64,000 nt of DNA from the NCBI RefSeq assembly GCF_900078335.1, contig NZ_FKBR01000005.1, positions 1-64,000 on the forward strand, in the 5' to 3' direction. The first letter of the stretch is position 1; each line of letters starts with the position of its first letter. The notes beneath the pieces were generated by a model. It ran no database searches. It saw only the letters and a list, made by a program, of their open reading frames with translations, and was not told where the DNA came from. The translations under genes were made by a program, and so were the position numbers. The DNA is from Bordetella trematum. Its GTDB lineage: Bacteria > Pseudomonadota > Gammaproteobacteria > Burkholderiales > Burkholderiaceae_B. Positions 1 through 64,000 of this stretch are shown in pieces.

Positions 1-480
1 ATGGATACGCCAGCTGCCCGCGTCATGCTGCTGTCCATCGGCCTGCAGGAAAGCCGCTTTGAACACCGCCGCCAGTTGGTGGGCCGACCGCCCAGGCCGG
101 TAGGCCCGGCCAAGAGCTTTTGGCAGGGGGAGGAGGGCGGGGGCATGGTTCGGGGAGTTCGATTGCACGCGGCGACTCGCTCCCTCGCCGCGGAGCTGTA
201 CCGCGCACGAGGCGTGGCACCGAGCGATGCCGCGATCTGGGAGGCCATCGAATTTGACGACGTGCTGGCTGCCGGCCTGGCGCGGTTGCTCCTTTGGTCA
301 GATCCGCAACGTTTGCCGGCTGTTGGCGATGAGGACGGCTCTTGGGCGCTCTACTTACGCACTTGGCGCCCTGGCGCTTACACCCGCGGGACGCCTGGCG
401 AACGCAACGCGCTTCGCGCTAAATGGGCCTCGAATTACGGAGCAGCGATGAGGGAGGTTATCCATGCTGGCACTGATTGA
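1..480 (+). CDS. Phage endolysin-like protein, 5' end possibly outside window
   Basis: This 159-residue frame resembles small phage proteins that sit just before spanin genes and are thought to be peptidoglycan-cleaving enzymes. The signature is an early segment IGLQESRFEHRRQ, in which the Glu could be catalytic, followed by a Trp/Gly-rich stretch. No signal peptide is seen. The ATG at base 1 coincides with the window edge, so the true start may be upstream, or the internal ATG at base 25 may be used. It overlaps the next gene by 17 bases. The enzymatic role is inferred from position and weak motif similarity; a structural phage protein is the alternative. Confidence 0.5.
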   Translation: MDTPAARVMLLSIGLQESRFEHRRQLVGRPPRPVGPAKSFWQGEEGGGMVRGVRLHAATRSLAAELYRARGVAPSDAAIWEAIEFDDVLAAGLARLLLWSDPQRLPAVGDEDGSWALYLRTWRPGAYTRGTPGERNALRAKWASNYGAAMREVIHAGTD

Positions 481-730
481 GCGATTCAAGGGGTATCTGG
501 TGGCGATTGGCGCCGCTCTGGCGCTGACGTTGGGGGCGTATCTGCGGGGGCGCAGCGCCGGCAAAGGGGCGGAACGTGTACGCCGCGCCGAACAGATCAA
601 TGAACAGGCCTCGCAGGCCCACAAGGAGGTTCGTGATGTGCAGTTGGAAACGGCCCGTATGGGTGATGACGCTGTTGCTGATGAGCTTGAGCGCGACTGG
701 GTGCGCGGGACCGGAGCGGGTCGGCGTTGA
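464..730 (+). CDS. Phage inner-membrane spanin (Rz-like)
   Basis: An 88-residue protein with one N-terminal membrane helix (about residues 10-28, rich in Ala, Leu and Gly) followed by a charged periplasmic helix rich in Glu, Gln and Arg. This is the layout of an i-spanin. It bridges the envelope with an outer-membrane partner and fuses the membranes in the last step of phage lysis. A strong ribosome site GGGAGG (452-457) lies six bases before the ATG. The o-spanin gene starts inside it in another frame. It is short for the family (Rz is usually about 150 residues), and the C-terminal tail after residue 75 is Arg/Gly-rich. Confidence 0.75.
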   Translation: MLALIERFKGYLVAIGAALALTLGAYLRGRSAGKGAERVRRAEQINEQASQAHKEVRDVQLETARMGDDAVADELERDWVRGTGAGRR

Positions 731-851
731 GTACTGCGATCACGCGCGGCCGGTCTATTTCGATTCGGGGGCGCAGGTGCAGGCAACGCCGGGGGCGATC
801 CGGCGCCAGGTGCTGGAGGGGAACAAGACCTGGGCGGGGCTATGTCGTTAA
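636..851 (+). CDS. Phage outer-membrane lipoprotein spanin (Rz1-like)
   Basis: A 71-residue lipoprotein whose signal peptide ends in the lipobox LSATGC, with the lipidated Cys near residue 22. The mature part has the CDHARPVYF motif and an invariant-looking C-terminal stretch near the end, both typical of phage o-spanins. I chose the ATG at 636 rather than the upstream in-frame ATG at 576, because AAGGAGGT (622-629) sits six bases before it and it starts the signal peptide cleanly. The first 95 bases are read in two frames, since the i-spanin gene continues to 730. The pair acts together in outer membrane disruption at phage release. Confidence 0.8.
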   Translation: MCSWKRPVWVMTLLLMSLSATGCAGPERVGVEYCDHARPVYFDSGAQVQATPGAIRRQVLEGNKTWAGLCR

Positions 852-872
852 ATCTTGCGGCGCGGCCATGCG

Positions 873-1094
873 TCACCCCTCGACCCACTGCATCCACCAC
901 CCCTGGTAGTAGCGCCGGCCGTCGATCTCTTCAAAGCCGCAGACCATCATTCCCCGGTCGGAACAGAACGTCAGTAGCTCCGGATCCAACAGATCGGGGA
1001 TGGGGCTTTTCTCCGTCGCGCCGAACTTCGCCAGGCTGTCCATCGTCATGACGCGGACTTGGCGCCGCATGTCTTCTCGCGTGATTGAGTACAT
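873..1094 (-). CDS. Small prophage protein behind a LexA-like box
   Basis: A 73-residue soluble protein I cannot assign to a named family. It is rich in Met and Arg at the N terminus and ends in an aromatic run (YYQGWWMQW). A longer frame reaches 1181. The ATG at 1094 was preferred because it follows an AAGG-type site and opens with a natural MYSITREDM. It faces the lysis genes convergently. The only plausible promoter region on its strand is the dyad at 1183-1231, which includes a LexA-like box, so SOS control is possible. Its function is unknown. Confidence 0.5.
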   Translation of the reverse strand: MYSITREDMRRQVRVMTMDSLAKFGATEKSPIPDLLDPELLTFCSDRGMMVCGFEEIDGRRYYQGWWMQWVEG

Positions 1095-1182
1095 GCGGAC
1101 CTTGCCTTGGACGGCGGGCGCAGGGTCATTGTCTCGGAGCTTCTCGCCAAGGTGATGGGTGCGAACGACGGAGCATTGCATG

Positions 1183-1231
1183 ATTCTGCTGCGATAATGC
1201 TGTATGGATATGCAGTATATTGCAGCAGAAT
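1183..1231. promoter_or_regulatory. Dyad with embedded LexA-like box
   Basis: A perfect 10-base inverted repeat, ATTCTGCTGC (1183-1192) and GCAGCAGAAT (1222-1231), frames a second element. On the minus strand positions 1200-1215 read CTGCATATCCATACAG, that is CTG-N10-CAG, the spacing of the LexA operator, flanked by TA on the left. The -10-like TATACT on the minus strand overlaps it. This suggests damage-inducible transcription of the gene at 873-1094. The nested dyads may bind two different repressors. Binding is inferred from sequence only. Confidence 0.5.
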
Positions 1232-1277
1232 TGAGTGCGAGTTAAGCGTGTTTTACGGCGGTCTTTGCCGAAAGACG

Positions 1278-1739
1278 CTAGGGCTTGTTGAACCGCACCC
1301 TGAGCTTTCCAGCGATCAGTTCCTCTGACTCAGTATTGAAGCGAAGAGACAGAGTGTGAGCGTCCGAGATGATATACGGCGAAAGGGAAAGATTCACCAC
1401 GACTTGGAACATGGTCACCGGATCCTCAGGCGAACCTATGCCCTTCAAGCGGTCGGCCATTCTTGCCAATTCGCTAGGATCCAGATCTTGCTGCTGAATG
1501 ACCTCGTCATTTCGAAGAACAGTAAAGCTTAAACGCTCGAAGGGACGGTCGATCGGAGTAAACGCATAGCCAACTATGCACAACCTAGGCAGCAGAGCAG
1601 CGGGGGCGCCTTCACCAACAGGCAGAAGGGCCTCCGGGCGGGTAGCCACCAGTTCTCCGCCATATATTCCCATTACGGAGAGCTTGTCGCCCATCTCGGT
1701 ACGGACGTCGTCACAGAAAAGGCAGTGGGCGTATCGCAT
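1278..1739 (-). CDS. Accessory protein of the toxin-antitoxin operon, unknown function
   Basis: A 153-residue protein beginning MRYAHCLFCDDVRTEMGDKL, a start I associate with small conserved bacterial proteins of unknown function (I believe the DUF6941 group). Alternating hydrophobic residues through the middle and C-terminal half suggest a beta-rich fold. There is no membrane segment or signal peptide. Its ATG shares one base with the stop of the HTH gene (TGATG), so the two are translationally coupled. It is the third gene of an operon toxin, antitoxin, this gene. A role as chaperone or modulator of the pair is conjecture based only on position. Confidence 0.6.
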   Translation of the reverse strand: MRYAHCLFCDDVRTEMGDKLSVMGIYGGELVATRPEALLPVGEGAPAALLPRLCIVGYAFTPIDRPFERLSFTVLRNDEVIQQQDLDPSELARMADRLKGIGSPEDPVTMFQVVVNLSLSPYIISDAHTLSLRFNTESEELIAGKLRVRFNKP

Positions 1740-2233
1740 CAGGCAACCTTTGACGAGCTTTCTGCCGATGTGGAGTCAAGCAGCGCATTGAGCTTATCCA
1801 AGCTCACAGACAGTGCGACGGCCAAACGATTTGCGGTATCTAAATAGATTCGGACTTGGCCTGCTTCGATCTTTGCAATATGGGACTGACTTGTACCGAT
1901 AAGGTCGGCCAACTGTGTTTGCGAGAGGCCTTTCTGCAGACGCATCTTCGCCAATGACTGAGGCGCATCCGGATAAGCCTCTTCAGCCCAAATTTGGCGG
2001 GCGCGGATCAAACGGTCCTTAAATTCGGGGTCATGATCTTCCCGGATCGAACGTTCGACGCGCCTAGGCAGACGCCCATCCCGAGAAGATCGTTTAAGGG
2101 TGCCGGCGGGCTTGGTGAAGTTTTGTGCAATCGGCCCGGAGCCAACGCTTTCAACGACGACGCGGGATTCGGGGAATTGCGAGACGATCGTACTCAACAC
2201 AAATTCTTTGTGATAGCGGATGTCTTGGCTCAT
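1739..2233 (-). CDS. XRE-family HTH antitoxin-like regulator
   Basis: A 164-residue protein with a C-terminal helix-turn-helix of the Cro/C1 type at about residues 95-150. Its core is LSQTQLADLIGTSQSHIAKIE, written here as LSQTQLADLIG then TSQSHIAKIE, followed by a Leu-rich dimer helix. The N-terminal 90 residues are a separate region with basic segments, probably the toxin-contact part. The start at 2233 (MSQDIRYHKEF) lies inside the toxin gene, giving an 83-base overlap; a frame up to 2272 also exists. It probably neutralises the upstream-encoded RelE/ParE-like protein and represses the operon through the dyad at 2598-2615. Confidence 0.75.
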   Translation of the reverse strand: MSQDIRYHKEFVLSTIVSQFPESRVVVESVGSGPIAQNFTKPAGTLKRSSRDGRLPRRVERSIREDHDPEFKDRLIRARQIWAEEAYPDAPQSLAKMRLQKGLSQTQLADLIGTSQSHIAKIEAGQVRIYLDTANRLAVALSVSLDKLNALLDSTSAESSSKVA

Positions 2234-2597
2234 AGTCGTAGTATTCCGGGTCGATGCCTGGAGGCGCGTCACGGTTTTTCTTTCTCGTGTACGCCAGAAT
2301 GTGAATTTCGTCTTTTACGGCGTCAAGGCCGTAAATTATGCGATACGAAGTGATACGTCGTAACGGTCGAATGCGATAGATGTTGTAGCCCTGCGCATGG
2401 AGGCAGTCTATCGCCTTCATGTTGAACAGCGGGTCGGGGTGTTCGCCGTTGTATTGTGAGAGAGACCACAGGGCTTCCTCGCTTTCCTCTATTTGATCAA
2501 GAAAGACATGAAGCAGGGCGACGTCAGCCACGAAGCCTGCCGCTTCAAGGCGGTCGAGGTCGTCCTGAGCATCGTACGTATCATAGAGGGATCTCAC
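2151..2597 (-). CDS. RelE/ParE-superfamily toxin-like protein
   Basis: A 148-residue protein with the RelE-type signature in its second half: YNIYRIRPLRRITSYRIIYG, a short spacer, then IHILAYTRKK. This is the pattern of basic strands seen in RelE/HigB mRNA interferases. The C-terminal extension (PPGIDPEYYDYEPRHPLS) is acidic and beyond the usual fold. Translation starts at GTG 2597, directly against a perfect dyad operator, so the message may have almost no leader. It is the first gene of the operon, the HigBA order. Toxicity and target are inferred from family; ParE-like gyrase poisoning is the alternative. Confidence 0.7.
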   Translation of the reverse strand: MRSLYDTYDAQDDLDRLEAAGFVADVALLHVFLDQIEESEEALWSLSQYNGEHPDPLFNMKAIDCLHAQGYNIYRIRPLRRITSYRIIYGLDAVKDEIHILAYTRKKNRDAPPGIDPEYYDYEPRHPLSQRICVEYDRLAIPRIPRRR

Positions 2598-2615
2598 TAT
2601 ATCACGCCAGATATA
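2598..2615. promoter_or_regulatory. Palindromic operator of the toxin-antitoxin operon
   Basis: A perfect inverted repeat TATATC-ACGCCA-GATATA lies immediately before the GTG of the toxin gene. It overlaps AT-rich sequence able to act as a -10 element on the minus strand. Position and symmetry fit an autorepressor site for the HTH antitoxin, the usual control mode of type II modules. Confidence 0.6.
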
Positions 2616-2643
2616 TTTTCGCGAGGAGTTGGCCGTTTTGACC

Positions 2644-3342
2644 CTATTCTATGTCACAAACCGTCTTAGTTGAAAGCCTCAGGACATGGTGGGGACAGAG
2701 GTTCGGCGTTTGCCTATCCGATGGGATCGGCAGCAGAAAGTCCCGGCCTCGTTCGGCGCTAGTATGCAGCCAATCGCCGTATGCACCCTCGGGAAGGATT
2801 GTCACCATACGTTTTTCCATGCCCGCCTGGTGGTAGGCGCGGAAAAGCGGGTCTGCGTCCGCGTTGATGGTCAGCATCGTGTAGCTTTCGTGCCACTGAC
2901 CTCCGGGGGGGGGGGCACGGACCGGCCACGCCCAGCGGCGCACCGTCTGCCCAGGTGAAGCGAGTAGCGACGGCCTTGCCTGAGCGCCAATCAGGTTCGA
3001 AGATCGCATCGGCAGGGATGATGCAGTGCTGCGCGCGGCGCCAAGCGTTGCGGAAGGTGAAGGCATTGGCGACGCGGTCGTCGCGCGCATTGAAGGTTGA
3101 CAGCTTCTCAGCACCGGCCAACGCGTCCGGCGGGTTGATCCCGAGATCAGCCCCCAACGGCCCGTGACGGCTTCGATGTCCCCCTCCGCCTCGTCGCCCG
3201 CGTCATGCTCCGGCGGTCGGCGCACGAAGACTCCCTGGTAGCGCGGCCACATGTCGTACTTGCCGAGCACGCCTGGCTTGGTCACGCCAAACTTTCTGAG
3301 CAGCTGTTCGGCGTCTTTCAGCGTCTGGTAATGGCTACACAT
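2644..3342 (-). pseudogene. SRAP-domain (YedK/HMCES-like) gene, two frameshifts
   Basis: SRAP proteins form a thiazolidine crosslink between Cys2 and abasic sites in single-stranded DNA. Here Met1-Cys2 is intact and a strong GGAGGG site precedes the ATG at 3342. The N-terminal part runs in one frame to RWGLIS (near 3143), the middle (STFNARDD ... CIIPADAIFEPDW) is in a second frame to about 2915, and the C-terminal part (GGQWHESYTMLTINAD) is back in the first. The joins need one base added near 3140-3142 and one removed from the 11-base G run at 2905-2915. About seven residues usually found near the second join also seem lost. Either it is a decaying prophage gene or there are sequencing errors. 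Confidence 0.8.
2905..2915. repeat. Homopolymer tract of 11 G
   Basis: Eleven consecutive G on the plus strand (C on the coding strand) lie inside the SRAP relic exactly where the reading frame breaks. With ten bases the middle and C-terminal frames would join. Such tracts slip during replication and are used for phase variation in Bordetella; they are also frequent sites of assembly error. Confidence 0.9.
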
Positions 3343-3503
3343 CAAACCCTCCAGGTAGGGCATCAGCATAGGCGTAGCGTCCATTGCGGGGCGCTATACA
3401 ACTGGCTGTCCGGGAGCTGTGTGACCCGCGAAGGGCGCACAACCCGAAGGGCGAAACCGTGTTTCAAGCGCTCGGAGCTGGCTGCGCATAGCCGAGCAAT
3501 CGT

Positions 3504-4286
3504 TCACCACATCCGAATTTGCGTTTTTATGTCCGTTACTATCAACGACGGAAAGCCGTCGCGGGCGTACAACCAATAGGACTTTCCAGCGCTCGAGATC
3601 CGCCAGCGCGCGCCTACGCCCTCTTGTACCTCCGTCGGCGGGCCGAATGTTTCGGTCAGAATCGTATGTAACTTATCGGCGTCGTTGGGCTCCCAAAGGC
3701 TATCGCTGAAAGACACCATATACGAAATGTGCGTCACTACCGACTCTTTGCCTTGCGACTCATAATGGTATGTAACGCGTCTAAAGACTCCCTTGTCGAG
3801 CTTCACGCTCAAAATTGAGCGTTCGTCAGTTAAAGCTTTGTCCTTAAAGTGCTCCTTGACCTTGGCAAGGGGCATGCCTATGGGTGTGGTTCGATATCCT
3901 ACGGGATACGGGTTGCCCGCAACAAAAAGGTTGGCTTGTTGTGAGATGACCAGTTCCTTAGCCAATTGGGCATTCCGCTTTTTTTCCTCCTCGAGCGTCT
4001 TCTCTACTTGCTCGTGAGTTGCCTTCAGCTTCCTGAACTCTATAAGTTCGGCGCGGTTGCTCGCGTCTGAAATTGGTATGACGACAGTCTGAAAAAAAGT
4101 CGCCGTCGCGGCCGCTGAGATTACAGCGATGAGGATGGGATGGTTCTTCCAGTCCTTTGAGCTGCTGTCAGGTGCATTCGGCACAACGATTTGAAGAGGC
4201 TCTTTGCCGATACCGCGTCGGCGGCGCACGCGATTCTTTTTCGGTCTGGCTTGAGGCTCAACCTGGGATGTGTCCATCTTGCTCAC
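3504..4286 (-). CDS. Membrane-anchored coiled-coil protein of unknown function
   Basis: A 260-residue protein with a basic cytoplasmic N terminus (KKNRVRRRRG), one membrane helix at about residues 50-70 (ILIAVISAAATATFF), a charged coiled coil at about 80-115 (EEEKKRNAQLAKEL), and a C-terminal domain of about 140 residues. The C-terminal domain has beta-strand alternation and the segment GAGARWRI-like at its end, written in the protein as GVGARWRI. No family was recognised. It is the last gene before ssrA and is transcribed away from it. Cargo genes in this position often act in phage exclusion, but nothing in the protein itself shows that. Confidence 0.6.
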   Translation of the reverse strand: MSKMDTSQVEPQARPKKNRVRRRRGIGKEPLQIVVPNAPDSSSKDWKNHPILIAVISAAATATFFQTVVIPISDASNRAELIEFRKLKATHEQVEKTLEEEKKRNAQLAKELVISQQANLFVAGNPYPVGYRTTPIGMPLAKVKEHFKDKALTDERSILSVKLDKGVFRRVTYHYESQGKESVVTHISYMVSFSDSLWEPNDADKLHTILTETFGPPTEVQEGVGARWRISSAGKSYWLYARDGFPSLIVTDIKTQIRMW

Positions 4287-4480
4287 GCTCTGCCAAAGGC
4301 AAATTTGGGGTTACCGATGACCCAATGAATAGAGTCCGCGTAACATATGGTAGCCGAAACGGCTAAGTCGCCGGGCATGGTTTGTTGATACAGCAGAGGG
4401 GCCGCTCAATAGCAGGTGGGGGCCAAATGAAGCGGACAGAATGCTGACCAAAAAGCCGACCGCGCCGCCCAAAACAGCCC

Positions 4481-4515
4481 AAAAAAAAGGCCGACTTTAA
4501 GGGTCGGCCTTTTTT
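4481..4515. terminator. Bidirectional intrinsic terminator next to ssrA
   Basis: Stem GGCCGAC (4489-4495) pairs with GTCGGCC (4503-4509), with an eight-A run on one side and six T on the other, so it can stop transcription from both sides. It lies 25 bases beyond the tmRNA CCA end. The remainder of the gap 4287-4540 has no gene I can support; a possible phage attachment sequence would be here or in the ssrA 3' end. Confidence 0.85.
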
Positions 4516-4540
4516 AAGTGCTTGATATTGCTAGAGTATT

Positions 4541-4930
4541 TGGTGGAGCCGGGGGGAATTGAACCCCCGTCCGCAAGCCCTCCGCAGTCAGTTCTACATG
4601 CTTAGTCGATCTATTTGGATTTAACCCCTGACTTAGCCGATCAACGGGCCGGACAGAGGCGATTCACGTAATTTAAGCCTGAACCGTGTGACCCCAGCGC
4701 AGACCGATTCCTTGTGAATAACACTGCTGCGGTTCGAGGGTTGCCCCCCTAGGAAGTTGCCTTCCCCCGCCTGACCCAAGGACAGATCAGTGCAGCGGCT
4801 CACCGCTTAAGCGGCGAGAGCGAAACGCTCGTCGTTGGCGTTTAGTTTGTTTCCAGTGGTTTTACGAGCGTACTGGTGCTCGGCATGCCCTGAGCTGTTT
4901 CATGACCCACGTCGAATCCGGATCGGCCCC
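4541..4930 (-). ncRNA. ssrA: Transfer-messenger RNA (tmRNA)
   Basis: tmRNA rescues stalled ribosomes and tags the nascent chain for proteolysis. The 5' end reads GGGGCCGATCCGGATTCGAC and the 3' end closes an alanine-type acceptor stem ending GGCTCCACCA with CCA encoded (4541-4543). The T-arm GGTTCAATTCC-like segment is written in the gene as GTTCAATTCCCCCC. The tag reading frame runs 4839 down to 4807 and encodes ANDERFALAA then TAA, a resume codon GCC. The length of 390 fits a one-piece tmRNA. It follows gph on the same strand with its own -10, and its 3' end is the presumed integration site of the flanking prophage. Confidence 0.97.
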
Positions 4931-4943
4931 AAGGGAACTGCGT

Positions 4944-4949
4944 ATTGTA
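4944..4949 (-). promoter_or_regulatory. Likely -10 element of ssrA
   Basis: On the minus strand TACAAT lies 13 bases before the mature tmRNA 5' end. No good -35 is visible at 17 bases, so the promoter is weakly defined on that side. It falls between the gph stop (4977) and ssrA, which lets ssrA be transcribed independently. Confidence 0.55.
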
Positions 4950-4976
4950 CGTTAAATCGGGTCGCAATGTAGAAAT

Positions 4977-5651
4977 TCAAGGGCGCAGGCGGGCCAGCAG
5001 CGGCGTGATCGCATCCCAGAGCGCCTGGGGCGAGTCGACCGTTGCCTCGGCACGCCAGGCGCCGATGTCTTCGTCCTTGTCCACATAGCCATAGGCGGCG
5101 GCGATGGCGGGCATGCCGGCGGCATGGGCTGCCTGGATGTCGCGAAGATCGTCGCCGACATAGAGGCAGCGATGCGTACCGAAGCCGGCCAGGCGGGCGG
5201 CGTGCTGCAAGGGCAGGGGATGCGGTTTGGCGTGCGCGGTGGTGTCGCCGCAGACCAGTACGGCGCTGCGCTCGGACAGGCCGAGGAACTCGACGATGGG
5301 CTCGGCGAGATGGGTGGCCTTGTTGGTCACGATGCCCCAGGTCAGGCCCTCGTCCTGGAGTTGCTGCAGCAATTCAGCAATGCCAGGGAAGAGTCTGCTT
5401 TGTTGGGTCGATGCTTGCGCGTAGTCGGTCAGGAACTGCAGGCGCGTCGTGTCGTATTCGGGGTGGTCCGTGCCCATGCCCAGCGCAGCGCGCAGCAGGC
5501 CGCGGGCGCCCTGCGAAGCATAGGGCCGCAACGCCTCGTAAGGCAGGTCGGCCAAGCCGCGGTGGGTGCGCTGCCGGTTGGCGGCCGCAGCCAGGTCGGG
5601 GGCGGTGTCGGCCAGCGTGCCATCGAAGTCGAACAGAACCAGGGCGCTCAT
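4977..5651 (-). CDS. gph: Phosphoglycolate phosphatase (HAD family)
   Basis: Hydrolyses 2-phosphoglycolate formed during repair of oxidised DNA ends. The 224-residue protein has HAD motif [10 protein letters not shown] at residues 8-16, with Asp8 as nucleophile and Asp10 as acid. A helical cap follows, then motif II in GIVTNKA, motif III Lys in AKPHP, and motif IV GDDLRDI. Length matches the family. The ATG overlaps the ubiG stop by four bases (ATGA), so it is translated in tandem with ubiG. Pairing of ubiG with a Gph-like phosphatase is common in betaproteobacteria and may reflect shared transcription rather than shared pathway. Confidence 0.93.
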
Positions 5652-6373
5652 TTGCGGGTTGCCATCAAGTAATTGACCGAAGTGTTGGCCGTGAGGGAGT
5701 AGACCTGCGTGATGGGGTTGTATTCCATGCCGCGCATGCTGCAGGGGTTCAGGCCGGCCTGGCGGGCGGCGGCTGCCAGCTCGCTGGGCTTGATGAAGCT
5801 CTCGTAGCTGTGCGTGCCGCGCGGCAGCAGGCGCAGTACGTATTCGGCGCCGATGATGGCGAACAGAAAGGACTTGGGATTGCGGTTCAGGGTGGAAAAG
5901 AACACCCAGCCGCCCGGCTTGACCAACTCGGCGCAGGCGCGCACGACGGAGGCGGGATCCGGCACGTGCTCGAGCATCTCCATGCAGGTCACCACGTCGT
6001 AGTGCCCGGCTTGCTCGGCGGCCAGGGTCTCGACCGGGACGGCGCGGTACTCGACCTTTACGCCGGATTCCAGGCCATGCAGGCGTGCCACCTTGAGCGA
6101 CTTCTCGGCCAGATCGATGCCGGTGACGTCTGCGCCGCTGCGCGCCATGGCTTCGGAGAGGATGCCGCCGCCGCAGCCCACGTCCAGCACGCGTAGGCCG
6201 CTCAGGCTGCCGGCCAGTTCCTGTATCCATTCCAGGCGCAGGGGGTTGATGGCATGCAGAGGCTTGAATTCGCTCTCGGGATCCCACCAGCGGGCGGCGA
6301 GGGCGCTGAATTTATCCAGTTCTGCCTGGTCGACGTTGACGCCGGAGCGGGTATGGGTATCAGCAGTGGTCAT
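5648..6373 (-). CDS. ubiG: Ubiquinone biosynthesis O-methyltransferase
   Basis: Catalyses both O-methylations of the ubiquinone ring with S-adenosylmethionine. The 241-residue protein begins [22 protein letters not shown], quoted here as MTTADTHT then [11 protein letters not shown], and has the class I methyltransferase motif [17 protein letters not shown] near residue 65. The acidic ribose-binding end of strand two is [10 protein letters not shown], and [11 protein letters not shown] is the post-III motif characteristic of UbiG. The start at 6373 is the family start; longer frames to 6607 overlap ompA. It lies behind the ompA terminator, so it probably has its own weak promoter or depends on read-through. 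Confidence 0.95.
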
Positions 6374-6415
6374 GGGGCAACTTGGTGGAATGGCCGTCGC
6401 CCGGGGGCGAATGGC

Positions 6416-6442
6416 AAAAAAAAGGCCTCGCAGAGCGAGGCC
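6416..6442 (-). terminator. Intrinsic terminator of ompA
   Basis: Perfect eight-base stem GGCCTCGC/GCGAGGCC with a three-base loop, followed on the minus strand by eight T. It lies between ompA and ubiG and should separate the very high expression of ompA from ubiG-gph. Confidence 0.9.
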
Positions 6443-6467
6443 TTCATTGTAGCGGCTAGCGCTGCAA

Positions 6468-7052
6468 TTAATTGCTGCGGCTGCCGACGATCTCGATTTC
6501 CACGCGACGGTTGCGGGCACGACCTTCGGCGGTCTTGTTGCTCGCGATCGGCTGGGCTTCGCCCTTGCCTTCCGTGTAGATGCGGTTCGGATCGATGCCC
6601 TGGCCAACCAGGTAAGCCTTCACGGCGTCAGCACGACGCACGGACAGCTTCATGTTGTAGGCTTCGGTACCGATCGAGTCGGTGTGGCCCACAGCAATGA
6701 TGGTTTCCAGGTTGATGGCCTTGGCTTGCTGAGCGACTTGGTCGAGCAGCTGACGGCCTTCCGGCTTCAGCGTGGCTTTGTCGAAGTCAAAGAACGTGTC
6801 AGCGTTGAACACGACCTTGGTGGCCATGGGAGCCGGCTTGGGTTGCTTTTGGGCGACCGGAACGCCGTCGCAGCCGGGGATACCGGTGGCCGGAGTCCAG
6901 AAGGCGTCGCGCCAGCACAATTCGTTCGTGCCGTTCTTCCAAACGTCACCGAACGGATTGCGCCAGTTGTCCACCGTCTGAGCCGAGGCTGCACCAGAGG
7001 CCGTAACAGCGGCGAAGGCAAGCGCCAGAGCGAATTTGGAGGGTTTGTTCAT
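6468..7052 (-). CDS. ompA: OmpA-family outer membrane protein, short type
   Basis: A 194-residue envelope protein with a signal peptide (cleavage after ASA, about residue 25) and a C-terminal OmpA-like peptidoglycan-binding domain (about 80-188). The domain has the conserved [13 protein letters not shown] and [13 protein letters not shown] segments, including the Asp and Arg that grip diaminopimelate. The usual eight-strand N-terminal barrel is missing and is replaced by a 50-residue Trp/Pro-rich linker with two Cys ([15 protein letters not shown]). This short form is typical of Bordetella. The start at 7052 has GAGGAG seven bases upstream. It anchors the outer membrane to peptidoglycan. Confidence 0.93.
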
Positions 7053-7434
7053 GTTTCTCCTCGTTGAGCTTGAAGCTGGATAAGTGACTCGCAGCGACCC
7101 CCGCCGCATATCAGGAAAACGGGGCCAGTATAGCAACGCTCAGAATGGGTTCAAAGGGTCGCCACTGGGTCTCCTGCGTGCTGGGAACAATCTTAAGGCA
7201 TTTGGCAATCTTTGGCTTCTGCTAAGCCTGTCCTGCGCCTCTGGATATGACCATTTCGCCACTCGGTGCATCAATCGTGTTGGTTTTTGGCAACAGGCTT
7301 GGGTCAAGGGCGGATTCGCCCGCCGACGGCGCCGGAAAGCGGTGTCGCGGGTGCTTTGGGATTGAAATGTTAGAATTTCCCGTTTACCCGGCCCGGGTCC
7401 CTCCTTACACACGATTCTGTCGATATCTATATAT
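7053..7434. promoter_or_regulatory. Divergent ompA/gyrA intergenic region
   Basis: This gap of 382 bases between divergent genes holds no supported gene. For gyrA a -10 like TAGAAT occurs at 7371-7376 with no clear -35. The TAGAAT form recurs before etfB and rplS in this window. The ompA leader is about 60 bases or more and its promoter must lie in 7090-7200, but I cannot define it. The 103-residue minus-strand frame here lacks a ribosome site and is not called. Confidence 0.5.
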
Positions 7435-10083
7435 ATGGATTCCTTTGCCAAGGAGACGCTTCCGGTTTCGCTGGAAGAAGAGATGCGCCGCAGTTACCTC
7501 GACTACGCGATGAGCGTCATAGTCGGGCGAGCCCTGCCGGATGTGCGCGACGGCTTGAAGCCCGTGCACCGGCGGGTGCTGTATGCGATGCACGAACTCA
7601 ACAACGATTGGAATCGCGCCTACAAGAAGTCGGCGCGTATCGTCGGTGATGTGATTGGTAAATATCACCCGCACGGCGACCAATCCGTCTATGACACCAT
7701 CGTCCGCATGGCGCAGGATTTCTCCATGCGCTACATGCTGGTCGATGGTCAGGGGAACTTCGGCTCCATCGACGGCGACAATGCCGCGGCGATGCGTTAC
7801 ACCGAAATCCGCCTGGCCAAGATCGCCCACGAGCTGCTGGCTGACATCGACCAGGAAACGGTCGATTTCGGCCCCAACTACGATGGCAGCGAGCAGGAAC
7901 CGCTGTTGCTGCCGTCGCGCCTGCCCAACCTGCTGGTCAACGGCAGTTCGGGCATCGCCGTCGGGATGGCCACCAACATTCCGCCGCACAACCTGGGCGA
8001 AGTGGTCGAAGGCTGCCTGTACTGCCTGCGCAACCCGGAATGCACGATTGATGAGCTCATCGAGATCATCCCGGCGCCGGACTTCCCCACGGGCGGGATC
8101 ATCTACGGCATGACCGGCGTGCGCGAGGGTTACCGCACCGGCCGCGGGCGCGTCATCATGCGCGCCAAGACGCACTTCGAAGACCTGGAGAAGGGCAACC
8201 GCCAGGCCATCGTGGTCGACGCCATTCCCTACCAGGTCAACAAGAAGACCCTGCAGGAGCGCATCGCCGAGCTGGTCAACGACAAGAAGATCGAGGGGAT
8301 CTCGGACATCCGCGACGAGTCGGACAAGGACGGCATGCGCCTGGTCATCGAGCTCAAGCGCGGTGAAGTCCCCGAGGTGGTGCTCAACAATCTCTACAAG
8401 AACACGCAGCTGCAGGACACCTTCGGGATGAACCTGGTGGCGCTGGTCGACGGCCAGCCCCGCCTGCTCAACCTGAAGCAACTGATCGACTACTTCCTGC
8501 AGCATCGCCGCGAAGTGGTCACGCGCCGCACCGTCTTCCAGTTGCGCAAGGCCCGCGAGCGCGGCCACGTGCTGGAAGGCCTGGCGGTGGCGCTGGCCAA
8601 CATCGACGATTTCATCGCCATCATCAAGGCGGCGCCGACCCCGCCGGTGGCGCGCCAGGAACTGATGGCGCGCGGCTGGGATTCGTCGCTGGTGCGCGAG
8701 ATGCTGGACCGTGTCGACGGCGATGCCGTCGGCGGCCGCAGCGCCTTCCGCCCGGACGATCTTGCGATCAGCTTCGGCTTGCAGTCCGATGGCCTGTACC
8801 ACCTGTCGGATGTGCAGGCCCAGGAAATCCTGAACATGCGCCTGCAGCGCCTGACCGGCCTGGAGCAGGACAAGATCATCGGCGAGTACAAGGACGTGAT
8901 GGCCACGATCGCCGATCTGCTGGACATCCTGGCGCGCCCCGAGCGCATCACCGGCATCATCAGTGAAGAGCTGCAGGCCATCAAGGCCGAGTTCTCGACC
9001 TCGGCCAAGGATACGCGTCGCTCGGATATCGAGATGAACGCCACCGAGCTCGACACCGAAGACCTGATCACGCCGATGGACATGGTGGTCACGTTGTCGC
9101 ACGGCGGCTACATCAAGAGCCAGCCGCTGTCGGAATACCGTTCGCAGAAGCGTGGCGGGCGCGGCAAGCAGGCCACCCAGATGAAGGAAAACGACTGGAT
9201 CGACCAGCTTTTCATCGCCAACACGCATGACTACCTGCTGTGCTTCTCGAACCGCGGCCGGGTGTACTGGCTGAAGGTCTGGGAAGTGCCGCAAGGCACG
9301 CGCAACTCGCGCGGCAAGCCCATCGTCAACATGTTCCCGCTGGCCGACGGCGAGAAGATCACCGTGGTTCTGCCGGTCAAGGAGTTCAGCGAAGATCATT
9401 ACGTCTTCATGGCGACCTCGCGCGGCACGGTCAAGAAGACCACGCTGGCCGATTTCTCCAACCCGCGCAAGGCCGGCATCATCGCGGTCGACCTCGATGA
9501 CGGCGACTACCTGATCGGCGCCGACCTGACCGACGGCAAGCATGACGTGATGTTGTTCTCGGACGCCGGCAAGGCCGTGCGCTTTGACGAGAACGATGTG
9601 CGGCCCATGGGGCGTGCCGCGCGCGGCGTGCGCGGCATGATGCTCGAGGATGGCCAGACCGTGATCGCGCTGCTGGTGGCCGGCGACGAAAGCCAGAGCG
9701 TGCTCACCGCCACCGAGAACGGCTACGGCAAGCGCACGTCCATCGCCGAGTACACCCGTCATGGTCGGGGCACCAAGGGCATGATCGCCATCCAGACCAC
9801 CTCGCGCAACGGCCGGGTGGTGGGGGCCGTGCTGGTCAATCCGAGCGATGAAATCATGCTCATCACGACGGGCGGCGTGCTGGTGCGTACCCGGGTGAGC
9901 GAGATTCGCGAGATGGGCCGTGCCACGCAAGGCGTCACGCTGATCAGCGTCGACGATGGCAGCGTGCTGTCGGGCGTGCGCCGCGTGGTCGAAAGCGATG
10001 CCGACGACGATGAAGGGCTGGACGAGGACACCGAGGGCGGGGATGATTCCGCTCAGACTGAATCGACTGAACCTACGGAGTAA
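7435..10083 (+). CDS. gyrA: DNA gyrase subunit A
   Basis: Breaks and rejoins DNA as A2B2 gyrase to introduce negative supercoils. The 882-residue protein keeps E. coli numbering through the catalytic region: Tyr122 in AAMRYTEIR is the DNA-attacking residue. The quinolone-determining stretch is [11 protein letters not shown], with Gln at position 83 and Asp at 87. The C-terminal beta-pinwheel starts near residue 535, and the GyrA box is QKRGGRGK. The last 30 residues are highly acidic. It heads a long plus-strand block, with serC beginning eight bases after its stop. Confidence 0.98.
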
Positions 10084-10090
10084 GCAAGAA

Positions 10091-11221
10091 ATGGCGCGCC
10101 CCTGGAATTTCTCGGCCGGACCCTCGGTCCTGCCCGAGACCGTGCTGCAGCAAGCCGCGGCCGAGATGCTGGATTGGCAAGGCAGCGGCATGTCGGTGAT
10201 GGAAATGAGTCACCGCGGCCGGCAGTTCGTGCAGATCTGCGATGAAGCCGAAGCCGATCTGCGCGAGCTCATGAATATCCCGGCCGATTACGCCGTGATG
10301 TTCATGCAGGGCGGCGGCCTGGGTGAAAACGCGATCGTGCCGATGAACCTGATCGGACGGCGCGGTGCGCCTATGGCCGATTTCGTCGTCACGGGCCACT
10401 GGTCCACGCGTTCCCACAAGGAAGCCGGGCGCTATGGTGACGTGCACATCGCCGCCAGCAGTGCATTGCCCACCGAAATCGACGGCAGCGCCCGGAATGC
10501 CTTCACCTATGTGCAGGCGGTGTCGTCCTGGCAGGTGCGGCCCGAGGCCTCCTATCTGCATCTGTGCAGCAACGAGACCATCGGCGGTGTCGAGTTCACC
10601 GAGTGGCCCGACCTGGCCGAGCTGGGCGCGCCCGATGTGTCGCTGGTGGTGGATGCCTCCTCGCATTTCCTGTCGCGTCCGCTGGATGTCACCCGCTGCG
10701 GGCTGCTGTTCGCCGGCGCCCAGAAAAACGCCGGGCCTGCCGGCGTGACCGTCGTGATCGCTCGTCGCGACCTGCTGGGCAAGTCCCTGCCGATCTGCCC
10801 CTCGGCGTTTGATTACGCCAACGTCGCGGCCGAGCATTCGCGTTACAACACGCCGCCAACCTTCTCCATCTATGTGGCCGGCCTGGTCTACAAGTGGCTC
10901 AAGGCGCAGGGCGGCGTGGCCGCGATCGAGGCCGCGAACAAGGCCAAGGCGGATCTGCTCTATGGCTACCTGGATGCCAGCGGCTTCTACCGTAATCCGG
11001 TCGACCCGGCGGTGCGCTCGCGCATGAACGTGCCTTTCGTGCTGGCTGACGAGTCGCTCAACGACGCCTTCCTGAAGGGCGCCGAAGCCGCGGGCCTGCT
11101 GGCCCTGAAGGGCCACAAGAGCGTGGGCGGCATGCGCGCCTCGATCTACAACGCCATGCCGCTTGCCGGCGTGCAGGCGCTGGTTGATTACATGCAGGAG
11201 TTCGAGCGCCGCCATGGATGA
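10091..11221 (+). CDS. serC: Phosphoserine aminotransferase
   Basis: Converts 3-phosphohydroxypyruvate to phosphoserine, and also serves the pyridoxal phosphate pathway. The 376-residue fold-type I protein starts [16 protein letters not shown], the family hallmark. The PLP lysine is in [12 protein letters not shown], and [10 protein letters not shown] matches the phosphate-binding NET motif. The ATG at 10091 has GGAG overlapping the gyrA stop region, and longer frames starting inside gyrA were discarded. Its position between gyrA and pheA is the usual gammaproteobacterial and betaproteobacterial gyrA-serC-pheA arrangement. Confidence 0.96.
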
Positions 11222-12299
11222 TTCCCTGCAGGCCAAGCTGCGGCCGCTGCGCGACCGCATCGACACGATTGACGCGCAGATCCTGGATCTGCTTAGCCAG
11301 CGCGCCCGCACCGCCCTGGAAGTGGGCGAGGTCAAGCACGCTGCCCAGGCCGATGGCCCGGTGCTGCGTCCGGAGCGCGAAGCCGAGGTCATCCGGGGTT
11401 TGCAAAGCCGCAATCCCGGGCCGTTTCCCAATTCGGCAGTCGCCGCCGTCTGGACTGAAATCATGTCCGCCTGCCGGGGGCTGGAGCGTGGCATGACCAT
11501 CGCCTATCTTGGGCCGCAGGGTTCGTTTTCCGAGCAGGCCGCCCTGGAGCAGTTCGGTCGTTCGGTCACGCAGCTGCCTTGCACCTCCTTTGACGAAGTG
11601 TTCCGCGCCATCGAGGGCGGGCAGGCCGATGCTGGCATCGTGCCGATCGAGAACTCCACCGAGGGCGCGGTCAACCGCAACCTGGATCTGCTGCTGCATA
11701 CGCCGCTCAAGATCATGGGGGAGCGTTCCCTGTTGATCCGCCACTGCCTCATGACCCAATCGGGCACCATGGAAGGCATCCAGACCATCTCCGCCCACCC
11801 GCAGGCGCTGGCGCAGTGCCAGGGCTGGCTGGCGCGCCACTATCCCGACCTCAAGCGGGTGGCGGCGGCCAGCAACTCGGAAGCCGCCCGCGTGGCGGCA
11901 GGCGACCCCACCGTGGCAGCCATTGCCGGGGAAGTGGCGGCGCCGGCCTGGGGGCTGAGCATCGTCGCCGCCGGCATCCAGGATGACGCCCAGAATCGCA
12001 CCCGTTTTCTCGCGCTGGGGCACATCGAGCCGCTGCCCAGCGGCCGCGACAAGACCAGCGTGATTCTGGCCGTGCCCAATCGCGCCGGCGCCGTCTATGA
12101 CATGCTGGCGCCGTTGGCGGTCAATGGCGTGTCCATGACGCGCTTCGAGTCGCGTCCGGCGCGCACCGGCCAATGGGAGTATTACTTCTACATCGACTGC
12201 ATGGGCCACCAGCACGACAGCAACGTGCGCGCTGCCTTTGCCGCCCTGGCCGAGCAGGCCGCTTTCTTCAAGATCCTGGGCTCCTATCCGGCCCAGTAA
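11214..12299 (+). CDS. pheA: Bifunctional chorismate mutase/prephenate dehydratase
   Basis: Two-step route from chorismate to phenylpyruvate for phenylalanine. The 361-residue protein has an AroQ-type mutase domain (residues 1-90, [19 protein letters not shown]), a prephenate dehydratase domain (about 95-275, [15 protein letters not shown] and the catalytic-type [12 protein letters not shown]), and a C-terminal ACT regulatory domain. The ACT domain contains [20 protein letters not shown] and the ESRP motif that binds phenylalanine, so feedback inhibition is expected. The start overlaps the serC end by eight bases. Confidence 0.96.
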
Positions 12300-12318
12300 A
12301 TCCGGTTACGTCGTCATC

Positions 12319-13440
12319 ATGTCGCAAGCAAACAAGACTCTCGTCGCGCCTGCCCACGTGGGTGCCATCGCGCCGTACCAGGCTGGCAAACCCATCGAGG
12401 AACTGGCCCGCGAGTTCGGCCTGGATCCGGCTGGCATCGTGAAGCTGGCTTCCAATGAAAACCCGCTGGGCATGCCGGAGTCGGCGCGCCAGGCCATGCT
12501 GGCCGCCGCCAACGCGCTGGCCCGCTATCCGGACCCCAACGGTTTTGACCTGAAGGCCGCCCTGAGCCAGCGTTATGGCGTGCCGGCCAGCTGGATCACG
12601 CTGGGCAACGGCTCCAATGACATCCTGGAACTCGTCGCCCTGGCCCTGCTTGAGCCGGGCAGCGCGGCGGTCTACGCCGAACATGCCTTTGCCGTCTACC
12701 GTCTGGCGACTCAGGCGCGCGGGGCGCGTCACATCATGGTTGCGGCCAAGGATCACGGCCATGACCTGGATGCCATGCTGGCCGCCATCGACACCGACAC
12801 CCGGGTGGTGTTCATTGCCAATCCGAACAACCCGACCGGCACCTTCCTGCCGGGCGAGGCGATCGCCCGTTTCCTGGAGCAGGTGCAGCAGGCCCACGGC
12901 GAAAGCGTCACGGTGGTGCTGGACGAAGCCTATAACGAGTACCTCGATCCCGAACTGCGCTTTGACAGCGTGGCCCTGGTGCGCCGTTTCCCCAACCTGA
13001 TCATTTCGCGTACGTTCTCCAAGGCCTATGGCCTGGCGGGGCTGCGCGTGGGTTTCGCGGTGGCCCAGCCGGCCCTGACCGATCTGCTCAACCGGGTGCG
13101 TCAGCCCTTCAACGTGAACACCCTTGCCCAGGCGGCGGCCATCGCCGCGCTGGCCGATGGCGAGTTCCAGCAGCGCTCCTATGCCACCAACAAGGCGGGC
13201 AAGGCGCAGCTGGTGGCGGCCTTCGATGCACTCAAGCTGCGTTACGTGCCCAGCTACGGCAACTTCGTGCTGGTGCACGTCGGAGACGCCGCAAGCATCA
13301 ACCTCGAACTGCTCAAGCGCGGCGTGATCGTGCGCCCGGTGGCGGCTGACGGGCTGCCGCAGTGGCTGCGCGTGAGCATCGGCCTGCCGGCAGAAAACGA
13401 ACGTTTCATTGCTGCGCTGACCGAGATCCTGTCTGCATGA
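12319..13440 (+). CDS. hisC: Histidinol-phosphate aminotransferase
   Basis: A fold-type I PLP enzyme that transaminates histidinol phosphate and, in such aromatic operons, often also aromatic amino acids. The 373-residue protein has the PLP Lys in SRTFSKAYGLAGLRVG, NPNNPTG for carboxylate recognition, and DEAYNEY with the PLP-contacting Asp and Tyr. It sits between pheA and tyrA, away from the main his operon. This is the second hisC copy found in many betaproteobacteria and suggests it finishes phenylalanine and tyrosine. The tyrA start overlaps its stop. Confidence 0.93.
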   Translation: MSQANKTLVAPAHVGAIAPYQAGKPIEELAREFGLDPAGIVKLASNENPLGMPESARQAMLAAANALARYPDPNGFDLKAALSQRYGVPASWITLGNGSNDILELVALALLEPGSAAVYAEHAFAVYRLATQARGARHIMVAAKDHGHDLDAMLAAIDTDTRVVFIANPNNPTGTFLPGEAIARFLEQVQQAHGESVTVVLDEAYNEYLDPELRFDSVALVRRFPNLIISRTFSKAYGLAGLRVGFAVAQPALTDLLNRVRQPFNVNTLAQAAAIAALADGEFQQRSYATNKAGKAQLVAAFDALKLRYVPSYGNFVLVHVGDAASINLELLKRGVIVRPVAADGLPQWLRVSIGLPAENERFIAALTEILSA

Positions 13441-14342
13441 GCCCGGAGCAACCCACTGGCCAGCCGGCAGCGCAAGTCCTGGTGCCGGTGCTGGCGGTCG
13501 TGGGGGTCGGGCTGATCGGCGGCTCGTTTGCCGCCGCGCTGCGCCGTGCCGGCCAGGCTGGCCGCGTGCTGGGCGTCGGGCGCAACCCGGCCTCGCTGGC
13601 CGACGCGCAGGCGATGGGGCTGATCGACGAAATCGTCACGCCCCAAGAGGCTGCCGCCCGTGCCGACCTCATCATGCTGGCGACGCCGGTAGGCAGTCTG
13701 GGGCCGATGCTGGTCAGCATGCGCGATCATCTTCAGGCCCATACCATCCTGACGGATGCCGGCAGCACCAAGGCCGAAGTGGTGGCTGCCGCCAGCCAGG
13801 CGCTGGGCGATCGCCTGGCAGCCTTCGTGCCCGGCCATCCGATCGCCGGGGCCGAACGCACCGGGCCGCAAGCGGCTGACGCCACCCTGTATGCCGGGCG
13901 CACCGTCATCCTGACGCCGTTGGCGCAGAATCCGCCGCAGGCCGTCCAGACCGTGCGGGCCGCCTGGCAGGCCTGTGGCGCCGAGGTGCTGGACATGGAG
14001 GCGGCTGAGCACGATCGCGTACTGGCCTCGATCAGCCATGTGCCCCATTTTCTGTCTGCGGCCTATATGGCCCAGGTGGCCGAGGCCGCGGATGCGCCGC
14101 TGCGCCTGGCGCTGGCGGGCTCGGGATTTCGTGATTTCACCCGCATTGCGGCCGGTTCGCCCGAGATGTGGCGCGACATTTTTCTTTCCAACCGTGCTGC
14201 CATGCAGACTGAGCTGTCGGCGTTGCGCGCCGTGCTGGATCGCTGCGAGGCGGCCCTGGCGGCCGAAGATGGCGAGGCCCTGCAGCAATGGTTGCAGCGG
14301 GCCGCGCTGGCGCGGCGCGGATGGCGCAAGGAGGCTTCCTGA
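13437..14342 (+). CDS. tyrA: Prephenate/arogenate dehydrogenase
   Basis: Oxidative decarboxylation of prephenate (or arogenate) for tyrosine. The 301-residue protein has the NAD-binding motif [12 protein letters not shown] near residue 20, [11 protein letters not shown], the substrate-binding [11 protein letters not shown], and [11 protein letters not shown] with the catalytic His. No ACT domain is present. The ATG lies in the hisC stop (ATGA). A first-position frame extension to 13362 was rejected, as it is inside hisC without a ribosome site. Confidence 0.95.
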
Positions 14343-15664
14343 TGACGACTCACCCAGCCTATCTGGATCTGCCGCCGGCGCGTCGCGCCGCCGGCGTGGT
14401 GGCCTTGCCCGGATCCAAGAGCATTTCCAACCGTGTGCTGCTGCTGGCGGCGCTGGCCGAAGGCCGTACGCAGATCGCCGGCCTGCTCGACTCCGATGAC
14501 ACCCGTGTCATGCTGGCGGCCCTGCGCCAGCTCGGCGTGGCCGTCACCGACCAGGGCGATGGCTGGGTCGATATCGAAGGCACGCGCCGCTTCCCGGTCA
14601 TGCAGGCCGATCTGTTCCTGGGCAATGCCGGCACCGCGTTCCGGCCGTTGACGGCGGCGCTGGCCCTGATGGGAGGCGACTACCGCCTCTCGGGTGTGCC
14701 GCGCATGCACGAGCGACCCATTGGCGATCTGGCCGAAGCGCTGCGCGCCTGGGGCGCCGATATCCGCTATCTGGGGCAGGAGGGCTACCCGCCGTTGCAC
14801 ATCGGGCCGAGCGCCCTGCGTGCCGACACGGTGCGGGTGCAGGGCTCGGTATCGAGCCAGTTCCTGACTGCGCTGCTGATGGCCGCTCCCCTGCAGGCGG
14901 CGGCCAGCGGCCTGCCGGTCACCATCGAAGTGGTCGGCGAACTGATCTCCAAACCTTATATCGACATCACCCTGAACCTGATGGCGCGTTTCGGCGTGAC
15001 GGTGCAGCGCGATGGCTGGCGCGCCTTCACGGTGCCGGGCGGGGCGTGCTATCGCAGCCCCGGTGCGATCGCGGTCGAGGGCGATGCCTCCAGCGCTTCG
15101 TACTTCCTGGCGCTGGGGCTGCTGGGAGGCGGGCCGCTGCGTGTGACGGGCGTCGGCGCCCGGAGCATCCAGGGCGACGTGGCTTTCGCCGACGTGGTCC
15201 AGGCCCTTGGCGGGCAGGTCAGCAAAGGGCCTGACTGGATCGAGGTCAGCGGCCAGGGCGTCGCCGCAGGCGGGCAGGTCAAGGCGTTCGATGCGGATTT
15301 CAACCTGATTCCCGATGCGGCCATGACTGCCGCCGCGATGGCGCTGTTTGCCGACGGCCCTTGCCGGCTGCGCAATATCGGCAGCTGGCGCGTCAAGGAA
15401 ACCGATCGCATCCACGCCATGCAGACCGAGCTCATGAAGCTTGGCGCGCAGGTCGAAAGCGGTCCCGACTGGCTGGCTGTCACGCCGCCGGCGGCCGGCG
15501 GCTGGCGCGACGCTGAAATCGGCACCTGGGATGACCACCGCATGGCCATGTGTTTTTCGCTGGCGGCCTTCGGGCCGGCGGCGGTGCGCATCCTGGATCC
15601 CGGCTGCGTCAGCAAGACATTTCCCACCTACTTCGATGTCTATGCCAGCCTGGTGAGCGGCTGA
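14342..15664 (+). CDS. aroA: 5-enolpyruvylshikimate-3-phosphate synthase
   Basis: Sixth step of the shikimate pathway, joining phosphoenolpyruvate to shikimate 3-phosphate. The 440-residue protein shows [10 protein letters not shown] near the N terminus, [10 protein letters not shown] (the PEP and glyphosate site, with Gly and Ala as in class I enzymes), [27 protein letters not shown] with the catalytic Asp, and WRVKETDRI. The start shares one base with the tyrA stop. It is therefore translated within the same tight cluster, supplying chorismate precursors to PheA and TyrA. Confidence 0.97.
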
Positions 15665-15681
15665 GACATCACGGACTCATC

Positions 15682-16359
15682 ATGACTGCAAACGCTGCCG
15701 GCCAGGTGCCGGTCATTACCATCGACGGCCCGACCGCCTCGGGCAAAGGCACCATCGCGCACCGCGTCGCCCAGGCGCTGGGCTTTGCCGTGCTCGACAG
15801 TGGGGCGCTGTACCGCCTGACCGCGCTGGCCTGCCTGGACGCCGGTGTCTCGCCCCAGGACGAGGCGGCTGTAGCCGCCCAGGCGCAGCGCCTGGACGTG
15901 CGTTTCGAAGGCGACAACATTTATCTGCAGGGCCGCGAGGTCGGCGCGTTGATCCGCCAGGAGCATGTCGGCAACTACGCGTCCCAGGTGGCGGCTTATC
16001 CGGCTGTGCGTCAGGCCCTGCTGGAGCGCCAGCGGGCGTTTCGCAGCGCGCCGGGCCTGGTGGCCGACGGGCGCGACATGGGCACCATCGTCTTTCCCGA
16101 CGCCCCGCTCAAGATCTTCCTGGTCGCCGATCCCGGGGCCCGCGCGCAGAGGCGTTATAAGCAGTTGATCGATAAGGGGATTTCTGCTAACCTTGATGAC
16201 CTTTTGCGCGACATGCTTGAACGCGATGCGCGCGATATGCAACGTGCGGTGGCGCCTCTGGCCCCGGCCGCCGATGCGAAGGTGCTGGATTCCTCGCAGC
16301 TCACGATCGAGCAGACGGTGCAGGCCGTTCTCGATGACTGGCAGGCTTGCCAGCGTTGA
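15682..16359 (+). CDS. cmk: Cytidylate kinase
   Basis: Phosphorylates CMP and dCMP using ATP. The 225-residue protein has the P-loop GPTASGKGT at residues 16-24, the CMP-binding DSGALYR, and [15 protein letters not shown] with the conserved Arg-Asp. The LID-like segment is AQRRYKQL. The start follows aroA by 17 bases. Placement before rpsA is conserved widely and links nucleotide supply with ribosome synthesis. Confidence 0.96.
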
Positions 16360-16582
16360 GGCTGGGGGGCGAGTGCCCGGCAATTTGCAGTAAACACAAT
16401 GTAGTGTCGGCGCCGCCGCTCTGTGGTGGCGCCGTGATTCAGGCCCTGACCGGCCATGTGTGCGCTCCCACGGGGCACCCCGCAAGGGCGGCACAACCGG
16501 CAGGTTTTCCCACTCCACTGCGGCGCGCAAGCCGTCGCGGTGTGTAGCAACGGCCATTTTGGCCCCATGGATTATTAACCTA
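16360..16582 (+). promoter_or_regulatory. rpsA leader region
   Basis: A 223-base gap between cmk and rpsA with GC-rich potential stems (for example GGCGCCGCC and its near complement GGTGGCGCC). The 12 bases before the rpsA ATG read TTAACCTA-like AT-rich sequence with no Shine-Dalgarno. Messages for S1 commonly lack one and are autoregulated by S1 through leader structure, so this region is probably a translational control element. No gene is supported here. Confidence 0.45.
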
Positions 16583-18295
16583 ATGTCTTCCGTTTCCACT
16601 ACCGCCTTCGGTGGCGAAAGCTTCGCCGACCTGTTTGCCGAGAGCCTCAAGAGCCAGGACATGAAGTCCGGCGAGGTCATCAGCGCCGAAGTCGTTCGCG
16701 TCGACCATAACTTTGTCGTCGTCAACGCCGGTCTGAAGTCCGAGGCTCTGATTCCCCTGGAAGAGTTCCTGAACGACCAGGGCGAACTCGAAGTCCAGCC
16801 CGGCGATTTCGTTTCCGTGGCGATCGATTCGCTGGAAAACGGCTACGGCGACACCATCCTGTCGCGTGACCGCGCCAAGCGTCTGTCGGCCTGGCTGCAA
16901 CTGGAAAAGGCCCTGGAAAATGGCGAGCTGGTTACCGGCACCATCACGGGCAAGGTCAAGGGCGGCCTGACCGTCATGACCAACGGCATCCGCGCCTTCC
17001 TGCCGGGTTCGCTGGTCGACCTGCGTCCGGTCAAGGACACGACCCCGTACGAGGGCAAGACGCTCGAGTTCAAGGTCATCAAGCTGGACCGCAAGCGCAA
17101 CAACGTCGTGCTGTCGCGTCGCCAGGTGCTGGAAGCCAGCATGGGCGAAGAGCGCCAGAAGCTGCTCGAAACCCTGCACGAAGGTGCGGTGGTCAAGGGC
17201 GTGGTCAAGAACATCACCGACTACGGCGCGTTCGTGGACCTGGGCGGCATCGACGGCCTGCTGCACATCACCGACATGGCCTGGCGCCGTGTGCGTCACC
17301 CGTCCGAAGTCCTGCAAGTGGGTCAGGAAGTCGAAGCCAAGGTCCTCAAGTTCGACCAGGAAAAGAGCCGCGTGTCGCTGGGCGTCAAGCAGCTGGGCGA
17401 AGATCCGTGGGTGGGCCTGGCTCGCCGCTACCCGCAAGGCACCCGTCTGTTCGGCAAGGTGACCAACCTGACCGACTACGGCGCCTTCGTTGAAGTTGAA
17501 GCCGGCATCGAAGGTCTGGTGCACGTTTCCGAAATGGACTGGACCAACAAGAACGTCGATCCGCGCAAGGTTGTCACCCTGGGCGAAGAAGTCGAAGTCA
17601 TGGTCCTGGAAATCGACGAAGACCGTCGTCGTATTTCGCTGGGCATGAAGCAGTGCCGCCAGAACCCGTGGGAAGAGTTCGCCACGAACTTCAAGCGCGG
17701 CGACAAGGTGCGCGGCGCCATCAAGTCGATCACCGACTTCGGCGTGTTCGTCGGCCTGCCCGGCGGCATCGATGGCCTGGTTCACCTGTCCGACCTGTCG
17801 TGGACCGAAACCGGCGAAGAAGCCGTTCGCAACTTCAAGAAGGGCGACGAGATCGAAGCCGTGGTTCTGGGCATCGATACCGAGAAGGAGCGCATCTCCC
17901 TGGGTATCAAGCAACTGGAAGGCGACCCCTTCAACAACTTCGTCGCCACCTACGACAAGGGCGCCGTGGTGCCGGGCACGATCAAGTCGGTCGAGCCCAA
18001 GGGTGCCGTGGTGACGCTGTCGGTCGACGTCGAAGGCTACCTGCGCGCTTCCGAGATCTCCTCGGGTCGTGTCGAAGATGCCACCACCGTGCTGAAGGCC
18101 GGCGACAACCTCGAAGCCATGATCATCAACATCGATCGCAAGGCGCGTTCGATCCAGTTGTCGGTCAAGGCTCGCGATAACGCCGAAACCGCTGACACCA
18201 TCCAGCGCATGTCCGAAGCCAGCGCCTCGTCGGGTACCACCAACCTGGGCGCGCTGCTCAAGGCCAAGCTGGACCAACAGCGCAACGACGGCTGA
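16583..18295 (+). CDS. rpsA: 30S ribosomal protein S1
   Basis: Binds mRNA and brings it to the ribosome. The 570-residue protein comprises six S1 OB-fold repeats. The last four show the repeated pattern [30 protein letters not shown], and [10 protein letters not shown], with GLVHVSEM-type segments. The start at 16583 gives the family N terminus [18 protein letters not shown]; a frame up to 16460 has no support. Codon use is strongly biased, as expected for a highly expressed gene. The ihfB start follows its stop after one base. Confidence 0.98.
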
Positions 18296-18296
18296 C

Positions 18297-18656
18297 GTGA
18301 CCAAGTCGGAGCTGATCGCCGCTCTGGCGGCCCGCTATCCCCAGCTGGCCGCCCGTGACACCGATTATGCGGTCAAGACCATGCTTGAAGCGATGACCCA
18401 GGCCCTGGCCTCGGGTCAGCGCATCGAGATCCGTGGTTTTGGCAGCTTCTCGTTGTCGCAGCGGTCTCCGCGCGTGGGGCGCAATCCCAAGTCGGGCGAA
18501 CAGGTGCTGGTGCCGGGCAAGCAGGTACCGCATTTCAAGGCCGGCAAGGAGTTGCGGGAACGCGTGGATCTGGCTGGAAACGGGGGGGAGGACAATGCTT
18601 CGGCCGAGTCTTCCGACCCGCTGCAGTCCGTGATGGACATGCACGCAATGCATTGA
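18297..18656 (+). CDS. ihfB: Integration host factor subunit beta
   Basis: DNA-bending half of IHF, acting with IhfA. The 119-residue protein has the HU/IHF fold with [20 protein letters not shown] and the beta-arm segment RNPKSGEQV, where Pro intercalates into DNA. It starts with GTG one base after the rpsA stop, indicating coupled translation. About 25 extra acidic and His/Met residues follow the usual end (near residue 94), a tail seen in related Burkholderiales. The rpsA-ihfB pairing is conserved. Confidence 0.95.
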
Positions 18657-18681
18657 CCACACGCGATCCTCGCGCCGCATG

Positions 18682-18708
18682 GCCCCTTGATGTTTCAAGG
18701 GGCTTTTT
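18682..18708 (+). terminator. Intrinsic terminator after ihfB
   Basis: Stem GCCCCTTGA (18682-18690) with TCAAGGGGC (18695-18703) followed by TTTTT. It closes the gyrA to ihfB block. lapA therefore needs its own promoter; TACAAT at 18773-18778 is a possible -10. Confidence 0.85.
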
Positions 18709-18808
18709 CGTTTCTGCGCGGCGTGTCGGAAAAAGCCTGGTCGTAGCGAAGGCGTATGGCCGTGCTTGCGCTTACAATTGACTATCTCATTCCTCTGGAG
18801 CATGCGCC

Positions 18809-19117
18809 ATGCGCTACTTCGTCTGGGCCCTGCGTTTGATCGTGTTCATTGCCGTGCTGATGTTCGCACTCAAGAACACCGACCCGGTCGCCGTCAAGTT
18901 CTACGCCGATTATGTGGTGCAGGATGTTCCGTTGATCGTCGTCATGCTGGCCACCTTCGTGCTGGGGGCGGTGTTCGGCCTGCTGCTGACCGTGCCGGCC
19001 TCCATGCGCCGTCGCCGCGAGGCGCAGCGCCTGCGCCGCGAACTCGAACGCCTGCAGGCCAGCGATCAGGCCGTCCCGGTCGCGCCCGAGGCTGTCGCCC
19101 CGATGTCGCCGCTGTAA
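18809..19117 (+). CDS. lapA: Lipopolysaccharide assembly protein A
   Basis: A 102-residue inner membrane protein with two membrane helices (about residues 6-24 and 40-62), the conserved LKNTDPVAVKFY between them, and a basic, Arg-rich cytoplasmic tail. LapA partners LapB (next gene), a pair known in E. coli to help FtsH degrade LpxC and so hold LPS synthesis in check. The ATG at 18809 has TCTGGAG upstream. Domain and neighbour agree strongly. Confidence 0.9.
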   Translation: MRYFVWALRLIVFIAVLMFALKNTDPVAVKFYADYVVQDVPLIVVMLATFVLGAVFGLLLTVPASMRRRREAQRLRRELERLQASDQAVPVAPEAVAPMSPL

Positions 19118-19152
19118 CGCGGCATTTTTGATCGCATTCAAGAGCCGGAAAC

Positions 19153-20376
19153 GTGGACTTTGAACCCTGGTGGCTGATTTTCGTACCAGTGCTGTTTGCA
19201 CTGGGCTGGTTGGCGGCGCGCTTTGATTTCCGCCAGATGCTGCGCGAGACGCGCACGCTGCCGGACTCTTATTTCCGCGGCCTGAATTTTCTGCTCAACG
19301 AGGAGCCGGACCGGGCCATCGATGCCTTTGTCGAAGTCGCCAAACTCGATCCGGAAACCACCGAGCTGCACTTTGCGCTCGGCAGCCTGTTTCGCCGCCG
19401 CGGCGAAATGGAGCGCGCCATCCGCGTGCACCAGAGCCTCCTGAACCGCTCGGATCTGCCTCAGGCCGAGCGCGAGCATGCCCAGCATGAACTGGCGCAG
19501 GATTTCCTCAAGGCGGGCATGCTGGATCGTGCCGAGTCGGCCTTCGAGCAGCTCAAGGACACCGATACGCGCTATGCCCTGCCGGCCCTGCGTTCGCTGA
19601 TCCGTATCTACGAATCCGAACACGATTGGCCGCGCGCCATCGAGGCCGTGCGCACCTTGCATGGTCTGGTCGATGAGCCGGTCCCGCAACTGGTGCACTA
19701 CTACTGCGAACAGGCGCAAGGGGCGCTGGCGGCCAAGCCGGCCGATCTCGATGCCGCCCAGGCAGCGCTGGATGCCGCCGAGCACGCCGCCGAGGGCAGC
19801 GGGCGTGGCGGCCTGAGCCGCGGCTCCAAGGTGCGCACCGCCATGCTGCGCGCGCGCGTGGCTGCCCTCGAAAGCGACAGCAAGCGTGAACGCATGTACC
19901 TGGAAAGCATCCTGGCCGATGCGCCCGAGTATGCCGGCCTGGTGGCCGAGGCCGTGTTGAACAACTACCGTCAGGCCGGCGAGGAAGTCGAAGGTCTGGC
20001 GCGCCTGCGCACCCATTACGAACGTCACGCCTCCCTGGATCTGTTCAATGTGGTGTTTCGCGAGTTGCGCGCCCAGCAAGGCAGCGAGCCGGCCTGGTCG
20101 TTCGCACGCGAAGCGCTGCGCCTGCACCCGTCGCTGCTTGGCCTGGACCGCCTGCTCGAAGCCGAGCTGGCCGCGCCGTCGGGCGAGGCTGGCAAGCCGC
20201 CGGTGCCGGGCGCAGACCTGTCGCTGCTGCGCAGCCTGATCCATAAACATACGCAGCGCCTGGACCGCTACGCCTGCCGCAGCTGCGGTTTCCAGGCACG
20301 CCGGTTCTACTGGCAATGCCCGGGCTGCAACGCCTGGGAAACCTATGCGCCGCGTCGTCTGGAAGAACTTGAATGA
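19153..20376 (+). CDS. lapB: Lipopolysaccharide assembly protein B
   Basis: A 407-residue cytoplasmic protein held by an N-terminal membrane helix (WWLIFVPVLFALGWLAA). Tandem TPR-like helices span about residues 40-340, and a C-terminal rubredoxin-type metal knuckle has CRSCGF and CPGCNAW, whose four Cys bind metal. In E. coli LapB presents LpxC to FtsH and coordinates LPS synthesis with export. The start codon is GTG. Its stop overlaps the start of hldA, linking LPS control with heptose supply. Confidence 0.94.
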   Translation: MDFEPWWLIFVPVLFALGWLAARFDFRQMLRETRTLPDSYFRGLNFLLNEEPDRAIDAFVEVAKLDPETTELHFALGSLFRRRGEMERAIRVHQSLLNRSDLPQAEREHAQHELAQDFLKAGMLDRAESAFEQLKDTDTRYALPALRSLIRIYESEHDWPRAIEAVRTLHGLVDEPVPQLVHYYCEQAQGALAAKPADLDAAQAALDAAEHAAEGSGRGGLSRGSKVRTAMLRARVAALESDSKRERMYLESILADAPEYAGLVAEAVLNNYRQAGEEVEGLARLRTHYERHASLDLFNVVFRELRAQQGSEPAWSFAREALRLHPSLLGLDRLLEAELAAPSGEAGKPPVPGADLSLLRSLIHKHTQRLDRYACRSCGFQARRFYWQCPGCNAWETYAPRRLEELE

Positions 20377-21314
20377 TGGCTTTTCCCGCCCAGGCCGTCG
20401 CGCAGTCGCGCGTGCTGGTCGTCGGTGATGTGATGCTGGACCGTTATTGGTTCGGCGAGGTGGAGCGGATTTCGCCCGAAGCGCCCGTGCCCGTGGTGCG
20501 GGTGGCGCGCCGCGAAGACAGATTGGGTGGCGCTGCCAACGTGGCGCGCAACATTGCCGCATTGGGCGCACAGGCTGTGTTGATCGGCGTGGTCGGCGCC
20601 GACGAGGCCGGTCAGCGCATCGCGACGCTGGCCGCCGAAGAGGGCGTGCGCACCGAGCTGCCGGCAGACCCGGGCTGTCCGACCACGCTCAAGATGCGCG
20701 TACTGGGACGCCAGCAGCAATTGCTGCGCGTGGATTTCGAAGAGCACCCCTCGGCGGCCGTGGTCGATGCGGTGCATGAGGCCCTGCTGCGCGAATTGCC
20801 CCATTGCGATGTGCTGGTGCTGTCGGATTACGCCAAGGGCACCCTGGCGCGGGTCGCCGAGCTCATCGCCCTGGCGCGCGCGCGCAAGATCCCGGTGCTG
20901 GTCGATCCCAAGGGCGCTGATTACAGCCGCTATCGGGGCGCGACCCTGGTCACGCCCAACCGCCTCGAAATGCAGCTGGCCGTGGGCCACTGGAGCGATG
21001 AGGACGACCTGACGCGCCGGGCCCAGGCCTTGCGCGAAGCGCTCGACCTCGAGGCCTTGCTGGTCACGCGCTCGGAGCAGGGCATGACCCTCTTTCTTGA
21101 GCAGGGGCGCGACCACGTCGACGCCCAGGCGCACGAAGTGTTTGACGTATCCGGCGCGGGCGATACCGTGCTGGCCGCGCTGGCGGTGATGCGCGCGGCA
21201 GGCCTGTCCTGGGCCGAGGCCATGTATTGGGCCAACCGCGCCGGCGGCATCGTCGTCGGCAAGCTGGGCACTTCGGTGGTGACCGGCGCTGAACTTGCAG
21301 GAGATACCCCATGA
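20373..21314 (+). CDS. hldA: D-glycero-beta-D-manno-heptose-7-phosphate kinase
   Basis: PfkB-family kinase making heptose 1,7-bisphosphate for the LPS inner core. The 313-residue protein corresponds to the kinase domain only (HldE of enterics also has a nucleotidyltransferase domain), so this is the split RfaE1/HldA form. It has [16 protein letters not shown], the PfkB motif [16 protein letters not shown] with catalytic Asp, and [14 protein letters not shown] overlaps the lapB stop. The adenylyltransferase partner (HldC/RfaE2) is not in the window. Confidence 0.93.
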
Positions 21315-22300
21315 TTGTGGTGACTGGCGCAGCCGGTTTCATCGGCAGCAACCTGGTGCGCGGGCTCAACCGCCGTGGCATCCATGACATCCTCGCCATC
21401 GACGACCTCACCCAGGGTGACAAATTCCTCAATCTGGTCGATTGCCGGATCGCCGACTACATGCATCACGAGGATGCGCGCGAGCGTCTGCGCGCCGGCA
21501 CGCTGCCCAAGCTGCGCGCCGTGCTGCATCAGGGCGCCTGCTCGGATACCACCGAGCGCGATGGCCGCTACATGATGGACAACAATTACCGCGTCACCCT
21601 CGAATGGTTCGAGTACTGCCAGGCGCAGCGCGTGCCGTTTCTGTATGCCTCGTCGGCGGCCGTCTACGGGGCTTCGTCCGTCTACGTCGAAGACCCGGCC
21701 AACGAAGGTCCGCTCAATGTCTATGGTTATTCCAAGCTGCTGTTCGATCAGGTGCTGCGCACCCGGATGGATCGCCTGACGGCCCAGGTGGTGGGCCTGC
21801 GTTATTTCAACGTCTACGGTCCTCATGAGCAGCACAAGGGCCGCATGGCCTCTGTGGCTTTCCACAACATGAACCAGTTCCTCGCCGAGGGCCATGTGCG
21901 CCTGTTCGAGGGTTGGGACGGCTACGCCAACGGTGGGCAGAGCCGCGACTTCATTTCGGTGGAGGACGTGGTGGCCGTCAATCTGCATTTTCTCGATCAT
22001 CCGGACGTCTCCGGCATCTTCAACTGCGGCACCGGGCGGGCCCAGCCGTTCAATGATGTGGCCGTCGCGGTGGTCAACAGCCTGCGTGCAGAACGTGGCG
22101 AGGCTGCGCTGCCGCTTGAGGCGCTGGTCGAGCAGGGACTGATCCGGTACATCCCCTTCCCGGATGACCTGAAGGGTCGTTATCAGAGCTTTACGCAGGC
22201 CAATGTGGACAGCCTGCGCGCGGCCGGATTCGATGCGCCCATGCGCGACGTGCAGGCCGGCGTCAGCGAGTACGTGCGCTACTGGCGCGCGCGCAAGTAG
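21311..22300 (+). CDS. hldD: ADP-L-glycero-D-manno-heptose-6-epimerase
   Basis: Final step in activated heptose synthesis for LPS. The 329-residue short-chain dehydrogenase/epimerase has the NADP motif [11 protein letters not shown] at residues 5-15, [19 protein letters not shown] with the catalytic Tyr and Lys, and [15 protein letters not shown]. Its ATG overlaps the hldA stop by four bases. Together with lapAB and hldA it forms an LPS supply and control operon. Confidence 0.97.
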
Positions 22301-22358
22301 CGCGGCGCCGCCTTCGGGCCTTCCGTAAGGGCGGGCCCGCTAGGGCAAAACGGGGCAC

Positions 22359-22385
22359 TCAGGGGGCGGCATGGCTGCCCCCTGA
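22359..22385. terminator. Terminator-like hairpin after hldD
   Basis: TCAGGGGGC and GCCCCCTGA form a nine-base perfect stem with a nine-base loop, but no T run follows. It may be a Rho-linked pause or a structural barrier between hldD and the comEA-like gene. Confidence 0.4.
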
Positions 22386-22437
22386 CGCATTCTGGAGCCC
22401 GTGGCGGCGTGGGCCGCCCGCAATCCGGAGTCCATCC

Positions 22438-22800
22438 ATGTCCCTGCCCCGTCTTTCCCTGCTGGCCCGAGTGATGCTTGCGGCAGCGCTGCTGGCGCCT
22501 GCCGTTTCGGCCCGGGCCCTTGATGTCAATCTTGCCGATGCGGCCCAGCTGACGCATCTCAAGGGGCTTGGCCCCGCCACGGCCGAGCGCATCGTGCGCG
22601 AACGTGAGCGTGGCGGCCCCTATCTGTCGCCCCAGGATCTGGCCGAGCGGGTGAGAGGCATCGGCGCACGCAAGCTGCAGGGCCTGCAGGAGGCCGGCCT
22701 GACGGTCGGGCCGGCAGGCCCTGCGTCAGCTTCCCGGGAGGCCGCGCGGCCCGCGGGCCGTCCGGGCGCACGGCCGGCCACGCCCACGCGCCGCCCCTGA
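22438..22800 (+). CDS. ComEA-like helix-hairpin-helix DNA-binding protein
   Basis: A 120-residue exported protein with a signal peptide (residues 1-26, cleavage near ARA) and two helix-hairpin-helix motifs (LTHLKGLGPATAERIV and VRGIGARKLQGLQ). The C-terminal 35 residues are disordered and rich in Pro, Ala and Arg. Proteins of this form bind DNA in the periplasm; ComEA does so in natural transformation. No other competence gene is nearby, so the cellular role is not fixed. A direct relative could also act in DNA repair or pilus-associated DNA uptake. Confidence 0.75.
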   Translation: MSLPRLSLLARVMLAAALLAPAVSARALDVNLADAAQLTHLKGLGPATAERIVRERERGGPYLSPQDLAERVRGIGARKLQGLQEAGLTVGPAGPASASREAARPAGRPGARPATPTRRP

Positions 22801-22879
22801 GGCGGTGCTTCGCCCGGTGGCCCTTTTCGGAGCGCGGGTTTCCCTGCGCAGCGGCGCATCGGGCGGTTATCATCCTTGC

Positions 22880-23791
22880 ATGAACGCCATTACCTATCCC
22901 ACGATCGAGCAAACCGTCGGCCATACGCCGCTGGTGCGTCTGCAACGCATTCCTGGCGCCTCGGGCCAGGCGCGCGGCAACGTCATTCTCGCCAAGCTCG
23001 AAGGCAACAACCCGGCCGGTTCCGTCAAGGATCGGGCGGCCCTGTCGATGATCCTGCGGGCCGAGGCGCGCGGCGAGATCGCCCCTGGCGATACGCTGAT
23101 CGAGGCCACCAGCGGCAATACGGGCATTGCGCTGGCCATGACGGCGGCCATGCGCGGCTACCGCATGATCCTCATCATGCCGGACAACCTGTCGGTCGAA
23201 CGGCGCGCCGCCATGACTGCTTACGGGGCCGAGCTGATCCTGACGCCGGCCGCGCAGGGCGGCATGGAGTATGCCCGTGATCTGGCCATGTCCATGCAGG
23301 CCGAAGGCAAGGGCAAGGTGCTGGATCAATTCTCCAACGCGGACAACCCCCAGGCGCATATCGAAGGCACCGGCCCTGAAATATGGGATCAGACCGGCGG
23401 TCAGGTGACCCATTTCGTCAGCGCCATGGGCACGACCGGCACCATCGTGGGCGTATCGCGCTACCTGAAGTCGCGCAATCCCGCCGTGCAGGTGGTCGGC
23501 GCGCAGCCGGCCGAGGGCTCGCAGATCCCGGGTATCCGCAAGTGGCCCGAGGAATATCTGCCGAAGATTTTCGACCCTAGCGTGGTGGATGGCTACGAGT
23601 CGATTTCGCAGGCCGATGCCGAGGCCATGGCGCGCCGGCTGGCGGCTGAAGAGGGTATTTTTTGCGGGATCTCGTCGGCTGGCGCGCTGGTCGCGGCGCT
23701 GCGCGTGGCCGAGCGGGTCGAGAACGCCACCATCGTGTTCATCGTCTGCGATCGCGGCGACCGCTATCTGTCGACCGGCGTATTCAACTGA
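22880..23791 (+). CDS. cysM: Cysteine synthase B
   Basis: Makes cysteine from O-acetylserine and sulfide or thiosulfate. The 303-residue fold-type II PLP protein has the PLP Lys in NPAGSVKDRAA, TSGNTGIALA, the phosphate loop GTTGT, and GISSAGA. The C-terminal FIVCDRGDRYLSTGVF is a CysM hallmark, and IRKWPEEYLP, characteristic of CysM over CysK, is also present. The ATG at 22880 was chosen over the longer frame since homologues start MNAI or similar. It ends at a strong terminator. Confidence 0.95.
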   Translation: MNAITYPTIEQTVGHTPLVRLQRIPGASGQARGNVILAKLEGNNPAGSVKDRAALSMILRAEARGEIAPGDTLIEATSGNTGIALAMTAAMRGYRMILIMPDNLSVERRAAMTAYGAELILTPAAQGGMEYARDLAMSMQAEGKGKVLDQFSNADNPQAHIEGTGPEIWDQTGGQVTHFVSAMGTTGTIVGVSRYLKSRNPAVQVVGAQPAEGSQIPGIRKWPEEYLPKIFDPSVVDGYESISQADAEAMARRLAAEEGIFCGISSAGALVAALRVAERVENATIVFIVCDRGDRYLSTGVFN

Positions 23792-23814
23792 ACTGGCGGT
23801 TTCTGGTACCCGAG

Positions 23815-23848
23815 CCGGCCTGCAAGCGATCGCAGGCCGGTTTTCTTT
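23815..23848 (+). terminator. Intrinsic terminator of cysM
   Basis: Nine-base perfect stem CCGGCCTGC/GCAGGCCGG with an eight-base loop, then TTTTCTTT. It separates convergent cysM and mltB. Confidence 0.9.
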
Positions 23849-23861
23849 GGGCTTGCCGGCG

Positions 23862-24998
23862 TCAGCGCTGCCCCATGCGGGCGGAGATCGCGTCGGCCAG
23901 CTCTGCTACGGCGGTGGCGTAGAAATAGCTGCGGTTGTATTGCGTGATGACGAAGAAATTGCTGGTGCCGGTGCGGTACTGTGCCGTGCCGCGCGCTTCT
24001 TCGGCCAGGTCGACGATGCCCAGGGGACTGCTTTGCCAGCTGCCGCCGCTGGCGCCGGGAGCGAGGCGTGCTCCGGCCTGCTGCAATTGGGCCCAGCTGA
24101 GCTTGGGCGTCAGGCCGCCATCGACCAGCGCCGACGGATCAGCGGGCAGGATGACCGGGGCGAACACCGGCAGGCTGCGCTGCCAGCCATGGTTCTGCAG
24201 GAAACGGCCCACGGACATGACGGCATCGGGCACGCTGTGGCTCAGGTCGATGTGGCCGTCATCGTCGCCGTCGGCGGCATGGTGGGCGATGCTGGTCGGC
24301 ATGAACTGAGGCAGCCCGATGGCGCCGGCATAAGAACCCAGCGTGTCGGGGGCCAGTTTGCCTTGCAGCGTCAGGGTGATGAAGTCGGCCAACTGGTTGC
24401 GGAACATGGCGACCCGTTCCGGGCGCACCGGTTCGGGGTAGTCGAAGGCCAGGGTGGAGAGGGCGTCGATGACCCGGAAGTTGCCCATGTTGCGGCCGTA
24501 GAGGGTCTCCACGCCGATGATGGACACGATGATGGAAGCCGGTACGCCGTATTGCTGTGCCGCCTGTTCGATGACGGAGCGGTTTTCGTTCCAGAATTCC
24601 ACGCCCCACTGGATGCGCTTGGGCTCCACGAAGCGCCCGCGGTAGGTGTTCCAGCTGCGCCATACCTTGCGCCCCGGTATCGATGGGGCGATCAGGCGGG
24701 CTACGGTGCTGTTGTAGCTGGCGTCGTTGAGCAGCGCCATCACGGCGGGCAAGGGAAGGTTGCGCTCGGCAGCCAGCGCCTGGCCGAACTGTTGGACTTC
24801 GGGCCGCAGGGCTGCGCCATCGATCACCCTGGTCGATGGGGTTTCCTGGGGACGGTCCGGGCCGATGCGGATCGCCTGCCCGGGGGCCTGGCGCTGCGGC
24901 GCCTCGGCCGCTTCGGGAGGAGAAACCGCGGGGGAGGCACAGCCCGCGGTCAGGGCGGAAACAAAACAGATTTGCAGGAAACGCCGGGTGATGAACAT
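23862..24998 (-). CDS. mltB: Membrane-bound lytic murein transglycosylase B
   Basis: Cleaves glycan strands of peptidoglycan to give 1,6-anhydro ends. The 378-residue lipoprotein has a signal peptide with lipobox LTAGC (Cys near 20). The catalytic segment is SIIGVETLYGR, whose Glu is the acid/base, followed by GAIGLPQFMPTS and the Asp-rich DGDDDGHIDL calcium-like loop. The start at 24998 (MFITRRF) puts only ten bases between it and the divergent hydrolase start. A start at 25019 would overlap that gene. The C terminus carries FVITQYNRSYFYATAV, typical of the family. Confidence 0.94.
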   Translation of the reverse strand: MFITRRFLQICFVSALTAGCASPAVSPPEAAEAPQRQAPGQAIRIGPDRPQETPSTRVIDGAALRPEVQQFGQALAAERNLPLPAVMALLNDASYNSTVARLIAPSIPGRKVWRSWNTYRGRFVEPKRIQWGVEFWNENRSVIEQAAQQYGVPASIIVSIIGVETLYGRNMGNFRVIDALSTLAFDYPEPVRPERVAMFRNQLADFITLTLQGKLAPDTLGSYAGAIGLPQFMPTSIAHHAADGDDDGHIDLSHSVPDAVMSVGRFLQNHGWQRSLPVFAPVILPADPSALVDGGLTPKLSWAQLQQAGARLAPGASGGSWQSSPLGIVDLAEEARGTAQYRTGTSNFFVITQYNRSYFYATAVAELADAISARMGQR

Positions 24999-25008
24999 AA
25001 TCTTCCCT

Positions 25009-25932
25009 ATGGAGACCATGTATATTACTCACCCCTCATGCAAACTGCATGAAATGGGCAGTTGGCACCCGGAAGGCCCGCAGAGGCTGGATGCCATTTC
25101 CGATCAGCTGCTATCCAGCGGATTGATGCCCTATCTGGCCGAAAAAGAGGCCGGCGTCGCCAGCCGCGAGGATATTCTGCGCGTGCACAGCGCCTATCAT
25201 CTGGATCGCCTGCGCGAGATGGCGCCCGAACATGGCTATACCGCCATCGATTCCGACACCCTCATGAACCCGCATACCCTGGATGCCGCCTACCATGCCG
25301 CGGGGGCCGGGATCACGGCGGTCGATGCGGTCATGGCCGGCGAGGCCAGCACGGTTTTTTGTGCAGTGCGTCCACCCGGGCACCACGCCGAGCACAGCCG
25401 CGCCATGGGTTTTTGTTTCTTCAACAATGTCGCCATCGCAGCACGTTATGCGCTCAGCCGATACGGCCTGGAGCGCATCGCCATCATCGATTTCGATGTC
25501 CACCACGGCAATGGCACCGAAGAGGCGTTTGCCGGCGACGACCGGGTGCTGATGTGCAGTTTCTTTCAGCATCCCTTCTTCCCCAACAGCGGCTTCGAAC
25601 ATCCCGCCAGCAACATGGTGAACGTGCCCCTGGAGGCCTATGCCACCGGCGTGGCGGTGCGCCAGGCCGTGCAGCAGGAGTGGCTGCCGCGACTGCAGGC
25701 CCATGCGCCGCAACTGCTGTTCATTTCGGCTGGTTTCGATGCCCATCGCGAGGACGACATGGCGCAGATGGGGCTGGTCGAAGCCGATTATGCATGGATC
25801 ACGGATCGCCTGGTCGAGGTGGCAGATCGCTATGCGCAAGGGCGGATTGTGAGCACGCTGGAGGGCGGCTATAACTTGTCCGCACTGGCTCGCAGCGTGG
25901 TCGCGCACATGCGATCCCTTTCTAAGTTGTAG
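25009..25932 (+). CDS. Histone deacetylase-family amidohydrolase
   Basis: A 307-residue zinc hydrolase of the arginase/deacetylase fold (acetoin utilization or acetylpolyamine deacetylase group). It shows RPPGHHAEH with the catalytic His pair, [12 protein letters not shown] carrying zinc ligands, [11 protein letters not shown], and [13 protein letters not shown] with the third ligand Asp, ending in LEGGYN. The substrate is uncertain; candidates are acetylpolyamines or acetyl-lysine proteins. Start ATG 25009 or 25018 are both possible; the second has GGAG three bases before it. The mltB gene diverges from here, and etfB follows with its own promoter. Confidence 0.88.
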
Positions 25933-25935
25933 AAT
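25930..25935 (+). promoter_or_regulatory. Likely -10 of the etfBA operon
   Basis: TTGTAGAAT contains TAGAAT at 25930-25935, overlapping the stop codon of the preceding gene. The same TTGTAGAAT occurs before rplS, and GTTAGAAT occurs before gyrA. The leader to etfB is about 60 bases. No consensus -35 is evident. Confidence 0.5.
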
Positions 25936-26002
25936 CAGGAAAAATTTGTGCAATGCAACTCCCGGTATTCCACCGGGGTGTCATCTTTTTGGAGGCTGCT
26001 GG

Positions 26003-26752
26003 ATGAAGGTATTGGTACCCGTCAAGCGCGTCGTTGACTATAACGTCAAGGTGCGCGTGAAATCTGATCAGACCGGGGTGGACATCGCCAACGTGAAGAT
26101 GTCGATGAACCCCTTTGACGAAATCGCCGTCGAGGAAGCGACGCGCCTGAAGGAAAAGGGCGGCGTGACCGAGGTCGTGGCCGTGTCTTGCGGCGTGGCC
26201 CAGAGCCAGGAAACCCTGCGCACGGCCATGGCCATCGGCGCTGACCGTGGCGTGCTGGTGCAGACCGATGCCGAACTGCAGCCCCTGGCCGTGGCCAAGC
26301 TGCTCAAGGCGCTGGTCGACAAGGAACAGCCGCAACTGGTGATCCTGGGCAAGCAGGCCATCGATGACGACGCCAACCAGACCGGCCAGATGCTGGCCGC
26401 GCTGCTGGACTGGCCGCAAGCCACGTTCGCCAGCAAGGTCGAGCTGGGCGACGGCCAGGTGACGGTGACGCGCGAGGTCGACGGTGGCCTGGAAACGCTG
26501 ACCCTCAAGCTGCCGGCGATCATCACGACCGACCTGCGTCTGAACGAGCCGCGCTACGTCACGCTGCCCAACATCATGAAGGCCAAGAAGAAGCCGCTCG
26601 ACACGGTCACGCCTGAAGAGCTGGGCGTGGACGCCGCGCCGCGTCTGAAGACCCTCAAGGTCACCGAACCGCCTGCGCGCAAGGCTGGCATCAAGGTGCC
26701 GGACGTCGCCACGCTGGTCGAGAAACTCAAGAACGAAGCCAAGGTGATCTAA
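26003..26752 (+). CDS. etfB: Electron transfer flavoprotein beta subunit
   Basis: With EtfA carries electrons from acyl-CoA dehydrogenases to ETF-quinone oxidoreductase. The 249-residue protein opens [18 protein letters not shown] and has the AMP-binding [19 protein letters not shown] stretch (quoted as [17 protein letters not shown]) and [11 protein letters not shown], with the recognition-loop Leu region earlier. GGAGG (25991-25995) precedes the ATG. The etfA start follows after two bases. Acyl-CoA dehydrogenase 3 kb downstream is a likely electron donor. Confidence 0.96.
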
Positions 26753-26754
26753 CA

Positions 26755-27684
26755 ATGACGACGCTTGTTATTGCCGAACACGACAACGCCCAACTGAAGG
26801 GTGCCACCCTGAACACCGTGGCCGCCGCCGCCAAGCTTGGCGGCGACGTGCACGTGCTGGTGGCGGGCAGCAACGCCCGCGCCGTGGCCGAGCAGGCTGC
26901 CGCCGTGGCCGGCGTGTCCAAGGTGCTGCTGGCCGACGCCCCGCAACTGGCCGAAGGGCTGGCCGAGAACCTGGCCGCCCAGGTGCTGGCCGTGGCGTCG
27001 GGCTACAGCCACATCCTGTTCCCGGCGACCGCCTCGGGCAAGAACGTGGCCCCGCGCGTGGCCGCCAAGCTGGACGTGGCCCAGATCTCCGACATCATCG
27101 CTGTCGAGTCGGCCGATACCTTCCAGCGCCCCATCTACGCCGGCAACGCCATCGCCACCGTGCAATCGGGCGATGCCGTCAAGGTCATCACCGTGCGCAC
27201 CACCGGCTTTGACGCCGTGGCCGCCAGCGGTGGCTCGGCTGCCATCGAAGATGCCGCTGCCGTGGCGGATTCGGGTCTGTCGTCCTTTGTCGGCCGCGAA
27301 GTCGCCAAGAGCGACCGTCCCGAGCTGGCCGGCGCCCGCGTGGTCGTCTCCGGCGGCCGTGGCATGGGCAGCGCCGAGAACTTCAAGATCCTCGATCCGC
27401 TGGCCGACAAGCTCGGCGCGGCGCTGGGCGCTTCGCGTGCCGCCGTCGATGCCGGCTACGCCCCCAACGACTGGCAGGTTGGCCAGACCGGCAAGATCGT
27501 TGCGCCGCAACTGTATGTCGCCGTCGGCATTTCCGGCGCCATTCAGCACCTGGCGGGCATGAAGGACTCCAAGGTCATCGTTGCCATCAACAAGGACCCG
27601 GAAGCGCCGATTTTCGGTGTTGCCGACTACGGTCTGGTGGGCGACCTGTTCCAGGTGGTCCCGGAACTGAGCAGCGCGCTGTAA
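26755..27684 (+). CDS. etfA: Electron transfer flavoprotein alpha subunit
   Basis: The FAD-binding partner of EtfB. The 309-residue protein has an N-terminal nucleotide-like domain and the C-terminal FAD domain with [34 protein letters not shown], and [17 protein letters not shown] ending in [10 protein letters not shown]. All are diagnostic. It starts two bases after etfB and is followed by a strong terminator. Confidence 0.97.
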
Positions 27685-27707
27685 TACGCTGACCGGTGAC
27701 GGCAGGA

Positions 27708-27737
27708 AACCGCGGCCTTCGGGCCGCGGTTTTTTTT
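27708..27737 (+). terminator. Intrinsic terminator of etfBA
   Basis: Stem AACCGCGGCC with GGCCGCGGTT around a TTCG tetraloop, followed by eight T. The TTCG loop makes this an especially stable hairpin. Confidence 0.95.
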
Positions 27738-27912
27738 CGTTCGTCGTGCGTGTTCCGACCCGCCGCTAGCCTGCTATTGCAGGCGGGGTGGGCTTGCTGC
27801 CGGTCAAGCCTGATAGTGTCGCGGGCGCCTGGCCTGCACGAGGCCAGACATGACAGGTTCGTGAGAGCCCCGGGGGTGCAAGCCCGGCAAAGTAACCGTG
27901 GCATTGGACACC
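27738..27912 (+). promoter_or_regulatory. Structured leader before the AspT-type gene
   Basis: Two perfect stem-loops lie in the 90 bases before the transporter: CTGGCCT-GCACG-AGGCCAG (27829-27847) and CCGGG-GGTGCAAG-CCCGG (27870-27887). They suggest a folded 5' leader. I compared it by eye with cobalamin, TPP, fluoride, glycine and guanidine riboswitch cores and did not find a match. No Shine-Dalgarno precedes either likely start codon, so translation may be controlled by this structure. Confidence 0.35.
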
Positions 27913-29601
27913 ATGACGTGCTCTGTGAGTTTTTTCGAGGCGATGCCGATCGCGGTGCTGTTCATCGCGGTGGGCCTGGGCTGCCTGCTGGGCAAACTAC
28001 GTATCGGCCCCGTGGCGCTGGGCGGGGGCTGCGGCACGCTGATCGTGGCGCTGGTGCTTGGCCAGACGGGTTGCCAGGTGAGCGGACAACTGCGCGAGTT
28101 CGCCTTCGTGCTCTTCATTTTCGCCATGGGATATGCGGGCGGGCCGGGCTTTTTCGCCAGCCTGAATCGGTCCAGCCTGCGTTTCATGGCGCTGCCGCTC
28201 ATGGAGGCGGTGCTGGTGGTGGCGATCGTCCTGGCGGCGGCACGCTGGTTCGGTTTCGATGCCGGCACGACCGCCGGGCTGGCTGCCGGCGCGGTGACCG
28301 AGTCGGCCGTGCTGGGCACCGCTTCGGAGGCCCTGCGCCAGCCGGGGTTGACCGCGGCCCAGGCTCAGCTGGCGCAAGCCAATATCGCCACCGCCTATTC
28401 GCTGACCTATCTGGTGGGTATGTTGAGCATCGTGTTCTTCACCAGCCAGGTGGCGCCGGTCCTGCTGGGCATCAATCTGCGCCAGGCGTCGCGCAAGCTG
28501 GAAACCCGGCTGGGGCATTTGCCCGGGCCCTTTCAGGGGGCTGATGCCGACCTGTCCCAGCTGGCTACACGCGCCCATCTCGTGCAGCAGGCCGGCGGCC
28601 TGACGGTGGCGCAGGCCGAACAGCGCCTGGGCGGGCAGGCGGCCATCACCCATGTGCTGCGCGCCGGCCGCAAGCACGTCGTCCAGGCCCGGGAGATCCT
28701 GCAGCCCGGCGATATCGCGCTGATCATCGGGGGGCGTGCGGCCTTGCAGCGCGCCACGGAGCAGTTCGGTCCCCAGACCGCAGTGCCGCAGGCCCATGCC
28801 GATGCGGCGGCGTTGCAGGTGCGTCGGGTGGTGCTTCATCGCCGGGGTGCCAGCGGCCGGACGCTGGCGCAGCTGGCCGAAGCGGCCGGGGTGCGTGGCG
28901 TGGTCATCAAGCAGGCCGTGCGCGCCGGGCATCGCATCCCCACGACCCAGGACACGCCTTTGCGGTATGGCGACGTCCTGGAGCTGGCCGGGGCGCAGCC
29001 GGCCCTGGAGGCGGCCATCGCCGGCGTGGGCAGCGAGTTGCGCTCCGACGGGGCCACCGACCTGATCTTCCTGTGCGCGGGCGTGCTGGCCGGACTGGGG
29101 GCAGGGAGTCTGTCGGTGACCCTGGGCGGGCTGCCGCTGTCGCTGGGTAGCGGGGGCGGGGCGCTGCTCAGCGGCCTGGCTTGCGGGTGGATCGCGACCC
29201 GATACCCGACGCTGGGACAGGTGCCGCCCGCGGCGCTCGGACTGCTCAAGGACCTGGGCATGGTGGTGTTCATCGCCTGTGTCGGCTTGTCGGCCGGTCC
29301 GCAGGCGATTACGCTCTTGAAAGCACACGGCCTGATTCTGCCTGTCATGGGCCTGCTGGTATCGTTGGTGCCTGCGTGCGCTTCCCTATGGATCGGGCAT
29401 AAACTGCTCAAGATCGAGGGGCCGCTGCTGCTGGGGGCCATTGCCGGCCAGCATGTCAGCACCCCGGCGGTCAGTGCGGTGATTGCCCAGGCTGGCAGCC
29501 CGGTGCCCATTCTGGGCTATACCGTCACCTATGCCATCGCGAACGTGATGCTGCCGGTGCTGGGCCCCTTGATCGTGGCCCTGGCCCATCGCCTGGCCTG
29601 A
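27913..29601 (+). CDS. AspT/YidE-type anion exchanger
   Basis: A 562-residue inner membrane protein with two duplicated hydrophobic halves (about residues 5-175 and 385-560). They flank two cytoplasmic TrkA-C (RCK_C) regulatory domains around residues 200-370, seen as LQPGDIALIIG and LRYGDVLELAG. The AspT prototype exchanges aspartate for alanine; others move succinate-like substrates. Here the substrate is unknown. The start is ambiguous: GTG 27898 or ATG 27913. The latter gives the short hydrophobic N terminus usual in the family. It lies between etfBA and an acyl-CoA dehydrogenase, behind a structured leader. Confidence 0.87.
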   Translation: MTCSVSFFEAMPIAVLFIAVGLGCLLGKLRIGPVALGGGCGTLIVALVLGQTGCQVSGQLREFAFVLFIFAMGYAGGPGFFASLNRSSLRFMALPLMEAVLVVAIVLAAARWFGFDAGTTAGLAAGAVTESAVLGTASEALRQPGLTAAQAQLAQANIATAYSLTYLVGMLSIVFFTSQVAPVLLGINLRQASRKLETRLGHLPGPFQGADADLSQLATRAHLVQQAGGLTVAQAEQRLGGQAAITHVLRAGRKHVVQAREILQPGDIALIIGGRAALQRATEQFGPQTAVPQAHADAAALQVRRVVLHRRGASGRTLAQLAEAAGVRGVVIKQAVRAGHRIPTTQDTPLRYGDVLELAGAQPALEAAIAGVGSELRSDGATDLIFLCAGVLAGLGAGSLSVTLGGLPLSLGSGGGALLSGLACGWIATRYPTLGQVPPAALGLLKDLGMVVFIACVGLSAGPQAITLLKAHGLILPVMGLLVSLVPACASLWIGHKLLKIEGPLLLGAIAGQHVSTPAVSAVIAQAGSPVPILGYTVTYAIANVMLPVLGPLIVALAHRLA

Positions 29602-29674
29602 TGCCGGCAACGGCGATTCCCCATATACCCCAGGGCGGCATGAGCCGCCTGATTGCAGATTGAACGGAGACATC

Positions 29675-31501
29675 ATGAGCTACACCACACCGCTGCGCGA
29701 TATCCGGTTTGCCATGCAGGAACTGGCCGGATTGGACGAGATCCTCAAACTGCCGGGTTTCGAGGAGGTCGAGCCCGATGTGGTGGACGCCATCCTCGAG
29801 GAAAATGCCCGTTTCGTGCAGGAAGTGGTGGCGCCGCTGAATACCGTGGGGGATCGCCAGCCACCGGTCTGGCGCGACGGCGAGGTCAGCAGCGCGCCGG
29901 GTTTTGCCAAGGCTTTTGCCGAGTACGCGGCCGGCGGCTGGCAGGGGCTGCTGCATCCGACCCAATGGGGCGGGCAGGGGCTGCCTCAGCTGGTGGCCGC
30001 ACCAGCGGCCGAGAACATGCAGTCAGCCAGTCTGGCGTTCGCCCTGTGCCCCATGCTGACGGACGGCGTGATCGAGGCGCTGCTGTCGGTTGGTTCGCCC
30101 GAGCAGCGTCAGACCTACGTGCCCAACCTGATCGGCGGCCGCTGGACCGGCACCATGAACCTGACCGAACCGCAGGCCGGCTCCGACCTGGCCATGGTGC
30201 AGACCAAGGCCGTCCCGCAGGATGACGGCAGCTACCGGCTGTCGGGTCAGAAAATCTTCATCACCTATGGCGAGCACGATCAGGCCGAGAACATCATCCA
30301 TCTGGTCCTGGCGCGTCTGCCAGACGCGCCGGCCGGGGTCAAAGGGATTTCGCTGTTCATCGTGCCCAAGTTCCTCGTCAATGCCGATGGCTCGCTGGGG
30401 CCGCGCAACGACGTCTGGTGCGCCTCGCTGGAGCACAAGCTCGGCATCCATGGCAGCCCGACTGCCGTGCTGCTTTACGGCGCAGGCAAGGGCGAGGTGG
30501 GCGAGGGTGCAATCGGTTATCTGGTGGGCGAGGCCAATCGCGGCCTGGAATACATGTTCATCATGATGAATGCGGCCCGCTATGCGGTCGGCCAGCAAGG
30601 TATCGGCCTGTCCGAGCGCGCCTATCAGCTGGCGCAGGCCTACGCCCGCGAGCGCATCCAGGGGCGTGCGGTGGAAGGTTCGGCCGGTCCGGTGTCGATC
30701 TCGCACCACCCGGATGTGCAGCGCATGCTGCTGACCATGCGTGGCCTGACCGAAGCCGCGCGCGCCATCTCCTATGTGGCGGCTGCCGCGCAGGACAAGG
30801 CCAACCACCATCCCGACGCCGAGGTCCGCACGCGCAACCGCGCCTTCTATGAATACCTGGTACCCATCGTCAAGGGCTTTTCCACCGAGAGCGCGGTGGA
30901 GGTGGCCTCGCTGGGCGTGCAGGTGCATGGCGGCATGGGGTTCATCGAGGAGACCGGCGCGGCCCAGCACTATCGCGATGCCCGCATCCTGCCGATCTAC
31001 GAAGGCACCACGGCCATCCAGGCCAATGACCTGGTCGGGCGCAAGACGTTGCGCGACGGCGGGGCCGCCGCCCATGCCTCGATCGCGGCCATGCGCGACA
31101 CCCTCAAGGCGCTGCAGTCAGCCAGCGGGCAGGTGCCGATGGAGTACCGCGAGGGTTTCTGCCTGCTGCGTGACAACTTCGATCAGGCGATCCAGGCCTA
31201 CGAGGGTGCGGTGGCCTTCGTGCTGGAGCAGGCGGGCGACCATGTGCGCGCCGTGTTCTCGGGCAGCGTGCCCTACCTCATGCTGGCCGGGGTGAGCCAT
31301 GGCGGGTGGCAGATGGCCCGTGCCGCACTGGCTTGCCAGCGCCACATCCAGGCCGGCAGCCAGGATCCTTTCCATGTCCAGAAGCTGGGGACGGCGCTTT
31401 TCTATGGCGCCCATATCCTGCCGCGGACACTGTCGCTGTCGGCGGCGGTGCGGGCCGGCCTGGTGGCCGATGCCAGCGCAGCCCTGGCCGGCGTCGCCTG
31501 A
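29675..31501 (+). CDS. Acyl-CoA dehydrogenase, long C-terminal type
   Basis: A 608-residue FAD enzyme of the branch that includes DmdC (3-methylmercaptopropionyl-CoA dehydrogenase) and FadE5-like proteins. It shows MNLTEPQAGSDLA for FAD and substrate contact, WCASLEHKLGIHGSPT, QVHGGMGFIEETGAAQHYRD, and ILPIYEGTTAIQ with the likely catalytic Glu. An extra C-terminal domain of about 140 residues follows. ACGGAGA precedes the ATG. Electrons would pass to EtfAB encoded just upstream. Many genomes carry several copies annotated as DmdC-like, so the exact acyl-CoA cannot be read from sequence. Confidence 0.9.
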   Translation: MSYTTPLRDIRFAMQELAGLDEILKLPGFEEVEPDVVDAILEENARFVQEVVAPLNTVGDRQPPVWRDGEVSSAPGFAKAFAEYAAGGWQGLLHPTQWGGQGLPQLVAAPAAENMQSASLAFALCPMLTDGVIEALLSVGSPEQRQTYVPNLIGGRWTGTMNLTEPQAGSDLAMVQTKAVPQDDGSYRLSGQKIFITYGEHDQAENIIHLVLARLPDAPAGVKGISLFIVPKFLVNADGSLGPRNDVWCASLEHKLGIHGSPTAVLLYGAGKGEVGEGAIGYLVGEANRGLEYMFIMMNAARYAVGQQGIGLSERAYQLAQAYARERIQGRAVEGSAGPVSISHHPDVQRMLLTMRGLTEAARAISYVAAAAQDKANHHPDAEVRTRNRAFYEYLVPIVKGFSTESAVEVASLGVQVHGGMGFIEETGAAQHYRDARILPIYEGTTAIQANDLVGRKTLRDGGAAAHASIAAMRDTLKALQSASGQVPMEYREGFCLLRDNFDQAIQAYEGAVAFVLEQAGDHVRAVFSGSVPYLMLAGVSHGGWQMARAALACQRHIQAGSQDPFHVQKLGTALFYGAHILPRTLSLSAAVRAGLVADASAALAGVA

Positions 31502-31527
31502 GCCGGCGGAAAGGTTGGCGTTAGAAC

Positions 31528-31550
31528 ATAAGGTTATATGGTTTGCTTAT
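31528..31550. promoter_or_regulatory. LysR-type dyad before the peroxiredoxin gene
   Basis: ATAAG (31528-31532) and CTTAT (31546-31550) form an inverted repeat with 13 bases between, inside an AT-rich patch in otherwise GC-rich DNA. The form resembles LysR-family sites such as those of CysB or OxyR. The responsible regulator cannot be identified. Confidence 0.35.
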
Positions 31551-31609
31551 TTCCATGGCTGTGGGTTTGATGCCAGAATTCCTGCACGCCAACCATCCTG
31601 GAGACTCGC

Positions 31610-32251
31610 ATGGCACATCTTCGTCTGGGCGATACCGCGCCCGATTTTGAACAGAAATCGTCCATCGGCACGCTGCGTCTGTATGACTACCTTGGCGATC
31701 AATGGGGGGTGCTGTTCTCGCATCCGGCCGATTTCACGCCGGTGTGCACCACGGAACTGGGCTATACCGCCAAGCTGGCCGATGAGTTCGCCCGGCGCAA
31801 CGTGAAGGTGCTGGCGCTGTCGGTGGACGATGAGGATTCGCATGGCAAATGGATCGACGACATCAATGACACGCAATCGACCCGGGTGAACTTCCCCATC
31901 CTGGCCGATGCCGATCGCAAGGTGTCCGAGCTCTACGACATGATCCACCCGAATGCCAACGCCACCCTGACGGTGCGTTCGGTGTTCATCATCGACCCGG
32001 CCAAGAAAGTCCGCCTGATCATCACCTATCCGGCCAGCACCGGCCGTAACTTCGACGAGATCCTGCGCGTGATCGACTCGCTGCAGCTGACCGACAACTA
32101 CAGCGTGGCCACGCCGGTCAACTGGAAGGACGGCGAGGACGTCATCATCGTGCCCTCGCTCAAGGACGAGGCCGTGATCAAGGAGAAGTTCCCCAAGGGC
32201 TACAAGGCGCTGCGTCCGTATCTGCGCATTACTCCGCAGCCCAACAAATAA
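31610..32251 (+). CDS. 1-Cys peroxiredoxin (Prx6/AhpC-TSA family)
   Basis: Reduces hydrogen and alkyl peroxides. The 213-residue protein has the peroxidatic motif SHPADFTPVCTTEL, Cys near residue 46, with the Prx6 feature PVCTTE. The long C-terminal domain (LITYPASTGRNFDEILRVID and GYKALRPYLR) distinguishes this branch from AhpC. No resolving Cys is seen in the C-terminal part. It stands alone with its own terminator and possible LysR-type control site upstream. Confidence 0.92.
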   Translation: MAHLRLGDTAPDFEQKSSIGTLRLYDYLGDQWGVLFSHPADFTPVCTTELGYTAKLADEFARRNVKVLALSVDDEDSHGKWIDDINDTQSTRVNFPILADADRKVSELYDMIHPNANATLTVRSVFIIDPAKKVRLIITYPASTGRNFDEILRVIDSLQLTDNYSVATPVNWKDGEDVIIVPSLKDEAVIKEKFPKGYKALRPYLRITPQPNK

Positions 32252-32276
32252 AGCGGCGACTTCCCCCGCTTGAGAC

Positions 32277-32303
32277 AGCCAGGCCCGGTGCCTGGCTTTT
32301 TTT
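32277..32303 (+). terminator. Intrinsic terminator of the peroxiredoxin gene
   Basis: AGCCAGGC and GCCTGGCT pair around a five-base loop and are followed by seven T. Confidence 0.9.
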
Positions 32304-32334
32304 CGTCCGCCAGCCGCGGTTATGACGGCAGGTG

Positions 32335-32601
32335 ATGAGCTGCCAAACAATCGGTCGTTCCCTGCATCGCGTGCTCGCCCCACACTGGCGCGATGGATGT
32401 CTTGCGGGAGCGATCATGATGCAACGGTGGGCCAGGGCCTGGCATGGCCTGTGGCGGCAAGGTCGTCAGGGGAGGGCGGCGACGCTTGCTGAGCTGTTTC
32501 TGCTGGGTTGGGCGCCGGCGGTGCTGCCGCGCCCGGGCAGTCCGGTGCGCGGGGCGGCGAGCGCCAGCGAGAAGCCGGCCTCGCCATCCTCAGCGACTTA
32601 G
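32335..32601 (+). CDS. Possible small protein, uncertain
   Basis: An 88-residue frame with starts at GTG 32332 or ATG 32335 and an internal ATG at 32416 that has GGGAG upstream. It is rich in Trp, Arg and Ala, with a hydrophobic patch (LAELFLLGWAPAVL), and resembles no family I know. It lies in the 484-base gap between the peroxiredoxin and radical SAM genes. The high-GC background makes chance frames of this length common, so I keep it at low confidence. The rest of the gap (32602-32740) shows no gene. Confidence 0.22.
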   Translation: MSCQTIGRSLHRVLAPHWRDGCLAGAIMMQRWARAWHGLWRQGRQGRAATLAELFLLGWAPAVLPRPGSPVRGAASASEKPASPSSAT

Positions 32602-32730
32602 TGTTGTTTTTTTTCAAATTCCTTTGCGCACAGGGGTTTAGGTGCCTTTCCCGGATGGCGAAATCGAATCCGGCCCACCCTCGCGGGCATTGGGGTACAT
32701 TGCAGAACACCCTTTGAGGGATTTCGGGGC

Positions 32731-32760
32731 TTGTCATGAGTACTGGTTTTTTGTACAGTA
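32731..32760 (+). promoter_or_regulatory. LexA-like box over the promoter of the radical SAM gene
   Basis: Positions 32741-32760 read TACTGGTTTTTTGTACAGTA, a near-palindrome with the CTG-N10-CAG spacing of LexA sites and symmetric TA flanks. A -35 TTGTCA (32731-32736) and -10 TACAGT (32753-32758) with a 16-base spacer overlap it, the usual repressor placement. The predicted start of transcription falls at or beside ATG 32766, so the message would be leaderless or nearly so. Confidence 0.6.
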
Positions 32761-32765
32761 CTTTC

Positions 32766-34208
32766 ATGATGAGAACCGAACATTCGCTTTCCGCCGGTCT
32801 TGGGTCCCCGGCAGCCGCCCCCGCCGCCTTGCGCGGTCGGGGTGCGGTGACTAATGTTCGCCATCGCTTCGAGGACGTCGAGCGCGAGGCTTTCTATGAT
32901 GGCTGGTCGGGCGACGATGCCTGCGCCCAGCCCGATCCGGCCTACGACACCTGCCAGGACATTCCCGATGACGATGTCTGCCAGGCGCTGCCCGATGACG
33001 ACATGGGCGGCGTGGCGGCCCGGCCCGGTTGCGGTACGCCGGTGGTGGCGGAGCCGTCGGCGCAGGCGCCCCTGCATGAGCAAGGTGCGCAAGCCGGCGC
33101 CGAGCCGCCCCCCGTTGAGCCCGAGTCCGAGCCCGAACCCGAGCCCGAACCCGAGCCCGAACCCGAACCCGAACCCGAACCCACTTGCGGGCAGCGTCGC
33201 ATTCCCGTCGTTGCCGCAGCGCGCACGCAAGTGCGGGTAGAGCAGGCACGCAAGCTGTTGTCGCGCAACGATTCGCCCGACATTCCCTTCGATCAGGCCG
33301 TCAATCCTTATCGCGGTTGCGAGCACGGCTGCGTCTATTGCTATGCACGGCCGACCCATGCCTATCTGGGCTATTCGCCGGGGCTGGACTTCGAAACCCG
33401 CCTGGTCGCCAAGGCCAATGCCGTGCAGGCCCTGCGGGCCGAGCTGGCGCGTCCCGGCTACAAGGTCTCGCCCATCAACATCGGTTCGGCCACGGACGCC
33501 TATCAGCCCATCGAACGCACCTGGCGTCTGACGCGAGGGCTGCTTGAGCTGATGCTGGAGACCCGGCATCCCCTGACCCTGGTCACCAAGAACGCTCTGG
33601 TCGAGCGCGATATCGATCTGATCGCCGCCCTGGCGCGCGAGCAACTGATCACCGTCTTCATCAGCGTCACCACGCTGGATGCGACCATGGCGCGCACGCT
33701 GGAGCCGCGCGCCTCGGCGCCGTGGCGGCGCATCGAAACCATACGCCGCCTCGCGCGTGCCGGCGTGCCGGTCGGGGTGCTGGTGGCGCCGGTCATTCCC
33801 TTCATCAACGATGAGTCGATGGAGCGCATCCTGGAAGCGGCTGCCGAGGCCGGGGCGAGCACGGCTTCGTACACCGTGGTTCGCCTGCCCTGGGAGGTCA
33901 AGACGGTGTTCGAGACCTGGCTGCATACCCATTTCCCCGACCGTGCCCAGCGGGTGCTGCATCGTATCGAGGACCTGCGCGACGGGCAGCGCAATGACAT
34001 CCGTTTCGGTACCCGCATGCGGGGCACTGGCGTCTGGGCCGATCTGCTGCGCCAGCGTTTTCAGATTGCCGCACGCCGGCATGGCCTGAGTGAAAACCGG
34101 CCCGAGCTGGCGCTCGACAAATTCCAGGCTCCGCTGCCCCGGCAACCCCGCAGCAGCCCTGCCGAAGTCGCCCGTCAGGCAGGGCAGATGGCGCTTTTCG
34201 AAGATTGA
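32766..34208 (+). CDS. PA0069-type radical SAM protein (SplB-related)
   Basis: A 480-residue protein with the radical SAM iron-sulfur motif CEHGCVYC at residues 185-192, preceded by NPYRGC and followed by YARPTHAYLGYSPGLDFE. These are features of the PA0069 group related to spore photoproduct lyase. The DNA lesion or other substrate is unknown. The first 115 residues contain ALRGRGAVTNVRHRFE, the usual N-terminal motif, and then an unusual acidic insert ending in a Glu-Pro repeat (residues 118-139). The start at 32766 or 32769 is preferred over 32736, as the promoter and LexA-like box overlap the latter. My recollection is that P. aeruginosa PA0069 belongs to the LexA regulon. Confidence 0.85.
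   Translation: MMRTEHSLSAGLGSPAAAPAALRGRGAVTNVRHRFEDVEREAFYDGWSGDDACAQPDPAYDTCQDIPDDDVCQALPDDDMGGVAARPGCGTPVVAEPSAQAPLHEQGAQAGAEPPPVEPESEPEPEPEPEPEPEPEPEPTCGQRRIPVVAAARTQVRVEQARKLLSRNDSPDIPFDQAVNPYRGCEHGCVYCYARPTHAYLGYSPGLDFETRLVAKANAVQALRAELARPGYKVSPINIGSATDAYQPIERTWRLTRGLLELMLETRHPLTLVTKNALVERDIDLIAALAREQLITVFISVTTLDATMARTLEPRASAPWRRIETIRRLARAGVPVGVLVAPVIPFINDESMERILEAAAEAGASTASYTVVRLPWEVKTVFETWLHTHFPDRAQRVLHRIEDLRDGQRNDIRFGTRMRGTGVWADLLRQRFQIAARRHGLSENRPELALDKFQAPLPRQPRSSPAEVARQAGQMALFED
33117..33182 (+). repeat. Hexanucleotide microsatellite encoding Glu-Pro
   Basis: Eleven tandem six-base units of GAGCCC or GAACCC (one unit GAGTCC) encode EPES then repeated EP. The tract is in frame, so unit gain or loss lengthens or shortens a rigid acidic linker without a frameshift. 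It lies between the N-terminal motif and the radical SAM core. Confidence 0.95.
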
Positions 34209-34278
34209 TCTGTTTCCCCCTCCAGCCCCTTTTGCCTTGCATCGCGCGACCGGGCCGGCTTTACCAAGGAGTTTTGTC

Positions 34279-34629
34279 ATGACAGCGGTTTCGCTTTCTG
34301 CTGATGCCCTGCTTCCCCAGGCCGATGCCCGTCCCAGGCGGGCGGCCCGCAGCGTGACGGGCTGGCCGTTCCAGGCTGCGCCCGATGCCATCGCACCGGA
34401 CCTGGCTGCCGATGGGCGGGGCGTCGAGGCCGGTGTGCCCGAGGCCGGCGGCGCACAGGCTGCCCGCCAGGCGCAAGAGGCCCTGTTGATGGCCTCGCAC
34501 GTCGAGCGTTATCAGGTTTTGCTCGCGCGTGAAATGCGCCGCCGCATGGCCTGGGACGTGGTCATGGTGGTTTCGTGGGGCGCATTGGTTCCGGCCCTTA
34601 TGTGGCTGGGGGCGGCGGCCGGTTTCTGA
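34279..34629 (+). CDS. Small tail-anchored membrane protein, unknown
   Basis: A 116-residue protein with AAGGAG (34266-34271) seven bases before its ATG. The first 60 residues are Ala/Arg-rich and probably disordered, then a charged helix (HVERYQVLLAREMRRRMAWD), then one C-terminal membrane helix (VVMVVSWGALVPALMWLGAAAGF, cited in parts VVMVVSWGALV and PALMWLG). It follows the radical SAM gene by 70 bases on the same strand and may share its promoter. No family was recognised. Confidence 0.55.
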   Translation: MTAVSLSADALLPQADARPRRAARSVTGWPFQAAPDAIAPDLAADGRGVEAGVPEAGGAQAARQAQEALLMASHVERYQVLLAREMRRRMAWDVVMVVSWGALVPALMWLGAAAGF

Positions 34630-34989
34630 GCGACAGCCGCTGGCGTCGCTATGCACGGCCTAAACTGCCCGGCCTCAGCTGCCTGGCCTATGCTTCCTGG
34701 CCAGAGCCCCCTGGGCTGCGGCCCCCCGCTTGTCTCGGGCAGCGGGAATCTCATGACGTTTTTTCACTGATTGTTTTTCTGGCAGTTTGCTGCGGGCTGC
34801 CGGCCTGCTTGCTTCCCGATCCGGGTTGTTTCCTGATCCGTCTTCCCGGCTGTGTTTCTGCCTGTTTTCCCGGCCATGGGCCCCGATGCCCTGTTTCCTC
34901 AGGGTTGTTTCCTCTTATTTGCTGAGGGTCCCGATGCGGCGTCGCGGTGCGTGTCGAGGCTGTCGTCGCCTGAGGCGACAAGCTGCCTG
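34630..34989. other. Intergenic stretch with short repeats, no gene seen
   Basis: This gap of 360 bases between convergent genes is unusually rich in T and C on the plus strand. It contains the 12-base direct repeat GGGTTGTTTCCT at 34823-34834 and 34902-34913, with partial copies between (CTGTTTCCTC, CTGTTTTCC). Frames crossing it look like low-complexity noise. It may be remnant or structured intergenic DNA. Confidence 0.5.
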
Positions 34990-35862
34990 TCAGTTCATGC
35001 TGAGCAGCACGACGCCGACCAGGATCGCCCCGCAGCCGGCCAGCCGTCCGGGGCCGACCTTCTCGCGCAGCAGGAACATGCCGGCCAGCGTGCCCAGCAT
35101 CATGGACATTTCGCGCGCCGGCGCCACCAGACTGAGGGGGGCGCCCATGCGCAGCGCGTACAACACCAGGATGTAGCCCAGCGGCGACAGCAGCCCGACG
35201 CCGATTGCCAGCCCCCAGTACCCCCGCATGGCTGCGATGTTCTGCGTGCGGCGCTGCAGCACGTGCGGGGTCATCATCAGGGTGCGGGTGACGCAAGTGA
35301 ACCAGTCGAACACCACGGGCATGATCAGCAGCATCTTGACGCCGTAGGCGTCCACCACCGTGTAGGAAGCGATGAAAAGGCCGATGAGCACGCCCCAGCG
35401 CACGCCGATCCAGGCCTGGGGCGTGCGGAACAGCGTCAGCCGGCCTTGCGTGGCGATCAGCAGCACCCCGCCGACCACGCAAAGCATGCCGGCGACGCCG
35501 CCGGCCGTGCCGGTTTCGCCCAATAGGGTGAAAGCGCCGATGGTAGAGAGCAGCGGGCCGGTGCCGCGTGCAATGGGGTAGACCACCGACAGGTCTGCCA
35601 CCTGATAGCCGCGTTGCAGGCACAGGCTGTAGCCCAGATGCAACAAGGCTGACGCCAGAATGCACAGGGCGACCGGCCAGCTCCACGTCATGCCTTCGTG
35701 AACCAGGACCCAGATGACCCAGGGGGCGTAGATGATGCTGGCCGCCAGCCCGTAGGCAAAGACGAACACCGGACCCACCATGGCCGCCCGCTTGGCCAGG
35801 ATGTTCCACGTCGCATGCGCCATGGCGGCGAGGATGACCAATGACAGGGCGGTATACGACAT
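34990..35862 (-). CDS. EamA/DMT-family transporter
   Basis: A 290-residue inner membrane protein with about ten membrane helices in two EamA halves, the drug/metabolite transporter layout. N-terminal features include AAMAHATWNILAKRA and the repeat-half counterpart LVAPAREMSMMLGTLAGMFLLREKV, quoted in parts LVAPAREMSMM and LREKV. The substrate is not deducible; family members export amino acids, metabolites or drugs. The start at 35862 gives the usual short N terminus. It faces the radical SAM group convergently and diverges from rplS. Confidence 0.88.
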   Translation of the reverse strand: MSYTALSLVILAAMAHATWNILAKRAAMVGPVFVFAYGLAASIIYAPWVIWVLVHEGMTWSWPVALCILASALLHLGYSLCLQRGYQVADLSVVYPIARGTGPLLSTIGAFTLLGETGTAGGVAGMLCVVGGVLLIATQGRLTLFRTPQAWIGVRWGVLIGLFIASYTVVDAYGVKMLLIMPVVFDWFTCVTRTLMMTPHVLQRRTQNIAAMRGYWGLAIGVGLLSPLGYILVLYALRMGAPLSLVAPAREMSMMLGTLAGMFLLREKVGPGRLAGCGAILVGVVLLSMN

Positions 35863-36201
35863 GGTGGACGCGAAGCGGTGCCGGCATGGGACGAAAGGGA
35901 AGAGCGTACTTGAATCCGTCTCGGACTGCACCCAAGCCCAGTGGTTAAAAAAAGAGCAATGTTGTAGAATTTACGGTTTGCCAACACTCATCCTCTGCTT
36001 GCGGCAGTACGGCGGCTTTGGCCGGCGAATCACAGAGGGTTGAAAAGGCGGTTTCGATCGGGGCGCGTGCATCGCGGGCGCCGGTTGAGAGTGGCGGTGG
36101 GCCTTGCCTGCTGTCTGTCACGCTTTTTTGCCACCGGAGCGAATTCTGGCAAAGCGCTTCGGGAACCAGACCCGCAATGACACGATGATTCAGGAGTTAC
36201 C
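35863..36201 (+). promoter_or_regulatory. Long leader and promoter of rplS
   Basis: TTGTAGAAT at 35962-35970 is a good -10 context (TAGAAT at 35965-35970). From there to the rplS ATG is about 225 bases with no supported gene. A GC-rich central part can fold. Normally trmD would lie directly before rplS; here nothing of rpsP, rimM or trmD is seen. CAGGAG precedes the rplS start. Confidence 0.5.
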
Positions 36202-36585
36202 ATGAACCTTATCGCTCAAATCGAGCAGGAAGAAATCGCCCGCCTGACCGGTGGCAAGCCCATGACCGAATTCGCCCCGGGCGATACCGTGATCGTGAGC
36301 GTGAACGTGGTCGAAGGCACCCGCAAGCGCGTCCAGGCCTACGAAGGCGTGGTCATCGCCAAGCGCAACCGCGGCCTGAACTCTTCCTTTATCGTTCGCA
36401 AGATTTCGTCGGGTGAAGCCGTGGAACGTACGTTCCAGCTGTACTCGCCGCAAATCGCCGCTATCGAAGTCAAGCGCCGTGGCGACGTGCGCCGTGCCAA
36501 GCTGTACTACCTGCGCAGCCGCTCGGGCAAGTCGGCTCGCATCAAGGAAAAACTGGTCAGCAAGCAAGCCAAGGCTACGGCTTAA
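36202..36585 (+). CDS. rplS: 50S ribosomal protein L19
   Basis: L19 sits at the interface of the two ribosomal subunits. The 127-residue protein begins [15 protein letters not shown] and contains [20 protein letters not shown], cited in parts [11 protein letters not shown] and [14 protein letters not shown], and [18 protein letters not shown]. All are diagnostic. It stands alone here with its own promoter and terminator rather than at the end of rpsP-rimM-trmD-rplS. The C-terminal tail after residue 115 is Lys/Ala-rich. Confidence 0.97.
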
Positions 36586-36643
36586 TGACCGGGCGTTCCG
36601 GCAGTCAGCTCTACCGAGCAACTGCCGGACGCATTTCCGGGTT

Positions 36644-36672
36644 AAAAAGGCACCTGTCTGGTGCCTTTTTTT
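36644..36672 (+). terminator. Intrinsic terminator of rplS
   Basis: AAAAAGGCACC and GGTGCCTTTTTTT pair around TGTCT. Flanking A and T runs make it potentially bidirectional. Confidence 0.9.
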
Positions 36673-36754
36673 CGTCCCTCGCGAGCGGACCACTTGCGGT
36701 CTGTCTCAAGAGCGTTCGTGGCGAACGAAAGGCATCCTCCATGTTTAGTGAGTT

Positions 36755-37471
36755 ATGTCCAACTCTTTGATCATGCGTGCGCGCCGGCCCCCGGTCCGGC
36801 CCAGTTTTGACCCTCAAGTGCAGCCCTGGCAATCCGCCGACAGCGGTCTGGCGCGCGTCGGCCCCCAGGCGCTGACGCCAGAAGCGCTGCGGCGCAGCCT
36901 GCTGCCGGCGCGGCAATGGTTGCTGGACCCCTTGGGCCGCAACGAGGTGCGTTATCCGGAGCGCGAAGGGGCGTTGGTGATGGCGGCCGTGCTCATTCCC
37001 ATGGTGATGCGCGCCCAGGGCGTGAGTGTGATGTTGACGCAGCGCGCCGCGCATCTGCACGATCATGCAGGCCAGATCAGTTTTCCGGGCGGGCGGGTCG
37101 AGCAGGAGGATGTGTCGCCGGTAGCCACGGCCCTGCGCGAGGCCCAGGAAGAGACGGGCCTGCCGCAGGACAGCGTGGAAGTGCTGAACAGTATGCCCGA
37201 GTACGTGACCGCCACGGGTTACGCCATCACGCCGGTGGTGTCGCTGGTGCGGCCCGGGTTCTCGCTCGCGCCGGATGCCGGCGAAGTCGCCGACGTGTTC
37301 GAGGTGCCGCTGAGTTTCCTGATGGATCCGGCCAACCACCGCCTCTACGAGGCCAGGCTGGCCAACGGCCAGGTGCGCCAATACTACGCCATGGCCTGGG
37401 AGAACCGGTTCATCTGGGGCGCCACGGCCGGCATGCTGCGCAATCTGTACAAGAGCCTGGCGATGCCCTGA
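36755..37471 (+). CDS. CoA pyrophosphatase (Nudix hydrolase)
   Basis: Hydrolyses coenzyme A or its oxidised forms to 4'-phosphopantetheine and ADP. The 238-residue protein has the CoA-specific lead-in LTQRAAHLHDHAGQISFPGG and the Nudix box GGRVEQED then ALREAQEETGL, with the metal-binding Glu residues in REAQEE. A 75-residue N-terminal extension is Arg/Pro-rich at first. Position after rplS is common in Burkholderiales. Other Nudix substrates are possible, but the UPF0035-type motif is distinctive. Confidence 0.9.
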   Translation: MSNSLIMRARRPPVRPSFDPQVQPWQSADSGLARVGPQALTPEALRRSLLPARQWLLDPLGRNEVRYPEREGALVMAAVLIPMVMRAQGVSVMLTQRAAHLHDHAGQISFPGGRVEQEDVSPVATALREAQEETGLPQDSVEVLNSMPEYVTATGYAITPVVSLVRPGFSLAPDAGEVADVFEVPLSFLMDPANHRLYEARLANGQVRQYYAMAWENRFIWGATAGMLRNLYKSLAMP

Positions 37472-37481
37472 GGCGCGCGGC

Positions 37482-38279
37482 CTAGTGGGTGGAGGCCCGG
37501 CGCGCCGCGTGCAGCCAGCCCAGGCCAGCGCGCGTGTCGCCAGCGGGACGGTACTCGCAGCCGACCCAGCCGGCATAGCCGAGTTCGTCCAGCAGTTGAA
37601 ACAGGTAGGGGTGATTCAGTTCGCCCTGATCCGGTTCCTGGCGCAGCGGCACCCCGGCGATCTGGATGTGGCCGACGCGGCCGGTTGGCAGGTAATGGCG
37701 CAGGCGCATGCTCACATCGCCCTCGACGATCTGGCAGTGGTACAGGTCCATCTGCACCTTGATGTTGGGGGCGGCGCAGGCCTGCGCCACCTCGTGGGCG
37801 TGGGCCTGGTAGTTGAGGTAGTAGCCCGGGATGTCGCGCGGGTTGATCGGTTCGATCAGGATGTCGATGTCTACGGCCGCGGCCTGTTCGGCGGCGTGCT
37901 GAAGGTTGGCCAGATAGGTTTCGCGCAAGGCTTGCGGATCGGTTCCGGGAGCCGGGCAGCCGGCCATGACGTGCAGCCGGGGCGACATCAGGGACACGGC
38001 GTACTCCAGACCTTGCTCCAGGCTGGCGCGAAAGTCCGCTTCCCGACCCGGCAGGCAGGCCAGGCCGCGCTCGCCGCGAGCGGCGTCGCCCGGCGGGGCG
38101 TTCATCAGAATCAATTCGAGGCCGTGGCCCTGCAACTGTTCGCGCCAGCGGGCGGGCGTATGGGCATAGGGGAATTGCATTTCGACCGCCCGGAAACCGT
38201 CCTGGGCGGCTTGCGCGCAGCGTTCCAGCATCTCCACTTCCGGATACAGCGTTGAAAGATTGGCGGCAAAGCGAGGCAT
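37482..38279 (-). CDS. hyi: Hydroxypyruvate isomerase
   Basis: Interconverts hydroxypyruvate and tartronate semialdehyde in glyoxylate metabolism. The 265-residue TIM barrel shows MPRFAANLSTLYPEVEMLER, LILMNAPPGD, LIEPINPRDIPGYYL with the metal-binding Glu, VQMDLYHCQI, and GHIQIAGVPLRQEP, ending near VGCEYRP with the second Glu. Length is as expected. The start at 38279 matches family N termini. The gene has no glyoxylate-operon neighbours here (gcl and glxR are not in the window). It is separated from rsgA by a 66-base gap, so co-transcription with rsgA is possible. Confidence 0.9.
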   Translation of the reverse strand: MPRFAANLSTLYPEVEMLERCAQAAQDGFRAVEMQFPYAHTPARWREQLQGHGLELILMNAPPGDAARGERGLACLPGREADFRASLEQGLEYAVSLMSPRLHVMAGCPAPGTDPQALRETYLANLQHAAEQAAAVDIDILIEPINPRDIPGYYLNYQAHAHEVAQACAAPNIKVQMDLYHCQIVEGDVSMRLRHYLPTGRVGHIQIAGVPLRQEPDQGELNHPYLFQLLDELGYAGWVGCEYRPAGDTRAGLGWLHAARRASTH

Positions 38280-38345
38280 GTCTGCGTTCCCTGTCGGCAA
38301 AGGGGAAAGTGTAGCCGGGCGGGCTGCGCGCCGGTCGGAGGGGGG

Positions 38346-39248
38346 TCAGTAGCGACGTGCGCCTTCGTTTTCGGCCACCAGGCGCTCGTAGAGCGCATAG
38401 CGGCCGGCGTCGATCCGGCGCTCCTGGAGGGCCGCCACGACGCCGCAGCCGGGCTCGTGCCGGTGCGTGCAGTTGTAGAAGCGGCAATGTTCGATATAGG
38501 GCGAAAACTCGGGGAAACCGCGCAGGATGTCTTCGCCGCTCAGGTGTTGCAGACCGAAAGCCTGGAATCCCGGCGAGTCGATCAGTTCGCCGCCGGGCGC
38601 CGGCAGGTGGTAGAGCCGGGTGCTGGTGGTCGTGTGGCGGCCCATGTCCAGCGCGGTGGAGTATTCGCGCGTGGCCGCCTGGGCCTCGGGCACCAGGGCA
38701 TTGAGCAAGGTAGATTTGCCCATACCGCTTTGCCCCAGTAGCAGATTGACGCGGCCGGCCAGGCGGGGCGCCAGGCGCTCGTGCACCGCTTCGGGTTGTT
38801 GGGCGCTCAGCTCGATGACGGGCACGCCCAGGGCCTGGATCGGCGCGAGCCGCTCGCGTGCGCCGGGCAGGCCGGCGCTCAGGTCGGTTTTGTTGAGAAT
38901 TACCAGAGGCTCGATGCCGGCGCTCCAGGCGCCGGCCAGCGCGCGCCCGAGCAGATCCTCGGAGAAGGTCGGCTCGACCGCCACCACGATGAGCAACTGA
39001 TCGACGTTGGCGGCAAACTGCTTGGTGCGCATCTCATCGGAGCGGAACAGCAGATTGCGGCGCGGCAGGATGGCTTCGATGGCGCCTTCATCGGCGCCCT
39101 GCGGCTGGATCCGGACCCAGTCGCCCACGGCCGGGCCGGTTTTCTTGCCGCGCGGGAAGCATTTGCGTACGCTGCCGTCGTTCAGCTCGACGCTGTAGTG
39201 GCGTCCGTGAGCCGCGATGATGCGGCCCTGGGGGAGGTCGACGCTCAT
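38346..39248 (-). CDS. rsgA: Small ribosomal subunit biogenesis GTPase
   Basis: Late-stage 30S assembly GTPase. The 300-residue protein has an OB fold (residues 5-70) and a circularly permuted GTPase domain with the order G4 NKTD, G1 GQSGMGKST, and G3 DSPGF. A C-terminal zinc site is formed by [14 protein letters not shown]. Its start overlaps the stop of the M48 protease gene (ATGA). Together with oligoribonuclease nearby, the M48-rsgA-orn arrangement is usual in betaproteobacteria. Confidence 0.96.
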
Positions 39249-40504
39249 GCGGCGGTTCCTTGTTGCAGATGCTGGATGCGGATCGCCGCCGGCGGATGGC
39301 TGTCGTAGAAGGCCGAGTGCACCGGGTCGGGAGTCAGGGTGGCGGCATTGTCGTCATACAGTTTGACCAGGGCCGCCACCAGATGGCCTGAGCTGCTGTG
39401 GCGGGCCGCATAGCGGTCGGCCTCGAATTCATCGCGCCGCGAATACCAGCTGAAGATCGGGGTCAGCAAGTAGGTGAAAACCGGCATGACCAGGAAGAAC
39501 AGGATCAGCGCCATGGCGTTGTTGGGCCCGCCCAGCTGCGGCGTGACGCCCAGGCCCTCGTAGAACCAGGACTGTCTGGCCAGCCATCCGAGCAGCGCCA
39601 GAAAGAGTAGGGCGCCCAGCATGCTCAGCACAATGCGTCGCAGGATGTGGCGATGCTTGAAGTGTCCGAGTTCATGCGCCAGCACGGCTTCGATTTCGTC
39701 GGCGTTCAGGCGGCTGAGCAGCGTATCGAAAAAAACGATGCGGCGATTCTTGCCGAAGCCGGTGAAGTAGGCGTTGCCGTGAGCCGAGCGGCGCGAACCG
39801 TCCATGACGAACAGGCCGTTGAGCGCGAAGCCGCAGCGCTGCGTCAGCCCCCGGATGCGTTCGGTCAGGGCCGGGTCATCCAGCGGCGTGAAGGTGTTGA
39901 ACAGCGGGGCAATGTAGGTCGGTGCGATAAAGATCAGCAACAGGTTGAAGGCGACCCACAGCACCCAGGCCCAGATCCACCAGAGCGTGCCGGCCTCGGC
40001 CATCAGCCACAGGACGGCCGCGGCCAGCGGCAGGCCCAGCAGGCAGGTCAGCGCCAGCCCTTTGAGCGCATCGGCGGCGAACAGCCCCGGCGTCATGCGA
40101 TTGAAGCCGAAGCGGCGTTCCAGGCGGAACTGTCGCCACAGGGTGAAGGGCAGGCCGGCCAGGGCCAGCAGCAGCGCCACGGCGCCCAGCAAGGCCAGTT
40201 GCTGCACGAGGCCGTGGCCGAGCCATTGCGCAAGCAGGGTGTTGAGCCCTTGCAGGCCGCCGAAGAGTGTCAGCCCCACCAGGATGGCGGCGTCGTAGGC
40301 GCGCTCCAGCAGGCCCAGGCGCACCCGCGCCACCGTGTAGTCGGCGGCGCGTTGGTGGCTGTAGAGGCCGATGCGGCCGGCGAATTCCGTCGGCACCGTT
40401 TCGCGGTGCTGCGCAACGTGGCGGATCTGGCGCGTGGACAGCCACAGGCGCACGGCGAAATCGGCCAGCAGGACAGCGACAAACAAGACGGTAAAGTTCA
40501 ACAA
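39245..40504 (-). CDS. M48-family CAAX protease-like metallopeptidase
   Basis: An integral membrane protease of the Ste24 type. The 419-residue protein has several membrane helices, the zinc motif [10 protein letters not shown], and a downstream Glu ligand in [11 protein letters not shown]. It probably takes part in membrane protein quality control. No ATG fits the N terminus. I chose TTG 40504 because GGAG lies eight bases before it and the first helix ([16 protein letters not shown]) then starts at once. A TTG at 40555 would leave five bases to the divergent orn gene. Confidence 0.9.
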
Positions 40505-40560
40505 GCAGGCGTCTCCGGCGGGTGTGCGAAAATCCAGGGTTTGCTTCAGGGACAAATTAT

Positions 40561-41106
40561 ATGGCTGTCAACGAAAACCGCTTGGTCTGGCTCGATATGG
40601 AAATGACCGGGCTGGATCCGGAAAAGGAACGCATCATCGAAGTGGCCGTGGTCGTGACCGAGCCTGACCTGCGGGTCGTGGCCGAGGGGCCGGTGCTGGT
40701 GATCCATCAGCCCGACAGCCTGCTCGACGCCATGGATGCCTGGAATACCTCGACCCATGGCCGCAGCGGCCTGATCGACAAAGTGCGCGCCTCGACCCTG
40801 ACCGAAGCCCAGGCCGAGCGCCAGCTGATCGATTTCCTGGCCCAATATGTGCCGGCGGGAAAGTCGCCGCTGTGCGGCAACACGATCAGCCAGGACCGTC
40901 GCTTCATGTTCGCCTACATGCCCGAACTGGAGCGTTTCTTCCATTACCGCAACCTTGACGTGAGCACCCTCAAGGAACTGGCGCGCCGCTGGGCGCCGTC
41001 CGTCTACAAGGGCTTCGAGAAAAAGAGCCGGCACGAGGCGCTGGCCGATATCTACGAGTCGATCGACGAACTCCGCTACTACCGCGAGCACTTCATCAAG
41101 GTATAG
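40561..41106 (+). CDS. orn: Oligoribonuclease
   Basis: A 3'-5' exonuclease that degrades two- to five-nucleotide RNAs and pGpG, thereby finishing cyclic di-GMP turnover. The 181-residue DEDDh protein has [13 protein letters not shown] with the first Asp and Glu, [11 protein letters not shown] with the second Asp, [13 protein letters not shown], and [14 protein letters not shown] with the catalytic His and last Asp. Divergent from the M48 gene with a very short shared upstream region. The YjeF_N gene follows after 21 bases. Confidence 0.97.
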
Positions 41107-41127
41107 GCCCCGGCGCAAGGAGCGGCC

Positions 41128-41754
41128 ATGGCGATCTACAGCGTGGCGCAGTTGCGGCGCATCGAGCGGCGCGCCGCTCAAGAGGGGTTGGACCTGATGG
41201 CTCGCGCCGGCCGGGCTGCGGCCGATTTCCTTGCCGCCCGCTTGCCGGCGGGCGGCAACGTCCTGGTGCTTGCCGGGCCGGGCAATAACGGCGGCGATGC
41301 CCTGGTGGCCGCCACCTGGCTGCAACGCCAGGGCAGGGCGGTCGAGGTGGTCCTGCCGGGCGATCCGGCCCGCCTGCCGCCGGATGCCAGATTGGCCTAT
41401 GCCATCTGGCGCGAAGCCGGCGGACGTGAAAGATCGGATCTGCCGGCGGCAGCGCCGGCGATGGTGGTCGACGGGTTGTTCGGGATCGGCCTGAACCGTC
41501 CCCTGGAATCCGACTGGCAGGCCATGATCGATACCGTCAATGCCTGGCGGGCGCCGGTACTGGCGCTGGATGTGCCCAGCGGTCTGTCGGCGGCAACCGG
41601 CCAGCCTCTGGGGAGGGCGCTGCAGGCGCGCTGGACCCTGTCTTTCATCGGCACGCCGCCGGCCCTGGCAGCAGGGCAGCCCTGTCTGGGCGAACACCAC
41701 GAATGTGATCTCGGCTTGTCGGCGCGGTGGCGGGCGCAGGCGCTGGCAGACTGA
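41128..41754 (+). CDS. YjeF_N-domain protein (NAD(P)H-hydrate epimerase-like)
   Basis: A 208-residue protein matching only the N-terminal domain of the usual bifunctional Nnr repair enzyme. It would epimerise damaged NAD(P)H hydrates. Seen are VLVLAGPGNNGGDALVAA, VVDGLFGIGLNRPLE, LALDVPSGLSAATG, and LSFIGTPPAL. The ADP-dependent dehydratase domain is missing, so the partner activity must be encoded elsewhere. AAGGAG lies five bases before the ATG. It ends at the paaX terminus, converging with it six bases apart. Confidence 0.85.
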   Translation: MAIYSVAQLRRIERRAAQEGLDLMARAGRAAADFLAARLPAGGNVLVLAGPGNNGGDALVAATWLQRQGRAVEVVLPGDPARLPPDARLAYAIWREAGGRERSDLPAAAPAMVVDGLFGIGLNRPLESDWQAMIDTVNAWRAPVLALDVPSGLSAATGQPLGRALQARWTLSFIGTPPALAAGQPCLGEHHECDLGLSARWRAQALAD

Positions 41755-41760
41755 CAGCAA

Positions 41761-42699
41761 TCAGCCCGCCGCCGGCCGGCCGCCGAAGCGCTGGTCGATG
41801 GCCGGCGGCAAGGGCCGGTAGTGCGTATTCTCCCGGCTGGCGATCGCCTCCAGATGGATTTCCGAAGCGTCGAACAAGGCCCAGTACAAGCGGGCGCAGA
41901 GTTCGCGCGCAGCGCTGCCCGGCCAGCTGTCGGGCAGCATCGGCATCGGCAGTTGGGGGTCGTGCAGCACGATGCGGCGCCAGCGGTGCAGCAGCAGCAC
42001 CCGCAAGGCAAAGGCCTGCGCGGGGCTGGCGTGCGCGGCCCACGCCGTCAAGGGCGAGAAGCTGCGGGTGAACAGGCGATATTGCTCGGCCACGGCATCC
42101 AGGTTCCAGCACTGCGGCACCAGACTGGCAATGGGTAGCCCGCCGGCGTCGGCCAGGTCACGCGCGGCCAGCACCAGGGCCTTGTCGGGAATGCCGAGTT
42201 TTTCCAGGATGTCGTGCGCGGCGCGCGCCTCGGTGGCGGGGTGGGCGAACAGGCCTGGCGCCACCAGGGCGAACCCTTCCCATTCCAGCTCACGGCGCAG
42301 CTCGGCGCGCTCGGCCAGACCGTTGGCCCCGTTGCGCGGCAGCGCCACCAGTGTCCACTCGCCGTTCCAGGCCTGTGGCGGACCGTCGTAGATGCGTTGC
42401 GAGGCCAGTGCGGTCAGCCGACGCCCGGTGTCGGTCATCAGATAGAGGCTGCGCCGGCCATGGCGCTCGGACTGCAGCCAGCCTTGGGCCACCAGCCTGA
42501 ACACGCTGGTGCGCAACAGCCTTTCGTTGACGCCGACCGGCGCCAGCAATTCGATCAGATCTCCCAGCCAGATGGCGCCGCCATGCGGTCCCAGCGCATC
42601 ACCCAGCAAACTGACGCACAGCGATTTGGCGCGCGGGGGGTCTTGCTTGAGCAGGCGGGCGAGAAAACGGTCGAGCGACTGCGAGGGGGAACTAGCCAT
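41761..42699 (-). CDS. paaX: Phenylacetic acid degradation repressor
   Basis: Represses the paa genes until phenylacetyl-CoA is present. The 312-residue protein has an N-terminal winged-helix region (NERLLRTSVFRLVAQGWLQSER, cited in parts LLRTSVFRLVAQGW and LQSERHGRRS). The central and C-terminal PaaX domains have YDGPPQAWNGEWTLV and FTRSFSPLTAW. The start at 42699 has no clear Shine-Dalgarno. The gene diverges from paaA across a 177-base region with TGATACA repeats. Longer frames running into paaA antisense were discarded. Confidence 0.93.
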   Translation of the reverse strand: MASSPSQSLDRFLARLLKQDPPRAKSLCVSLLGDALGPHGGAIWLGDLIELLAPVGVNERLLRTSVFRLVAQGWLQSERHGRRSLYLMTDTGRRLTALASQRIYDGPPQAWNGEWTLVALPRNGANGLAERAELRRELEWEGFALVAPGLFAHPATEARAAHDILEKLGIPDKALVLAARDLADAGGLPIASLVPQCWNLDAVAEQYRLFTRSFSPLTAWAAHASPAQAFALRVLLLHRWRRIVLHDPQLPMPMLPDSWPGSAARELCARLYWALFDASEIHLEAIASRENTHYRPLPPAIDQRFGGRPAAG

Positions 42700-42752
42700 A
42701 AAAAAGGGGCGCAGCGGCCCGGGGGAAGGGGTTGTATTTAGTCTGGGCAACA

Positions 42753-42777
42753 TGATACATAACTCTGATGTGATACA
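42753..42777. promoter_or_regulatory. Direct repeats, probable PaaX operator
   Basis: TGATACA occurs at 42753-42759 and again at 42771-42777, 18 bases apart, between paaX and the paaA promoter. The TGTGATAC core resembles the TGTGATTC-type element I recall for E. coli PaaX. It lies ten bases upstream of the -35 of paaA. Confidence 0.5.
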
Positions 42778-42786
42778 GAATCTGGT

Positions 42787-42815
42787 TTGACAATGGAATT
42801 TTTGTATTAAATAAT
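42787..42815 (+). promoter_or_regulatory. Strong sigma-70-type promoter of paaABCDE
   Basis: TTGACA (42787-42792), a 17-base spacer, and AATAAT (42810-42815) match the consensus at 11 of 12 positions. The region is AT-rich in a GC-rich genome. Transcription would start near 42822, giving a leader of about 55 bases before paaA. This is the best promoter match in the window, in keeping with a strong operon held by a repressor. Confidence 0.8.
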
Positions 42816-42876
42816 CCGACCATAGAGAAACTGCATTGGCGCGCCCCGGGCCTGCCATCTGCCGAAGGAGACAACT

Positions 42877-43866
42877 ATGTATGCACAACTGGTGGATACC
42901 GGCGTCAAGAAACTGCGCGGTCAGGACGAGCTGTCCGCCCCTGAGCAGGCCTTCCAGCGCCGCATCGATGAGGGCGTGCGCATCGAAGCCAAGGACTGGA
43001 TGCCCGATGCCTATCGCAAGACGCTGGTACGCCAGATCTCGCAGCACGCCCATTCCGAGATCGTGGGCATGCTGCCCGAAGGCAACTGGATCACCCGCGC
43101 CCCGTCGCTCAAGCGCAAGGCCATCCTGCTGGCCAAGGTCCAGGACGAGGCCGGCCATGGCCTGTATCTGTACAGCGCCGCCGAAACCCTTGGCGTATCG
43201 CGCGACGACCTGATCGACGACCTGCATTCGGGCAAGGCCAAGTACTCCAGCATCTTCAATTACCCCACCCTGAGCTGGGCCGACATCGGCATGATCGGCT
43301 GGCTGGTCGATGGCTCGGCCATCATCAACCAGATTCCGCTGTGCCGTTGCTCCTATGGGCCGTACGCGCGCGCGATGGTGCGGGTCTGTAAGGAAGAGTC
43401 GTTCCACCAGCGCCAGGGCTATGACCTGCTCATCCAGATGTGCCTGCATGGCACGCCCGAGCAGAAGGCCATGTGCCAGGATGCCCTGAACCGCTGGTGG
43501 TGGCCGGCCTTGATGATGTTCGGCCCCTCGGATGCAGATTCGCCCAACAGTGCGCAATCCATGCAGTGGAAGATCAAGCTCTTTTCCAACGACGAGCTGC
43601 GCCAGAAAATGGTCGACCAGACGGTCCCTCAGGCCGAGTACCTCGGCCTGACGGTGCCGGATCCCGACCTGAAGTGGAACGCCGAGCGCGGCCACTACGA
43701 TTTCGGCGAGATCGACTGGGATGAGTTCTATTCGGTGATCAAGGGCAATGGCCCGTGCAACCGCGAGCGCCTGGCCGCGCGCGTGAAAGCGCATGAAGAC
43801 GGCGCCTGGGTCCGTGACGGCCTGGCCGCCTACGCCGAGAAGCAGGCCCGCCGCAAGGTCGCCTGA
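42877..43866 (+). CDS. paaA: Ring 1,2-phenylacetyl-CoA epoxidase subunit A
   Basis: Catalytic diiron subunit of the multicomponent epoxidase that converts phenylacetyl-CoA to the ring-1,2-epoxide. The 329-residue ferritin-like protein has diiron ligands in [12 protein letters not shown] and [13 protein letters not shown] (EExxH type), and the start [13 protein letters not shown]. It forms the core with PaaC and is helped by PaaB, PaaD and the reductase PaaE. The upstream AAGGAG fits the start. First gene behind the strong promoter. Confidence 0.97.
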
Positions 43867-43943
43867 GCCCCCTGGGCCTTTCCGCCTTTCCTTTCCACCC
43901 TTGCACGAACAAGGCGCGCCGTGGCGCGCCGGGGATACGCATC

Positions 43944-44228
43944 ATGAGCAAAGCATGGCCCCTTTGGGAAGTCTTCATCCGCAGCCAGCACGGCCTGGCC
44001 CATAAGCACGTCGGCAGCCTGCATGCGCCGGATGCCGAGATGGCCATCAACAATGCCCGCGACGTCTATACGCGCCGCAACGAGGGCCTGAGCATCTGGG
44101 TCGTGCGTGCCGCGGACATCGTGGCCAGCAGCCCGGGCGACAAGGAGCCTTTGTTCGAGCCGGCCAACAGCAAGGTCTATCGTCATCCGACCTTCTTCCC
44201 CATGCCGGAAGAAATCAAGCACATGTGA
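43944..44228 (+). CDS. paaB: Phenylacetyl-CoA epoxidase subunit B
   Basis: A small 94-residue subunit needed for assembly of PaaAC tetramers. The segments WPLWEVFIRSQHGLAHKHVGS, cited in parts WPLWEVFIRSQHG and LAHKHVGSLHA, DAEMAINNARDVYTRRNEG, and SIWVVRAADI are characteristic. It follows paaA by 77 bases and precedes paaC by seven. Confidence 0.96.
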   Translation: MSKAWPLWEVFIRSQHGLAHKHVGSLHAPDAEMAINNARDVYTRRNEGLSIWVVRAADIVASSPGDKEPLFEPANSKVYRHPTFFPMPEEIKHM

Positions 44229-44235
44229 GGCAGGC

Positions 44236-45000
44236 ATGGACAAGCATCTGTTTGAGTATCTGCTGCGCCTGGGCGACAGCACGTTGATCCTGTCGCAGCG
44301 CCTGTCGGCCTGGTGCGGTCACGGGCCGGTGCTCGAAGAAGACCTGGCCCTGACCAATACTGCGCTCGACCTGCTGGGTCAGGCGCGCATGTGGCTGACG
44401 TTGGCCGGCGAGGTCGAGGGCGCGGGGCGCGATGAAGACCAGCTGGCCTATCTGCGCGATGTGCACGAGTTCCGCAATTGTCTGCTGGTCGAGCAGCCCA
44501 ACGGCGATTACGGCGCCACGATGGCGCGTCAGTTCCTGTTCGACACCTGGCATTACTTCCTGCTGCAGGGCCTGGTGCAGTCGAGCGACGAACGCGTGGC
44601 CGCCGTGGCCGCCAAAGCCATCAAGGAAGTGACCTATCACGTGCGCCGCGCCGGCGATCTGGTGGTGCGCCTGGGAGACGGCACCGAAGAGAGCCATCGC
44701 CGCATGCAGAACGCCATCGATGCGGCCTGGCGTTATACAGGCGAACTCTTCGTCGATGACGAGGTGGATCTGGACGTGGCCGGGCGTGGCATCGGTGTTG
44801 CGCTGTCCGGACTGCGCGCGCCCTGGCTGGAGCATGTCACCGAGGTGCTGCAGGAGGCCACCCTGGAGGTGCCCGAGGAGGCGCAGGCCTTCATGCCGCT
44901 GCTGCGCGGCGGGCGCCAGGGACGCCACTCCGAAGAGCTGGGCTATGTCCTGGCCGAGATGCAATACCTGCAGCGCGCCTATCCCGGAGCCAGCTGGTAA
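44236..45000 (+). CDS. paaC: Phenylacetyl-CoA epoxidase subunit C
   Basis: Structural subunit of the epoxidase, a ferritin-like fold without functional metal site. The 254-residue protein shows LFEYLLRLGDSTLILSQRLS, LALTNTALDLLGQAR, YGATMARQFLFDTW, and KEVTYHVRRAGDLVVRLGDG. The start lies seven bases after paaB; its stop overlaps the paaD start (TAATG). Confidence 0.96.
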   Translation: MDKHLFEYLLRLGDSTLILSQRLSAWCGHGPVLEEDLALTNTALDLLGQARMWLTLAGEVEGAGRDEDQLAYLRDVHEFRNCLLVEQPNGDYGATMARQFLFDTWHYFLLQGLVQSSDERVAAVAAKAIKEVTYHVRRAGDLVVRLGDGTEESHRRMQNAIDAAWRYTGELFVDDEVDLDVAGRGIGVALSGLRAPWLEHVTEVLQEATLEVPEEAQAFMPLLRGGRQGRHSEELGYVLAEMQYLQRAYPGASW

Positions 45001-45503
45001 TGCGCGCCGCACCGCTGGACAGCGCCCGGGTCATGGAATGGCTGCACGCCGTGCCGGACCCCGAGATCCCCGTCCTGTCGGTGGTCGATCTGGGCGTGGT
45101 GCGCGCCGTCGACTGGCAGGACGGCACGTGGGTGGTCACCATTACCCCGACCTACTCGGGCTGCCCGGCCATGCGCGAGATCCGCGAGGACATCGAGCGC
45201 GTGCTCGCCAGCCATGGTCTGGCGCCGGTTCGGGTGGAAACCCGGTTGTCGCCGGCCTGGACCACGGACTGGATGACCGAGCGCGGGCGGGCCGCCCTGA
45301 AAGACTACGGTATCGCTGCGCCCGCCGAACGCGCCATCGATATCTCCGGGATCAGCCGCCGACAGGCCATGCCGGCCATCGCCTGTCCGCGTTGCGGGTC
45401 GCGCAACACGCGCCTGATCAGCCATTTCGGTTCCACCTCCTGCAAGGCGCTCTATCGCTGCATTGCGTGCCATGAGCCCTTTGATTACTTCAAGACGCAT
45501 TGA
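45000..45503 (+). CDS. paaD: Phenylacetate degradation protein PaaD
   Basis: A 167-residue MIP18-family (DUF59) protein thought to help iron-sulfur or diiron centre assembly of the epoxidase. The N-terminal domain has VPDPEIPVLSVVDLGVV and TPTYSGCPAMREI. The C-terminal region carries a zinc-ribbon-like set of Cys (CPRCGS, and CIACHEPFDYFKTH at the end). It overlaps paaC by one base. Confidence 0.95.
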   Translation: MRAAPLDSARVMEWLHAVPDPEIPVLSVVDLGVVRAVDWQDGTWVVTITPTYSGCPAMREIREDIERVLASHGLAPVRVETRLSPAWTTDWMTERGRAALKDYGIAAPAERAIDISGISRRQAMPAIACPRCGSRNTRLISHFGSTSCKALYRCIACHEPFDYFKTH

Positions 45504-45513
45504 CCGGATTCTC

Positions 45514-46602
45514 ATGAGCCAGCCCCAATTCCATTCGCTCAAGGTCGCCTCGGTGGCGCGCAACACCCGCGATGCCGTGGTGGTGACCTTTGACCTGCCC
45601 GCAGACCTGAACGAGGTGTTCCGCTTCCGCCCGGGCCAGTACCTGACGCTGCGCACCCAGCTCGACGGCGAGGAAGTGCGCCGCTCGTATTCGATCTGCT
45701 CGGCGCCCGAGGACGGCGTGCTGCGCGTGGCCATCAAGCAGGTCGAGGAAGGCGTCTTTTCGAGTTGGGCCAACCAGCAGTTGCAGCCCGGCCAGACGCT
45801 CGAAGTGATGGCGCCGGCCGGCAACTTCACGCTCGATTTCGACGCGGCGAATCAGCGCCACTTTGTGGCCTTTGCGGTGGGCAGCGGCATCACGCCGGTG
45901 CTGTCGCTGGTGAAAACCGCGTTGTCGGCCGAACCCGAGAGCACGTTCACGCTGTTCTTCGGCAACCGCGCCTCCTCGTCGGTGCTGTTTCGCGAAGAGA
46001 TCGAAGACCTGAAGAACCGCTACATGCAGCGCTTTTCGCTGGTCTACATCATGAGCCGCGAAACCCAGGACATCGAGCTGTTCAACGGCCGTCTGGATGG
46101 CGACAAGGTCGAGCAACTGCTGGACACCTGGCTGGCCGGGCGCGAGGTGGACTATGTGTTCGTGTGCGGGCCGCAGACCATGACCGAAAGCGTGGTTGAG
46201 CGGCTGGCCGCGCGCGGGCTGGACAAGTCACGCGTGAAGTTCGAACTGTTCGGCGCGCCCAAGGGGCCGCGCAGCCTGCGTACCGGTCGGGATACGCCCG
46301 CCGCGCCCGGCAAGGGGCAGTGCGAAGTGACGGTCATCCAGGATGGCTATCAGCGCAGCTTCACCATTGCCAAGAACCAGGACAACGTGTTGGACGCGGC
46401 CCTGGCCCAGGGTGTTGAATTGCCCTATTCCTGCAAGGGCGGTGTCTGTTCGACCTGCCGCTGCAAGGTGATCGAGGGCGAGGTCGACATGGATGCCAAC
46501 TTTGCGCTGGAAGACTACGAGGTCGCGCGCGGCTTCGTGCTCAGTTGCCAAAGCTATCCGGTCACTGACCGGCTGGTGCTGGATTTCGACCAGGAAACCT
46601 GA
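45514..46602 (+). CDS. paaE: Phenylacetyl-CoA epoxidase reductase subunit E
   Basis: Passes electrons from NADPH to the diiron centre. The 362-residue protein has an FAD-binding domain (RRSYSICSAPEDG, RPGQYLTL), an NAD(P) domain (AVGSGITPVLSL, FVCGPQTM), and a C-terminal plant-type ferredoxin 2Fe-2S domain with CKGGVCSTCRCKV and a later Cys in FVLSCQSYP. The start follows the paaD stop by ten bases. Last gene of the ABCDE set; paaN follows after 87 bases. Confidence 0.96.
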   Translation: MSQPQFHSLKVASVARNTRDAVVVTFDLPADLNEVFRFRPGQYLTLRTQLDGEEVRRSYSICSAPEDGVLRVAIKQVEEGVFSSWANQQLQPGQTLEVMAPAGNFTLDFDAANQRHFVAFAVGSGITPVLSLVKTALSAEPESTFTLFFGNRASSSVLFREEIEDLKNRYMQRFSLVYIMSRETQDIELFNGRLDGDKVEQLLDTWLAGREVDYVFVCGPQTMTESVVERLAARGLDKSRVKFELFGAPKGPRSLRTGRDTPAAPGKGQCEVTVIQDGYQRSFTIAKNQDNVLDAALAQGVELPYSCKGGVCSTCRCKVIEGEVDMDANFALEDYEVARGFVLSCQSYPVTDRLVLDFDQET

Positions 46603-46689
46603 TTTTCAGGCCAGCCACTGCGCTGGCCAGTCTCGGGGCTGACCCGCCCCGTCTATTGCGAATCTATAAGAACCATCGGAGAGAAGGCA

Positions 46690-48354
46690 GTGTCCCAAGC
46701 ATTCTTTGAACGTCATCAGCCCGTCCTCGAACAGGCCCTGGCTGCGGCCCGCGATCGCGGCTACTGGAGCCCCTTTGCCGAGTCCCCCAGCCCGCGCAAT
46801 TATGGCGAGACCGCCGCACAGGATGGCCAGGCCGCCTTCGAGCAGGCGCTGGGCAAGGACTTCGCCCTGGACGGCGTCGCGGCCGAAGACTGGGTCAGCG
46901 AGGCCACGTCGCCGTTCGGCCTGGCGCTGAACATCCGCTATCCGCAGGTTTCGCCCGCCAGGCTGATCGCCTCGGCCCAGGCCGCCGCTGCCGACTGGCG
47001 TCGCGCCGGCCCGCGCACGTGGGTGGGCGTGTCGCTGGAAATCCTGGCGCGCCTGAACCGTCGCAGCTTCGAGATGGCGCACGCCGTGCAGCACACCACG
47101 GGCCAGGGTTTCATGATGGCGTTCCAGGCCGGCGGCCCGCATGCCCAGGATCGTGGCCTGGAGGCCGTGACCTACGCCTGGCAGGAAATGTCGCGCATCC
47201 CGGACGTGGCCTTGTGGGAAAAACCGCAGGGCAAGCATGATCCCATCCGCATGGAAAAGCGTTTCACGATCGTGCCGCGCGGTGTGGCGCTGGTGATCGG
47301 CTGCTCCACCTTCCCGACCTGGAACGGCTATCCGGGCCTGTTCGCCAGCCTGGCCACGGGCAACCCGGTGATCGTCAAGCCGCATCCGGCCGCCATCCTG
47401 CCGCTGGCCCTGACGGTGCAGATCGCGCGCGATGTGCTGCGCGAGGCGGGCCTGAATCCCGATGTCGTGCAGCTGGCCGCCCATGCGGCGGGCGACGATA
47501 CCGCGCAGCGCCTGGCGCTGGATCCGGCCGTCAAGCTGATCGACTTCACCGGCAGCTCGGCCAACGGCCAGTGGCTGGAAGACAATGCCCGCCAGGCCCA
47601 GGTCTATACCGAGAAGGCCGGTGTGAACCAGGTCATCATCGATTCGGTCGAGGACCTCAAGGCCGTGGTGCGCAATCTCGCCTTTTCGCTGGGCCTGTAT
47701 TCGGGCCAGATGTGCACCGCGCCGCAGAACATCTACGTGCCGCGCGATGGCATCCGCAGCGCCGAAGGCCATCTGTCGTTCGATGACGTGGCCGCAGCCA
47801 TCGGCGCCAGCGTCGAGAAACTCTCGGGCGACCCGGCCAAGGCCGTCGAACTGATCGGGGCGATCCAGAACGAGGCCACCGCGCAGCGCATCGAGCAGGC
47901 CCGCGCCCTGGGGCTGCCGGTGCTGGCCGAATCGCGCGCGCTGGAGCATCCGCAGTTTCCGCAGGCGCGGGTGCGCACCCCGCTGGTGCTGCGCGCCGAA
48001 GCCCGGGACGTGCGCATCTTCCAGGAATGGTTCGGGCCGATTTCCTTCGTCATCGCCACCGATTCCACCGCGCACAGCATCGAACTGGCACGCGAGACGG
48101 TGCGCGAGCATGGCGCGCTCAGCCTGTCGGTCTACACCACCGATGAGCAGGTGGCCGAGCAGGTCCAGGAAGCCGCCGAAGTGGCCGGCGTGTCGTGGTC
48201 GCTCAACCTGACCGGCGCGGTGTTCGTCAACCAGACCGCGGCCTTCAGCGACTTCCATGGCACCGGCGCCAACCCGGCTGCCAACGCGGCGCTGTCGGAC
48301 AGCGCTTTCGTGGCCAACCGTTTCCGCGTGGTGCAAGCCCGCCGCCACGTCTGA
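46690..48354 (+). CDS. paaN: Phenylacetic acid degradation protein PaaN (aldehyde dehydrogenase)
   Basis: A 554-residue aldehyde dehydrogenase-fold protein of the PaaN type found in many betaproteobacterial paa clusters, distinct from the two-domain PaaZ. It oxidises the semialdehyde released after ring cleavage. Seen are FTIVPRGVALVIGCSTFPTW, cited in parts PRGVALVIGCSTFPTW and KPHPAAILPLALT, DFTGSSANGQWLE, and GQMCTAPQNIYVP with the nucleophile Cys. The hydratase domain of PaaZ is absent. The start is GTG with GGAGA upstream. Confidence 0.9.
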   Translation: MSQAFFERHQPVLEQALAAARDRGYWSPFAESPSPRNYGETAAQDGQAAFEQALGKDFALDGVAAEDWVSEATSPFGLALNIRYPQVSPARLIASAQAAAADWRRAGPRTWVGVSLEILARLNRRSFEMAHAVQHTTGQGFMMAFQAGGPHAQDRGLEAVTYAWQEMSRIPDVALWEKPQGKHDPIRMEKRFTIVPRGVALVIGCSTFPTWNGYPGLFASLATGNPVIVKPHPAAILPLALTVQIARDVLREAGLNPDVVQLAAHAAGDDTAQRLALDPAVKLIDFTGSSANGQWLEDNARQAQVYTEKAGVNQVIIDSVEDLKAVVRNLAFSLGLYSGQMCTAPQNIYVPRDGIRSAEGHLSFDDVAAAIGASVEKLSGDPAKAVELIGAIQNEATAQRIEQARALGLPVLAESRALEHPQFPQARVRTPLVLRAEARDVRIFQEWFGPISFVIATDSTAHSIELARETVREHGALSLSVYTTDEQVAEQVQEAAEVAGVSWSLNLTGAVFVNQTAAFSDFHGTGANPAANAALSDSAFVANRFRVVQARRHV

Positions 48355-48365
48355 AGGAGCGCGCC

Positions 48366-49154
48366 ATGACATTCCATGACATCGCATTTTCCCTGGAAGG
48401 CGGCGTTGCCCGCCTGACCCTCAACCGCCCGGACAAGCTCAACAGCTTCACCGCGCGGATGCACGGCGAAGTGGCCGAGGCGCTGACGCGCGTCGAAACC
48501 GAAGGCGCGCGCGTCTTGCTGCTGACCGGCGCGGGCCGGGGCTTTTGCGCCGGCCAGGATCTCTCCGAGCGGCGTCCGGCGGAGGATGGCAGCCCGCCCG
48601 ACCTGGGCGAGACGGTCGAGCGCTACTACGCGCCGCTGGTGCGCCGTCTGGCCGCCTTGCCAATGCCCGTGGTGGTGGGCGTCAATGGCGTGGCTGCGGG
48701 GGCGGGTGCGAATCTCGCCTTTGCCGGCGATATCGTCATCGCCAAGGAGTCCGCCAGCTTCATCCAGTCGTTCTGCCGTCTGGGCCTGATTCCGGATACC
48801 GGCGGCACCTTCGTGCTGCCGCGGCTGGTGGGCCGTGCGCGTGCGGCCGGCCTGGCTTTGCTGGGCGATAAATTGCCGGCCCGCCAGGCCGAGCAATGGG
48901 GGCTGATCTGGCAGTGCGTGGCCGACGAGGAGTTCGAGGCGACCCTTGAGACGCTGGTCGGCCAGCTGGCCCAGGCGCCCACCAAGGGGCTGGCCTTCAC
49001 CAAGCGCGCACTGCAGGCGAGCCTGTCCAATGATCTGGCCACCCAGCTCGACCTGGAGCGCGACATGATGCGCGAACTGGGCCGCAGCGCCGACTACGCC
49101 GAAGGCGTGGCCGCCTTCCTCGACAAGCGTCAGCCGGCGTTCAAGGGGCAATGA
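48366..49154 (+). CDS. paaG: 1,2-epoxyphenylacetyl-CoA isomerase
   Basis: Crotonase-fold enzyme that turns the epoxide into the oxepin-CoA. The 262-residue protein has GRGFCAGQDLSERR, VVGVNGVAAGAGANLAFAGD (oxyanion hole region), and CRLGLIPDTGGTFVLPRLVG with the catalytic-type Asp as in PaaG. The context between paaN and paaI supports PaaG over a generic enoyl-CoA hydratase or PaaF. AGGAG lies about eight bases before the start. Confidence 0.92.
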   Translation: MTFHDIAFSLEGGVARLTLNRPDKLNSFTARMHGEVAEALTRVETEGARVLLLTGAGRGFCAGQDLSERRPAEDGSPPDLGETVERYYAPLVRRLAALPMPVVVGVNGVAAGAGANLAFAGDIVIAKESASFIQSFCRLGLIPDTGGTFVLPRLVGRARAAGLALLGDKLPARQAEQWGLIWQCVADEEFEATLETLVGQLAQAPTKGLAFTKRALQASLSNDLATQLDLERDMMRELGRSADYAEGVAAFLDKRQPAFKGQ

Positions 49155-49600
49155 TGCAGATTCCCACCGATCCGCAAGCGCTGGCCGATGCGGTCAGCGA
49201 AGCGATGTTCGCCGAGGATGCAGCCTCCCAGGGGCTGGGCATGAAGGTCGTTGAAAGCGGCCCAGGCTATGCCAGGCTCACCATGACGGTGCGCCCCGAC
49301 ATGCTCAACGGCCACAAGACCTGCCACGGCGGTTTCATCTTTGCCCTGGCCGACAGTTGCTTCGCCTTTGCCTGCAATTCGCGCAATGTCAGCACCGTGG
49401 CCTCCGGCTGCGTGATCGACTATCTGGCGCCGGGCTTTGAGGGCGATGTCCTGACCGCGGTCGGGCAGGAGCGCTCGCTGGCCGGGCGTACCGGCGTCTA
49501 TGACGTCACCGTCACCAATCAGGAGGGGCGCAACGTCGCCATTTTCCGCGGCCGCTCGTATCGAATAAAAGGGCAGATCATCGGTCAAGCCGAGACCTGA
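49151..49600 (+). CDS. paaI: Hydroxyphenylacetyl-CoA thioesterase
   Basis: Hot-dog-fold thioesterase that rescues CoA from dead-end ring-hydroxylated intermediates. The 149-residue protein has MLNGHKTCHGGFIFALADSCFAFACN, cited in parts NGHKTCHGGFIFALADSC, with the HGG motif and the catalytic Asp. It also has VIDYLAPGFEGDVLTA. Its ATGATG overlaps the paaG stop. The length and motif are those of PaaI. Confidence 0.95.
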   Translation: MMQIPTDPQALADAVSEAMFAEDAASQGLGMKVVESGPGYARLTMTVRPDMLNGHKTCHGGFIFALADSCFAFACNSRNVSTVASGCVIDYLAPGFEGDVLTAVGQERSLAGRTGVYDVTVTNQEGRNVAIFRGRSYRIKGQIIGQAET

Positions 49601-49670
49601 GCCCCGAGGATTTCCTTGTTGCGAATGCGGCCCCGGAGGGGGCCGCGCTGAATTTCAGGAGTGAGACACC

Positions 49671-50987
49671 ATGCCCAACACGATGAGCAAGCCGGGGCTG
49701 GACCCTATCGAACATGCCAGCCGTGACGAGTTGCAGGCGCTGCAACTCGAACGGCTCAAGTGGACGGTTCGCCATGCCTACGACAATGTGCCGCATTACA
49801 AGCGCGCCTTTGACGCGGCCGGCGTGCATCCCGATGACCTCAGGCAGCTTGCCGATATCGCCAAGTTCCCCTTCACCACCAAGAAGGATCTGCGCGAGAA
49901 CTACCCCTTTGGCATGTTCGCCGTGCCGCGCGAGCAGATTTCGCGCATCCACGCCTCCAGCGGCACCACCGGCAAGCCGACCGTGGTGGGCTACACCGCC
50001 GGCGACCTGGACAACTGGGCCAACCTGGTGGCGCGCTCGATCCGGGCGGCCGGCGGCAAGCGGGGCGATATCGTGCACGTGGCCTATGGCTATGGCCTGT
50101 TTACGGGCGGCCTGGGCGCGCACTATGGCGCCGAGCGCCTGGGTTGCACGGTGATCCCGATGTCGGGCGGCCAGACCGAGAAGCAGGTTCAGCTGATCCA
50201 GGATTTCCGTCCTGACATCATCATGGTCACGCCCTCCTATTTCTGCAACATCATCGAAGAGCAGCGCCGCCAGGGCATGGACCCGCGCGAGAGTTCGCTG
50301 CGCATCGGCATTTTCGGCGCCGAGCCCTGGACCGGGCAGATGCGCCACGACATCGAGCGCGAGGCCGGCATCGACGCGGTGGATATCTACGGCCTGTCGG
50401 AAGTGATGGGCCCGGGCGTGGCCAGCGAGTGCGTCGAGACCAAGGATGGTCCGGTCATCTGGGAAGACCACTTCTATGCCGAGATCATCCATCCGGAAAC
50501 GGGCCAGCCGGTGGCCGACGGCGAGTCGGGCGAACTGGTGTTCACCTCGCTGACCAAGGAGGCCATGCCCATCATCCGCTATCGCACCCGCGACCTGACC
50601 CGCCTGCTGGCGCCCACGGCCCGCAGCATGCGCCGCATCGGCAAGATCACCGGCCGCAGCGACGACATGCTGATCGTGCGCGGCGTGAATCTGTTTCCGA
50701 CCCAGGTCGAGGAGCTGGTGCTCAAGATCGACCAGCTGGCGCCGCACTATCAACTGGTGCTCTCGCGCCAGGGCAACCTCGATGAGCTGGAGATCCTGGC
50801 CGAGCTGCGGCCCGAATTCGGTCATCTGGGCGAAACCGAACGCGGCCAGCTTTGCAAGCAGTTGCAGCACGCCGTCAAGTCATACATCGGCGTGAGCGCG
50901 CGCATCGGCCTGCACGACGCTGGCGGCATCGAGCGCACCTTGACCGGCAAGGCCCGTCGCGTGGTGGACAAGCGCCCCAAGGATTGA
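49671..50987 (+). CDS. paaK: Phenylacetate-CoA ligase
   Basis: Activates phenylacetate to phenylacetyl-CoA with ATP, the first step of the pathway. The 438-residue adenylate-forming enzyme has the P-loop-like HASSGTTGKPTVVGYT, YGYGLFTGGLGAHYGAE, YGLSEVMGPGVASEC, and the C-terminal hinge GRSDDMLIVRGVNLFPTQVE. CAGGAG lies upstream. Last gene of the cluster, closed by a strong terminator. Confidence 0.97.
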   Translation: MPNTMSKPGLDPIEHASRDELQALQLERLKWTVRHAYDNVPHYKRAFDAAGVHPDDLRQLADIAKFPFTTKKDLRENYPFGMFAVPREQISRIHASSGTTGKPTVVGYTAGDLDNWANLVARSIRAAGGKRGDIVHVAYGYGLFTGGLGAHYGAERLGCTVIPMSGGQTEKQVQLIQDFRPDIIMVTPSYFCNIIEEQRRQGMDPRESSLRIGIFGAEPWTGQMRHDIEREAGIDAVDIYGLSEVMGPGVASECVETKDGPVIWEDHFYAEIIHPETGQPVADGESGELVFTSLTKEAMPIIRYRTRDLTRLLAPTARSMRRIGKITGRSDDMLIVRGVNLFPTQVEELVLKIDQLAPHYQLVLSRQGNLDELEILAELRPEFGHLGETERGQLCKQLQHAVKSYIGVSARIGLHDAGGIERTLTGKARRVVDKRPKD

Positions 50988-51002
50988 CGGGTCGCGAGGA
51001 GG

Positions 51003-51028
51003 AAAACGGGCCGCGGCCCGTTTTTTTT
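51003..51028 (+). terminator. Intrinsic terminator of the paa operon
   Basis: AAAACGGGCC and GGCCCGTTTT pair with a two-base centre, followed by a T run. Confidence 0.9.
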
Positions 51029-51066
51029 GGCCCTCGAAGGGATGCAAAGGCGCAGCGGCAGGGACG

Positions 51067-51092
51067 AAAAAAAAGGCCGTCGGGAGACGGCC
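51067..51092 (-). terminator. Intrinsic terminator of the gamma-glutamyltransferase gene
   Basis: GGCCGTC/GACGGCC stem with a four-base loop, followed on the minus strand by eight T. It serves the convergent ggt gene. Confidence 0.9.
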
Positions 51093-51140
51093 TTTGAGTG
51101 TTAATAAACGGTTGTTATGTTCGTGTCAGGGGGGCGTGCC

Positions 51141-52736
51141 TCAGAAGCCCACGGCCTGGCCGTCGCGGCGCGAGTCCGAGGCGGCGATATAGCCGCCGCC
51201 GGGCAGGCGCTGGATCAACTGGGCCGAGCCGAATTCCAGGCTGTCGGCCGGGGCCACGGCGACGTTGTGGCCGCGATCGCGCAGCGTCTGGACCACATCG
51301 GCCGGCAGGTGCGCCTCGACGTTGACCACCGGGCCGTTCTCGACCCGAAAGCGCGGGGCATCGCTCATGGCCTGCGGGTTCTGGCCGAAGGCGGCCAGTC
51401 GCGTGGTCATCTGCAGATGGCCCTGGGCCTGCATCGAGCCGCCCATCACGCCGAAAGACATCACCGGCTGGCCGTCCTTGCTCAGGAAGGCCGGAATGAT
51501 GGTGTGCATGGGCTGCTTGCGCGGGCCGACCTGGTTGGCGTGGCCCGGGGTGAGCACGAAGTTCAGGCCGCGGTTGTGCAGGCTGATGCCGGTGCCCGGC
51601 ACCACCACGCCCGACCCGAAACCGTGGTAGTTGGACTGGATGAAGGACACCATGGTGCCTTGCGCATCGGCGGCGGTCAGGTAGACCGTGCCGCCCGTGG
51701 ACGGCGCGCCGGCCAGCGGCGTGGCGGCGCGGTCCATCGAGATCAGGCGGGCGCGCTCGGCCAGGTACGCCGGATCCAGCAAGGCGGCGGCGTTCACGCG
51801 CATGTGAGCCGGGTCGGCAATATGGTGATGCAGGTCGGCGAAGGCCAGTTTCATGGCTTCGATGCTGACGTGGTAGTAGTCGGCGCTGTCGCGGCCCATC
51901 GATTCGAGGTCGAACTGCTCCAGCATGCCCAGCGCCATCAGGGCCGAAATACCCTGGCCGTTGGGGGGGATCTCGTGCAGGCGGTAGCCGCGGAATCCTT
52001 GCGAGATCGGCTCGACCCATTCGGGCTTGTGGGCGGCCAGGTCGTCGACGGTGATGGCGCCGCCGGTTTCACGCGCGTAGGCCGCGATCTTCTCTGCCAG
52101 GGCGCCGCGGTAGAAACTCTCGCCGCCGCTGTCGGCAATGTCGCGCAGCGTGCGTGCCTGCTCAGGAAAGCGCCACCATTGACCGGCCTCGGGGGCCTTG
52201 CCGTCGGGCAGGAAGGCCTGCGCGAAACCGGGTTCTTTGGCCAGTCTGGGCGCCTGGGTGGCCCATTGGCGTGCGATGGTGGGCGAGATCGGGAAGCCGC
52301 GCTCGGCGTATTCGATGGCCGGCTCGAAGAGCTGGGCAAAGGGCAGTTTGCCGAAGCGCTCATGCAGCGCCTTCCAGCCGGCCACCTGGCCGGGGACGGT
52401 GACCGTACCCCAGCCCGTGGGAGGCATGGTGTCGCGGCCGGCGAAATACTCGGGCGTCCAGGCAGCCGGAGAGCGGCCGCTGGAGTTCAGGCCATACAGC
52501 TTGCCCTCATGCCACACCAACGTGAACATGTCGCCGCCGATGCCGTTCATGACCGGCTCGACCACGGTCAGGGCGATGGCCGTGGCAATCGCGCTGTCGA
52601 CCGCGTTGCCGCCGGCCAGCATCATGCGCAATCCTGCCTGTGCCGCCAGCGGCTGGCTGGTGGCGACCGTGTTGGAAGCAAGCACGGGCATTTTTTTCGA
52701 GGCGTAGGGGAAAGTCCAATCAAAAGGCTGTGACAT
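51141..52736 (-). CDS. Gamma-glutamyltransferase family protein, cytosolic type
   Basis: An N-terminal nucleophile hydrolase acting on gamma-glutamyl amide bonds. The 531-residue precursor should self-cleave before the Thr in STGGTVYLTAADAQG (about residue 340). Other signs are GGNAVDSAIATAIALTVVEP, NGIGGDMF, and the small-subunit QSNYHGFGSG and MGGSMQAQGHLQM. No signal peptide is present, unlike periplasmic Ggt, so it belongs to the YwrD-like intracellular group. The substrate may be glutathione or another gamma-glutamyl compound. It diverges from a GntR regulator. Confidence 0.9.
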   Translation of the reverse strand: MSQPFDWTFPYASKKMPVLASNTVATSQPLAAQAGLRMMLAGGNAVDSAIATAIALTVVEPVMNGIGGDMFTLVWHEGKLYGLNSSGRSPAAWTPEYFAGRDTMPPTGWGTVTVPGQVAGWKALHERFGKLPFAQLFEPAIEYAERGFPISPTIARQWATQAPRLAKEPGFAQAFLPDGKAPEAGQWWRFPEQARTLRDIADSGGESFYRGALAEKIAAYARETGGAITVDDLAAHKPEWVEPISQGFRGYRLHEIPPNGQGISALMALGMLEQFDLESMGRDSADYYHVSIEAMKLAFADLHHHIADPAHMRVNAAALLDPAYLAERARLISMDRAATPLAGAPSTGGTVYLTAADAQGTMVSFIQSNYHGFGSGVVVPGTGISLHNRGLNFVLTPGHANQVGPRKQPMHTIIPAFLSKDGQPVMSFGVMGGSMQAQGHLQMTTRLAAFGQNPQAMSDAPRFRVENGPVVNVEAHLPADVVQTLRDRGHNVAVAPADSLEFGSAQLIQRLPGGGYIAASDSRRDGQAVGF

Positions 52737-52800
52737 GGCAGGGCGTTTGCAAAAGGAGTTCGGCGCGACAGGGATCGCGCAGGGTGGCGAATTGTATTCT

Positions 52801-52816
52801 TGGATAATTGGATCCA
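52801..52816. promoter_or_regulatory. Inverted repeat between ggt and gntR genes
   Basis: TGGAT-AATTGG-ATCCA is a perfect five-base inverted repeat with a six-base spacer in an AT-rich patch between the divergent genes. GntR/FadR-type regulators bind short palindromes of this kind, so it is a likely operator for both genes. Confidence 0.5.
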
Positions 52817-52912
52817 GTTTTATGTTAGCCTAGTTTTGCCCTGCATATCCGGATTCCCGGTAGCCGGTGGCGATATCATTCATCCCCCTGACTTTTCCGC
52901 CCCGACCTCGCC

Positions 52913-53542
52913 TTGCACAAATCCGCCCTGACGGCCGAAGAAGAGGCCTATCAATTCATCCAGCAGCAGATCCGCCTGGGTCAGTTCGAGCCGGGCATGC
53001 GCCTGGTGCCGGAGACCATCGCCAGCCAGATCGACACCAGCCGCATGCCGGTGCGCAGCGCGCTGCGCCGGCTGGCCGCCGAGGGCCTGGTGGAAATCCG
53101 GGCCAACCGCAGCGCCGTGGTGCGGGGCCTGAACCGCGAGGACATGCGAGAGGTCTTCGAGATGCGCGCCGTGCTCGAAGGGCTGGCGATACGCAATGCG
53201 GTGGCCAACATGGGGCCGCAGGCCATGCGCCGTCTGCGTGGGATGCTGGATCTGCTGGCCGAGGACGATATCGACTGGACCACGGCCCACCGTGAATTCC
53301 ATGAGTACCTCTGCAGCTTCTGCAACCAGCCCCGGTTGCTGGGTCAGATCGCCGAGCTGCATACGGTGGTCGAACCGTACATGCGGTTGTGGTCCGCCCA
53401 GCCCGAGCATGGCCTGCGTGCGCGCGCCTCGCACGACGCCTTGATCGAAGTGCTGCGCACCGGCGATCCGCAGGCCTGCGAACAGGCCATGCGCGAGCAC
53501 GTGATGCGCACCGTGCCCGCTTTGCTGGCGTTTCTGCGCTAG
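52913..53542 (+). CDS. GntR-family regulator, FCD (FadR) subfamily
   Basis: A 209-residue repressor-type protein with an N-terminal winged helix (LVPETIASQIDTSRMPVRSALRRL, cited in parts ETIASQIDTSRMPVRSALRR and EGLVEIRANR). A C-terminal all-helical FCD ligand domain follows, with EMRAVLEGLA, FHEYLC, and SHDALIEVL, where Asp/His residues usually bind a metal and an organic acid. The start appears to be TTG 52913. It diverges from the gamma-glutamyltransferase gene and converges on a TRAP transporter; either may be its target. Confidence 0.88.
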   Translation: MHKSALTAEEEAYQFIQQQIRLGQFEPGMRLVPETIASQIDTSRMPVRSALRRLAAEGLVEIRANRSAVVRGLNREDMREVFEMRAVLEGLAIRNAVANMGPQAMRRLRGMLDLLAEDDIDWTTAHREFHEYLCSFCNQPRLLGQIAELHTVVEPYMRLWSAQPEHGLRARASHDALIEVLRTGDPQACEQAMREHVMRTVPALLAFLR

Positions 53543-53554
53543 GCCAGCGTCGGC

Positions 53555-54832
53555 CTATCTGGCGTAGACCAGATCGCGCAGGCCCAGCGACAAACCGGGC
53601 CAGTAGGTGATCACCAGCAGGCATACCAGCACGACGCCCACGAAGGGCAGCAGCGGCCGGATCAGGCGTTCTACCGGCAGCTTGGCGACCGCGCAGGCGG
53701 CAAACAGATTCACGCCGAAGGGCGGCGTGACCATGCCCAGCGCCAGATTCACCACCATGATGATGCCGAAATGCACCGGCTCGACGCCGAACTGCATGGC
53801 GACCGGCAGCAGCAGTGGCGCCAGCACGACGATGGAGGCCGAGGTTTCGATGAACATGCCGATGACGAACAGCGCGGCGTTGATCCCGAGCAAAAAGCCT
53901 GTCTGGCTGTCGAACAGCTGCGACAGCCATTGACCCAGCGCGTCCGGAATGCCGGCGCGATTGAGCAGAAAGCTGAACACGCCGGCGTTGGCGATCAGGA
54001 ACATGATCACGGCCGTGGAGATCACCGAGCGGTGCAGGGTGAGCGAAATGTCCGGCAGCTTCAGGCGCCGGTAGACCAGGGTGCCGATCAGCACGGCGTA
54101 CACCACCGCCACCACCGAGGCTTCGGTGGGTGTGAAGATGCCCCCGTAGATGCCGCCCAGGATGATGACCGGCATCAGCAGTGCCAGCCAGGCGCGCTTG
54201 AAGGCCTGCCACAGCGGCAGGCGGCCTTCGCCATCGCGTTTGCCCAGCCCGTTGCGCCGGGCGTAGAGCCACACGTAGACCATCAGCGCCAGGCCGATCA
54301 GGATGCCGGGCACCACGCCGGCGATGAACAGTTCGCCGGTCGAGGTGTCGGTCGAGACGGCATAGAGAATCATCGGAATGGATGGGGGGATGATCACCCC
54401 CAGTTCGGCCGCGCTGGCCTGCAGCGAGGCGGCGAAGGGCGCCGGATAGCCGTGGCGCACCATCGCCGGGATCAGGATGGCGCCGACCGCGAAGGTGGTG
54501 GCCACGCTGGAGCCGGCCACGGCGGCGAAGATCATGCAGGTCAGCACGCAGGTGCAGGCCAGCCCGCCCTGCATGCCACCCACCAGACTCTTGGCGAACT
54601 CCACCATGCGTTCCGATATCCCGCCGGCTTCCATGAGGTTGCCGGCCAGGATGAAGAAGGGGATGGCCACCAGGGGGTATTTGTCGAGCGCGGCATAGAT
54701 CTGCTGCGCGAACACCAGCCAGGGCAGCCCGCCCACGGAGATGCCGGTCAGCGCGGCCAGGCCGATGGCAATGGCCACCGGCACCGACAGGCCGAAGAAG
54801 ATCAGCATGGAAAGAATCATCAACTGCGACAT
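53555..54832 (-). CDS. TRAP transporter large permease (DctM)
   Basis: The main channel subunit of a tripartite ATP-independent periplasmic transporter driven by an ion gradient. The 425-residue protein has about twelve membrane helices, with the DctM landmarks YPLVAIPFFILAGNLMEAGG, AAVAGSSVATTFAVG, ELGVIIPPSIPMILYAV, GGIYGGIFTPTEASVVAVVYA (cited as GGIFTPTEASVVAVVYA), and TPPFGVNLF. Last gene of dctP-dctQ-dctM. The stop is 13 bases from the convergent regulator gene. Confidence 0.95.
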   Translation of the reverse strand: MSQLMILSMLIFFGLSVPVAIAIGLAALTGISVGGLPWLVFAQQIYAALDKYPLVAIPFFILAGNLMEAGGISERMVEFAKSLVGGMQGGLACTCVLTCMIFAAVAGSSVATTFAVGAILIPAMVRHGYPAPFAASLQASAAELGVIIPPSIPMILYAVSTDTSTGELFIAGVVPGILIGLALMVYVWLYARRNGLGKRDGEGRLPLWQAFKRAWLALLMPVIILGGIYGGIFTPTEASVVAVVYAVLIGTLVYRRLKLPDISLTLHRSVISTAVIMFLIANAGVFSFLLNRAGIPDALGQWLSQLFDSQTGFLLGINAALFVIGMFIETSASIVVLAPLLLPVAMQFGVEPVHFGIIMVVNLALGMVTPPFGVNLFAACAVAKLPVERLIRPLLPFVGVVLVCLLVITYWPGLSLGLRDLVYAR

Positions 54833-54913
54833 GGTCTACTGCCTGAAACGATGCAGCGTCCGCTGCGGAAGGCCGCCGCGCGGGGCGGGGGCGGTTCGTT
54901 CAAGTACGCCGGC

Positions 54914-55414
54914 TCAGCCCTGGGCGTCGTTGCGCTGCGGGGCGGCCTGCGCGGGCCCTTGGGCCCAGCGGGCGATGATGGCCAGCGCTGCCAGCGTGGC
55001 CCCGACCGGGATGGCCAGGTAGATCCAGGAAATGGAGATGTCCAGGCTGGGCACGTTCTGGAAGCGCACGCGCCAGGTCATCTGGCCGCCTATCCAGGCC
55101 AGCATCACCATGAAGACGGTGCAGATCAGAGCGATGAGGTGCTCCAGCAGGCGCTGCGCCCGTCCGGCCAGGGCGTTGCGCAGCAGTTCGACGCTGATCA
55201 TGGCGCCATGACGAAAGGCCAGCGCCACGCCCAGGAGCACGGCCCAGATGAGCAGGGCGCGCGTGGCGACCTCGCTCCAGTCGGCGGGTGAGCGCAGCAC
55301 GAAACGAGCGATCACCTGATAGAAGGCGCAGGCCGCCGCCGCGACCAGCAGGCATTGGGCCAGCAGCGACACGAGCGTGAACAGCCGGCGTTCGGCAAGA
55401 CAGAGCAAAGACAT
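54914..55414 (-). CDS. TRAP transporter small permease (DctQ)
   Basis: A 166-residue four-helix membrane subunit that pairs with DctM. The landmarks are VIARFVLRSPADWSEVATRALLIW, cited as RSPADWSEVATRALLIW, FRHGAMISVELL, and a last helix before a short polar tail. It lies 81 bases before dctM and 69 bases after dctP, the latter gap holding a strong hairpin. Confidence 0.93.
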   Translation of the reverse strand: MSLLCLAERRLFTLVSLLAQCLLVAAAACAFYQVIARFVLRSPADWSEVATRALLIWAVLLGVALAFRHGAMISVELLRNALAGRAQRLLEHLIALICTVFMVMLAWIGGQMTWRVRFQNVPSLDISISWIYLAIPVGATLAALAIIARWAQGPAQAAPQRNDAQG

Positions 55415-55446
55415 GGCGAATCACCCGTAAGAGAGAGACGAAACAG

Positions 55447-55472
55447 CGCAGCCGCCTGAAAGGGCGGCTGCG
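55447..55472 (-). terminator. Intercistronic hairpin between dctP and dctQ
   Basis: CGCAGCCGCC and GGCGGCTGCG make a ten-base perfect stem with a six-base loop and no T run. Such hairpins in binding-protein operons protect the upstream message or attenuate read-through, giving more binding protein than permease. Confidence 0.65.
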
Positions 55473-55483
55473 GCTGATGGCGC

Positions 55484-56452
55484 TTACTGGGTGTCGCGGA
55501 TCGCGTCGATCAGCTTCTTGTCGAATTTCTTGTAATACTCGGGGTAGGCCGGCTGGACGGCCTCGGCGAAGGCCTTGCGATCGACCTCGGTGACCTGCAT
55601 GCCTTCTTTCTTGAGCTGCTCTACGCCGGTTTTCTCGATGTTGTCGACGTAATCGCGCATGGCCTGGGCCGACGCCTTGCCGGCCTGGTCGAATTTGGCC
55701 TTGTCGTCGGCGCTCAGGTCGTTATAGGCGTTGGCGGACATCAGGATCAGGGCCGGGCCGTAGACGTGGCCGCTCAAGGCCAGGTGCTTTTGCAGTTGCG
55801 ACAGCTTGGCCGAGGTGATCACCGAGAGCGGATTCTCCTGGCCGTCGATGGTGCCTTGCTGCAGGGCGGTGGCCACTTCCGGCCAGGCCATCGGGGTGGG
55901 CAGGATGCCGATCTGGCGGAAGGCCGTAATATGGATCGGATTCTCGGTGGTGCGGATTTTCAGGCCCTTGGCGTCGGCAGGCGTACTGACCGGGCGCACA
56001 TTGTTGGTCAGGTGGCGAAAGCCCTGTTCGCCCCAGGCCAGGGCGACGATGCCGCGCTCGGGGAACTTGGCGAGCATATCCTGGCCTATCTTGCTGTCGA
56101 GCACGGCGCGCGCATGGGGCAGGTCGCGCAGCAGGAAAGGAATGTCGAACACCCCGGTCTCGGGAACGAAGTTCAGCGTGGCGCCGGTGGAGACGATGGC
56201 CAGATCGATGGTGCCGATCTGCAGGCCTTCGATGACTTCGCGTTCGCCGCCCAGGGCGCTGTTGGCGAACTGCTGGATCTTGTACTTGCCCTGGCTGGAT
56301 TCTTCAATGGACTTGGCGAAGGCGTCTGCCCCGGCGCCATAGTGCGAAGAGGTCGACAGGGCATAAGCCATCTTGAGGGGGGCTTGGGCGCTGGCGGACG
56401 TTGCAAACGCGCAGGCGGCCACCAGGCCGGCGACAAGCCAGGACTTACGCAT
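55484..56452 (-). CDS. TRAP transporter substrate-binding protein (DctP)
   Basis: A 322-residue periplasmic binding protein with a signal peptide (cleavage ASA/QAP near residue 23). The DctP fold is visible in ALGGEREVIEGLQIGTIDLA, DAKGLKIRTTENPIHITAFR (Arg for carboxylate binding), and ALQQGTIDGQENPLSVI. The ligand is most likely an organic acid, but the exact one is not readable. GGAGA precedes the start. It is the first gene of the transporter operon. Confidence 0.94.
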   Translation of the reverse strand: MRKSWLVAGLVAACAFATSASAQAPLKMAYALSTSSHYGAGADAFAKSIEESSQGKYKIQQFANSALGGEREVIEGLQIGTIDLAIVSTGATLNFVPETGVFDIPFLLRDLPHARAVLDSKIGQDMLAKFPERGIVALAWGEQGFRHLTNNVRPVSTPADAKGLKIRTTENPIHITAFRQIGILPTPMAWPEVATALQQGTIDGQENPLSVITSAKLSQLQKHLALSGHVYGPALILMSANAYNDLSADDKAKFDQAGKASAQAMRDYVDNIEKTGVEQLKKEGMQVTEVDRKAFAEAVQPAYPEYYKKFDKKLIDAIRDTQ

Positions 56453-56534
56453 AATGTCTTCTCCGAAGGTTGGGGTTTTTTTGTTTTCAGCGGCGGCCTT
56501 GTGGGCTGCCCTGCAGGAATAATAGCGGGATTCA

Positions 56535-59102
56535 ATGGCTAAACACGCGCGGGATTCGGATTCAACCATGATGGATTTCCCTGATGGGCGCAGCGGCTGG
56601 CGCGCTGCCTGGCGGCTGGGCTGGAGCATGGCGCGGCGCGATGCGCGCGCCGGAGAGCTGCGTCTTCTGGCCCTGTCGCTGGTGGTCGCCGTGGCGGCGG
56701 TGACGAGCGTGGGCTTTCTTGCCGACCGGGTGTGGCGGGCGCTGGAGCGCGATGCCGCGCAGATGCTGGGCGCCGACGTGGTGCTGCAGGCCGATGCGCC
56801 GATCCCCCAGGAGCAGCTGGCCCAGGCCGCGCAGCACGGACTGCAAGTCACCCAGACCCTGCAGTTTCCTTCCATGGCGATGGCGGGCGATGCCGCGCAA
56901 CTGGTTTCGGTCAAGGCCGTCAGCGCCGGGTATCCCTTGCGCGGCAGCCTGCGGGTGGCGCCGGCCCCTTTCGAGCCCGATGCGCTGACCCGCGATGTGC
57001 CGGCGCCCGGCACGGTCTGGGCCGATCCGCAGTTGCTGACCCTGCTTGGCCTGTCGGCAGGCGACACCCTCCAACTGGGCGATGCGACCCTGAAGGTGGA
57101 GCGGGTGCTCACCTATGAGCCTGACCGGGGCATGCAGTTTGTCAATGTGGCGCCGCGCCTCATGATCAACCGGGCGGACCTGCCGGCCACGGGGCTGGTA
57201 ACCGAAGGCAGCCGGATCGGTTACGCCATGCTGGCGGCAGGCGACCCGGCCGCCGTCGCCGGCTTCGAGGGCTGGCTGGGCCAGCACCTGCAGCGCGGGC
57301 AGCAGTTGGCCACGCTGGAGTCGGGCCGACCGGAGATGCGCCGCATGCTGGATCGCGCACAGCGCTTCCTTGGGCTGGTGGCCTTGCTGGCGGTGCTGAT
57401 CTCGGCTGTGGCCGTGGCGCTGGCCGCAGGCCGTTTCATGGCGCGTCATCGCGACGGCGTGGCGGTCATGCGCTGCCTGGGGGCCAGCCAGACGCTTGTC
57501 ACACGCATGCTGTGGGTCGAGTTTCTGTTGCTGGGTCTGGCAGCCAGTCTGGTGGGTTGTCTGGTGGGCCTTGGCGTGCATCAGGCGCTGGTGTCGGCCC
57601 TGGCCGGCCTGATCGACACGCAACTGCCCGCCGTGTCGTGGCAGCCGGCAGCCCAGGGTTTGCTGACCGGTCTGTGCATGCTGCTGGGCTTTGCCCTGCC
57701 GTCGCTGGCCCGGCTGCGCCAGGTGCCCCCGGCACGGGTGCTGCGGCGCGAAGAGGGCGGCCTGCCGGGGCGCAGCCTGGGCGCTTATGCGCTGGGGGCG
57801 GTGGGCCTGGCCTTGCTGATCTGGTGGGTGGCGGGCGATACGCGTCTGGCCCTGGCCGCCGCCGGCGGCTTTGCGCTGGCGCTGGGTGTGTTCGCTGCCG
57901 TGGCGGCGCTGTGCGTGCAGGCGCTGGCGCGGGTGCGCCGCAGCCTGGCGGGCGCGCCGGCCTTGCGCTTTGCCCTGGCTGGCGTGGTGCGTCGGCGCGC
58001 GGCCACCATCACCCAGGTCTGCGCCCTGGCCGTGGGTTTGATGGCCTTGCTGTTGCTGGCGCTGACGCGCAGCGATCTCGTCGAGGGCTGGCGCCATGCG
58101 GTGCCGGCCGATGCGCCCAATCGTTTCCTGATCAACATCCAGCCCGAGCAGCGCGAGCCGGTGCTGGCGCGTCTGCAGGCGGCGGGCTTGCAGGCGGCGT
58201 CGGCCGGCGAGTCGCCGTTGTGGCCCATGGTGCGTGGACGGCTGGTCGAGATCAACGGCAAGCCGGCCAACCCGGACGACTACAGCCAGGATCGCGCCAA
58301 GCGTCTGCTGGATCGCGAGTTCAACCTTTCTTATGTCGAGCAGGCCCCGGCCGGCAACCGCCTGCTGTCCGGCCGTTGGCTCGATCCGGCTGCCCATGAG
58401 GTGTCGCTGGAGTCCGGGCTGGCCACCACGCTGGGCCTGAAAGCGGGTGATGTGTTGACTTTCGACGTGGCGGGCGAGGCCGTGCCCGTGACCGTCGCGG
58501 GCACGCGCCGGGTCGATTGGGATACCATGCGCGTGAACTTCTTCGCCATCCTGTCGCCGGCCGCGCTGGCCGACAAGCCGCAAAGCTGGATCACGGCCTT
58601 TCATCTGCCGCCTGAGCGCGCAGGGGTGCTGCGCGATCTGGTGCGCGAGTTTCCCAACCTGACGGTCTTCGATGTCGGGGCGATTCTGGCGCAGTTGCAG
58701 ACGGTGCTCGAAGAAGTCGTGGCGGCGGTGCAGTTGCTGTTCCTGTTCACGGTCGGCGCCGGAGTGCTGGTGCTGGCCACGGCGCTGTCGTCCACGCGCG
58801 ATGAGCGCCTGCGCGAAGCGGCGATTCTGCGCGCGCTGGGCGCTACGCGCGCGCAGCTGGCGCGCGCTCAGCGCCTGGAGCTGATGGCCATCGGTGCGCT
58901 GGCCGGCCTGCTGGCGGCTGCCGGCGCCTGGGCCGTGGCCTGGCTGCTGTCGACCCAGGTATTCGAATTCGCCCTTACGCCCAGCCTGTGGCCCTGGCTG
59001 GCAGGCCTGGCGGGGGGCATGGGCGCGGCGGGGCTGGCCGGTATGCTGGCCTTGCGCGGGGTATTGCGTGCGCCGCCCCTGGTAACTTTGCGAGATGCAT
59101 GA
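56535..59102 (+). CDS. FtsX-like ABC transporter permease (YbbP-type)
   Basis: An 855-residue inner membrane protein with two FtsX domains and about ten membrane helices: one N-terminal, three near 280-400, two near 415-470, one near 500, and three at the end. Large periplasmic MacB-like domains lie between. Features are FLADRVWRALERDAAQMLGADVV and DGVAVMRCLGASQTLV with its second-half counterpart REAAILRALGATRAQL, the coupling helices for an ATPase. No ATPase gene (YbbA type) is adjacent. Start ATG 56535 or 56568. Its stop overlaps a truncated hemoglobin gene. Confidence 0.87.
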   Translation: MAKHARDSDSTMMDFPDGRSGWRAAWRLGWSMARRDARAGELRLLALSLVVAVAAVTSVGFLADRVWRALERDAAQMLGADVVLQADAPIPQEQLAQAAQHGLQVTQTLQFPSMAMAGDAAQLVSVKAVSAGYPLRGSLRVAPAPFEPDALTRDVPAPGTVWADPQLLTLLGLSAGDTLQLGDATLKVERVLTYEPDRGMQFVNVAPRLMINRADLPATGLVTEGSRIGYAMLAAGDPAAVAGFEGWLGQHLQRGQQLATLESGRPEMRRMLDRAQRFLGLVALLAVLISAVAVALAAGRFMARHRDGVAVMRCLGASQTLVTRMLWVEFLLLGLAASLVGCLVGLGVHQALVSALAGLIDTQLPAVSWQPAAQGLLTGLCMLLGFALPSLARLRQVPPARVLRREEGGLPGRSLGAYALGAVGLALLIWWVAGDTRLALAAAGGFALALGVFAAVAALCVQALARVRRSLAGAPALRFALAGVVRRRAATITQVCALAVGLMALLLLALTRSDLVEGWRHAVPADAPNRFLINIQPEQREPVLARLQAAGLQAASAGESPLWPMVRGRLVEINGKPANPDDYSQDRAKRLLDREFNLSYVEQAPAGNRLLSGRWLDPAAHEVSLESGLATTLGLKAGDVLTFDVAGEAVPVTVAGTRRVDWDTMRVNFFAILSPAALADKPQSWITAFHLPPERAGVLRDLVREFPNLTVFDVGAILAQLQTVLEEVVAAVQLLFLFTVGAGVLVLATALSSTRDERLREAAILRALGATRAQLARAQRLELMAIGALAGLLAAAGAWAVAWLLSTQVFEFALTPSLWPWLAGLAGGMGAAGLAGMLALRGVLRAPPLVTLRDA

Positions 59103-59521
59103 TGACGACCACCCGAGTCGAAGCGGTCTTTGAGCCGCTGGATACCACCAAGACCATTTTCGAGCTGCTGGGCGGCGAGCCCGGCGTGCGGGCGCTGGTC
59201 GATCGCTTCTACGACCTGATGGATCTGGAGGCGGATTTCACCGCCTTGCGCGCCACCCACGGCGCCAGTCTGGACGCCGCGCGCGACAAGCTGTTCTGGT
59301 TTCTCTGCGGCTATTTCGGCGGGCCGGACCATTACATCCAGCGCTTCGGCCACCCGCGGCTGAGGGCCCGCCATCTGCCTTTTTCGATTGGCGAGACCGA
59401 GCGTGACCAATGGGTGGCCTGCATGGGCCGGGCCATGCAGGATCAGCAGATCGATCCGGCGCTGGTCGAGCGCCTGCTGCATTCCTTTTTCGGCGTGGCC
59501 GACTGGATGCGCAACCGCTGA
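59102..59521 (+). CDS. Group II truncated hemoglobin
   Basis: A 139-residue heme protein of the trHb II (O) type. It shows TIFELLGGEPGVRALVDRFYDLMD, cited as FELLGGEPGVRALVDRFYDL, then FGHPRLRARHLPFSIGETERDQW, in which the His of RARHLPF is the proximal ligand and Trp at the helix G start is conserved. The likely role is oxygen or nitric oxide chemistry. The ATGATG overlaps the permease stop (start 59099 or 59102). It converges with trpA four bases away. Confidence 0.92.
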   Translation: MTTTRVEAVFEPLDTTKTIFELLGGEPGVRALVDRFYDLMDLEADFTALRATHGASLDAARDKLFWFLCGYFGGPDHYIQRFGHPRLRARHLPFSIGETERDQWVACMGRAMQDQQIDPALVERLLHSFFGVADWMRNR

Positions 59522-59525
59522 AGGC

Positions 59526-60320
59526 TTATCCGCGCCCGGCGCGCAGCGCCGCGGCCAGCCGGGCCGTTTCGGCCAGTGCGCCGGCCACCCCCTCGGACTG
59601 CAGGACTTCCACCAGGCGCGTCCCGACCGCCACCAGATCGGCATGGCGGCCTACCAGGGCGGCCTGCTCGGGCGTGCGTACGCCGAAGCCTGCCGCGATG
59701 GGCACGGCGCTGCGGTTTCGTATGGCCTGCAGCGCAGCGGCGATGTCGGTGTTTTCGGGCAGGGCCGAGCCCGTGGTGCCTGCCAGCATGACGTGATAGA
59801 TGAGGCCGCTGGCCTGCGCGAGGATGCGGTCCAGGCGCGCGTCTGGCGTGGTCGAGGCCGTCATGCGGATGAGATCCAGGCCGAGCTGCTGCGCCTGTTG
59901 CCCGATTTCGCTGGCGTGTTCCGGCGCCAGGTCGACCAGGATGAACCCGTCCACGCCGGCCCGGGCGGCATCGGCCAGATAGCGCGCCACCCCATAGCGC
60001 AACAGGGGGTTGAGATAGCCCATCAGCACCACCGGCGTGGCGTTGTCCTGCTGACGGAAGTCGGCCACCAGTTCCAGGGTGCGGGCCAGGGTCTGGCCGG
60101 CGCGACGGGCCCGCTCATTGGCCAGTTGCAGCACGGGGCCGTCGGCAATGGGGTCGCTGAAGGGCATGCCGAGCTCGATCACGTCGGCGCCTGCCTGCGG
60201 CAGGCCGCGCAGTAATCGCAGGCTGTCTTCGTAGCCGGGGTCGCCGGCCGTGAAATACGCTGCCAGACCGGCCCGGTCGGCCTCGCGCAGGGTATGCAGT
60301 CGGTGGGCCAGGCGCTTCAT
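59526..60320 (-). CDS. trpA: Tryptophan synthase alpha chain
   Basis: Cleaves indole-3-glycerol phosphate to indole, channelled to TrpB. The 264-residue TIM barrel has [33 protein letters not shown] with the catalytic Glu, [27 protein letters not shown] with the catalytic Asp, and [11 protein letters not shown] for phosphate. The start overlaps the trpB stop (ATGA). Confidence 0.97.
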
Positions 60321-61525
60321 GGCGATGTCTCCTCGAATTGCTGAACGGTTTTCAGATCCTTGTCGCCCCGGCCGCTCAGGCAGACGACCAGGATCTGGTC
60401 TGTGCCCATGGTGGGGGCGAGCTCGCGCGCATAGGCCAGGGCATGGGCGCTTTCCAGCGCCGGGATGATGCCCTGCAGGCGGGTCAGCCAGCGGAAGGCG
60501 TCCACGGCCTGCGCATCGGTGACCGAGGCATAGGTCACGCGTGCGGTATCACGCAGCAGTGCATGCTCCGGTCCCACGCCCGGGTAATCCAGCCCGGCCG
60601 AGATCGAGTGGGCATTGGCGATCTGGCCGTCTTCGTCCTGCAGGTAGTAGCTGCAGCAGCCATGCAGCACGCCCATGCGCCCCTGGCCCAGGCTGGCCGC
60701 GTGTTGCGCCGTGTGCAGGCCATGGCCGCCAGCCTCGATGCCGTACAGGCGCACCCCCGGTTCGTCGAGAAAAGGATGGAAGAAACCCATGGCGTTTGAG
60801 CCGCCGCCCACACAGGCGATCATGGCGTCGGGCAGTTGTCCGGTCTGGTCGAGCAATTGCTTGCGGGTTTCCTGGCCGATGACCTTCTGGAACTCGCGCA
60901 CGATCCAGGGATAGGGGTGGGGTCCGGCGCCCGTGCCCAGCAGGTAGTAGGTTTCGTCGGGGTGGGCGATCCAGTCGCGGATGGCGGCATTCATGGCTTC
61001 CTTCAGGGTGGCGCTGCCCTGGTTCACCGTGCGCACTTCGGCGCCCAGCATCTTCATGCGCGCCACGTTGTCGGCCTGGCGCGCCACATCGACGGCGCCC
61101 ATGAAGATCACGCAGGGCAGGCCGTAGAGCGCGCATACCGTGGCGGTGGCCACGCCGTGCTGGCCCGCGCCGGTTTCGGCGATGATGCGGCGCTTGCCCA
61201 TGCGCCGGGCCAGCAGCACCTGGCCCAGGCAGTTGTTGATTTTGTGGGCGCCCGTGTGGTTGAGGTCCTCGCGCTTGAGGAACAGCCGCGCGCCGCCCAG
61301 GGCATCGCTGAGCGCGCGGGCATGGAACAGGGGGCTGGGACGACCCACGTAGTCGGCCAGCAGGGCGCGGTACTCGCTCCAGAAACCGTCATCCTCGCGG
61401 ATCTCGCGATAGGTGCGTTCCAGATGGTCCAGCGTGGGGATCAGCGTCTCGGGCAGGTAGCGGCCGCCGTAAGGGCCGAACTGTCCTTGCGCATCGGGGG
61501 CGTCGGGGTGATGGAAGCTAGGCAT
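60317..61525 (-). CDS. trpB: Tryptophan synthase beta chain
   Basis: PLP enzyme joining indole and serine. The 402-residue protein has [33 protein letters not shown] with the PLP Lys, [13 protein letters not shown], and [16 protein letters not shown] for the PLP phosphate. It also has [11 protein letters not shown]. It is divergent from a LysR regulator gene across 104 bases, not preceded by trpF as is common in this class. Confidence 0.97.
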
Positions 61526-61606
61526 GGTCTGTATCGGTGAGGGACATGCCAGTTATGGTAGCGATGAGGAAACGACAGATAAATCATAGATTTCTTGTTC
61601 ATAGCT

Positions 61607-61621
61607 ATTAGATTATCTAAT
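61607..61621. promoter_or_regulatory. Perfect palindrome between trpB and the LysR gene
   Basis: ATTAGAT-T-ATCTAAT, a 15-base perfect palindrome in an AT-rich intergenic region, contains the T-N11-A pattern of LysR sites. It ends eight bases before the LysR gene ATG and about 80 bases before trpB, consistent with autoregulation and activation of trpBA. Confidence 0.6.
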
Positions 61622-61629
61622 ATCTATTT

Positions 61630-62499
61630 ATGAGAATCCTGCCCCCCCTGAACGCCTTGCGCGTCTTTGACAGCGCCGCGCAGCACCTGAACCTGTCCGT
61701 GGCCGCCACCGATCTGCAGGTGTCGCACAGCGCCGTGAGCCAGCAGATTCGCCAGCTGGAAAGCTGGCTTGGCTGCAAGCTGTTCGAGCGCCATTCCGAG
61801 GGCGTGCACCTGACGCCAGCCGGCCAGCGGCTGCAACGCGCCTGCCAACCGGCTTTCGACCTGCTGGAGCGGCAATGCGTCGAGCTGCGCGATCGCGCAG
61901 ACCTGGATCAGGTCGTGCTGGGCGCGCCAGCCAGCCTGCTGGCTCATTGGCTGATCCCCCGGCTGGAGCATTTCGAGCAGGCGCATCCCCACAGCCAGGT
62001 CCGCCTGCAGACCGCCACCGACATCGCCCTGCTGGAGCGCGGGGTTTTGGATGTGTTGATCGTGGCCGACGTGCATCAGGCGCCGGGTTTGCTGCGCCTG
62101 CCCTTGCTGGCCGAGCAGACCGGGCCGGTTTGCAGCGCGGCGCTGGCCGCCGGCATCGCGCAGCCGGCGGACCTGTCGGCCTCGGTCCTCCTGCATACGT
62201 CGTCGCGGCCGCAGGCCTGGGAGCAATGGGCGCGCGCGCAGGGCTGGGTGTTGGCGCCGGAGGCCGGGCAGCGGCAGTTCGATCAGTTGGGCCATATGCT
62301 GGAGGCCGCTGCCGCCGGCCTGGGTGTGGGTATCGCGCCGCAGATGCTGGTGCAAGGCCATCTGCGCGATGGGCGTCTGGTGGCGCCGCTGGGTTTTCAG
62401 GAAACCGGCGGGCACTTCAATCTGTATTGCCGCGCAGAAACGGGCGGCCTGGTCCGCGATATCTGTCGCTGGCTGGCCGACGAGGCCGGGCAGGGGTGA
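61630..62499 (+). CDS. LysR-family regulator, TrpI/GcvA-like
   Basis: A 289-residue regulator with an N-terminal winged helix (PPLNALRVFDSAAQHLNLSVAA, cited as LNALRVFDSAAQHLNLSVAA, and VSHSAVSQQIRQLE, KLFERHSEGVHLTPAG). A periplasmic-binding-protein-like effector domain follows. The LNALRVF opening is shared with GcvA, AmpR and TrpI. Divergence from trpBA is the Pseudomonas trpI arrangement, so activation of trpBA by indoleglycerol phosphate is an attractive inference. No Shine-Dalgarno is seen. Confidence 0.87.
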   Translation: MRILPPLNALRVFDSAAQHLNLSVAATDLQVSHSAVSQQIRQLESWLGCKLFERHSEGVHLTPAGQRLQRACQPAFDLLERQCVELRDRADLDQVVLGAPASLLAHWLIPRLEHFEQAHPHSQVRLQTATDIALLERGVLDVLIVADVHQAPGLLRLPLLAEQTGPVCSAALAAGIAQPADLSASVLLHTSSRPQAWEQWARAQGWVLAPEAGQRQFDQLGHMLEAAAAGLGVGIAPQMLVQGHLRDGRLVAPLGFQETGGHFNLYCRAETGGLVRDICRWLADEAGQG

Positions 62500-62604
62500 C
62501 GACGCCGCTTTTGCCGAGGGTCGCTTTAGGCGTCAAAATGCGCTTCTGCCAGGCGGGTGCCGGCAGAGCTTATGAGTCGACAGTGCGAGGGCGGGTGGTC
62601 GTAG

Positions 62605-63348
62605 ATGCTGGACAGAACGATGCAAGAGAGCGGCGTGACGGCCGATAGCGAGGCCGGGCAGGGCTATGCGCGCCTGGGCTTCGAGGGCGGGGCGATGCTG
62701 TTCGATCGCGCGCGTCTGGCGCCGCCCGGCCCGCAATGGCTGCGGCCGCAGCATTATGGCGACCAGGCCCGCGCCGTGCAGGCCGGTGGCCGTCAGGCAG
62801 CCTGGTTCGTGCAAGGCCCGGGCTGGCAGGCCGTGCTGCGGGGCTACCGGCGTGGCGGCCTGGTGGCGCGCCTGTCGCGGCAGCGGTATGTCTGGACGGG
62901 CGAGGCCGGCACGCGTGCCTTTCGCGAGTTCCGTCTGCTGGCGCGCCTGCATGTGCAGGGGCTGCCGGTGCCGCAGCCGCTGGCGGCAGCCTGCTGGCGT
63001 CATGGCCTGACCTACGAAGCCGCCATCCTCATCGAACGCATCGAGGGCGCGCGCGCGCTGGCCCAGGATCTCACGCCGGCCGCCTGCGAGGCCGCCGGGC
63101 AGGCCATCGCGTCGATGCATCGCGCCGGGGTCTGGCATGCCGACCTCAATGCCTTCAATATTCTGCTGGATCCGCAAGGGCGGGCCTGGTTGATCGATTT
63201 CGATCGCGGCCATGCGCGCGGCGTGTCGGCGCGTCAGCGCCAGGCCAATCTGCAGCGTCTGCGGCGTTCTCTGCGCAAGGTTGCAGGCCCGCAGGGCGAG
63301 GCGGCCTGGCATCGTATTCATCAGGCGTATCAGGCCGCCGGGGCCTAA
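62605..63348 (+). CDS. kdkA: 3-deoxy-D-manno-octulosonic acid (Kdo) kinase
   Basis: Phosphorylates the first Kdo of lipid A-core at O4. The 247-residue protein has the KdkA-type LRGYRRGGLVARLSRQRYVW in its N-terminal lobe and REFRLLARLHVQGLPVP. The kinase loop is HADLNAFNILLD and the metal-binding motif is WLIDFDRG. The start at 62605 is one of several; ATG 62623 is also possible. It lies alone behind the LysR gene and adds to the LPS functions encoded elsewhere in the window. Confidence 0.88.
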   Translation: MLDRTMQESGVTADSEAGQGYARLGFEGGAMLFDRARLAPPGPQWLRPQHYGDQARAVQAGGRQAAWFVQGPGWQAVLRGYRRGGLVARLSRQRYVWTGEAGTRAFREFRLLARLHVQGLPVPQPLAAACWRHGLTYEAAILIERIEGARALAQDLTPAACEAAGQAIASMHRAGVWHADLNAFNILLDPQGRAWLIDFDRGHARGVSARQRQANLQRLRRSLRKVAGPQGEAAWHRIHQAYQAAGA

Positions 63349-63484
63349 ATACAACAATTGCGCCAGCCCCCTCGGGCAACGTCGTGCAAGTTCGCCGATC
63401 GATGGTCCGGGTCGGCCCACCCCCCCTTTAAAAGGCTTTATCATTTTGCCTTTTGGAAACTCTGGAATCTGCAAGGGGCTCGCG

Positions 63485-64000
63485 ATGAAATCCTCGGCGG
63501 GAATGCGGGTGGTGGCAGGGCTGGCGCTGGCCGCAGCGGCAACCTCCACGGCAATGGCGCAAAGCAACAAGGTCGTCAACGTCTACAACTGGGCGGAATA
63601 CACCGCTCCGGACACGTTGCCGGGTTTCGAACGCGAAACCGGCATCAAGGCCCGTTATGACGTCTACGACAACAATGACACCCTGCAGGCCAAGCTGCTG
63701 ACAGGCAAGTCGGGCTACGACATCGTCGTGCCGTCGACCCATTACGCGTCGCGGCAGATCGAGGGCGGGCTGTTCCAGAAGCTGGACAAGTCCAAGATCC
63801 CCAATCTCAAGAACCTGGATCCGGACATCATGGCGCTGGTGGCCCAGGTCGATCCGGGCAATGAGTACGCCGTGCCCTGGGGCTATGGCACCAACGGGCT
63901 GGGATACAACGTCACCAAGGTCAAGGAGATCTTTGGCCCGGACGTCGACCTGGCCAGCTGGGACATGCTCTTCAAGCCCGAGAATGCCGCCAAGCTCAAG
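63485..64000 (+). CDS. Spermidine/putrescine-binding protein, 3' end cut
   Basis: The first 172 residues of a PotD/PotF-type periplasmic binding protein, running off the window. Signs are a signal peptide (cleavage AMA/QSN near residue 25), VNVYNWAEYTAPDTLPGFER, YDVYDNNDTLQAKLLTGKSG, YDIVVPSTHY, and VPWGYGTNGLGYN. The NWAEY segment is the hallmark of polyamine binders. AAGGGG precedes the ATG. The transporter ATPase and permeases would follow to the right. PotF-like (putrescine) is slightly favoured, but the ligand residues are incomplete. Confidence 0.9.
   Translation, partial: MKSSAGMRVVAGLALAAAATSTAMAQSNKVVNVYNWAEYTAPDTLPGFERETGIKARYDVYDNNDTLQAKLLTGKSGYDIVVPSTHYASRQIEGGLFQKLDKSKIPNLKNLDPDIMALVAQVDPGNEYAVPWGYGTNGLGYNVTKVKEIFGPDVDLASWDMLFKPENAAKLK

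Follow-up and report, generated by a model that had tools for sequence, protein, structure and literature searches.

A radical SAM gene of Bordetella trematum starts a few nucleotides behind a palindrome that resembles an SOS operator, which raises the question of how this gene is regulated and what the transcript starting there would do for the cell after DNA damage. We analyzed this locus within a 64-kb stretch of one contig (hereafter the window), and the features discussed below are collected in Table 1. We propose that the locus is a two-gene SOS operon of Bordetella, LexA-repressed and leaderless, in which DNA damage would lead to removal of LexA, to a leaderless mRNA, and from it to an enzyme and a membrane peptide. 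The best explanation of the whole, to which we assign a probability of about 0.5, is that this operon combines a radical SAM enzyme with a checkpoint peptide and is tuned by an RNA element. A sequence-only reading made before this analysis covered the box and the radical SAM gene; the second gene and the element in the first codons were absent from it.

Table 1. Features of the proposed operon, with positions in the window
Feature	Position	Strand	Basis
-35 hexamer TTGTCA of the predicted promoter	32731..32736	+	promoter scan; TTG hexamer 17-18 bp from TACAGT in 54/87 boxed orthologues
LexA (SOS) box TACTGGTTTTTTGTACAGTA	32741..32760	+	pattern and matrix scan, orthologue upstreams
-10 hexamer TACAGT, right half-site of the box	32754..32759	+	promoter scan
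PA0069-family radical SAM gene, 480 aa, predicted leaderless start	32766..34208	+	NF033668 match, start conservation, core model
Codons 10-30 of the radical SAM gene, near-invariant synonymous sites	32793..32855	+	42-locus alignment
Hairpin 1, 5-bp stem, 10-nt loop	32793..32812	+	consensus fold
Hairpin 2, 14-bp stem, two bulges	32814..32848	+	consensus fold
Glu-Pro repeat, in the variable stretch linking the N-terminal motif to the radical SAM core	33117..33182	+	mostly gaps in 122-homologue alignment
Second operon gene, 116 aa, WPF motif, hydrophobic C-terminal segment (...RRRMAWDVVMVVSWGALVPALMWLGAAAGF)	34279..34629	+	profile, own ribosome-binding site AAGGAG

LexA box, promoter and start codon

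We scanned the window with a LexA matrix derived from 44 distinct boxes of relatives, leaving out the window's own box. The sequence TACTGGTTTTTTGTACAGTA scored 32.7 bits, the highest value of all window positions on both strands, and the runner-up independent site reached 23.0 bits. With the same matrix, the boxes of recA, dinB and imuA, genes recognized by eye from their translations, scored 28.7 to 34.2 bits, and that of lexA itself scored 21.9 bits. Without mismatch, the pattern TACTGKN8ACAGTA occurs at three places in the 4.4-Mb genome, namely at TACTGGTTTTTTGTACAGTA, upstream of recA, and in one phage/tRNA-like region; the recA operator (TACTGGTTGTTTGTACAGTA) is one base off TACTGGTTTTTTGTACAGTA. 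Allowing one mismatch added five further places, including dinB and the imuA operon, the others being one small ORF and two chance-like places inside genes. The exact E. coli form CTGTN8ACAG had no match in the window; TACTGGTTTTTTGTACAGTA departs from it because its left half is CTGG, as in the recA box of the same genome. One LexA protein is encoded in the genome (TIGR00498, 236.7 bits; cut-off, 110.95).

The promoter consists of TTGTCA, 17 bp, TACAGT and a further 6 bp before the ATG, and it was the one site found in a promoter scan of positions 32600-35000, where 0.2 were expected. Both the SOS-type promoter and the overlap of box and -10 hexamer, as the sequence-only reading had claimed them, were thus borne out at this locus. 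LexA would sit over the -10 hexamer, and the promoter would start transcription at the radical SAM ATG; DNA damage would take LexA off, and the mRNA would then be translated from its first codon. From the box and this geometry, we infer the regulation, the transcript start and the co-transcription of the two genes.

To follow the box beyond this genome, we collected 92 gene copies from genus to order level, including that of the window; for two loci, L015 and L018, we used longer stretches from the respective genomes (L102 and L103) instead. A box with at most 3 mismatches in 12 positions was present in 87 copies, with at most one in 80, and with none in 41, while five copies lacked it (L032, L033, L036, L037 and L101). 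Across the phylum, 177 of 398 sampled genomes had an NF033668 match, and the upstream regions of 90 were examined. Based on our readings of the kinship labels, we use "gamma" for the same class outside the order and "alpha" for genomes outside the class. Of the alpha orthologues, 45 of 48 were preceded by GTTCN7GTTC or its complement (reversed-sequence control, 4/48), and exact CTGTN8ACAG preceded 23 of 35 gamma and 6 of 7 other Burkholderiales orthologues (control 0 in both). Among the 12 gamma upstreams without the exact form, two carried TTAGN6TACTA, which we take to be the LexA site of Xanthomonadales, and one had CTGTN8ACAG with one mismatch at the usual place (L216); no recognized LexA motif was found in the remaining nine. 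Because class-specific motifs front its orthologues, the radical SAM gene tracks LexA across motif changes. The sequence-only reading had named the lack of a conserved box in front of orthologues as grounds against its proposal; boxes were found across Proteobacteria.

On these sequence data, LexA control of the radical SAM operon is very likely. A box by chance was ruled out by the genome pattern counts, the matrix rank, the boxes kept at orthologues in several classes and the switching of motifs, leaving scarcely any probability that TACTGGTTTTTTGTACAGTA, a pattern so rare genome-wide, is a chance palindrome and the gene lies outside SOS control.

SOS control of the enzyme is known and not new in principle. 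The text on splB (COG1533) in PMC3323433 describes its SOS control in alpha- and beta-Proteobacteria with class-specific LexA motifs; the same text gives the trait as unobserved in its gamma-Proteobacteria. SOS control of splB in Bacteroidetes is described in the corresponding text of PMC8565304. In the open-licence papers searched, we found no joint mention with LexA of Rv2578c or of PA0069, which the sequence-only reading placed in the LexA regulon of Pseudomonas aeruginosa.

The longest ORF opens at an upstream ATG (32736), which we rejected as the start since it is not conserved among relatives. The start 23-24 nt past the box is conserved in close relatives. A TTG hexamer, 17 or 18 bp, TACAGT, and an ATG or GTG after 6-7 nt were found in all 42 copies bearing the RNA element described below and in 12 of 45 other boxed orthologues (54 of 87, the five box-less orthologues being left out of this count). 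Mean pairing with the 16S tail was -0.27 kcal/mol in the 42 element-bearing copies, -2.06 kcal/mol in 14 other short-gap orthologues, and -5.8 kcal/mol in 31 orthologues whose start lies at least 28 nt behind the box. Because both the box-to-start gaps and the 16S pairing differ, two designs, one leaderless and one leadered, seem to exist within the bacterial family. The predicted leaderless start at 32766 is likely on this conserved layout, in line with the earlier suggestion that the gene is "probably leaderless".

Several other LexA-like boxes were noted. The runner-up of the window, TGCTGTATGGATATGCAGTA at 1198-1217 (+), lies in a phage-like stretch; 17 bp away is a short ORF on the reverse strand (876-1181) with a match to phrog_5560, a family of unknown function. 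In a gene at 2647-3384 (-), the match to SRAP (SOS response associated peptidase) is confined to the C-terminal residues 160-215 of 246. Elsewhere in the genome, TACTGGATATATAAACAGTG (contig C46, 38145-38164) fronts a 79-aa ORF (MHANRTTQYVVV...), a candidate SOS gene, and the exact-pattern box TACTGGATAAAAACACAGTA (contig C22, 137650-137669) is the one in the tRNA/phage-like region, near the contig end.

The radical SAM enzyme and a probable RNA element in its first codons

The PA0069-like identity of the first gene product was confirmed by NF033668 (466.2 bits against a curated cut-off of 360, covering profile positions 32-341 of 348). Its cluster motif CX3CX2C comprises Cys185, Cys189 and Cys192, which were invariant in 122 of 122 homologues, a set gathered using that motif. 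No conserved fourth cysteine was found in the 122 homologues, the next best column having Cys in 43. A first structure model was poor (pTM 0.52), and a core-only model (pTM 0.80) was used instead. The closest solved fold to this core model was spore photoproduct lyase (SPL; 4fhf, Z 16.4 over 258 residues, 3.6 A), followed by lipoyl synthase (Z 14.2).

The sequence-only reading had pointed to SplB relatives that repair DNA photoproducts. The predicted fold agrees with that kinship, but the hydrogen-donor cysteine of SPL is absent. As described in the consulted part of PMC5368176, SPL repairs through a conserved cysteine hydrogen donor, Cys141 in B. subtilis. In the modelled core, the candidate donor place lies in a GSATD loop behind a barrel strand, whose equivalence to the SPL cysteine is suggested by strand order; it is occupied by N in 67 and by A in 55 of the 122 homologues. 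Because this donor cysteine is absent, we regard the protein as SPL-like in fold but not an SPL. That it is nevertheless a spore photoproduct lyase repairing UV photoproducts, as its best solved fold and the name splB given to the gene in a 2012 paper (PMC3323433, text on splB) would have it, is quite improbable: only the cluster cysteines are conserved, and the SPL profile TIGR04070 scored 19.9 bits against a cut-off of 400, with PF20903 also below its cut-off (19.9 against 27). Damaged nucleic acid is its probable substrate, and the predicted SPL-like fold would be combined with a different hydrogen-transfer chemistry.

Two observations concern relatives of this protein. In two Bordetella orthologues (L102 and L103), the open frames comprise 875 and 777 codons, and the linker ahead of the radical SAM core extends over several hundred residues. 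Short SplB-like radical SAM proteins were also present on viral contigs (L256, L257, L258 and L260), with 26-30% identity to the core in the best segment.

We further examined the first codons of the gene, where synonymous sites are nearly invariant. The 42 aligned loci were picked by a 16-nt seed within this block, so that only codons 16-30 provide an unselected test; there, synonymous differences per shared codon amounted to 0.103, compared with 0.410 in codons 200-400. Conservation over 15 codons was 0.944; no window starting past codon 35 exceeded 0.785. The seed pattern occurs once in this genome. In a collection of one genome per species (84,980 species), a longer form of the seed was found at 51 places, all in Bordetella, Achromobacter or Schauerella and all with a LexA-type box ahead (51/51); in 47 the frame could be followed into the radical SAM core, and in four the stretch ended before it.

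The block can be folded into two hairpins. All seven variable third codon positions are unpaired and all nine paired ones are invariant, five unpaired ones being invariant too (one-sided p 0.007). Within Bordetella and Achromobacter, the mean stability of the element was hardly above a synonymous null (z -0.48), and its 5' end was less open than the null, not more. Special stability or an opened 5' end was tested as the cause of conservation and found unsupported, and on these two values stability alone cannot explain the conservation of the block. No covarying pairs were found within this group. A search of Rfam 15 over 32600-33000 returned three chance-level matches, none over the gathering score and none on the two hairpins. 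A protein overlapping the block was rejected as well: read by hand with a codon table, the variable third positions cause amino-acid changes in both alternative forward frames and in all but one of the three reverse frames, and that last one is interrupted by a stop in some orthologues.

Searching 200 genomes with a model of the element gave 39 strong matches, one per genome, and 14 weak ones (E 3.6e-7 to 0.01, some of them second matches of a genome), five of which were fetched. Two of these, L263 (E 3.6e-7) and L264 (E 7e-6), belong to a single genus, none of whose genomes is among the 81 with a radical SAM match; the remaining three, L265 (inside a polA-like frame), L266 and L267, have the look of hairpins that arose by chance in coding DNA. 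Weak matches at orthologues without the element (L028, 24 bits; L071, 22; L072, 17; L069, 16) were kept out of the evidence. In L263 and L264, the element lies between tandem LexA boxes and a gene for the membrane peptide described below, at distances of 49 and 83 nt from the -10-overlapping box, with the promoter layout TTGCAA-17-TACAGT-7-ATG. Relative to Bordetella and Achromobacter, both partners differ in three stem pairs (none in 500 shuffles; 0 or 1 in slid controls), in an alignment fitted to the model and in two sequences of one genus; further pair types were no more frequent than in shuffles. Taken alone, L263 folds into the same two hairpins (z -4.1, 0/200), and L264 gave z -2.9 (2/200). 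The frame of the leaderless ATG runs into the peptide frame in L264 and not in L263. Because these loci carry the element without the enzyme, the element seems tied not to the enzyme but to a leaderless SOS transcript with the peptide gene at its end.

These compensatory pairs support an RNA structure, which we consider probably real. A different reading, that the near-invariant block is a protein-binding DNA site or an effect of codon usage, would account for the missing covariation within Bordetella and Achromobacter, for a stability near the synonymous null, and for loops in which most letters are invariant too. It is unlikely in view of the division between variable unpaired and invariant paired third positions and of the three double-sided changes in L263 and L264, where the ATG frame joins the peptide in one locus only. 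As an RNA structure, the two-hairpin element just past the leaderless start codon would tune translation of the operon or the stability of its mRNA, and such a role in translation or decay is the probable one. On the opposite strand, the complement of 32766-32865 (100 nt) folds at z -4.75, against -1.80 for the mRNA strand, and an antisense RNA may arise from the minus strand of the element region.

The membrane peptide

The second gene follows the radical SAM gene after 70 nt. The same C-terminus is encoded behind the radical SAM gene in all 35 testable element-bearing loci (7 of the 42 were too short or incomplete) and in all 33 testable named genomes (18 of 51 were too short), a set that overlaps the former. 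No exact LexA box was found between the two genes in the 35 loci. Among loci without the element, the downstream peptide gene was present in 2 of 31, a comparison between related and thus not independent genomes.

To determine the distribution of the peptide, we used a profile of 38 residues. In 200 genomes of the family, it was detected in 148 genomes and 36 of 43 genera (E<=0.01), 14 of the 148 being weak (best E above 1e-6), and the radical SAM gene was detected in 81 of 200 under the same sampling scheme. By these counts, the radical SAM gene is missing from at least 67 of the genomes that encode the peptide; of the two partners, the peptide is the more constant. In an order-wide sample, 6 of 300 genomes encoded the peptide (E<=1e-4), all six from the family of Bordetella.

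We then analyzed 40 further peptide copies from 27 genera, chosen before their sequence was read and covered with 500 nt upstream. Exact CTGTN8ACAG was found upstream of all 40 (reversed control, 0/40), and the element was seen at none of these loci. The conservation of codon positions 1, 2 and 3 (0.84, 0.86 and 0.535) indicates coding sequence. The products have a median length of 59 aa, an N-terminal part with a net charge of +7, and one hydrophobic span as judged by hydropathy, the best 19 residues scoring at least 1.63 in 40/40; W, P, G and D residues are conserved in and beside the span. No match was found up to E 1 in Pfam (five members), NCBIfam (three) or PHROGs (four), and one query each for plasmid and phage copies found none. 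In the literature that we searched (open-licence papers, mostly titles and abstracts), neither the peptide family nor the operon nor the element was described. As far as sequence can tell, gene 2 belongs to a previously unnamed family of cationic single-span membrane proteins, whose members in other genera of this bacterial family are preceded by their own LexA box, and SOS regulation of this family is almost certain.

SulA (PF03846) was not found in this genome, and in the family it matched 2 of 151 genomes, one of them over the cut-off, leaving 149 without it. According to the consulted part of PMC6851548, SOS-induced membrane-anchored proteins unrelated to SulA inhibit division in several bacteria. 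We tentatively read gene 2 as an SOS division checkpoint similar to SidA, at somewhat less than even odds; it would replace SulA and, like SidA of Caulobacter, act at the inner membrane to hold division. The operon as such probably pauses division or growth during DNA repair. Published work on Bordetella, as far as consulted, ties filamentation to a pathway called SOS-independent (PMC8816909).

The division reading draws on size, membrane span, regulation and the missing SulA, and the same features fit a toxin of the TisB type. TisB is an SOS-controlled small membrane peptide with control at the RNA level. A peptide of this type, or of the DinQ type, would depolarise the inner membrane and slow growth, and the element would then act as a translational brake or antisense target. 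Such a role suits a small cationic single-span peptide with a LexA box in 40/40 copies, the co-occurrence of element and peptide gene in every testable locus, and the existence of SOS-induced peptides with RNA-level control such as DinQ with AgrB (PMC3567139, as far as consulted). We consider it possible and less likely than a checkpoint, which we prefer: the element is absent from all 40 other peptide loci, and the conserved W, P, G and D suggest a specific partner.

Alternatively, the membrane protein could be an accessory that anchors the radical SAM enzyme or moves it to the membrane, as the two genes in a row behind one LexA box in Bordetella and Achromobacter might suggest. This is improbable, given that each of the 40 copies from other genera has its own LexA box and that so many genomes contain the peptide alone.

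The proposed operon and known systems

SulA is almost absent in Alcaligenaceae, the family of Bordetella and Achromobacter. The peptide family, short LexA-boxed genes present in about three quarters of the sampled genomes, is a direct and easily tested checkpoint candidate. The operon links a PA0069-type radical SAM enzyme to the SOS response and is an example of an RNA element placed within the first codons of a leaderless coding sequence. A bolder and rather doubtful proposal is that the unnamed peptide family is the Alcaligenaceae division checkpoint that replaces SulA, and that in Bordetella and Achromobacter it has been joined in one leaderless operon to a DNA-repair radical SAM enzyme, with the two-hairpin element within the first 30 codons setting the output of both.

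Compared with known systems, the enzyme belongs to the PA0069 family (NF033668) by its score, and the Bordetella and Achromobacter proteins differ from that family in adding a variable linker, Glu/Pro-rich in the window, and an N-terminus constrained at the nucleotide level. Spore photoproduct lyase (4FHC-4FHG) is the solved structure that the modelled core resembles most, whereas sequence identity is 15%, the donor cysteine is absent and the profile score lies far under its cut-off. The splB genes of PMC3323433 and PMC8565304 share the SplB-type radical SAM gene behind class-specific LexA motifs; the text on splB in these papers makes no mention of the leaderless layout, the second gene or the RNA element.

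The peptide resembles SidA, YneA, DivS, ChiZ and SosA, which the consulted part of PMC6851548 presents as small, with one span, SOS-controlled and unrelated to SulA, and differs from them in that its span lies at the extreme C-terminus. No LysM domain, a trait of YneA and ChiZ, appeared among Pfam matches up to E 1 in the five members searched. DinQ, a one-span peptide of E. coli under SOS control with the antisense RNA AgrB (PMC3567139, in the part consulted), is, together with TisB, comparable as a small SOS-controlled membrane peptide with RNA-level control, whereas the RNA element described here lies inside a coding sequence in Bordetella and Achromobacter.
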